A stretch of 35,919 bases of DNA, taken from NCBI GenBank assembly GCA_963205465.1, contig CAUJKG010000296.1:1-35919 (forward strand), in the 5' to 3' direction. The stretch is from Pseudomonadota bacterium (GTDB taxonomy: Bacteria; Pseudomonadota; Alphaproteobacteria; Rhizobiales; Xanthobacteraceae). Below the pieces are notes generated by a model. That model ran no database searches and was not told the DNA's origin. It was given only the letters and a program-made list of their open reading frames with translations. A program made the translations under genes and the position numbers. Positions 1 through 35,919 of the stretch are shown here, one piece after another (the first letter of the stretch is position 1; each line of letters opens with the position of its first letter).

Positions 1-867
1 TCGCGGTCCTATAACTGGATCGATATGGCGTTGGTGCCGGGTTATATTGTTCGCCCCCTCTTTATTCTGGCGTTCATGGCCGGCTTCTACTTTGCTGGAT
101 TTCCGAGCACCGCGCTCTACGCGATGATCTCGACGGTGGTGGCCTATTGGTTCGTCACCGTCACGCAGATGTTCATGCTGGACCGGCGTCTGCGTGGAAA
201 AGTGCCGGCGGGTCCGCGCAAGCTGGAAACGCGCTTCTGGCTTGCGACGGCATTCCCGATCTTCATGGTCGAGAGTTTCTACTTTCTCCTGACCTATGCC
301 GACATCCTCGTGCTCGAACGCTATGTCGACCCGTCTCAGATCGCGGTTTATTATGCGGCGACTAAGATTCTGGCGCTGGTCGCCTTCGTCTATTTCGCGG
401 TTTCGGCGGCAACCGCGCACCGCTTCGCCGAGTATCATGTCTCGGGACAGCGGGAGAAACTCGAACGCTTTCTTTCCGATTCGGTGAAGTGGACGTTCTG
501 GCCATCGCTCGCAGGAACGATCGTGCTCCTGGTGCTCGGCAAGTTCCTGCTATCGCTGTTCGGCGAAGGGTTCGATTCCGGCTACGGTCTCTTGTTCGTG
601 CTGGCGATCGGGTTGCTTGCACGCGCAGGCGTCGGCCCGGTTGAGCGGCTCCTGAACATGGTCGGCGAGCAGAAGTCCTGCGCCATGATCTATGGGCTTG
701 CCTTCATTACGAACGTCTCGCTCTGCTTCATCCTGATCCCGCACTACCAGCTCTATGGCGCGGCGATAGCGATCTCGGCGGCGATGATGTTCGAATCCGC
801 GATGCTCTATCTCGTGACCAAGCGCAAGCTGGGCTTACACGTCTTCGTCTGGAACAAGCCCGCGTAA
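1..867 (+). CDS. Polysaccharide/lipopolysaccharide flippase (oligosaccharide exporter-like membrane protein), 5' truncated by window edge
   Basis: Frame is open from base 1 (SRSYNWIDMALVPGYIVRPL...). Multi-TM protein with Wzx/MATE-like C-terminal half (ADILVLERYVDPSQIAVYYAATKI; VGPVERLLNMVGEQK). Confidence 0.75.
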   Translation, partial: SRSYNWIDMALVPGYIVRPLFILAFMAGFYFAGFPSTALYAMISTVVAYWFVTVTQMFMLDRRLRGKVPAGPRKLETRFWLATAFPIFMVESFYFLLTYADILVLERYVDPSQIAVYYAATKILALVAFVYFAVSAATAHRFAEYHVSGQREKLERFLSDSVKWTFWPSLAGTIVLLVLGKFLLSLFGEGFDSGYGLLFVLAIGLLARAGVGPVERLLNMVGEQKSCAMIYGLAFITNVSLCFILIPHYQLYGAAIAISAAMMFESAMLYLVTKRKLGLHVFVWNKPA

Positions 868-875
868 CGGCGGTC

Positions 876-2492
876 TTACGTCTGTTCGCGCAGCATGCGG
901 CGGATGACCTTTCCCGTCGTCGTCATCGGCATGGCGTCGACGAAAGCGATTTCGCGCGGATATTCGTGCGCGGCGAGCTTGGTCTTCACGAAATTCTGAA
1001 TCTCCGTGGCGAGAGCCGGGGATGCTTCCTGTCCGGGCTTCAGCTGCACGAAAGCCTTGACGATCTCGGTTCGTAGCGGGTCCGGCTTGCCGACGACCGC
1101 GGCAAGCGCCACGGCAGGATGGCGGATCAGGCAGTCTTCGATTTCGCCGGGGCCGATGCGATAGCCGGCCGAGGTAATCACGTCGTCGTCGCGGCCGACG
1201 AAAAAGAAGTAGCCTTCTTCATCCTTGATGCCCTGATCGCCGGTGAGCATCCAGTCGCCGATGAACTTGTCCTTTGTCGCTTCCGGCCGCTGCCAGTATT
1301 CGAGAAACATCACCGGGTCCGGCCGCTTCACCGCGATCTGTCCGAGTTCGCCGGCGTCACAAACCGAACCGTCAGCGCGAACAACGGCGACGTCATGGCC
1401 GGGAACTGCCTTGCCGATCGCGCCGGGTTTGGAGACGCCGAGCTTGTGGCAGGAGGCGAGCACGAGATTACATTCGGTCTGGCCGTAGAACTCGTTGATG
1501 ATCAGCCCAAAACTTTCCTTGCCCCATTCATAGGTTTCGGCACCCAGCGACTCGCCGCCCGAGCCGAGCGTGCGCAGCTTGATGTCGTGCCGCCCGCGCG
1601 GGCTTTGCGCGGAGCGCAGCATCCGGAGCGCGGTCGGCGGAATGAAGACGTTGCGGATTTTGAGTTTCGCCATCAGCGCATAGGCTTCTTCCGGATCGAA
1701 TTTATCGAACTTGCGCGAGACGACCGGCACGCCGTGATGTAGCGAGGGCAAGAGCACGTCGAGCAGTCCGCCTGCCCAGGCCCAGTCGGCCGGCGTCCAG
1801 AACAGATCGCCGGGTTGCGGAAACAGATCGTGTGGCATCTCCACGCCGGGCAGGTGACCGAGCACGACGCGATGGGCGTGCAGCGCCCCTTTGGGCTGGC
1901 CGGTGGTGCCGGAGGTGTAGAGCATCAGGCCCGGATCGTCGGGCGAAGTTTCGACTGGCGTGAAGGAAGGCGATGCCTTGGAGACGAGCGCATGAAAGTC
2001 TTCTGCACCGTCGTGCGTGCCATCGACGGAAAGCACGAGCTTCAGTTCAGGCGCTTCTTCGCGGATTTCGGCGATACGCGCAGCGCCCTGCGTATTGGTG
2101 ATGATGGCCTTCGCGCCTGAATTCTGCAGCCGGTAGGAAAGGGCTTCGGGGCCGAACACGATGGCGACCGGAAGCCCGATACCACCGAGTTTGGTGATCG
2201 CGGCATGGCAGACCGCGACTTCAGGGGCTTGCGGCATATAGACGATGGCGCGATCTCCGCGCTCGATGCCTTTGGCGCGCAGCACGTTCGCGAGCCGGTT
2301 CGAGGTCTCGCTGAGCCAGCGGAAGGTGAAGGTCTCGGTCCTGCCGTCCGGATGAACGTGGATGATCGCGATGCGCTCGGGATCGCGCGCGGCCCATTTG
2401 TCGGAGATGTCGGCGCCGATGTTATAGCGGGCTGGAATTTGCCAGCGGAACTCGCGGGTCAGCGCTTCGTAGGTATCGGCGTGCGGCAGCAT
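876..2492 (-). CDS. Acyl-CoA synthetase (AMP-dependent synthetase/ligase family)
   Basis: 538 aa; AMP-binding motif LMLYTSGTTGQPKGALHAH; C-terminal MTTTGKVIRRMLRE. Confidence 0.92.
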   Translation of the reverse strand: MLPHADTYEALTREFRWQIPARYNIGADISDKWAARDPERIAIIHVHPDGRTETFTFRWLSETSNRLANVLRAKGIERGDRAIVYMPQAPEVAVCHAAITKLGGIGLPVAIVFGPEALSYRLQNSGAKAIITNTQGAARIAEIREEAPELKLVLSVDGTHDGAEDFHALVSKASPSFTPVETSPDDPGLMLYTSGTTGQPKGALHAHRVVLGHLPGVEMPHDLFPQPGDLFWTPADWAWAGGLLDVLLPSLHHGVPVVSRKFDKFDPEEAYALMAKLKIRNVFIPPTALRMLRSAQSPRGRHDIKLRTLGSGGESLGAETYEWGKESFGLIINEFYGQTECNLVLASCHKLGVSKPGAIGKAVPGHDVAVVRADGSVCDAGELGQIAVKRPDPVMFLEYWQRPEATKDKFIGDWMLTGDQGIKDEEGYFFFVGRDDDVITSAGYRIGPGEIEDCLIRHPAVALAAVVGKPDPLRTEIVKAFVQLKPGQEASPALATEIQNFVKTKLAAHEYPREIAFVDAMPMTTTGKVIRRMLREQT

Positions 2493-2530
2493 CTCGCATC
2501 TCCGGGAAACGTCCGGAGAGCGTTGTAGCG

Positions 2531-3046
2531 CTACTTGTCGGGCTCTGCGAGTACGAGCGCCCAGAATACCTTGTACTTGGAATTGGGCGCATAGGCGGCC
2601 GCGATTCCCATCTTGGTCGCGCCGGTAAGCAGCATGTTCTTGTTGTGGGAGGGTGAGTCGCGCCAGCCGGAGAAGGCTTCGGCGAGCGTATGATAGCCCG
2701 CGCCGATGTTCTCCGCCGCGCGCTGCGCGTTGAAGCCCGAAGCGGCAAGCCGCTTGTTGAAATTGCGTCCGCCCGGATCATGCGTGACCTGATTGCGGCG
2801 GGCCATGTCTTTGGCCTGCGCTTCGGCCATCTCGACGAGACGCTGGTCGATCTCGACGCGGGGCAGCCCGTTTTTCTGGCGGTAGTCCGACAGGAGCGAT
2901 GCCGCAGCGTTCACATCCACATGCGCTTCCGCGCGCGCGAGGTTGTCGTAAAACGCAGGCTGCCGTGGCGCTTCCGTCGTCGCCGCGCAGCCGGCAAGGG
3001 CCAGAAAGCCGAGTACCGTGCAGATGTCCATGATCGCTCGCCGCAT
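2531..3046 (-). CDS. CAP (SCP/PR1) domain-containing lipoprotein
   Basis: Start taken at MRRAIMDICTVLGFLALAGC (lipobox LAGC), which removes the overlap with the upstream gene. CAP motifs HDPGGRNFNKRLAASGF, AAENIGAGY, GWRDSPSHNKNML. Confidence 0.85.
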   Translation of the reverse strand: MRRAIMDICTVLGFLALAGCAATTEAPRQPAFYDNLARAEAHVDVNAAASLLSDYRQKNGLPRVEIDQRLVEMAEAQAKDMARRNQVTHDPGGRNFNKRLAASGFNAQRAAENIGAGYHTLAEAFSGWRDSPSHNKNMLLTGATKMGIAAAYAPNSKYKVFWALVLAEPDK

Positions 3047-3074
3047 GAGGGTCCTGTCGTTAGCGCAAAAGTGC

Positions 3075-5546
3075 TTAACGCTTGCTTGCCGGTAACGGCG
3101 GCGGGGTGCTGGCGTCATCGGGCGAGCGGTGCGGCACGGTGGAATCGGGAACTTGGTCTTCCTCGTGTTCCGGTGCGACCGGTTCGGAAGCAGCCTTGCG
3201 GATGCCTGCCTTCCGGAACGCCCGCAGGATCGCGAAGTTCAGGTCGCTCTTGGTCTGGGTCGCAATGGTCGCGCTGCGGATGAGGCAGCGCAGCTCGAAG
3301 CCGAGATTGTCGCCGTCGATGTTGAGCAGCATCACGCGCGGCTCGGGCGTAGTCACGACGTTTTTGTTCTCGCGGGCGATGTGCAGCAGAATATCCTGCA
3401 CGATCTCGATGTCGGTGCTCGCCGGAACGCTCACCGGAATTTTAATGCGCGACGGCGTGTTGTGCAGCGTCCAGTTGGTGACGGGGCTCGTGATCAATTC
3501 GGTGTTCGGAATGATCAAGGTCGCGCGGTCGAAGGTTTCGAGTTCGGTCGAGCGCACGCTGATCTTGCGGACATAGCCGTCATTGCCTTTGACGTTGACG
3601 AGATCGCCGACCTTTACCGGCCGCTCGGTGAGCAGGATCAGGCCGGAGACGAAATTCGAAACGACCGCCTGCAGACCGAAGCCGATACCGACCGAGAGCG
3701 CGCCTGCGACCAGCGCGATGTTTTCCAGATTGAGGCCGAGACGGGCGAGCGCGATCGAAATCGCGGCGATCACACCGATATAGCCGGCGATGGTCGCGAT
3801 CGAATTTTTCAGGCTGGTGTCGAGCCGTGTGCGCGGCAAGACCGTGCCGGCCAGCCAGCGCTGCAACACGCGCGAGAGATAGGAGCCGACGATCAGAACG
3901 CCGATCGCAGCACCGATGTCGTAGAGCGAAATCCGGAGCTTGCCGAATTCGATGCCAAAGGAAGCGCGGTCGAAACTTGCCGCCAGATCGGTGAGCGAAG
4001 TGCCCCAGTTGCCGATGACGAGAAAGATCGCGACGATGTATACGAGCACGCGCGCCGCACCCGCGAAGAGTGCCGCGGCAAGTTCGAGGCTCTGGGTGCG
4101 GATGCCGAGCGTCGACGCGAACGACCGGCCGCGTTGCGTATGCGACTGCAAGCCTTCATCGAAATAAGCGTCGATGAGTTGCAGGATGACATAGGCGCTC
4201 GCGATCACGATGGCGGCGTGGATCAGCCGGCTCGTGAGGAAAGAGGCAAGCCAGATATAACCCGTCAGCACGCTGCCGAGGATGACCACGGCGACGATCC
4301 ATAGCGTGAGGCGAAGCCAGCTCGGCGCGGGCTCTTCTTTTCCGTCTTCGATGAGCTGGCGGGTCTTCAGAAGTGCGCGAATGATGACGAGCGCAACGAT
4401 GCCGGCCATGAGCGCGCTGGTCGCGGTCAGCAGGATGCGGGGTGCGCCGAGCCCGCGATGCAGGATGTTCAGCGACGCGCCGGTCGCGGCGGTCAGAAGA
4501 CCGTAATTCGCGAAGCGGTAGAATCGTCCCGCGGTCTCGTCGCTGAGATTGAAGATCCGGCGCGGCAGATCGTTCGGGCGCAGCAAAGCACCGGCAAGCG
4601 CGCGCCCGACCGAGTAGAGCGTGATGGCGGCGAAAATGCCGAGCGCGGATTGATGCGCGCGCTCGATGAGGAAATCGAACGAGGACAGAATCTCGATGAC
4701 TGTATAGACCGCGAGCGGCAAGGCCACCGCACCCAGGATCGCGTCACGAAGCGCGGCCCGCGCACGCCGGAGCCGCGGCAGCGGCTTGTCTTGCGCATGA
4801 TCCCCGTTCTGCGTGAAATAACGTTTGAGCCAGCGCTGCGCGAGAAAGATTGCGAGCATGACGCCAAGGCACAAGAGCGCTGCGACGAGCGCACTGTGCA
4901 TGACGCCGGGCAGGCCCGTAACGGTGGCGTACCACTCGCGCGAATGGGTGATCGCCGCGTTGATCTCCGCCGGAATTCCCTGCACCGCGCCGATCCATAG
5001 CTTTGGATCGAGGATGCTCATGGAGCGCTCAAACAGCCGGTCGGTAAGCCGGGCGCGGCGCATTTCGTCGATCTTCGCGGTGAGCTGATCGCCGCGGATC
5101 GTGAGCACGCGCGCCTGTTTCAGGAGGCCGTCAACTTCCGCCTGCTGTCCGCCGAGGATCTTGCGTTGATCGGCGATCTTGCCGTCTTCGGGAGTGGCGT
5201 CTTTGGCGGGCGGCGGGCCCAGCGTCTTGATGCGGGCCTCGATCTCGGCGAAGCGTGGCTCCAGCCCTTCGATGATCTGCGCGAGTTCGTTGCGCAGGGG
5301 TTCGAGGGCCGTGCGCAGGCGGGTGAGTTCCGAGCGCTGGCTGTTGGCGTTGATGCCGCCATCGACGTAGTCGAAGACCGAGTTGATGGTGTCGAGGCGG
5401 ACACGGATCTCCGAATTGTTCGCGTTCTGCGCGGAAGCGGGCTGCGCGAGCAGGAACATCGCGCCGATGAGCGCGAAAAGCAGGTAGCGGAATTTCAAAG
5501 CCATCTGGAAGCCGGGTTGCGGGAATCTGGCATTAGCCATGGACAA
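3075..5546 (-). CDS. DUF3772-type mechanosensitive ion channel (MscS) family protein
   Basis: 823 aa; MscS core [44 protein letters not shown]. Signal peptide supports an alternative start at 5504 ([26 protein letters not shown]). Confidence 0.9.
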
Positions 5547-5568
5547 CGGATGTGGCCGGATTGCGAAC

Positions 5569-5645
5569 TGGCGGTCCCGGAGGGAATCGAACCCCCGACC
5601 TTCGGTTTAGGAAACCGCTGCTCTATCCGGCTGAGCTACGGGACC
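5569..5645 (-). tRNA. tRNA-Arg (anticodon CCT)
   Basis: Minus strand GGTCCCG TA GCTC AGCCGGATA GAGC A GCGGT TTCCTAA ACCGA AGGTC GGGGG TTCGATT CCCTC CGGGACC G CCA. Full cloverleaf with encoded CCA; pair 27-43 is a G-A mismatch. Confidence 0.95.
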
Positions 5646-5742
5646 TCGCCGCGGCAAGGGTCTAACATAACAGTTCCTGATTTGTAGAGGTTTGTCAGGG
5701 GTCTTTCGCGCGAAACCACGCTGCCGCAAGATCGGGCCCATA

Positions 5743-6546
5743 ATGGCATCGACAGGCGGCAGGTTTTTGCTGGCGATCGGACTTCTGGGCATCTGGTCGT
5801 GTCCGGCGGCAGGGGAGATTGCAGCTCAGTGCGGGACCGGACCAGCGGCGGTAGAGATCGCAGATGCCGTGGACGGCCATTCGCTGCGTCTCACCGACGG
5901 TCGCGTGTTTCGTCTTGTGCAGATCGTGGCGCCGCTTCCGATCGATAACGATCCTGCGGCGGCCGCGCTTGCAAGAACCTCGCTTCATGAAATCGCGGCA
6001 GGCAAAAGTGCCACGCTTTATCTCGCTTCCGATGCTCCCGATCGATACGGGCGGCTGGCTGCTGCTGCGGTGCTGATCGAGGGGAAACACTGGCTCGAAG
6101 CCGCATTGCTCGAACGAGGAATGGCGCGCGTGTTTCCCTCCGGCAATGACCAATGCATGACCGCGCTGCTTGCTTATGAACGCAAGGCACGCGACGCGCG
6201 GCACGGAATCTGGAGCGATCCCCGGTTTCGGGTTTTCCAGGCAGAAGAACTCGAACCTCTGCTTGCGGCGTCCGGCCGGTTCGCCGTGGTCGAAGGTACG
6301 ATCCGCCGGGTCGGCCGGGGCCGCGGGCGGCTTTATCTCGATTTCGGCCGCCGCTTCACCGAAGATTTTACCATTATCGTGCCCGATAGCCTGCGCAAAA
6401 GGCTGGAGGCCGCAGGGGCAGACCCGAAAAACTGGCGTGGCAAGCGCATCCGCGTTAGGGGTATCCTGTTCTTCTGGGGCGGCCCGGCCATGGAAATCAA
6501 CCTGGCACAGGCGATCGAACTACTGGAAAGCCCGGCGAGCGAATGA
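5743..6546 (+). CDS. Thermonuclease (SNase-like) family secreted protein with C-terminal extension
   Basis: SNase-fold hallmarks DGHSLRLTDGRVFRL...DRYGRLAAAAVLIEGKHWLEAALLERGMARV...ERKARDARHGIWSD. Start chosen at 5743 (MASTGGRFLLAIGLLGIWSCPAAG, signal peptide). Confidence 0.75.
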   Translation: MASTGGRFLLAIGLLGIWSCPAAGEIAAQCGTGPAAVEIADAVDGHSLRLTDGRVFRLVQIVAPLPIDNDPAAAALARTSLHEIAAGKSATLYLASDAPDRYGRLAAAAVLIEGKHWLEAALLERGMARVFPSGNDQCMTALLAYERKARDARHGIWSDPRFRVFQAEELEPLLAASGRFAVVEGTIRRVGRGRGRLYLDFGRRFTEDFTIIVPDSLRKRLEAAGADPKNWRGKRIRVRGILFFWGGPAMEINLAQAIELLESPASE

Positions 6547-8018
6547 TGAGCAAGCGCGAGCGAACATGGGAGCGACTTCGCGCCGCGTTGGGCGGCGTTG
6601 CGTTGTCCGTGGCGCTGGCTTCCTGCTCGACCGCAAGCCTCGATCAGATCGGTTTTGGCGAGCGCAAGGTTGAAGATCCCGCCGTTGCCGAGCTTCCCGC
6701 TGCACAGCGCAAGGAGCATGAGCGGCTGATCGCCACTTATGGCGGCGTCTACCAGGCGCCGGAACTGCAGGCGCTGATGGAGCAAACCATCGCGCGTCTG
6801 GTTGCGGCTTCCGAGAAGCCCGAACTCAAATATCGGATCACGATCCTTAATTCGCCTGCGATCAATGCCTTCGCGCTGCCGGGCGGTTCGCTTTACGTCA
6901 CGCGCGGACTGATCTCGCTTGCAAACGACACGTCTGAATTGTCATCGGTAATCTCGCATGAGATGGCGCATGTGCTCGCGCGGCATGCGGTGATCCGCGA
7001 AGAGCAGATCAGGGCCGCGGTGCTGAACAGCCGTGCGATCTCCGACACGCTCAGCGATCCGCAGCTTGGTGCGCTTGCGCTGGCCCGCTCGCGGTTGTCG
7101 ATTGCTACCTTCTCGCGCGGTCAGGAACTGGAAGCCGATGCGGTCGGCGTCGGGATTGCCGCGCGCGCGGGTTACGACCCTTACGGCGCGTCGCGTTTCC
7201 TGACTTCGATGGGCCGCTTTGCGCAGTTGCGCACCGCGTCGATCGGTGTGAGTCCGTCGAAGGATATCGATTTCCTGTCGAGCCATCCTTCCACGCCGGA
7301 GCGGATTTCGATTGCGGTCGCCAATGCGAAGCAGTTCGTCAATCCGCAATCGACCGAACGCGATCGCGAAACCTTCCTCAAGGCGCTCGACGGCGTAACC
7401 TTCGGCGACGATCCGAAAGAAGGCTTCGTGCGCGGACGCAACTTCTTGCATCCCAATCTCGGCTTTGCCTTCACCGCACCCGAAGGCTTTGCGCTTGAAA
7501 ACACCGCGCAGGCGGTGCTCGGCGCGACCACTAGCGGCCGCGAAGCCTTGCGGCTCGATGCGGTGCGGGTTTCGGGCACGGAGCCGCTTACCGATTATGT
7601 ATCGAAGGGATGGGTCGAAGGTGTCGATCTTTCGACACTCGAGAAATTCGAAGTGAATGGCTTTGAGGCTGCCACGGCTGTCGCGCGCGGCGAGCAATGG
7701 TCGTTCCGGCTCTATGCGATTCGTTTCGGCGCGGACGTTTATCGTCTTGCCTTTGCCGCGCGTGAACTCTCCCCGCAGTTGGAGGCATCGTTCCGGCAGG
7801 CGGCGCTTTCCTTCCGGCGCGTGCCGCTCGAGGAAGCGCAGGCGATCCGCCCGCTGCGCATCCGTATTCATCAGGTGGTTGCCGGCGACACGCCGGAACG
7901 CCTCGCCGCACGCATGGTCTATGCGGACCGGCAGCTCGAGCGATTTTTAGTGCTGAACGGCCTGCGCCGTGGTGCGCGGCTGACACCCGGCGACTACGTG
8001 AAGCTCGTCGTCGAATAA
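6543..8018 (+). CDS. M48 family metalloprotease, lipoprotein, with LysM-like C-terminus
   Basis: HEMAHVLARHAV zinc motif; N-terminal lipobox-like LASC; C-terminal HQVVAGDTPERLAARM...LNGLRRGARLTPGDYVKLVV. 4-bp overlap with the preceding gene. Confidence 0.92.
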   Translation: MMSKRERTWERLRAALGGVALSVALASCSTASLDQIGFGERKVEDPAVAELPAAQRKEHERLIATYGGVYQAPELQALMEQTIARLVAASEKPELKYRITILNSPAINAFALPGGSLYVTRGLISLANDTSELSSVISHEMAHVLARHAVIREEQIRAAVLNSRAISDTLSDPQLGALALARSRLSIATFSRGQELEADAVGVGIAARAGYDPYGASRFLTSMGRFAQLRTASIGVSPSKDIDFLSSHPSTPERISIAVANAKQFVNPQSTERDRETFLKALDGVTFGDDPKEGFVRGRNFLHPNLGFAFTAPEGFALENTAQAVLGATTSGREALRLDAVRVSGTEPLTDYVSKGWVEGVDLSTLEKFEVNGFEAATAVARGEQWSFRLYAIRFGADVYRLAFAARELSPQLEASFRQAALSFRRVPLEEAQAIRPLRIRIHQVVAGDTPERLAARMVYADRQLERFLVLNGLRRGARLTPGDYVKLVVE

Positions 8019-8038
8019 GCGAAGCGTGCCACAAAAGA

Positions 8039-8077
8039 AAAAGGCCCGGAGCAATTCCGGGCCTTTCGTATTTTTTA
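8039..8077. terminator. Bidirectional Rho-independent terminator between M48 gene and carD
   Basis: AAGGCCCGG-AGCAATT-CCGGGCCTT hairpin flanked by an A-rich tract on the left and a T-rich tract (CGTATTTTTTATT) on the right; lies between convergent genes. Confidence 0.85.
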
Positions 8078-8089
8078 TTCGCTGCGCAC

Positions 8090-8662
8090 TCAGGCGGCAG
8101 CTTCCTGTTCGTCGTTGTTTTCGCTCTTTGCCGCCTTGTTGCGGGTCGGCGCTTTCATCAGGTTGGCTTCGACGAGCTTGGCGGCTTCCGTCTCGGTGAT
8201 GTCTTCGACCGCCGAGAGTTCGCGCACCATGCGATCGAGCGCGGCTTCATAAAGCTGGCGTTCGGAATAAGACTGTTCCGGCTGCGACTCGGAGCGGAAA
8301 AGATCGCGTACCACTTCCGCGATCTGGATGAGATCGCCCGAATTGATCTTCGCTTCGTATTCCTGCGCGCGGCGCGACCACATGGTGCGCTTGATGCGGG
8401 CGCGGCCCTTGAGCGTTTCCAGCGACTTCTTGACGATATCGGGGCTCGCGAGCTTGCGCATGCCGACCGACGCCGCCTTCGAGGTAGGCACGCGCAACGT
8501 CATCTTGTCCTTGGCAAAGGAAATGACGAAAAGCTCGAGCTTGTAACCCGCGACTTCCTGTTCCTCGATGCGAACGATCTGTCCGACGCCGTGCGCCGGA
8601 TAGACGATGTGTTCGTTGGTCTTGAAACCGTGGCGGGTCTGGGTCTTCTTGGCGGTGGTCAT
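8090..8662 (-). CDS. carD: CarD family transcriptional regulator
   Basis: FKTNEHIVYPAHGVGQIVRIEEQEVAGYKLELFVISFAKDKMTLRVPTSKA, typical alphaproteobacterial CarD/CdnL. Confidence 0.95.
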   Translation of the reverse strand: MTTAKKTQTRHGFKTNEHIVYPAHGVGQIVRIEEQEVAGYKLELFVISFAKDKMTLRVPTSKAASVGMRKLASPDIVKKSLETLKGRARIKRTMWSRRAQEYEAKINSGDLIQIAEVVRDLFRSESQPEQSYSERQLYEAALDRMVRELSAVEDITETEAAKLVEANLMKAPTRNKAAKSENNDEQEAAA

Positions 8663-8874
8663 CGTTGGCTTCTGCTCCTCGCGCCGGTCATACCGGCCTT
8701 ACGCAATACTCGGTCCCGTCGCCGCCGGCTGAACCCAGTGGTTGATCCTGGCAGCGATGCTACTTCCGCGCGCGCCGCGGCAGCGGGGCGTGTGAAAACT
8801 GCGTCTCAGCCTAGGGTTTGGGTCGGGCAGCTCCTTAAGAGCGCCCTATATCTTGCGATGAAAACGGGCGACTG

Positions 8875-8907
8875 TGGGAAATATAGCACATTTTCCCAAA
8901 AAATCAA
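8875..8907 (-). promoter_or_regulatory. Predicted sigma70-type promoter for carD with overlapping palindrome
   Basis: Minus strand TTGATT (8907-8902), 16 bp, TATATT (8885-8880). Perfect inverted repeat TGGGAAA-N10-TTTCCCA (8875-8898) overlaps spacer and -10. Confidence 0.5.
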
Positions 8908-8970
8908 TGGTTTGCTGCAGCGCAGACATTGCAGCCGCGCAGACATGGTTACCGGCGAAAGACGCCGCTT

Positions 8971-9306
8971 TCAGTCGCCCTCGCCGGGCTTGTCGGAGAA
9001 ATATTGCTCCTTGCCCTCGACCCCGTCCCATTCCTTTGCGTCGGCGGGGGCGTCGCGCTTGATCGTGATGTTCGGCCACTGCTTGGCGTATTCGGCGTTG
9101 AGCGTGATCCACTTCTCAAGTCCCGGCACCGTATCGGGCTTGATCGCTTCGGCGGGGCATTCGGGTTCGCAGACGCCGCAATCGATGCACTCGTCGGGAT
9201 GAATGACGAGCATGTTCTCGCCTTCGTAGAAGCAGTCCACCGGACAGACTTCGACGCAATCCATGTACTTGCAGCGGATGCATTTGTCGTTGACGACGTA
9301 GGTCAT
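8971..9306 (-). CDS. fdxA: 7Fe-type ferredoxin FdxA
   Basis: [55 protein letters not shown], with two Fe-S cysteine motifs. Confidence 0.95.
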
Positions 9307-9377
9307 GGACGGCTCGTTCTCTTGCGTGCCGCGCAGTAGCGCAGAGGGTCGGCTTTGCCAAGCGCGGCAACCCACCG

Positions 9378-9656
9378 TCAGTGTCGCGCTTCCAGCACCT
9401 CATATGTGTCCTGCGCGGCCCTGGCGTCACCCCGGCGCGGCAATATGCCGGTGACCTTTAAGACGCGCACGCGGGCAGGAAGCGCAAGTGTCAGGATGTC
9501 GCCGGGCTTGATGGCGCGGCCGGGCTGCCCGGCACGTTCGCCGTTGACGCGGACATGGCCCGCGGAGACGAGTGCTGCCGCGAGCGTCCGGGTTTTCACG
9601 ATTCGAGCGTGCCAGATCCAGCGGTCGATCCGCTGGGAGTTCTGGCTTGCGCTCAA
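9378..9656 (-). CDS. S4 domain RNA-binding protein (HslR-like)
   Basis: [49 protein letters not shown]. Start overlaps the helicase stop by 4 bp. Confidence 0.9.
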
Positions 9657-12600
9657 CCCTTGTCCTTCTTGTCCGCCTCCATGCGCTCTTTCAGCGCAAG
9701 CAGTGAAGCGAAGGGAGAGTTCGGATCCAGCGGTTTCTCCCGGCGTTCCGGCCGCGGCTTGAACTGGCTTGCGTCCTTGCGGGGCGCGCGCTCGTGACGA
9801 TGTTCCTGGCGGTCCTTGTGACGATCCTTGTTATGATCCTTGCCGCGCTTGTCGCGGCGCGGACGCTCGCGTGTTTTTTCGCCTTCCGCCGGAGTTGCGC
9901 CGTCCGCTTTCGCTTCGGCGCGTTTCTGCGGCCGCTTATGTTCGGGCTTGCGGTCGGGACGCGGACGTCCCGGACGCCAGACCTCGATCATTGCAGGTTC
10001 GGCGGATACGGGCGCGGCGGTTGGTTCCGCATCGGCAACCGGCTCCGCATCTGCGGAAATCGCGGGGGCGGCATGCGCTACGGGATCGCCTTCGGATTGC
10101 GGCGGCGTCACTTCAGCGGAAGCCGTAACCGCATCTTCTGCGACCGCGTTTTCCGCGTCCGGCGTTGCTTCGACGGCAGCTTCCGCAACCTGGACGGTCG
10201 GGGTTTCTGCCGGCGTTTCGACCGGCGCGGGGCGGCGATCCATCCGATAGCCGAGCGCTTTCAGGATGGATGCGAAGTCTTCGCCCGCGCAGCCGACCAG
10301 CGAGGTCATGCCGACGGAAACGGTGAAGCCAAAGCCGTCGATCGCGCCTTGCGGCTTCTCGCCGGGCGAGCCCGGCTTCCAGGCGATCGCTGGGCGAATG
10401 AGGTCGGCGAGACGCTCGAGGATATCGACGCGCACCGCGCGCGTACCGGCGACGCGATAGCCGGCCGCGCGATAGAGCGACTTCTGGATTTCGCGATCGT
10501 TCGGAATCGAGGTGCGGCCGGAGGAGGCGAGCGAGGGCAATTCGCTCATGCCCTTCTGCGAAAGGCCGCCATGCTTGAGCGCCCACAACAAGAGCGCCAG
10601 TTGGCGCGGCGCGGGCTTCAGGAGGGCGGGAATATAGATGTGGTAGGCGCCGAAACGGATGCCGTATTTGCGGAGCTGCCCGCGCGCTTCCTGATCGAGT
10701 CCCTTCACTTCGTCGGCGACATTGACGCGGTCGAGCACGCCGAGCGCTTCGACGAGCTGGAAGGCGACGCCGCGGGCCATGCCGTTCACGTCTTCGGCTT
10801 TGGCAAGCGCATTCAGCGGCCCGAGCAGTTTCTCGATATGTGCTTCGATCCAGCGGTCGATCCGCGCCGCGACTTTGTCGCGCGCCGGACCGGTGAGCTG
10901 CTCGTCGGCGATAAGGTGCGTGCGCGGTTTCAGCGCAACGTCGCCTGCGATCAGACGCGCGACCGGCTCGCCTTTCCAGCGCAACAGGCCATCGTTGGCG
11001 AGCACGATCCTGGCGTCGTCCGCCTTGTCGATTTCGTCAGCGCGTTTTTCGATCTCGCCGGCGAGCGCCTTCTGTGCTGCGGCCCTCAGCGCCTTTGCAT
11101 CGGGCGAACTGCCGGAAGCATCGGCGACAAACTCAAAACCCTGCAAGCGTCCGATCACGTGGCCTTCCACGATCACTTCGCCGCTTTCCTTAATTTCAGT
11201 CTCCAAGCGCGTATTCTCTCTCAGGCGCCGCATCAGCACGCTGGTGCGGCGGTCAACGAAGCGTTGGGTAAGGCGTTCATGCAGCGCGTCGGAGAGGCGG
11301 TCTTCGACCGCGCGCGTGATGCCTTGCCAGTGTTCAGGGTCGCGTAACCAGTCGGAGCGGTTGGCTGCGAAGGTCCAGGTACGCACTTGCGCGATGCGGT
11401 TTGAAAGCGTGTCGATATCGCCTTCAGGCCGGTCGGCAAGGGCCACCTGTTCGGCGATCCAGTCGGCGGGGATGGTACCCTCCCGCATCAAAAATCCATA
11501 GAGGGTGAACACCAATTCCGAATGTGCCGCAGGCGATACTTTTCGATAGTCGGGAATTTGACACACCTGCCAGAGGCGGCGGATCGCCTCCGGCGTGCGG
11601 GCCATGGACCGGACGTCGGAATCGCGCGTGGCGCGCTCCAGAATCTGCAGATCATCCGCAACCGGCGCGCGCGTAAGGCCTTCCTCGCGCGGGATGACGG
11701 CCAGGCTCGCCTCGAGAGCGGCCAGCGAGGAAAAATCGAGTTCATGGTTGCGCCACTGCAACACTTTGACGGGCTCAAAAGTGTGGGTCTCAAGCCGCTC
11801 GACCAGATCCGTCTCGAACGGGCGGCAGCGGCCGGTAGTGCCGAAGGTGCCGTCGCGTTGCGCGCGGCCGGCACGTCCCGCGATCTGCGCCATTTCGGCC
11901 GCGGATAATTGCCGGAACTGATAGCCGTCGAATTTCCGGTCGGAGGCGAAAGCGACGTGATCTACGTCAAGGTTCAGTCCCATGCCGATGGCATCGGTCG
12001 CGACCAGATAGTCGACGTCGCCGGATTGAAAGATTTCCACCTGCGCATTGCGGGTACGCGGCGAAAGTGCGCCGAGCACGACCGCAGCACCGCCGGTCTG
12101 GCGGCGGATCAGTTCGGCGATGGCGTAAACTTCGTCGGCGGAGAAGGCGACGATCGCCGAGCGGCGCGGCAGGCGCGTGAGTTTTTTCTCGCCGGCAAAG
12201 GTCAGCATCGAAAGCCGCGGCCGCTGGATCACGTCCATGCCGGGCAGGAGCTTCGTCAGAATTCCGCGCACGGTCGCGGCCCCGAGCAGCCAGGTTTCTT
12301 CGCGCCCGCGCAGGTTCAGCACGCGATCAGTGAAAAGATGGCCGCGCTCGAAATCTGCCGCGAGTTGCACTTCGTCGACCGCGATGAAGGCGACATCGAG
12401 ATCCTGCGGCATGGCTTCGACGGTCGAAACCCAGTAGCGCGGGTTCTTCGGAACGATGCGCTCTTCGCCGGTGATCAGCGCGACGTTTTCTTTGCCGACG
12501 CGTTCGACGCAGCGTTGATAGACCTCGCGCGCGAGCAGTCGCAGCGGCAGACCGATCAGCCCGCTCGAATGCGCGAGCATGCGATCGATGGCGAGATGCG

Positions 12601-12691
12601 TTTTGCCGGTGTTGGTCGGCCCTAACACCGCGGTGACGCCGCGCCCGCGGCGCGATGGATCGGAGAAAGACTTCGGAGACGTTTTCAGCAA
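9653..12691 (-). CDS. Suv3/DEAD-DEAH-like helicase with long charged disordered C-terminus
   Basis: Walker A GPTNTGKTHLAI, DEVQ box VDEVQLAADFERG, motif VI QIAGRAGRAQRDGTFG; C-terminal Ala/Glu-rich then Lys/Arg/His-rich tail. Confidence 0.92.
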   Translation of the reverse strand: MLKTSPKSFSDPSRRGRGVTAVLGPTNTGKTHLAIDRMLAHSSGLIGLPLRLLAREVYQRCVERVGKENVALITGEERIVPKNPRYWVSTVEAMPQDLDVAFIAVDEVQLAADFERGHLFTDRVLNLRGREETWLLGAATVRGILTKLLPGMDVIQRPRLSMLTFAGEKKLTRLPRRSAIVAFSADEVYAIAELIRRQTGGAAVVLGALSPRTRNAQVEIFQSGDVDYLVATDAIGMGLNLDVDHVAFASDRKFDGYQFRQLSAAEMAQIAGRAGRAQRDGTFGTTGRCRPFETDLVERLETHTFEPVKVLQWRNHELDFSSLAALEASLAVIPREEGLTRAPVADDLQILERATRDSDVRSMARTPEAIRRLWQVCQIPDYRKVSPAAHSELVFTLYGFLMREGTIPADWIAEQVALADRPEGDIDTLSNRIAQVRTWTFAANRSDWLRDPEHWQGITRAVEDRLSDALHERLTQRFVDRRTSVLMRRLRENTRLETEIKESGEVIVEGHVIGRLQGFEFVADASGSSPDAKALRAAAQKALAGEIEKRADEIDKADDARIVLANDGLLRWKGEPVARLIAGDVALKPRTHLIADEQLTGPARDKVAARIDRWIEAHIEKLLGPLNALAKAEDVNGMARGVAFQLVEALGVLDRVNVADEVKGLDQEARGQLRKYGIRFGAYHIYIPALLKPAPRQLALLLWALKHGGLSQKGMSELPSLASSGRTSIPNDREIQKSLYRAAGYRVAGTRAVRVDILERLADLIRPAIAWKPGSPGEKPQGAIDGFGFTVSVGMTSLVGCAGEDFASILKALGYRMDRRPAPVETPAETPTVQVAEAAVEATPDAENAVAEDAVTASAEVTPPQSEGDPVAHAAPAISADAEPVADAEPTAAPVSAEPAMIEVWRPGRPRPDRKPEHKRPQKRAEAKADGATPAEGEKTRERPRRDKRGKDHNKDRHKDRQEHRHERAPRKDASQFKPRPERREKPLDPNSPFASLLALKERMEADKKDKG

Positions 12692-12761
12692 GGCGTTGGG
12701 CCTGAATTCCTACGCAAGATGTACCGTTTCGTTACAAGTTGAAGCGATTTTTCCGCACTCC

Positions 12762-12810
12762 GTTAAGAATTGGAACGCGCCTGGAACGAATCGCGCCCGA
12801 ATCACTGACT
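12762..12810. repeat. Copy 1 of ~49 bp direct repeat (GAAC-N7-GAAC plus GANTC sites)
   Basis: gttaagaattggaacgcgcctggaacgaatcgcgcccgaatcactgact; about 6 mismatches to the copy at 13016-13064. Confidence 0.85.
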
Positions 12811-13015
12811 ACGCTTGGTTTCCGGCTTCGTTCACGCTGCATGTAGTCGCTTCCAGACGATCTGCCACAAATTTGCGGATTGATGGAATGGCTTCCGTCA
12901 CGTTCGCTTCGCGATGAGGTTAATTTTCGCGTCGGCACAACGGCGATTCAGCCTTGAGTCTCATGCCTTTGCATTGTCCTCTTTTGCGACAATCTTAATT
13001 CGAATTCGACGCAAA

Positions 13016-13064
13016 GGGTAACAATTGGAACGAGTCTGGAACGAATCGCGTCCGAATCGCTGAC
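13016..13064. repeat. Copy 2 of ~49 bp direct repeat (GAAC-N7-GAAC plus GANTC sites)
   Basis: ggtaacaattggaacgagtctggaacgaatcgcgtccgaatcgctgact. Confidence 0.85.
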
Positions 13065-13199
13065 TCGGGCATGTTTCGAGATTTGTTCTCACCACAGATC
13101 GTGTATCGAATGGCGCCGCGCACCAAATGAGCGCCGCAAAAAATCCATCGCCGGCTGTGGTGGCGAAAAGTCTTTAACGGCGTCTGGTTAGGGCTGCAC

Positions 13200-14000
13200 T
13201 TAGCGGGTGCTGGTGCGGAAGCGCTTGGCTTCCACAACGAAAGTGCCGATCGGAGTGGAGACCGAAGCCTTGATCGGAGCGAGTGCGCGCGTACCGGCCA
13301 CGGGGGCCAGCCACACGAACATGTTTCGGTTCTCAGCCATCTGCTTTATCGCCGCGCCTTCCGGGTGGTGACCCGCGATCGGAACATAACGTACCTGGCA
13401 GACCAGCGTCGGGCCTTGGTATCCATCCGTTTTTGTCGCGGCTTGGTCGGTTTTGAGATAGGACAGCACCAGGTTGAAGCGATAGCGCCCGTCGAAAATC
13501 GGCAGCGTGCGGTTGCAGGATTCGGGGCTGAGCACGTCGCCTTTCGACACCAGCGCCAGCATGGCGCTCATCGGATCGACGACATTGGTGCGCGTCTCGT
13601 TTGTAATCGGAACGCGCTTATTGTCGGGATCACGTTGCGGTGGATCGATCGAATATCCTTTCGCAAACCCGTTGACGACGCTCAGTTCGATTTTCTGCTC
13701 GCGCCGGCTGGTATTGAGAAGGCCAGAAAAAACACTGGCGGTTATGCGATTGCCTTTGAACGTACCGCGCACGCTCATCGAACCCGCTCCCTTCGAAAGC
13801 AAACGGATGAGGCCCGAAGTCTTGCCGCTACCCGACGCGACGAAGCCGGATTCGGTCAACTCGACCGTCACTTCGGCGCGTCCGACCGGGATTCCGGTGA
13901 GGTACACTGAATAGGCAGCGTCCAGCTGGGTAGTCTGGGCGAATGCAACGCTGGTGCTCGCAGCCACAAGCAGGATGGCAAGGGCGGCGATGCGGCGCAT
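13200..14000 (-). CDS. DUF3108 domain-containing protein (periplasmic), paralog A
   Basis: Signal peptide MRRIAALAILLVAASTSVAFAQ; TQLDAAYSVYLTGIPVGRAEVTVEL; NVVDPMSAMLAL; CNRTLPIFDGRYRFNL. Confidence 0.88.
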   Translation of the reverse strand: MRRIAALAILLVAASTSVAFAQTTQLDAAYSVYLTGIPVGRAEVTVELTESGFVASGSGKTSGLIRLLSKGAGSMSVRGTFKGNRITASVFSGLLNTSRREQKIELSVVNGFAKGYSIDPPQRDPDNKRVPITNETRTNVVDPMSAMLALVSKGDVLSPESCNRTLPIFDGRYRFNLVLSYLKTDQAATKTDGYQGPTLVCQVRYVPIAGHHPEGAAIKQMAENRNMFVWLAPVAGTRALAPIKASVSTPIGTFVVEAKRFRTSTR

Positions 14001-14002
14001 CT

Positions 14003-14809
14003 TCAGCGGGGCGTGGTGCGGAAGCGCGTTGCTTCCACCACCATGGTGCCAATGCCGGTCGCGATCGAAACCTTGATCGGCACCAGCACGCGGGTGCCGG
14101 CGACGGGTGCGAGCGACACGAAGAGTTCGCGGTTTTTCGCGAGTTGCTGCACCTGCGGACGATCCGTCCGGTGACCGGCGATCGGAATATAGCGCGCCTG
14201 ACAGACAAGAATCGGACCCTGATAGCCGTCAGTCTTTTTGGGCGCCTGTTCGGTGCGCAGATAGGTCAGTTCGACATCGTAGCGGAAGCGCGCGTCGAAA
14301 ATCGGAATCGTGCGGTTGCAGGATGCGGGGTTCAGCACGTCACCCTGTGTTGCGACGAGCATCAGGCCCGCGCTCAAGGGGTCGACTACATTCGTGCGTG
14401 CGGCCTGTGTGATCGGTACGCGATTGACGTCCAGATCTTTCGGCGGCGGCAGTACCGAAAATTCCTTGGCGAAGCCGTTTTCGACGCTGATCTCGACCTT
14501 CTCGCTGCGCTCGCTGGTATTCGACTGCGTCGAAAATACGCTCGAAATCACCCGGGTGCCCTGGAACGAGCCGCGGACGGTGGAAGTGCCTTCGCCTTTC
14601 GCGATCATCCGCACCAGGCCGGTGAATTTGGCTGTGCCGGCGGCGGCAAAGCCCGCTTCGTTCAGATCGAGGATGACGGCGCCCTGGCCGATGGGGATGC
14701 CCGCAAGGTGGATGGAGTAGGCCGCATCCAGCCTGGTCTGCTGGGCGGACGCACCATAGGTGCTCGCCGCCAGAAGCAGCGCGGCAACGGAGAGGGCGGA
14801 GCGGGGCAT
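14003..14809 (-). CDS. DUF3108 domain-containing protein (periplasmic), paralog B
   Basis: Signal peptide MPRSALSVAALLLAASTYGASAQ; TRLDAAYSIHLAGIPIG; NVVDPLSAGLMLV; CNRTIPIFDARFRYDV. Two bp upstream of paralog A. Confidence 0.88.
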   Translation of the reverse strand: MPRSALSVAALLLAASTYGASAQQTRLDAAYSIHLAGIPIGQGAVILDLNEAGFAAAGTAKFTGLVRMIAKGEGTSTVRGSFQGTRVISSVFSTQSNTSERSEKVEISVENGFAKEFSVLPPPKDLDVNRVPITQAARTNVVDPLSAGLMLVATQGDVLNPASCNRTIPIFDARFRYDVELTYLRTEQAPKKTDGYQGPILVCQARYIPIAGHRTDRPQVQQLAKNRELFVSLAPVAGTRVLVPIKVSIATGIGTMVVEATRFRTTPR

Positions 14810-14974
14810 GGACGAATTTCTTCCCGGTCTTTTGGTCCGAAGGACCGATTCAGTGGGGAGAATCATAGCAAAAACCGTCTGATCCGGGCGGATTCGAAGC
14901 AGTTCCCGGTAATCGAGCAGGTGGGATGGCTTTGCGTCTTAACTGTGGCTCGAAAACTCCGTTCGAGGCTTCGC

Positions 14975-15003
14975 TTGACGCCTTTCGGGCCCGTCACTAT
15001 GGA
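14975..15003 (+). promoter_or_regulatory. Predicted rpmB promoter
   Basis: TTGACG (14975-14980), 17 bp spacer, TATGGA (14998-15003), about 80 bp upstream of rpmB. Confidence 0.5.
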
Positions 15004-15084
15004 GATGCCTCGCTTTTTACCCCTTTAGAGGCGGCGCGGGTTCCAGAACCCGGCGGATCGCCTTCGACTGCAAGGATTTTGACG

Positions 15085-15375
15085 ATGTCTCGCCGCTGCG
15101 AACTGACCGGCAAGGGTGTCCTCGTGGGCAACAAGGTCAGCCATTCCAACATCAAGACCAAGCGCCGTTTCCTGCCGAATCTCGTGAACGTCACGATGCA
15201 GAGCGAAACGCTGAAGCAGGATGTGCGGTTGCGCGTGAGCGCCAATGCGCTGAAGTCGGTCGACCACAATGGTGGGCTCGACGCGTTTCTGGTCAAAGCC
15301 CGCGACGAGAACCTGTCCTCGCGCGTGCTGCTTCTGAAGAAGAAGATCAAGAAGAAGCTCGCCGAAGCCAGCTAA
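15085..15375 (+). CDS. rpmB: 50S ribosomal protein L28
   Basis: [41 protein letters not shown], canonical L28; internal ATG of the longer ORF chosen. Confidence 0.97.
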
Positions 15376-15396
15376 GATTTCTGCAAATACGTTTCT

Positions 15397-15428
15397 GAAA
15401 AACCCGCCTTTCAACGGCGGGTTTTTTA
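15397..15428 (+). terminator. Rho-independent terminator of rpmB
   Basis: AAAAACCCGCC-tttcaac-GGCGGGTTTTTT. Confidence 0.9.
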
Positions 15429-15437
15429 TTGCGGCCA

Positions 15438-15486
15438 GAGCATGATCCCGAAAAATGCGAAGCGGTTTTCGGAAATGATCATGCTC
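15438..15486. repeat. Interspersed palindromic element (GAGCATGATC...GATCATGCTC family)
   Basis: Perfect nested inverted repeat gagcatgatc-ccgaaaa-N11-ttttcgg-aaat-gatcatgctc. Confidence 0.85.
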
Positions 15487-15534
15487 AACCAAACAGGCAA
15501 GCGACGAGTCTGCTCCAACGCGCTCAATCAGACT

Positions 15535-16554
15535 CTATTGCGGCCAGACGAAGCGCAACAGCACGGTGCGCTGGAAGAAATTGAAATTGTTGTCGGAAAT
15601 CAGCGTCAGCAGGATTTCCCCGGTGGGGCCGCGCGTAATGGCGAGCGCTTCCATGTTGTCGATGTCGTATCCGGAATCGGCTTCCAGGAGCACCTTGCCG
15701 TCAACGATGGCGCCGGGACGGATCTCGCCGAGCGGGATCGCGCGCAGGCGCAGATGGATGCCGGTCAGGAAGCGAAAGTAACGCTCCAGAATGACGAGAT
15801 GGCCGGAGGGTGAGATCGCCGCGTCGCTCACTTCGAAAAGATCGGTGCGGCGAACCGCGAAGCTGCCGGGCGTCGCGCCGCCGATGATGAAGGCGATGAG
15901 ATTGCCGTTTTCATCGAGTCCGCGCTCGGAGATCGCGAGCAGGCTCCCCGAGAGCGGCAATCCTTTTGGCACGAAGGCGAGCGCCTCCAGGCCCTGATTG
16001 AACGGCAGCTTGCGGATGCCGTTCGGCGTCTGGATCGGGATGCCGCGTGCACTCAGTCCATCGGCGTGAAGCCGGTATCGCAGAATCCGGTTCGCTCGTT
16101 CGATGCCGACATAAAGCGTGTCGCCGTCCGCGGTCAGCGACTCGGTGTCGAACCACTTGCGCGATGTGAGCGTGCGGCCGTCGGGCCCGCGCATCGGCGC
16201 CATCTCCGCATTTTCGATGCCGGTGATCCGGTTGCCGTCGAGCGTAAAGGTGCCGCGCAGCCAGTAGCCGCGATCCGAATGGGCAACGAAGTTTTTGCCG
16301 TCGGGCAAGATCAGTAGCCCGGAAATGCCGCCGAAATGCTTGAACTTCGATTGCAGGACGAGGCCGCCCACGAATTCGAGTTCGCCGAAACGTCGAGCGT
16401 CCGCATTGCGACGGTCGAAAGCGGTAATGGGGCGGGCTTCGATCTCGATCTGCTCGACGCCGGTATTTTCCTGCGCCTGCGGTGCAGGGCTAAATGCAAA
16501 AAACGCTGTCGCGAAGCAGACCGCCGCAAAGAGTCGTAAGCGACGCTCGATCAA
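15535..16554 (-). CDS. Esterase-like activity of phytase family protein
   Basis: Signal peptide then [27 protein letters not shown]..., [56 protein letters not shown] start overlaps cobT stop (TTGA). Confidence 0.85.
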
Positions 16555-18446
16555 TGAAGCCGCCGGCGCGAACCGCCGCCACGACCTGGTGCCGGCGCGG
16601 TTTTTTCTTCGAACAGCTCGGCGAGTTTCTCGGTCATTGCGCCGCCGAGTTCTTCGGCATCGACGATGGTGACCGCACGGCGGTAATAGCGCGTCACATC
16701 ATGGCCGATGCCGATCGCGATCAGTTCGACCGGCGAGCGGGTTTCGATTTCCTCGATGATCCAGCGCAGATGGCGCTCGAGATAATTGCCAGGGTTCACC
16801 GAAAGCGTGGAGTCGTCCACCGGCGCACCGTCGGAAATCATCATGAGAATCTTGCGCTGCTCGGGCCGCGCCAGCAGGCGCTTATGCGCCCAGTCGAGCG
16901 CTTCGCCGTCGATGTTCTCTTTCAGGAGGCCTTCGCGCATCATGAGGCCGAGGTTCTTGCGCGCGCGGCGCCACGGCGCATCGGCGGATTTATAGATAAT
17001 GTGGCGCAGGTCGTTGAGGCGTCCCGGCGACTGCGGCTTGTTCGCGGCGAGCCAGGTTTCGCGCGATTGCCCGCCTTTCCACGCACGCGTGGTAAAGCCG
17101 AGAATCTCGACCTTCACCCCGCAACGCTCAAGCGTACGCGCGAGGATGTCGGCGCAGGTCGCGGCGACCGTGATCGGTCTGCCGCGCATCGAGCCGGAAT
17201 TGTCGAGGAGCAGCGTCACCACGGTATCGCGGAAATCGGTGTCGCGCTCGTTCTTGAAGGAAAGCGGCTGGAACGGATCGGTGACGACGCGGGACAACCG
17301 CGCCGGATCGAGCATGCCTTCTTCGAGGTCGAACTCCCAGGCGCGGTTCTGCTGCGCCCTCAGGCGGCGTTGCAGCCGGTTCGCAAGCCGCGCGACCACG
17401 CCCTGCAAGTGCTGGATCTGCTTGTCGAGATAGGAGCGCAGCCGCGACAGCTCTTCGGCGTCGCATAGATCTTCCGCGCCGACGGTCTCGTCGAACTTGT
17501 TGGTGAAGGCGCGATAATCGGGCCCGCGCGGCTCGTTCGGAAGTTGATGTTTCGGCCGCCACGGCTCGCCGGCTTCCTCGCTGTCGCCGGCATCCATGTC
17601 GTCCGGGCGATCCGCGGGCGGCGCATCGTCGGATTCGGCGGCCTGATCCGGCTGCTCTTCGGTGGAAATCTCGGCGTCTTCCTGCGCGGACTGATCGGCC
17701 GCCTCGTCTTGTTCGGCTGTGCCCTGATCGTTCGAGGAATTTTCCTCGCCTTTGCCTTCGTCCTGGTCCTGCTCGTCTTCGTCCTGCTCGTTGGAGCGGT
17801 CCTCGCCCATGTCGAGCGAGGTGAGCAGATCATGCATTGCCTCGGCGAAACCGCGCTGGTTGTGGATCTCGGAAGCAAGCCGGTCGAGATCATGATCCGC
17901 CCGCTTCTCGATGAAATCACGCCACAGTTCGACAACCTTCCGCACACCGACAGGCGGCTTCTGTCCGGTCAGACGTTCGCGCACCAGCATGGCGAGCGCG
18001 TCTTCGAGCGGCGCGTCGGCGCGGTCGGTGATCTCTTCGTAATTGCCGCGGTGATAGCGGTCTTCGAGCATGGCGGTGAGATTTTGCGCGACGCCGGCCA
18101 TGCGCTTCGAGCCGATCGCTTCGACGCGTGCCTGCTCGACTGCTTCGAACACCGAACGGGCATGTTCGCCCTGCGGCAGCATCTTCTTGTGAATCTGCGG
18201 ATTGTGCATGGCGAGCCGGAGCGCCATGGAGTCCGCGTGGCCGCGGAGAATGGCGGCGTCGGCTTTGCTCAAGCGCCGCGGCGGTTCGGGAAGGCGGGCG
18301 CGCTCCTGGTTTACCGCGGGCCGCTCCGCGGCAAAGGAGACTTCAAGTTCAGGCTTGCCTGCGATCGCACGCAACGTAGTTGCGACCGCGCGCTTGAAGG
18401 GCTCGGCCGGACTTTCGCTGTTTTTTCCCTTCGTGGGAGCGGACAT
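16551..18446 (-). CDS. cobT: Cobaltochelatase subunit CobT
   Basis: VWA/MIDAS motif [14 protein letters not shown]; long acidic central linker; downstream of cobS. Confidence 0.96.
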
Positions 18447-18457
18447 GCTCGCTCAAT

Positions 18458-19441
18458 TCACGATAGCGCGACGTTCACCGTGGATTCGGGAAGTTCCTTG
18501 CCGAAGCTGCGCTGATAGAATTCGGCAACGATCGACCGCTCCAGCTCGTCGCACTTGTTGATGAAGGTGACGCGCAGCGCAAAACCGATATCGCCGAAAA
18601 TCTGCGCATTCTCCGCCCAGGTGATCACTGTGCGCGGGCTCATCACGGTCGAGAGGTCGCCGTTGATGAAAGCCTGCCGCGTGAGATCGGCGACGCGGAC
18701 CATCTTGGAGATGGTCTCTCTGCCCTCGGGGGTACGCCAAGCGTGGATCTTGGACGAAACGATATCCACTTCCTTGTCGTGCGGAAGATAGTTGAGTGTC
18801 GTCACGATCGACCAGCGGTCCATCTGGCCCTGGTTGATCTGCTGCGTGCCGTGATAGAGACCGGTGGTATCGCCGAGGCCCACGGTGTTTGCCGTCGCGA
18901 ACAAGCGGAAGGCGGGATGCGGACGGATCACCTTGTTCTGGTCGAGGAGGGTGAGGCGGCCGGAGACTTCCAGCACGCGCTGGATCACGAACATCACATC
19001 CGGACGGCCGGCGTCATATTCGTCGAACACGAGCGCGACATTGCGCTGCAGCGCCCAGGGCAGGATGCCGTCGCGGAATTCGGTGACCTGCCGGCCCTCG
19101 CGGACGACGATCGCGTCCTTGCCGACGAGGTCGATACGGCTGATGTGGCTGTCCAGATTCACGCGCACGCAGGGCCAGTTCAGGCGGGCGGCGACCTGCT
19201 CGATATGCGTCGATTTGCCCGTGCCGTGGTAGCCCGAAACCAGCACGCGGCGGTTGTGGGCGAAGCCCGCCAAGATCGCGAGCGTCGTGTTGCGGTCGAA
19301 AATATAGTCCGGATCGGTATCCGGCACGTGCGCTTCCGGCTCGGAATAGGCTGGAACTTCAAGGTCGGTATCGATCCCGAAAACCTGCCGGACGGAAACT
19401 TTCATATCCGGGAGCGGGGCCAGTTCTGTATTCGCGGTCAT
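18458..19441 (-). CDS. cobS: Cobaltochelatase subunit CobS
   Basis: AAA+ ATPase: [44 protein letters not shown]. Start at [11 protein letters not shown]. Confidence 0.96.
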
Positions 19442-19541
19442 GCTTTTTCTCGCCGAAAGGCGGCTTTTGCCTTGCAAAGATAGGGCCGAATCTGGAGTTC
19501 CCGGACGGCTGCCGGGGTCGTGCGGAATCTTACCAGAAGCC

Positions 19542-20177
19542 TTAGCAGAAACCTTGGGCCTTTAGGTAGTTGTAGGCCTGCACAACAGCCCTGAAGCGGT
19601 CTTCGCTCGACCGGTCGCCGCCGTTGGCGTCCGGGTGGTGGCGCTTTACCAGTTCCTTGTAGCGGGCTTTGAGCGCCTCGGCGGTGGCGTCGATCTCGAG
19701 GCCCAGCGTGTCGAACGCCTTTCGCTCGGCGTTGCGGATCATCCGGCCTTCGGGAGCCTCGGCCTCCTGCTGGAAGGTCCCGGCGGCACCCCCGAAAATA
19801 CGGAAAGGATCGCTCCAGCTCTCGCCGGTGAAACCGGGGTTGTTGCCGCCCTTCTTGCCGCGTTTCTTTTCGCCGCCGTTCTGACCCATCTTCCAGGTCG
19901 GGCGGTGGCCGGTCAGCGCGTCCTTCTGGTACTGGGCGACGGCGTCGTCTTTCATGCCGGAGAAGTAATTGTAGTTCGCGTTGTATTCGCGGACGTGATT
20001 GATGCAGTAATTCCAGTACTCGCCTTCGCGGTCGCGGCCTTTGGGCGCCTTGTGCGTGCCCGGCTCCTTGCAGGCATGCCAGTCGCAGGCAGGGCTCTCG
20101 GCTTTGAGCTTCTGCTTCTTGTTCCGCTCGATCGGCTTGACGCGGATCTTATCGAAGAGGGGCGAGTCGAATTTCAT
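19542..20177 (-). CDS. J domain-containing protein (DnaJ-like)
   Basis: C-terminal J domain [51 protein letters not shown]; start at [15 protein letters not shown]. Confidence 0.92.
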
Positions 20178-20257
20178 GTGACGACTATATGGCGATTGGG
20201 GCTTGCTCGCACAAGCAACAGTGCTGGTACGACTAACGGGAAGTTGTTGCGTGATCG

Positions 20258-20286
20258 TTGACGGAAAGACCATAGCGCTTTATGCG
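20258..20286 (+). promoter_or_regulatory. Predicted bolA promoter, probably giving a leaderless transcript
   Basis: TTGACG (20258-20263), 17 bp, TATGCG (20281-20286); bolA ATG at 20295. Confidence 0.45.
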
Positions 20287-20294
20287 GCGCGGCC

Positions 20295-20573
20295 ATGACC
20301 AAACCGGACAAAACCCTAGACCGCATTCGCGACCGTTTGACGGCTGCCTTGAAGCCGGAAGCGATCGAGGTGATCGACGAAAGCGGGCAGCATGTCGGTC
20401 ATGCCGGCGCGATTCCCGGCAAGACCACGCATGTTCGGGTTCTCGTTACCGCCGAGGCATTTCAGGGCAAGAGCCGGCTCGACCGGCACCGGATGGTCAA
20501 TGATCTCCTGAACCACGAGATGAGTGCGGGCCTGCATGCGCTCGCGATCGTGCCGAAAGCGCCGGGGGAGTAG
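20295..20573 (+). CDS. BolA family protein
   Basis: IRDRLTAALKPEAIEVIDESGQHVGHAGA...THVRVLVTAEAFQGKSRLDRHRMVNDLLNHEMSAGLHALAI. Confidence 0.95.
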   Translation: MTKPDKTLDRIRDRLTAALKPEAIEVIDESGQHVGHAGAIPGKTTHVRVLVTAEAFQGKSRLDRHRMVNDLLNHEMSAGLHALAIVPKAPGE

Positions 20574-20579
20574 CTCTCT

Positions 20580-20693
20580 TGTCATTCCGAGGCGCGAGCG
20601 AAGCTCGCGAACCCGGAATCCAGAGTGAGAGCATAATGTTTGAATGTTTCGCCCTGGATTCCGGATCGCCGCTGCGCGGCGTCCGGAATGGCA
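20580..20693. repeat. ~114 bp interspersed palindromic repeat (TGTCATTCCG...CCGGAATGgCA family)
   Basis: Inverted outer arms tgtcattccg / ccggaatggca and inner arms ccggaatccag / ctggattccgg; same family at 35347-35459. Confidence 0.85.
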
Positions 20694-20707
20694 AATATAA
20701 GGGCGAC

Positions 20708-21862
20708 CTACTCCGCCAGCGCTTCTCTCAGCAGTGCCAGTACGCTTTCTTCCTCGACATCCTTCGCGATGAACGCCTTGCCGATGCCCTTGGCGAGGAT
20801 GAAGACGAGCTTGCCGCGGCTGACCTTCTTGTCCTGCATCATGAGCGACAACAGCCGTTCCGGTCCGGGCAGTTCGCCGGGGATTTGCGAGAGCTTGGTC
20901 GGCAGGCCGACGCTTTCGAAGTGTTTGACGACGCGCGCCACGTCGGCGGGTTTGCAGAGCTTGCGCTTCGCGGACAGCCGGAACGCAAGCACGCAGCCGA
21001 GCGCAACACCCTCTCCGTGCAGGAGCCGGTCGGAGTATCCCGTCGCCGCTTCCAGTGCGTGGCCGAAGGTATGCCCGAGATTGAGGAGTGCGCGGTCTCC
21101 GGTTTCGCGTTCGTCGCGGGCGACGATTGCGGCCTTGGCCTTGCAACTCGTGGCGACGGCTTTCTTGCGTGCGGCGCCGCCTTTGAAGACTGCGCGCCAG
21201 TTTTTCTCTAACCAGGCGAAGAATTTCGCGTCGTTGATGAGGCCGTATTTTGCGACCTCGCCGTAGCCGGCGCGAAACTCGCGCGGCGGCAGCGTGTCGA
21301 GCGCGGTCAGGTCGGCGAGCACAAGGGCCGGCTGGTGGAACGCGCCGATCAGGTTCTTGCCTTGCGGAGAGTTGATCCCGGTCTTGCCGCCGACCGAGGA
21401 ATCCACCTGCGCGAGCAGGCTCGTCGGAATCTGCACGAAGCCGACGCCGCGGCGCACGACGCTCGCGGCAAAGCCGGCAAGATCGCCGATCACGCCGCCA
21501 CCGAGCGCTACCACGAGATCGCCGCGTTCGATCCGCGCTTCGAGGACCGCCTCCGCAACTTTTTGCAGTTCGCCGAAACTCTTGGTGCTTTCGCCGGGTG
21601 CCAGCAAAACGCTGCGATAGCGCAGCTTTGCAGCTTCGAGCGATTGCTCCAGCGCCGCAAGATGATGACGCGCGACGTTGCTGTCCGTCACGATCGCAAC
21701 GGAAGTGCCGGGCTTGAGCTTGGCGATGCGCTTGCCCGCGTCTGCGATCAGGTTGTCGCCGATCACGATGTCGTAGCTGCGCTTGCCGAGCTTGACCCGG
21801 ACGGTTTCGTTTTTGCTCTGCTTTAGAATTTTCTTGTTTGTGCTTTTCTTGGGCGTTTTCAT
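20708..21862 (-). CDS. aroB: 3-dehydroquinate synthase
   Basis: VALGGGVIGDLAGFAASVVRRGVGFVQIPTSLLAQVDSSVGGKTGINSPQGKNLIGAFHQP; NLGHTFGHALEAATGY. Confidence 0.96.
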   Translation of the reverse strand: MKTPKKSTNKKILKQSKNETVRVKLGKRSYDIVIGDNLIADAGKRIAKLKPGTSVAIVTDSNVARHHLAALEQSLEAAKLRYRSVLLAPGESTKSFGELQKVAEAVLEARIERGDLVVALGGGVIGDLAGFAASVVRRGVGFVQIPTSLLAQVDSSVGGKTGINSPQGKNLIGAFHQPALVLADLTALDTLPPREFRAGYGEVAKYGLINDAKFFAWLEKNWRAVFKGGAARKKAVATSCKAKAAIVARDERETGDRALLNLGHTFGHALEAATGYSDRLLHGEGVALGCVLAFRLSAKRKLCKPADVARVVKHFESVGLPTKLSQIPGELPGPERLLSLMMQDKKVSRGKLVFILAKGIGKAFIAKDVEEESVLALLREALAE

Positions 21863-22452
21863 GCTTGCGGCTCGTGCAGCGTTGCTCCCAGGCGATCGAC
21901 GATGGCTTCCACGACTTCTTCGTGCGGCACTTCGGCGGAGGTAATACAGAGGTCCGCCTCCGCATAGACCGGTTCGCGTGCAACCAGAAGATTGCGCAGC
22001 GTCGCTTCCGGATCGGCGGTTTGCAGAAGCGGGCGATTGCTCTTGCGGCGAACGCGCTTCATCAGCGTTTCGAGATCCGCTTTGAGCCATATCGAAATGC
22101 TGCGTTCGCGAATGCGCGCGCGCGTCTCTTCGTTCATGAAAGCGCCGCCGCCGGTTGCGATCACCTGCGGGCCGTTTTCGAGCAGGCGCGCGATGACTTT
22201 CTGCTCGCCTTTGCGGAATTCCGCTTCGCCCTTGCTTTGGAAGAATTCGGGGATGGTCATATTGGCCGCGCGTTCGATCTCGTGGTCGGCGTCGGCGAAG
22301 CGGAGGCCGAGCCTTTGTCCGAGCCGGCGTCCGATCGAGCTTTTGCCCGAGCCCGGCATGCCGACGAGCACGATCGAGCGGCAGCCGAGGCTCGCGCGGA
22401 ACGCGTCGGCGCGCGGATGAAGGGCAATCGGCGGCGGTGAGGGCATATTCAT
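21859..22452 (-). CDS. aroK: Shikimate kinase
   Basis: IVLVGMPGSGKSSIGRRLGQRLGLRFADADHEIE...VIATGGGAFMNEETR; ATGA overlap with aroB. Confidence 0.95.
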   Translation of the reverse strand: MNMPSPPPIALHPRADAFRASLGCRSIVLVGMPGSGKSSIGRRLGQRLGLRFADADHEIERAANMTIPEFFQSKGEAEFRKGEQKVIARLLENGPQVIATGGGAFMNEETRARIRERSISIWLKADLETLMKRVRRKSNRPLLQTADPEATLRNLLVAREPVYAEADLCITSAEVPHEEVVEAIVDRLGATLHEPQA

Positions 22453-22536
22453 TTTCCTGCGGCAACATATGGCGCTTTCGCCGCAGCCTGTAAAATGCCG
22501 CTCTCGTCGGCCCGCCGATTCGAAAGACCTGCTCGC

Positions 22537-22680
22537 ATGCCCACACTCTTTCGCCTGCTCACCATTCTCGCGATCATGGGTGGCATCGCCTATGGCGCAG
22601 CCTGGTTGCTTGCGAACTATCTCGAGCCCGCGCCGCGCAGCATCACGATCACGGTCCCGCAGGACCGGATCGGCAAATGA
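22537..22680 (+). CDS. Small single-TM hypothetical protein (47 aa) upstream of xerD
   Basis: MPTLFRLLTILAIMGGIAYGAAWLLANYLEPAPRSITITVPQDRIGK; 4-bp overlap with xerD. Confidence 0.7.
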   Translation: MPTLFRLLTILAIMGGIAYGAAWLLANYLEPAPRSITITVPQDRIGK

Positions 22681-23645
22681 GCGCGAAAGCCAAAAAAAGC
22701 GCGGCATCGAACGCGCCGGGGCAGCGTGGCCTTTTTCTCGACATGCTCGCGACCGAGCGCAACGCGAGCAAGAACACGCTCGACGCTTATGCACGCGATC
22801 TCGACGATTACGCCGAATTTCTTGCCGGCAAGAAGAGCGATTTTTCGCGCGCGGATACCCAGGCGATCCGCGACTATCTCTCCGCGTTGAAGCGCCGCGA
22901 ACTTGCGGCGGCTTCGGTGGCACGAAAACTCTCCGCGATCCGGCAGCTGCACCGCTTTCTCTATACCGAAGGCTTGCGGGGCGACGATCCTTCCGCCGTG
23001 CTCGAAGGGCCGCGCCGCGGCAGGCCGCTGCCGAAAATCATGACGGTTGCGGAAGTGTCGAAACTGCTGGCCGCCGCGCATGATGCTGCCGCCGAAACCG
23101 GTGAGACGAAAGGGGACGCGGCGCGGCGTCTGCGCGCCTTGCGGCTCGCGGCATTGCTCGAACTGCTCTACGCCTCGGGTTTGCGCATCTCCGAACTGAT
23201 CGCGCTGCCGGCCTCGGCCGCGCGCACCAAAAGCGATGCCATCATCGTCCGTGGCAAGGGGAACAAGGAGCGCCTCGTGCCGATCGGAGACGCTGCGAAG
23301 CGCGCGATGAAAGCCTATCTCGACGTAAGCCTCGAGAATGCGAAGGCGCCGCCATCGCGCTGGCTGTTTCCGTCCTTCGGGACCAGCGGGCACGTGACGC
23401 GCCAGCATGTCGCACGGGAGTTGAAGGCGCTGGCGGCCAGTGCCGGCATTTCGCCGGCCAAGATCAGCCCGCATGTGTTGCGCCATGCCTTTGCCAGCCA
23501 TCTGCTTGCAAACGGCGCAGACCTGCGCGTCGTGCAAGCGCTTCTGGGGCACGCGGATATTTCGACCACGCAGATTTACACGCATGTGCTGGACGAACGT
23601 CTCAAGAACATGGTGCGCGACCTGCATCCGCTTTCGGAGAAATAG
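22677..23645 (+). CDS. xerD: Site-specific tyrosine recombinase XerD
   Basis: SAM-like N-terminus and catalytic motifs LLYASGLRISELIAL, HVLRHAFASHLLANGADLRVVQALLGHADISTTQIYTH. Confidence 0.93.
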   Translation: MSAKAKKSAASNAPGQRGLFLDMLATERNASKNTLDAYARDLDDYAEFLAGKKSDFSRADTQAIRDYLSALKRRELAAASVARKLSAIRQLHRFLYTEGLRGDDPSAVLEGPRRGRPLPKIMTVAEVSKLLAAAHDAAAETGETKGDAARRLRALRLAALLELLYASGLRISELIALPASAARTKSDAIIVRGKGNKERLVPIGDAAKRAMKAYLDVSLENAKAPPSRWLFPSFGTSGHVTRQHVARELKALAASAGISPAKISPHVLRHAFASHLLANGADLRVVQALLGHADISTTQIYTHVLDERLKNMVRDLHPLSEK

Positions 23646-23742
23646 GCGCTTCACCCCGGCGTAACTTGACTTCGAAGGGGCGAAACGGGCAGCTAGGGCC
23701 CGAATTTACAGGGGCCCTAAGGCCTCTAACGCCCGAGCCCTG

Positions 23743-24696
23743 ATGCGCACGTATCTCGATTTCGAAAAACCCGTCGCCGAACTCGATGCCAAGATCGAGG
23801 AATTCCGCACGCTTGCGGCTTCCAGCGAGGGGGTTGCGATCGCGGAAGACGTCGCGCGGCTCGAGGCGAAGTCGGAACTTGCGCTCTCGGAAATCTACGA
23901 GAACCTCACACCCTGGCAGAAAACGCAGGTCGCGCGGCATCCGCAGCGGCCGCATTTTTCCGACTACATTGCCAAGCTGTTCGAGGAATTCACGCCGCTC
24001 GCCGGCGACCGTAAGTTCGGCGACGATCAGGCCATCATCGGCGGCTTTGCGCGTTTCGAGGGGCAAAGCGTCTGCGTGATCGGCCACGAAAAAGGCTCGA
24101 CCACCGAAGCGCGTATCCAGCACAATTTCGGCATGGCTCGCCCCGAAGGATACCGGAAAGCGGTGCGGCTCATGGAATTGGCCGATCGTTTCGAGGTGCC
24201 GGTGGTGACGCTGGTCGACACCGCGGGCGCCTATCCCGGGATCGATGCCGAGGAGCGCGGACAGGCGGAGGCGATTGCCCGCTCGACCGATGCCGGCCTT
24301 GCGCTCGGGGTCCCCAACGTCTCGGTCATCATCGGCGAAGGCGGTTCGGGCGGCGCGATCGCGATTGCGACCGCGAACAAGGTGCTGATGCTCGAGCATT
24401 CGATCTACAGCGTGATTTCCCCGGAAGGGGCGGCCTCGATCCTGTGGCGCGACACCACCAAGGCCCAGGAAGCGGCGACCAATATGAAGATCACCGCCCA
24501 GGACCTTTTGCGGCTTGGGGTGGTGGATGAAATCATCCCGGAGGCAGCAGGTGGCGCGCACCGCCATCCGGAAGCCACGATTTCGGCCACTGGTAAGGCT
24601 ATTCAGACCGCTCTAGCGGGGTTCAATGGCCTTTCACGCGATCAAATTCGGAGTCTGCGGGCCGAAAAATTTCTGGCGATCGGCCGGAATCTCTGA
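23743..24696 (+). CDS. accA: Acetyl-CoA carboxylase carboxyltransferase subunit alpha
   Basis: [19 protein letters not shown]...[33 protein letters not shown]...[42 protein letters not shown]. Confidence 0.97.
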
Positions 24697-24784
24697 TTTT
24701 TCAATCACTTGTGCGCGAGCGCAATCGGGGGTCGTGGAAAACTGCGGTTGCGGTAACGAGCCGTCAAGGGTAACGCATTAGGCA

Positions 24785-25999
24785 ATGGGGACCGGTAATT
24801 TTTCTGCGCATTTGCTGGAGTTCGCGTTGAAGCTGCGTCGTCCAAAATCTGCGATCCGTTTCGCGGCGGCCACGGCCGTCTGCGGCCTTTTACTGTCCGG
24901 CTGTAGCGCCGAGAACTTCGTCTATGGCGCCGACGGCAACAAGAAGCATTTGCGTCCCATCTCCGCGCAAACCGCGTCGTTGATGCAGCAAAAGGGCATG
25001 ACCAAAGAGTCGCCCATCCTGCTCCGCATCTACAAGGAAGAATCCGAACTCGAGATCTGGAAGAAGACGACCGCGGGGCGCTACGAGCTTTTGAAGAAAT
25101 TTCCGATCTGCAAATGGTCGGGTGAGCTCGGTCCCAAGATCAAGACCGGTGACCGGCAGGCGCCGGAAGGATTCTATTTCATCCGCCCCGAGCAGATGAA
25201 CCCGCATTCGAGCTATCACCTCGCATTCAATCTCGGTTTCCCGAACGATTTCGACCGCGCGCACAACCGCACCGGCGCGCATCTCATGGTGCATGGCGAT
25301 TGCTCGTCCTCGGGCTGTTACGCCATGACCGACGAGCAGATCGCCGACATCTTCGCGCTTGCGCGTGAGGCCTTCGACGGCGGGCAACTCGCGTTCCAGG
25401 TGCAGGCGTTCCCGTTCCGGATGACGAACGCCAACCTCACGCGTCACCGCAACAACCCGAACCAGTCGTTCTGGCGCATGCTCAAAGAAGGCAGCGACCA
25501 TTTCGAAGTGACGCGGCAGGAACCGAAGATCGACGTCTGCAATCGGCGCTATATCTTCAACGCGGTGCCGGACGATCCGATGAAGCCATTCGATCCGGCG
25601 CGGGCCTGTCCGAGCTATCATCTGCAGCCGGAAATCGCGCAGCTTTTGCAGAACCGGCAGAACGCCGACCAGAACGACATCACCTCGGTGTTTGCGCGCA
25701 CGACCGCCGCCGCGCCTGTGCGCACGAATAACGATGGCGGCTCCAATCCGGTGTTCGCCGGCCGCGTGCCGATGAGTTCGGTGCAGGCGCAGCAGGCCGC
25801 GGCGGAAGCCGACGCTGTCGAAGAGGATGATGCCCCGCGTCCGGCCACGAAGCAGAAGCGCAAGAAGCAGGCGAAACAGAAACAGCAGAAAAAGCAGCAA
25901 CAGCAGACGCAGGCGCCGACCGCGAACCAGACCACCTCGCTGAATTCGGTCGCGCCGTTCCGCCCGGCCAACGGACGCTTCGACTCTTACGCGCAGTAA
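24785..25999 (+). CDS. L,D-transpeptidase (YkuD/YafK-like) lipoprotein with Lys/Gln-rich tail
   Basis: YkuD-like active site HLMVHGDCSSSGCYAMTDEQIADIF; lipobox LLLSGCS suggests the real start may be the TTG at 24827. Confidence 0.85.
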   Translation: MGTGNFSAHLLEFALKLRRPKSAIRFAAATAVCGLLLSGCSAENFVYGADGNKKHLRPISAQTASLMQQKGMTKESPILLRIYKEESELEIWKKTTAGRYELLKKFPICKWSGELGPKIKTGDRQAPEGFYFIRPEQMNPHSSYHLAFNLGFPNDFDRAHNRTGAHLMVHGDCSSSGCYAMTDEQIADIFALAREAFDGGQLAFQVQAFPFRMTNANLTRHRNNPNQSFWRMLKEGSDHFEVTRQEPKIDVCNRRYIFNAVPDDPMKPFDPARACPSYHLQPEIAQLLQNRQNADQNDITSVFARTTAAAPVRTNNDGGSNPVFAGRVPMSSVQAQQAAAEADAVEEDDAPRPATKQKRKKQAKQKQQKKQQQQTQAPTANQTTSLNSVAPFRPANGRFDSYAQ

Positions 26000-26040
26000 G
26001 TAATCCGGTGCGCAGTAAATAATCTGTCCAACGCGAAATA

Positions 26041-26086
26041 AAAAAGCGCCGCAGCCTTCCGGTTTGCGGCGCTTTCTTTTTGTTTT
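26041..26086. terminator. Bidirectional terminator between L,D-transpeptidase gene and secA
   Basis: AAAAAGCGCCGCA-gccttccggtt-TGCGGCGCTTTCTTTTTGTTTT between convergent genes. Confidence 0.9.
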
Positions 26087-26091
26087 CTGCG

Positions 26092-28863
<2,772 letters not shown>

Positions 28864-28961
28864 CGAAAAGCTATTCCTTACATCCGGCCGTGCGCGGCCT
28901 GCCATCCTGGAACCACGGGGAAGTACGAGCGGCTTAATGCACTACCGCCGGTCCTTTGGTC

Positions 28962-29020
28962 GAGCATGATCTGATCCGAAAAAGCGGGTTTCTTGCCTTC
29001 CGGGAGCATGCTCCGGATCA
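28962..29020. repeat. Degenerate copy of the GAGCATGATC palindromic element family
   Basis: gagcatgatctgatccgaaaaagcgggtttcttgccttccgggagcatgctccggatca; resembles the element at 15438-15486 with an embedded GGAGCATGCTCC palindrome. Confidence 0.6.
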
Positions 29021-29278
29021 CGATGCCGCGAGGCTTTTTCATGATCGACGAGGTTTTGCGAGAGATATGAACGCCCTTTGGGCTTGTCAATTGGATCAGC
29101 CCGCCGCAGGGGCGCTAAAGCCTTGCCAGAACACCGTACTTCCGTCACTTTCCGCCCGCCTTAGTTCGAAAAAGGGCGCTTTCATCTTCCGCCGACGGCC
29201 CCTTAACGAAGTAATCCGATTTTTGATCCAGGCCGGGCCAGCCAATTCCGGCGGCCGCCGCTCTTCCCGAGGTAATCG

Positions 29279-30169
29279 ATGAAACGCAGCTTTTCGTTAT
29301 TTTCCCTTGCGCTTGCGCTCACGCTGGGCGTTGCCCTGGCTGTCGGCGCGCCGCTGGCCGTCCTTGCCCAGAAAAAGGACGATCCGGTCGTTGCCCGCGT
29401 AAACGGCGTGGAAATCCGCCAGAGCGACGTCGATATCGCCGACGCCGACATCGGCCAGAGCCTGCCGCAGCCGCCGGGGGATGCCCGCAAGGAAGCGATC
29501 GTCGCCTACCTCATCGATGTCGCCATTCTGGCGCAGGCCGCCACCGCCCAGAAGCTCGAAGCGTCGCCCGAATTCGTCTCGCGGCTCGCCTACGCGAAGA
29601 ACAAGGTGCTGATGGAAACCTTGCTCAGCGAGACCACCAAGACCGCCGCGACCGAAGCGGAAATGAAGAAGCTCTATGACGAGTCGGTTGCGAAGATGCA
29701 GCCGGAAGAGGAAGTCCGCGCCCGGCACATTCTGGTGAAAACCGAAGCCGAAGCGAAGGACGTGCTCGCCAAGCTCAAAGGCGGCGCCGATTTCGAAAAG
29801 CTCGCCAAGGAGCTCTCGATCGATCCTTCGGCCAAAGCCAATGGCGGCGACCTCCAGTATTTCTCCAAGGGCCAGATGGTGGCCGAATTCTCCGACACGG
29901 CCTTCAAGCTCGACAAGGGCCAGCTTTCGGAGCCGGTGAAGACCCAGTTCGGCTTCCACATCATCAAGGTCGAAGACAAGCGCCAGAAGCCGTTGCCGAA
30001 ATATGAGGATGTCAAGGATCAGGTGCAGGCGTTCGTGGTGCGCAAGGCGCAGGCCGAACTCATCCTGAAGCTGCGCAACGAGGCGAAAGTCGAGAACCTC
30101 GTGAAAAAGGAAGCGCCGCCGGCGCCGCCCGCGAAGGACGCGCCGAAGGCCGACCCCAAGAAGAAGTAA
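29279..30169 (+). CDS. Peptidylprolyl isomerase, parvulin (PpiC/SurA-type), exported
   Basis: Signal peptide; EEEVRARHILVKTEAEAKDVLAKLKGGADFEKLAKELSIDPSAKANGGDLQYFSKGQMVAEFSDTAFKLDKGQLSEPVKTQFGFHIIKVEDKR. Confidence 0.93.
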   Translation: MKRSFSLFSLALALTLGVALAVGAPLAVLAQKKDDPVVARVNGVEIRQSDVDIADADIGQSLPQPPGDARKEAIVAYLIDVAILAQAATAQKLEASPEFVSRLAYAKNKVLMETLLSETTKTAATEAEMKKLYDESVAKMQPEEEVRARHILVKTEAEAKDVLAKLKGGADFEKLAKELSIDPSAKANGGDLQYFSKGQMVAEFSDTAFKLDKGQLSEPVKTQFGFHIIKVEDKRQKPLPKYEDVKDQVQAFVVRKAQAELILKLRNEAKVENLVKKEAPPAPPAKDAPKADPKKK

Positions 30170-30205
30170 TTTAAGCGGTCTTGCACCGGATTTATTGCTG
30201 AAAGG

Positions 30206-30238
30206 GCACGGGCCGGATTTATCCGGCCCGTGCTTTTT
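30206..30238 (+). terminator. Rho-independent terminator of the peptidylprolyl isomerase gene
   Basis: Perfect 12-bp stem GCACGGGCCGGA-TTTA-TCCGGCCCGTGC followed by TTTTT. Confidence 0.93.
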
Positions 30239-30309
30239 AGTATTGGCCGGGACTGGAAAACCCGACCCGGTTGGTCCCGGCCATGCCGCTATGAAGTCCG
30301 GGAAAGAGG

Positions 30310-31557
30310 ATGAAGATGAGCACGACAGTTTCTCCGCTTGCACCGAAGGAATTCATCGATCCGCCGGCCATCGACGGCGTGCGGCTCGCCACCGGCTCGG
30401 CCGGCATCAAGTACAAAGGGCGCACGGACGTGTTGCTCGCCGCCTTCGACAAGGGGACTACGGTCGCAGGCGTCTTCACGCGCTCCAAGTGCCCGTCGGC
30501 GCCGGTCGAATGGTGTCGCGAGCAGGTCAAGCGCGGCACGGCGTTCGGCCTCGTGGTGAATTCCGGCAACGCCAATGCCTTCACCGGCAAGAACGGCAAA
30601 GACCAGGTGCGCTTCACGACCAAGCTTGCGGGCAAGGCGATCGGCTGCAAGCCCTCGGAAGTTTTCATTGCCTCGACCGGCGTGATTGGCGAGCCGTTGG
30701 ATGCGAAGAAGTTCGACGGCGTGCTCGAAGAGATCGTCGCCCGCGCGGAGCCCGGCCATTTTCTGGAGGCCGCGCGCGCGATCATGACGACCGATACTTT
30801 TCCTAAGACGGCAACGGCGACGGCAAAGCTCGGCAAGGCCACGGTGACGATCTGCGGGATTGCGAAGGGCGCCGGCATGATCGCGCCCGATATGGCGACG
30901 ATGCTTTCTTTCGTTTTCACCGACGCGCCGATCGCGGCGAAAGCATTGCAGAAGCTACTCAGCGAAGGCGTCGAGGATACCTTCAACGCGGTCACCATCG
31001 ACGGCGATACCTCGACCTCGGACACGCTGCTTCTGTTCGCCACCGGTGCTGCGGCGAAGCGTGGCGCGCCGAACATCACCAAGGCGAAAGACCCGGCGCT
31101 GAAAGGTTTTCGCAAAGCGCTGATGGGCGTGCTCGCAAATCTTTCCGAACAGGTGGCGCGCGACGGCGAGGGTGCCCGCAAGCTCGTTGAGATCACGGTC
31201 GAAGGGGCGAAGTCGAAACAATCCGCGCGCAGGATCGCCATGTCCATCGCCAACTCGCCGCTCGTGAAAACCGCGATCGCGGGCGAGGATGCGAACTGGG
31301 GTCGTGTCGTGATGGCGGTCGGCAAGGCCGGCGAGCCTGCGGACCGGGATAAGCTCTCGATCTGGTTCAACGGCATCCGGGTCGCGCACAAGGGCGCGCG
31401 CGATCCTTCCTATGACGAGGCGGAAGTGTCGGAAGCGATGAAGAAGCCGGAGATCGCGCTCAAAGTGGCGCTCGGTCTCGGCAAAGGGAAGGATCGCGTG
31501 CTGACCTGCGACCTCACCAAAGAGTATGTCGCGATCAACGGCGATTATCGCAGCTGA
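30310..31557 (+). CDS. argJ: Bifunctional glutamate N-acetyltransferase/amino-acid acetyltransferase ArgJ
   Basis: [18 protein letters not shown]; autocleavage-site region [42 protein letters not shown] at 30316 is an alternative start. Confidence 0.96.
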
Positions 31558-31632
31558 GGTTCATGCGGAAGCGAAGCATTATTTTAAGCGATCATTGACC
31601 GTGGTTTTTAACGCCATTTTGCGAGGTTCCCG

Positions 31633-32043
31633 GTGAAACTCCTGATCGTCGCCGCTTGCGCGCTGATCGACGTTGATGGCCGGGTTCTCCTCGCCAAGCG
31701 TCCTGCCAATAAGGATATGGCGGGGCTTTGGGAGTTTCCCGGCGGCAAGGTCGATCCGGGCGAGCGGCCGGAAATAACTCTCATCCGGGAACTGAGGGAG
31801 GAACTGGGAATCCAGGTGCAGGAGGCGTGTATCGCGCCGCTCACTTTCGCAAGCCATACCTATCCGCACTTCCAGCTCCTGATGCCGCTGTGGGTTTGCC
31901 GGAGATGGGAAGGCGAGGCGAAAGCGCTCGAGGGGCAAGAACTCGCCTGGGTACGGCCGAACCGGCTTCGCGATTATCCGATGCCGCCCGCGGACGAGCC
32001 TTTGATCCCGCATCTGATCGATTTGATCGCGATGCCCGGTTGA
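31633..32043 (+). CDS. mutT: NUDIX hydrolase, 8-oxo-dGTP diphosphatase (MutT-like)
   Basis: Nudix box GGKVDPGERPEITLIRELREELGI; GTG start. Confidence 0.92.
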   Translation: MKLLIVAACALIDVDGRVLLAKRPANKDMAGLWEFPGGKVDPGERPEITLIRELREELGIQVQEACIAPLTFASHTYPHFQLLMPLWVCRRWEGEAKALEGQELAWVRPNRLRDYPMPPADEPLIPHLIDLIAMPG

Positions 32044-32060
32044 AATGGCAGGAGCCGAAC

Positions 32061-32243
32061 ATGGCCAAAGAATTGACGCAGACCCTCAAAGCATTTGCCC
32101 GTAACGAGCGCGGCGGGACCGCCATCGAATACGCCATCATCGCGGCAGGCGTCGCGGTTGCGATTGTCGGCACGCTCGGCATCGTCGGCGAAACCGTGCG
32201 CGACAGTCTCTTCAAGAAAATTGCCGACGCGCTCGGCGCGTAA
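32061..32243 (+). CDS. Flp family type IVb pilin
   Basis: MAKELTQTLKAFARNERGGTAIEYAIIAAGVAVAIVGTLGIVGETVRDSLFKKIADALGA; G/TAIEYAIIAAG prepilin cleavage region. Confidence 0.9.
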   Translation: MAKELTQTLKAFARNERGGTAIEYAIIAAGVAVAIVGTLGIVGETVRDSLFKKIADALGA

Positions 32244-32258
32244 CTTCATCCGGAATTT

Positions 32259-33179
32259 TTATTCTGTCTTGCTGCCGGCCGGGAGTTCGACCGTGCTAAG
32301 CGCGTCCGCGAGGCGCGTTTTCGCGCTGCCGGGCCGGAGCGGCTGCTGCTGGCTTTCGTGCGGCGACCATCCCGACAACCATAGAATTTCGAAGGTTGCG
32401 CGAATGCGGCCGTCGTTGTCGGCAAAACGTTCGCGATAGATTTCCGCGGCACGAAACAGCGTCGTGCGTTGCAACGGCTTGCGGCTGCGCTCGGCGAGCG
32501 CATTCGTCGCCCCCATGCGGCGCAGGTCGTGCATCAGCGCGATGGCGTTGTCGTAGCGAACCGTGAAGCGGTCGGTGTCGGTCACCGGCAGCGCCAGTCC
32601 CGCGCGCTGCAACAGGCCGCCAAGCACGCGCACTTCCACGAAAGGCGAAACCCGCGGACTGATGCCGCCTTCGATTTCGCTTTCGGCAATGGCCAGCGCT
32701 TCGCGCAGTTCAGTGAGGGTATCGCCGCCGATCACCGCGGCGAGCAGCAGGCCGTCGGGCTTCAAGAGGCGCTTCATCTGCGCGAGCACGCCCGGCAGGT
32801 CGTTCAGCCACTGCATCGACAAGAGCGAGATTGCGAGGTCATAGGGCGCGCGTGCGCCTTCGATGGTTTCCGTCTCGCCGGTGACCGGCAAAAGATCGAC
32901 GCTTTCGGTCTTGTTCGAGCGCAGCAGCGCGTCGCGCAATTCGTCCGGCGACGGCGTTTCGATCAGCGCCGTGCGGGGAAAATCGCGCGTCATGGTCGCG
33001 AGGCGCTCGAACAGATCTTCCGTTGCGCGCTCGAGCAGGAATTTTTCCGCGCCTTTGCGCGCGGCGCGGCGTTGCCGTTCGCGCAGAAGGGTCCGGTCGA
33101 AAAGAATGTGCGGTGCGTTCAAGAGCGGTATACCTGCGGACTCGGCGAGGTGGCGTCGGGCGAAATTCAGCGTTAGCAT
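32259..33179 (-). CDS. SAM-dependent methyltransferase (BioC/NDUFAF5-like)
   Basis: YDLAISLLSMQWLNDLPGVLAQMKRLLKPDGLLLAAVIGGDTLTELREAL. Confidence 0.85.
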   Translation of the reverse strand: MLTLNFARRHLAESAGIPLLNAPHILFDRTLLRERQRRAARKGAEKFLLERATEDLFERLATMTRDFPRTALIETPSPDELRDALLRSNKTESVDLLPVTGETETIEGARAPYDLAISLLSMQWLNDLPGVLAQMKRLLKPDGLLLAAVIGGDTLTELREALAIAESEIEGGISPRVSPFVEVRVLGGLLQRAGLALPVTDTDRFTVRYDNAIALMHDLRRMGATNALAERSRKPLQRTTLFRAAEIYRERFADNDGRIRATFEILWLSGWSPHESQQQPLRPGSAKTRLADALSTVELPAGSKTE

Positions 33180-33187
33180 TTTGAACG

Positions 33188-33964
33188 ATGCTGCTCGCTG
33201 CCAAGGCTTTTCGGCCAGTCTCCGCCGCCGCGCAACTCCTTGCGTCGGGCGGACGCGCAGTCATGCAGGCCGTGTTGCCGCCGACTTGTCTCGGTTGCCG
33301 CAAGCCGGCGGGCGGGGCCGGCGGTCTTTGCGCCAAATGCTGGGAGGCAGCAGGCTTCATCGAGCGGCCTTATTGCGAACGGCTGGGAACTCCTTTCGCA
33401 TATGAGAGCGGCGGACCGCTGATCTCGCCGTCTGCTTTTGCCGATCCGCCTGCCTTCGACCGGGCGCGAGCGGCGATGCGTTTTTCCGATGTCGCACGCG
33501 ATCTCGTGCATCTCCTGAAATACGGCGACCGGCTCGATCTGGTGCAGCCATTCTCGCACTGGATGGCGCGCGCGGGCAGCGAGTTGCTGCGCGAATGCGA
33601 TGCGCTCGTTCCCGTGCCGTTGCACTGGACGAGGCTGTTTCAGCGCCGCTTCAATCAGTCGGCGGCACTGGCGCAGGCGCTCTCGCGGCGAACGAAGGTC
33701 CCGGTCATCGATGACGTGCTCATCCGCGTGCGCGCGACACCGCCGCAGGTGGGGTTGGCACGTGACGAACGCGCCAGAAACGTGCATGGCGCTTTCTCGG
33801 TTGGCCAAGCCTTGCGCGTGAAAATGAAAGGCAAACGGATCGTTCTGATCGACGACGTGTTGACCACAGGCGCCACGGCCAATGCCTGCGCGCGGGTGCT
33901 GCGCCGCGCCGGTGCGGCGAGGATCGATGTGCTCACTTTGGCGCGGGTTGTCGATCCGGCCTGA
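33188..33964 (+). CDS. ComF family protein (phosphoribosyltransferase-like)
   Basis: CLGCRKPAGGAGGLCAKC zinc motif; LLKYGDRLDLVQPFSHWM; PRTase motif RIVLIDDVLTTGATANACARVLRRAGA. Confidence 0.93.
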   Translation: MLLAAKAFRPVSAAAQLLASGGRAVMQAVLPPTCLGCRKPAGGAGGLCAKCWEAAGFIERPYCERLGTPFAYESGGPLISPSAFADPPAFDRARAAMRFSDVARDLVHLLKYGDRLDLVQPFSHWMARAGSELLRECDALVPVPLHWTRLFQRRFNQSAALAQALSRRTKVPVIDDVLIRVRATPPQVGLARDERARNVHGAFSVGQALRVKMKGKRIVLIDDVLTTGATANACARVLRRAGAARIDVLTLARVVDPA

Positions 33965-34003
33965 AACCCGATATTATCGGTTTGTCTAGTCAAGGAGTTT
34001 CCG

Positions 34004-34885
34004 GTGACCGGAACGCAGACGAAATTCAAGGCCGCTCTGGTGCAGATGCGCACCTCGCTCTCGGTAGAGAAGAACATCGCCGACGCGAGCAAGCTGATCC
34101 GTGAAGCGAAAGAGCTCGGCGCGGAGTATATCCAGACGCCGGAGATGACCAATATCATGGAGCAGGGCCGCGACGGCTTGTTCGCGCGGTTGAAGGAAGA
34201 AGAGCACGACGACGCGCTCGCCGCCTTCCGTGAACTCGCGCGCGAGTTGAAGGCCTACCTTCATGTCGGCTCGCTCGCGATTAAGGCGTCCGACGACAAG
34301 GCGGTCAATCGCAGCTTCCTGATCGATCGCGCGGGCGACATCGTTACGCGCTACGACAAGATTCATCTCTTCGACGTGCAGCTTGCCGGGGGCGAGAGCT
34401 ATCGCGAATCGAACACCTATAAGCCGGGTGAGATCGCGGTAACGGCCGATCTGCTCTGGGGGCGGCTCGGTCTCACCATCTGTTACGATCTGCGTTTTCC
34501 CGCGCTCTATCGCGCGCTCGCCACGGCCGGCGCGCATTTCCTCGCCGTGCCGGCGGCCTTCACCAAGCAGACCGGCGAGGCGCATTGGCATGTGTTGCAA
34601 CGCGCGCGCGCGATTGAGACGGGTTCGTTCGTGTTCGCCGCCGCGCAGGGCGGGCATCATGAAAACGGCCGCGATACCTTCGGCCACAGCCTGATCGTCG
34701 ATCCCTGGGGACGCGTGCTTGCTGAAGCCGGCAAGGAGCCGGCAGTCGTGATCGCCGAGATCGATGTCGAGGAAGTGGCGCGCGTGCGGGCGCGCATTCC
34801 TTCGCTCGAGCACGGCCGCCGTTTCGAAGTCGCCGCGACCTCTCAGGAACGAAACCACCTCCATCTCGTCGGCAAAGCATCGTGA
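34004..34885 (+). CDS. Carbon-nitrogen hydrolase (nitrilase superfamily, Nit/omega-amidase-like)
   Basis: Catalytic triad contexts YIQTPEM, RYDKIHLFDV, GLTICYDLRFPALYRALA; GTG start. Confidence 0.93.
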   Translation: MTGTQTKFKAALVQMRTSLSVEKNIADASKLIREAKELGAEYIQTPEMTNIMEQGRDGLFARLKEEEHDDALAAFRELARELKAYLHVGSLAIKASDDKAVNRSFLIDRAGDIVTRYDKIHLFDVQLAGGESYRESNTYKPGEIAVTADLLWGRLGLTICYDLRFPALYRALATAGAHFLAVPAAFTKQTGEAHWHVLQRARAIETGSFVFAAAQGGHHENGRDTFGHSLIVDPWGRVLAEAGKEPAVVIAEIDVEEVARVRARIPSLEHGRRFEVAATSQERNHLHLVGKAS

Positions 34886-35331
34886 TCCGCTACGATCTTC
34901 ATTGCGAGGCCGGTCACGGCTTCGAAAGCTGGTTCCGCTCGTCGGGCGATTACGACGCGCAGCGCAAGCGTAAGCTCGTCGAGTGCCCGGTCTGCGGCTC
35001 GCATCAAATCGAGAAGCAGATCATGGCGCCGCGCCTGAAGCGCAGCGACAAGACGCAAGCCGCGAAGCCCGCCGAGGAAAAAGCGCCGGTCGCGATGATG
35101 TCGCCGCAGGAAGCCGAGTTTCGTCAGAAACTGCGCGAGTTGCGCGATCACGTGACCAAAAACGCGGAAGACGTCGGCGAGAAATTCCCCGAGCTTGCGC
35201 GCAAGATGCACAACGAAGAGATCGAGCGCCGCTCGATCTATGGCGAAGCCTCGCCGGAGGAAGTGAAGTCGCTGCTGGAGGACGAGGTGGATATCCATCC
35301 GCTGCCACTCCTGCCGGACGACAGGAATTAG
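34882..35331 (+). CDS. DUF1178 family protein
   Basis: MIRYDLHCEAGHGFESWFRSSGDYDAQRKRKLVECPVCGSHQIEKQIMAPRL; 4-bp overlap with upstream gene. Confidence 0.92.
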   Translation: MIRYDLHCEAGHGFESWFRSSGDYDAQRKRKLVECPVCGSHQIEKQIMAPRLKRSDKTQAAKPAEEKAPVAMMSPQEAEFRQKLRELRDHVTKNAEDVGEKFPELARKMHNEEIERRSIYGEASPEEVKSLLEDEVDIHPLPLLPDDRN

Positions 35332-35346
35332 GGGGCTTACCTATTC

Positions 35347-35459
35347 TGTCATTCCGGACGACCCGAAGGGTCGATCCGGAATCCAGAGGTTACTCCGTAA
35401 AGCCTTTGCCGACTGTCCTGGATTCCGGGTTCGCGTCTTCGACGCGCCCCGGAATGACA
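35347..35459. repeat. ~113 bp interspersed palindromic repeat (TGTCATTCCGG...CCGGAATGACA family)
   Basis: Perfect outer arms tgtcattccgg / ccggaatgaca; inner arms ccggaatccag / ctggattccgg; same family as 20580-20693. Confidence 0.88.
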
Positions 35460-35522
35460 CCTATAGTGCTTCGCCCGCGCCTCTGAATAAGGGCGGAGCG
35501 ACTTTCGATACTGCGTCGATAA

Positions 35523-35919
35523 TTAATTCGGGTGCGTCCAGAGCAAAAGCACGATGCCCGCGACGAGCAGGGCGATTCCGGCCGCCTCGCGCGCGCTGGT
35601 CTTCTGCGAAAACAGTCCTTGCGAAACGAATTGCGCAAACAGCACTTCGACGAGCGCGAGCGTGCGTACGCTCGCGGCGGTCGCGAGCGCAAAAGCCATG
35701 AACCAGAATTGCGAAGCGAGCGCGCCGACGAAGCCCGCCGCGAGCGATGGCTTCCAGGCGCGCAGAATCGCAGCGAAGACCTTGCGGTCGAACAGCACAA
35801 GCCAGAGCGAGAGCAGCGCGGTCTGGATCGCGAGACTCCAGACCAGCGTATAAGCCGCCGGCATCAAGACCTGACTCGCAACGGGCAGCGAAAGCACGGC
35901 TCCGCGAAAGCCGACCGCC
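35523..35919 (-). CDS. EamA/DMT family transporter, 5' end beyond window
   Basis: C-terminal half only: FVGALASQFWFMAFALATAASVRTLALVEVLFAQFVSQGLFSQKTSAREAAGIALLVAGIVLLLWTHPN. Confidence 0.8.
   Translation of the reverse strand, partial: AVGFRGAVLSLPVASQVLMPAAYTLVWSLAIQTALLSLWLVLFDRKVFAAILRAWKPSLAAGFVGALASQFWFMAFALATAASVRTLALVEVLFAQFVSQGLFSQKTSAREAAGIALLVAGIVLLLWTHPN

Follow-up and report, generated by a model that had tools for sequence, protein, structure and literature searches.

Twin repeats upstream of a Suv3-like RNA helicase gene belong to a non-coding DNA element conserved among alphaproteobacteria

The window analyzed here is a 35,919-nucleotide stretch of a genome from the family Xanthobacteraceae. 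It contains an intergenic interval flanked by the 5' end of a Suv3-like RNA helicase gene and the 3' end of a DUF3108 gene (Table 1). Two adjacent DUF3108 genes, about 58% identical, occupy positions 13200-14866, and this tandem gene duplication is present in most of the genus members examined. An earlier note on this DNA had described two similar repeat copies within the interval, and a repeat search of the window and BLAST both recovered them where they had been placed. The copies (12764-12833 and 13019-13088) are each 70 nt long, ungapped, and 79% identical, with a start-to-start distance of 255 bp. Their 47-bp cores (12764-12810 and 13019-13065) are 89% identical (E = 1.7e-11, BLAST within the genome), and each copy contains the exact GAAC-N7-GAAC that had been claimed for it. 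The pair itself is therefore real, but its description as an array of 11-bp units about 49 bp in size needs widening. The unit is larger, with conserved features running from ~12720 to 12877 in unit 1 and from 12974 to ~13132 in unit 2, and the 11-bp register reflects different motifs in a fixed order rather than a simple 11-bp tandem repeat.

No third copy was detected by BLAST in the assembly (3.06 Mb, 86.7% complete), nor by a pattern search of the whole assembly allowing up to three mismatches, for which the control pattern gave zero matches. A profile search of the assembly returned the two copies at E values of 6e-21 and 1.5e-20, with the next best match at 0.04. This whole-assembly search indicates that the pair goes beyond chance similarity and that no interspersed repeat is involved in this genome, which removes the uncharacterized interspersed repeat suggested earlier. 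A chance similarity or a recent function-less interspersed repeat would fit the presence of just two copies in the genome. However, such an origin is refuted by the fixed place, invariant positions, and conservation across the class described below, and its probability is negligible.

Table 1. Features of the helicase upstream region in the window (R1, sequence-only profile)
Feature	Position	Strand	Evidence or remark
Suv3-like RNA helicase, neighbor conserved with the element	9653-12691	-	DEXQc_Suv3, E 1.6e-24; Helicase_C, E 2.5e-10
Unit 1, helicase-proximal element copy	12720-12880	+	R1 match 12761-12850, E 1.5e-20; genus alignment, 7 species
Unit 1 TTAA	12763-12766	.	17 nt from core GAAC
Unit 1 GAAC-N7-GAAC	12773-12787	+	second GAAC (12784-12787) is the near-invariant core half-site
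Unit 1 invariant CGAATCA	12798-12804	-	towards helicase TGATTCG, GcrA/CcrM extended motif; 145/145 units CGAATC[AG]
Unit 1 right-arm GTTC	12830-12833	+	inverted half-site, TTC-N7-GTTC
Unit 1 NrdR-like box pair, 31 bp apart, degenerate	12837-12877	.	CTGCATGTAG 5/6 and CAAATTTGCG 4/6 to CNANATNTNG
Inter-unit block GATTCAGCCTTGAGTCTCATG, two GANTC sites	12945-12965	.	genus alignment
Dyad TTGTC-N9-GACAA, precedes unit 2	12974-12992	.	counterpart TGTACCGTTTCGTTACA at 12720-12736 precedes unit 1
Unit 2, distal copy, nearest to order-wide consensus	12974-13135	+	R1 match 13018-13105, E 5.7e-21; genus alignment, 7 species
Unit 2 GTAA in place of TTAA	13018-13021
Unit 2 GAAC-N7-GAAC	13028-13042	+	sequence
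Unit 2 cluster of four GANTC (CcrM-type) sites	13032-13066	.	GAGTC 13032, GAATC 13043, GAATC 13054, GACTC 13062
Unit 2 invariant CGAATCG	13053-13059	-	towards helicase CGATTCG
Unit 2 right-arm GTTC	13085-13088	+
Unit 2 NrdR-like box pair, 31 bp apart	13092-13132	.	5/6 and 4/6
DUF3108 protein, 3' end bounds intergenic region	13200-14000	-	E 1.2e-20

On the plus strand, the dyad TTGTC-N9-GACAA lies about 55 bp before the core. The unit has the consensus TTAA-N6-7-GAAC-N7-GAACRAA-N7-CGAATCR..TGA..TTC-N7-GTTC, after which come two palindromes, the CNANATNTNG boxes, separated by 31 bp. Of the 59 units in which TTAA was found, 57 have it at a distance of exactly 17 nt ahead of the core GAAC. CGAATCR is usually followed by CTGACTC, and the right arm TTC-N7-GTTC is the mirror of the left GAAC-N7-GAAC. 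The upstream GAAC half-site is variable, GAAC-N7-GAAC being complete in 89 of 145 units. The core half-site GAAC and CGAATC are equally invariant: a fuzzy search of the order yielded 154 substitutions, none of them in GAAC or CGAATC, although these make up 10 of the 25 pattern positions and all ten were free to vary. CGAATC[AG] was present in 145 of 145 score-selected units, the base after CGAATC always being a purine. Because the model behind these units was seeded with CGAATC-type sequences, the substitution count is the less biased measure. The inter-unit block of the window is strongly conserved in the genus and lies outside the order-wide consensus.

The density of GANTC sites was 3.7 per 90 bp in primary units compared to 0.14 in the flanks, a difference that is partly built into the motif. 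The four sites of the cluster, in the order listed in Table 1, are kept in 70%, 58%, 100%, and 84% of 185 primary units. A pure GANTC constraint was rejected, since the core admits A alone at the N, and the T of the neighboring site is missing in 39%. A mini-ORF (TTG..WNESRPNR-stop) had also been considered, as many core variants are synonymous in its frame. However, its start codon varies (TTG, CTG, GTG, ATG, TCG, or ACG), a TAA stands two codons before it, and several families have lost the stop, so this reading was rejected. An RNA hairpin of GAACRAA with TTYGTTC was rejected as well, since its two sides vary independently and no consensus fold was obtained for the element by RNAalifold. 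The spacings within the unit are 10-11, 21, and 31 bp. Helical spacing and dyad symmetry, with the absent RNA fold, indicate binding to double-stranded DNA, with the predicted proteins on one face. In one AT-rich genome, the box is the perfect palindrome ACCATATATGGT (L333, 1416-1505), and another AT-rich locus has near-perfect inverted arms, GAACATA..CATGA and TTCATG..TATGTTC (L143, 1501-1569).

With the 508-bp interval as the BLAST query, matches came from 228 of the 300 family genomes searched, representing 42 of 47 genera; beyond the genus, they were mostly limited to ~40 to 80 bp around the cores, at 76 to 100% identity. In every family locus examined, the core adjoins the 5' end of the helicase gene on the opposite strand, and the other flank is DUF3108 or rpmB where the contig reaches that far. 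A degenerate 26-nt pattern located the element in 79 of 298 genomes of the order, and all 30 order loci that were read lie upstream of the helicase. Among named genomes, the exact long pattern occurs in Hyphomicrobiales, the matches listed including Bradyrhizobium, Rhodopseudomonas, Nitrobacter, Methylocystis, Bosea, Mesorhizobium, and others. Across the order Rhizobiales, the element is placed between the DUF3108 gene and the Suv3-like helicase. For the class, a sample of 114 genomes, one per family, was searched with R1, a sequence-only profile, and the element was found in 16 of them. The strong matches include genomes of 1.4 to 2.0 Mb, and all those with a detectable helicase match lie just upstream of the helicase. 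The three weakest matches (E of 0.001 to 0.01), away from the helicase, are probably due to chance. In other alphaproteobacterial families, the element also stands upstream of the helicase, including in AT-rich 1.4-Mb genomes, and every primary locus examined with a helicase match has it there, on the opposite strand.

As judged from these comparisons, the twin repeats are a local instance of a deeply conserved ~100-bp non-coding element. The suggestion of a regulatory element stands, as the element has been kept ahead of orthologous helicases throughout the order and beyond it. We consider it probable that the repeats act as a DNA-level regulatory module of the helicase, whichever protein binds it. 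On this view, an ancient cis-regulatory module of the Suv3-like helicase gene would be present here twice in tandem, and each unit would bind protein and serve as a promoter module directed towards the helicase. Literature searches on the regulation of the helicase or DUF3108 turned up no account of the element, which appears to be a multi-motif regulatory DNA module.

The units also occur in tandem and at other sites. At 44 of 85 helicase loci, R1 detected two to four units, with a median spacing of 236 bp (range, 178 to 317). Some genomes of the window's family have a second genomic site of one to five tandem units, located upstream of a small secreted-looking protein (DVPGIEICTVEKTMERRT...). 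Two such sites (L110, 1440-2602; L111, 2255-3424) consist of five units 243 to 300 bp apart that retain the box pair and have lost the right-arm GTTC. Another second site, seen in one family, has two units between the convergent 3' ends of RNase T2 and PDH E1 (L106, 2523-3179; L107, 2460-2952; L108, 2451-2807), with no gene start nearby. At ~990-1077 on the reverse strand of L295, and likewise in L296, GAACGAATC half-sites recur in both orientations; the L295 site, which comes from another family, lies between the convergent 3' ends of pheT and sdhB (gene names read from sequence). The helicases of these two genomes also carry units (L312 and L314). Copies between convergent genes have no obvious gene to regulate, and we counted those at RNase T2/PDH E1 and pheT/sdhB, where no gene starts, against the promoter module described above.

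It is mainly these copies that keep two other explanations alive. The first is that the units are tandem small-RNA genes, the conserved block being the promoter and operator of a short non-coding transcript. Tandem duplication is common for small RNAs, and the units, ~236 bp apart and up to five in number, would match such an arrangement, as would their presence where there is no gene to regulate. However, no Rfam match was found in the window at E values up to 5 and no meaningful one in the array loci, the conserved part lacks a consensus structure, and little is conserved from the box pair to the next unit except short motifs. We regard small-RNA genes as improbable. The second is a chromosome-maintenance site (methylation-sensing, datA-/DARS-like, or for segregation) that merely lies beside the helicase. 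There is one main locus per genome with a helically phased GANTC cluster, it occurs between convergent genes elsewhere, and it is usually ori-proximal, ~35 to 610 kb from parS in most complete genomes with both placed. However, the surrounding translation-gene cluster may explain this location, and gene regulation accounts more readily for the element staying strictly linked to the helicase throughout the class. A maintenance site is quite improbable. The origin of replication itself was rejected because parS, a marker of the origin region, is too far away (~35 to 47 kb at the nearest, mostly 250 to 600 kb). The helicase and element are 34 to 47 kb from parS in G363, G318, G500, and G441 and roughly 250 to 600 kb in most other genomes.

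The earlier note had interpreted the repeats as LexA operators that place the helicase under SOS control. The exact GAAC-N7-GAAC of both window copies resembles the alphaproteobacterial LexA box GTTC-N7-GTTC in its two half-sites 11 bp apart, the right side has the inverted TTC-N7-GTTC, and the arm TTC-N4-TTYGTTC looks like a LexA box, a likeness that is clear in a few AT-rich loci. However, the SOS-type boxes that this genome has next to ssb and dinB (both genes named from their sequence) are of the form GAACAWAACARGAAC, and the element's motif does not match them. Compared to the ssb box GAACATAACAAGAAC and the dinB box GAACAAAACAGGAAC, the twin elements GAACGCGCCTGGAAC and GAACGAGTCTGGAAC share just the GAAC halves and lack the A-rich spacer. 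An A-rich LexA-like box was present in 10 of 145 units, and GAAC-N7-GAAC in 89. In addition, the first half-site is variable, and conservation is centered on the invariant CGAATC, which no LexA box needs, so that the constraint falls outside the LexA core. LexA control of the helicase is therefore very improbable. A remark on an EcfG-type promoter also failed: the element has a GGAAC as does the general-stress promoter GGAAC-N16/17-CGTT, but GGAAC-N16..18-CGTT was found in none of the 145 units.

The invariant core has a closer counterpart in the GcrA/CcrM system. GcrA has been reported to activate from methylated TGATTCG, and more broadly from YGAKTCK or YGAKTCG, although in Brevundimonas there is little preference beyond GANTC (PMC7987155). 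Read on the helicase strand, all 145 units have YGATTCG, which fits the extended motif YGAKTCG, and they share with the GcrA/CcrM promoters of Caulobacter, Brevundimonas, and Brucella a GANTC cluster upstream of a gene. GcrA is encoded in this genome (G000:C350:1787-2260, E = 8.5e-52). Outside the order, the element is at the helicase only where GcrA is clear: it was seen in 10 of 13 helicase-bearing genomes with clear GcrA and in none of the 13 whose GcrA is divergent or missing (Fisher P = 1e-4; 0.003 counting absent only; 0.02 with divergent counted as present). This co-occurrence is suggestive of a link to GcrA but is confounded by phylogeny, which both share, so that the observations are not independent. 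In three GcrA-positive genomes that lack the element (G587, G597, and G603), no YGAKTCG takes its place ahead of the helicase. The GANTC at position 4 is kept in only 58% of units, so it is not a general rule that methylation sites are preserved. The near-invariant GAAC half-site belongs to no GcrA motif, no -10 hexamer close to TATAAT was evident, and no helicase is named in the main text of the GcrA/CcrM regulon literature examined. Known GcrA promoters differ in being defined by the short GANTC motif; a conserved ~100-bp module of several motifs, units in tandem, and GAAC repeats at the flanks are not among their features.

Alternatively, the core of the same module may be read by another direct-repeat-binding regulator, the GcrA match being coincidental. 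This possibility, already raised in the earlier note, has survived, given the conservation of the element upstream of orthologous helicases. The 11-bp-phased GAAC/GAACGAATC half-sites are of a kind bound by response regulators and LexA-type proteins, they lie 10 to 11 bp apart on one face and are mirrored by TTC-N7-GTTC, and GAAC is as invariant as CGAATC. The GAACGAATC unit occurs in both orientations at one f35 site, and some genomes have the element at two or more genomic sites, as a very small regulon would. However, there is no candidate protein, and it would have to be an accident that the core matches YGATTCG exactly and that the element co-occurs with clear GcrA. We consider another reader of the core somewhat unlikely.

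The most likely reading overall is a helicase promoter/operator tied to the GcrA/CcrM cell-cycle system through putative binding proteins. The invariant YGATTCG, in the helicase direction, would be a CcrM-methylated GANTC used by the sigma70-associated activator GcrA, and transcription of the helicase would thereby be coupled to replication and the state of methylation. A second protein may bind at the phased GAAC half-sites and at the inverted TTC-N7-GTTC arm. With GcrA included in this way, a cell-cycle promoter module of the helicase is plausible, and we favor it tentatively.

The palindromic boxes at the end of the unit suggest a further input. A second CNANATNTNG was found at 30 to 33 bp in 73 of 110 units (50 at exactly 31 bp), with 0 to 3 at other offsets. 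This pairing, 31 bp center to center, and the frequent flanking of CNANATNTNG by CAC/GTG resemble the NrdR operator, a tandem of aCaCwAtATaTwGtgt boxes. NrdR works with 15 to 17 bp between the boxes (PMC12051234), which corresponds to 31 to 33 bp center to center. In a related genome (L273), the ribonucleotide reductase promoter carries this palindrome too, partnered at a distance of 32 bp. In contrast to NrdR operators, the element precedes a helicase and not a ribonucleotide reductase gene or the nrdR operon, and its second box and outer bases are weak in many units, including the degenerate, weak boxes of the window. The presence of NrdR discriminates nothing, as every one of the 32 genomes tested has it. 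With its two palindromes separated by three helical turns, the pair would be an NrdR-type operator that adds nucleotide-pool input; involvement of NrdR is possible but doubtful. A still broader proposal seems unlikely as a whole, namely, a previously undescribed, class-wide composite site in which a methylation-sensing core (GAACRAA-N7-CGAATCR) and an NrdR-like nucleotide-pool operator form one ~160-bp module in arrays of two to five. Its role would be replication-coupled control of the RNA helicase or, given the copies between convergent genes, that of a stand-alone chromosome site.

The original observation of the twin repeats was thus correct and is more important than first stated; its reading as an SOS element finds no support. 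Should GcrA be what recognizes the element, its conservation as a target would far exceed that of the GcrA regulons described to date, which are rewired (PMC7987155). Non-coding DNA under such constraint is rare in bacteria: ten core positions are essentially fixed across the order, and the element is recognizable even in AT-rich reduced genomes. The Suv3-like helicase has, to our knowledge, a poorly understood role in bacteria. The element would mark a regulatory input to this helicase, and it offers a ready test of control by GcrA/CcrM, NrdR, or another factor.
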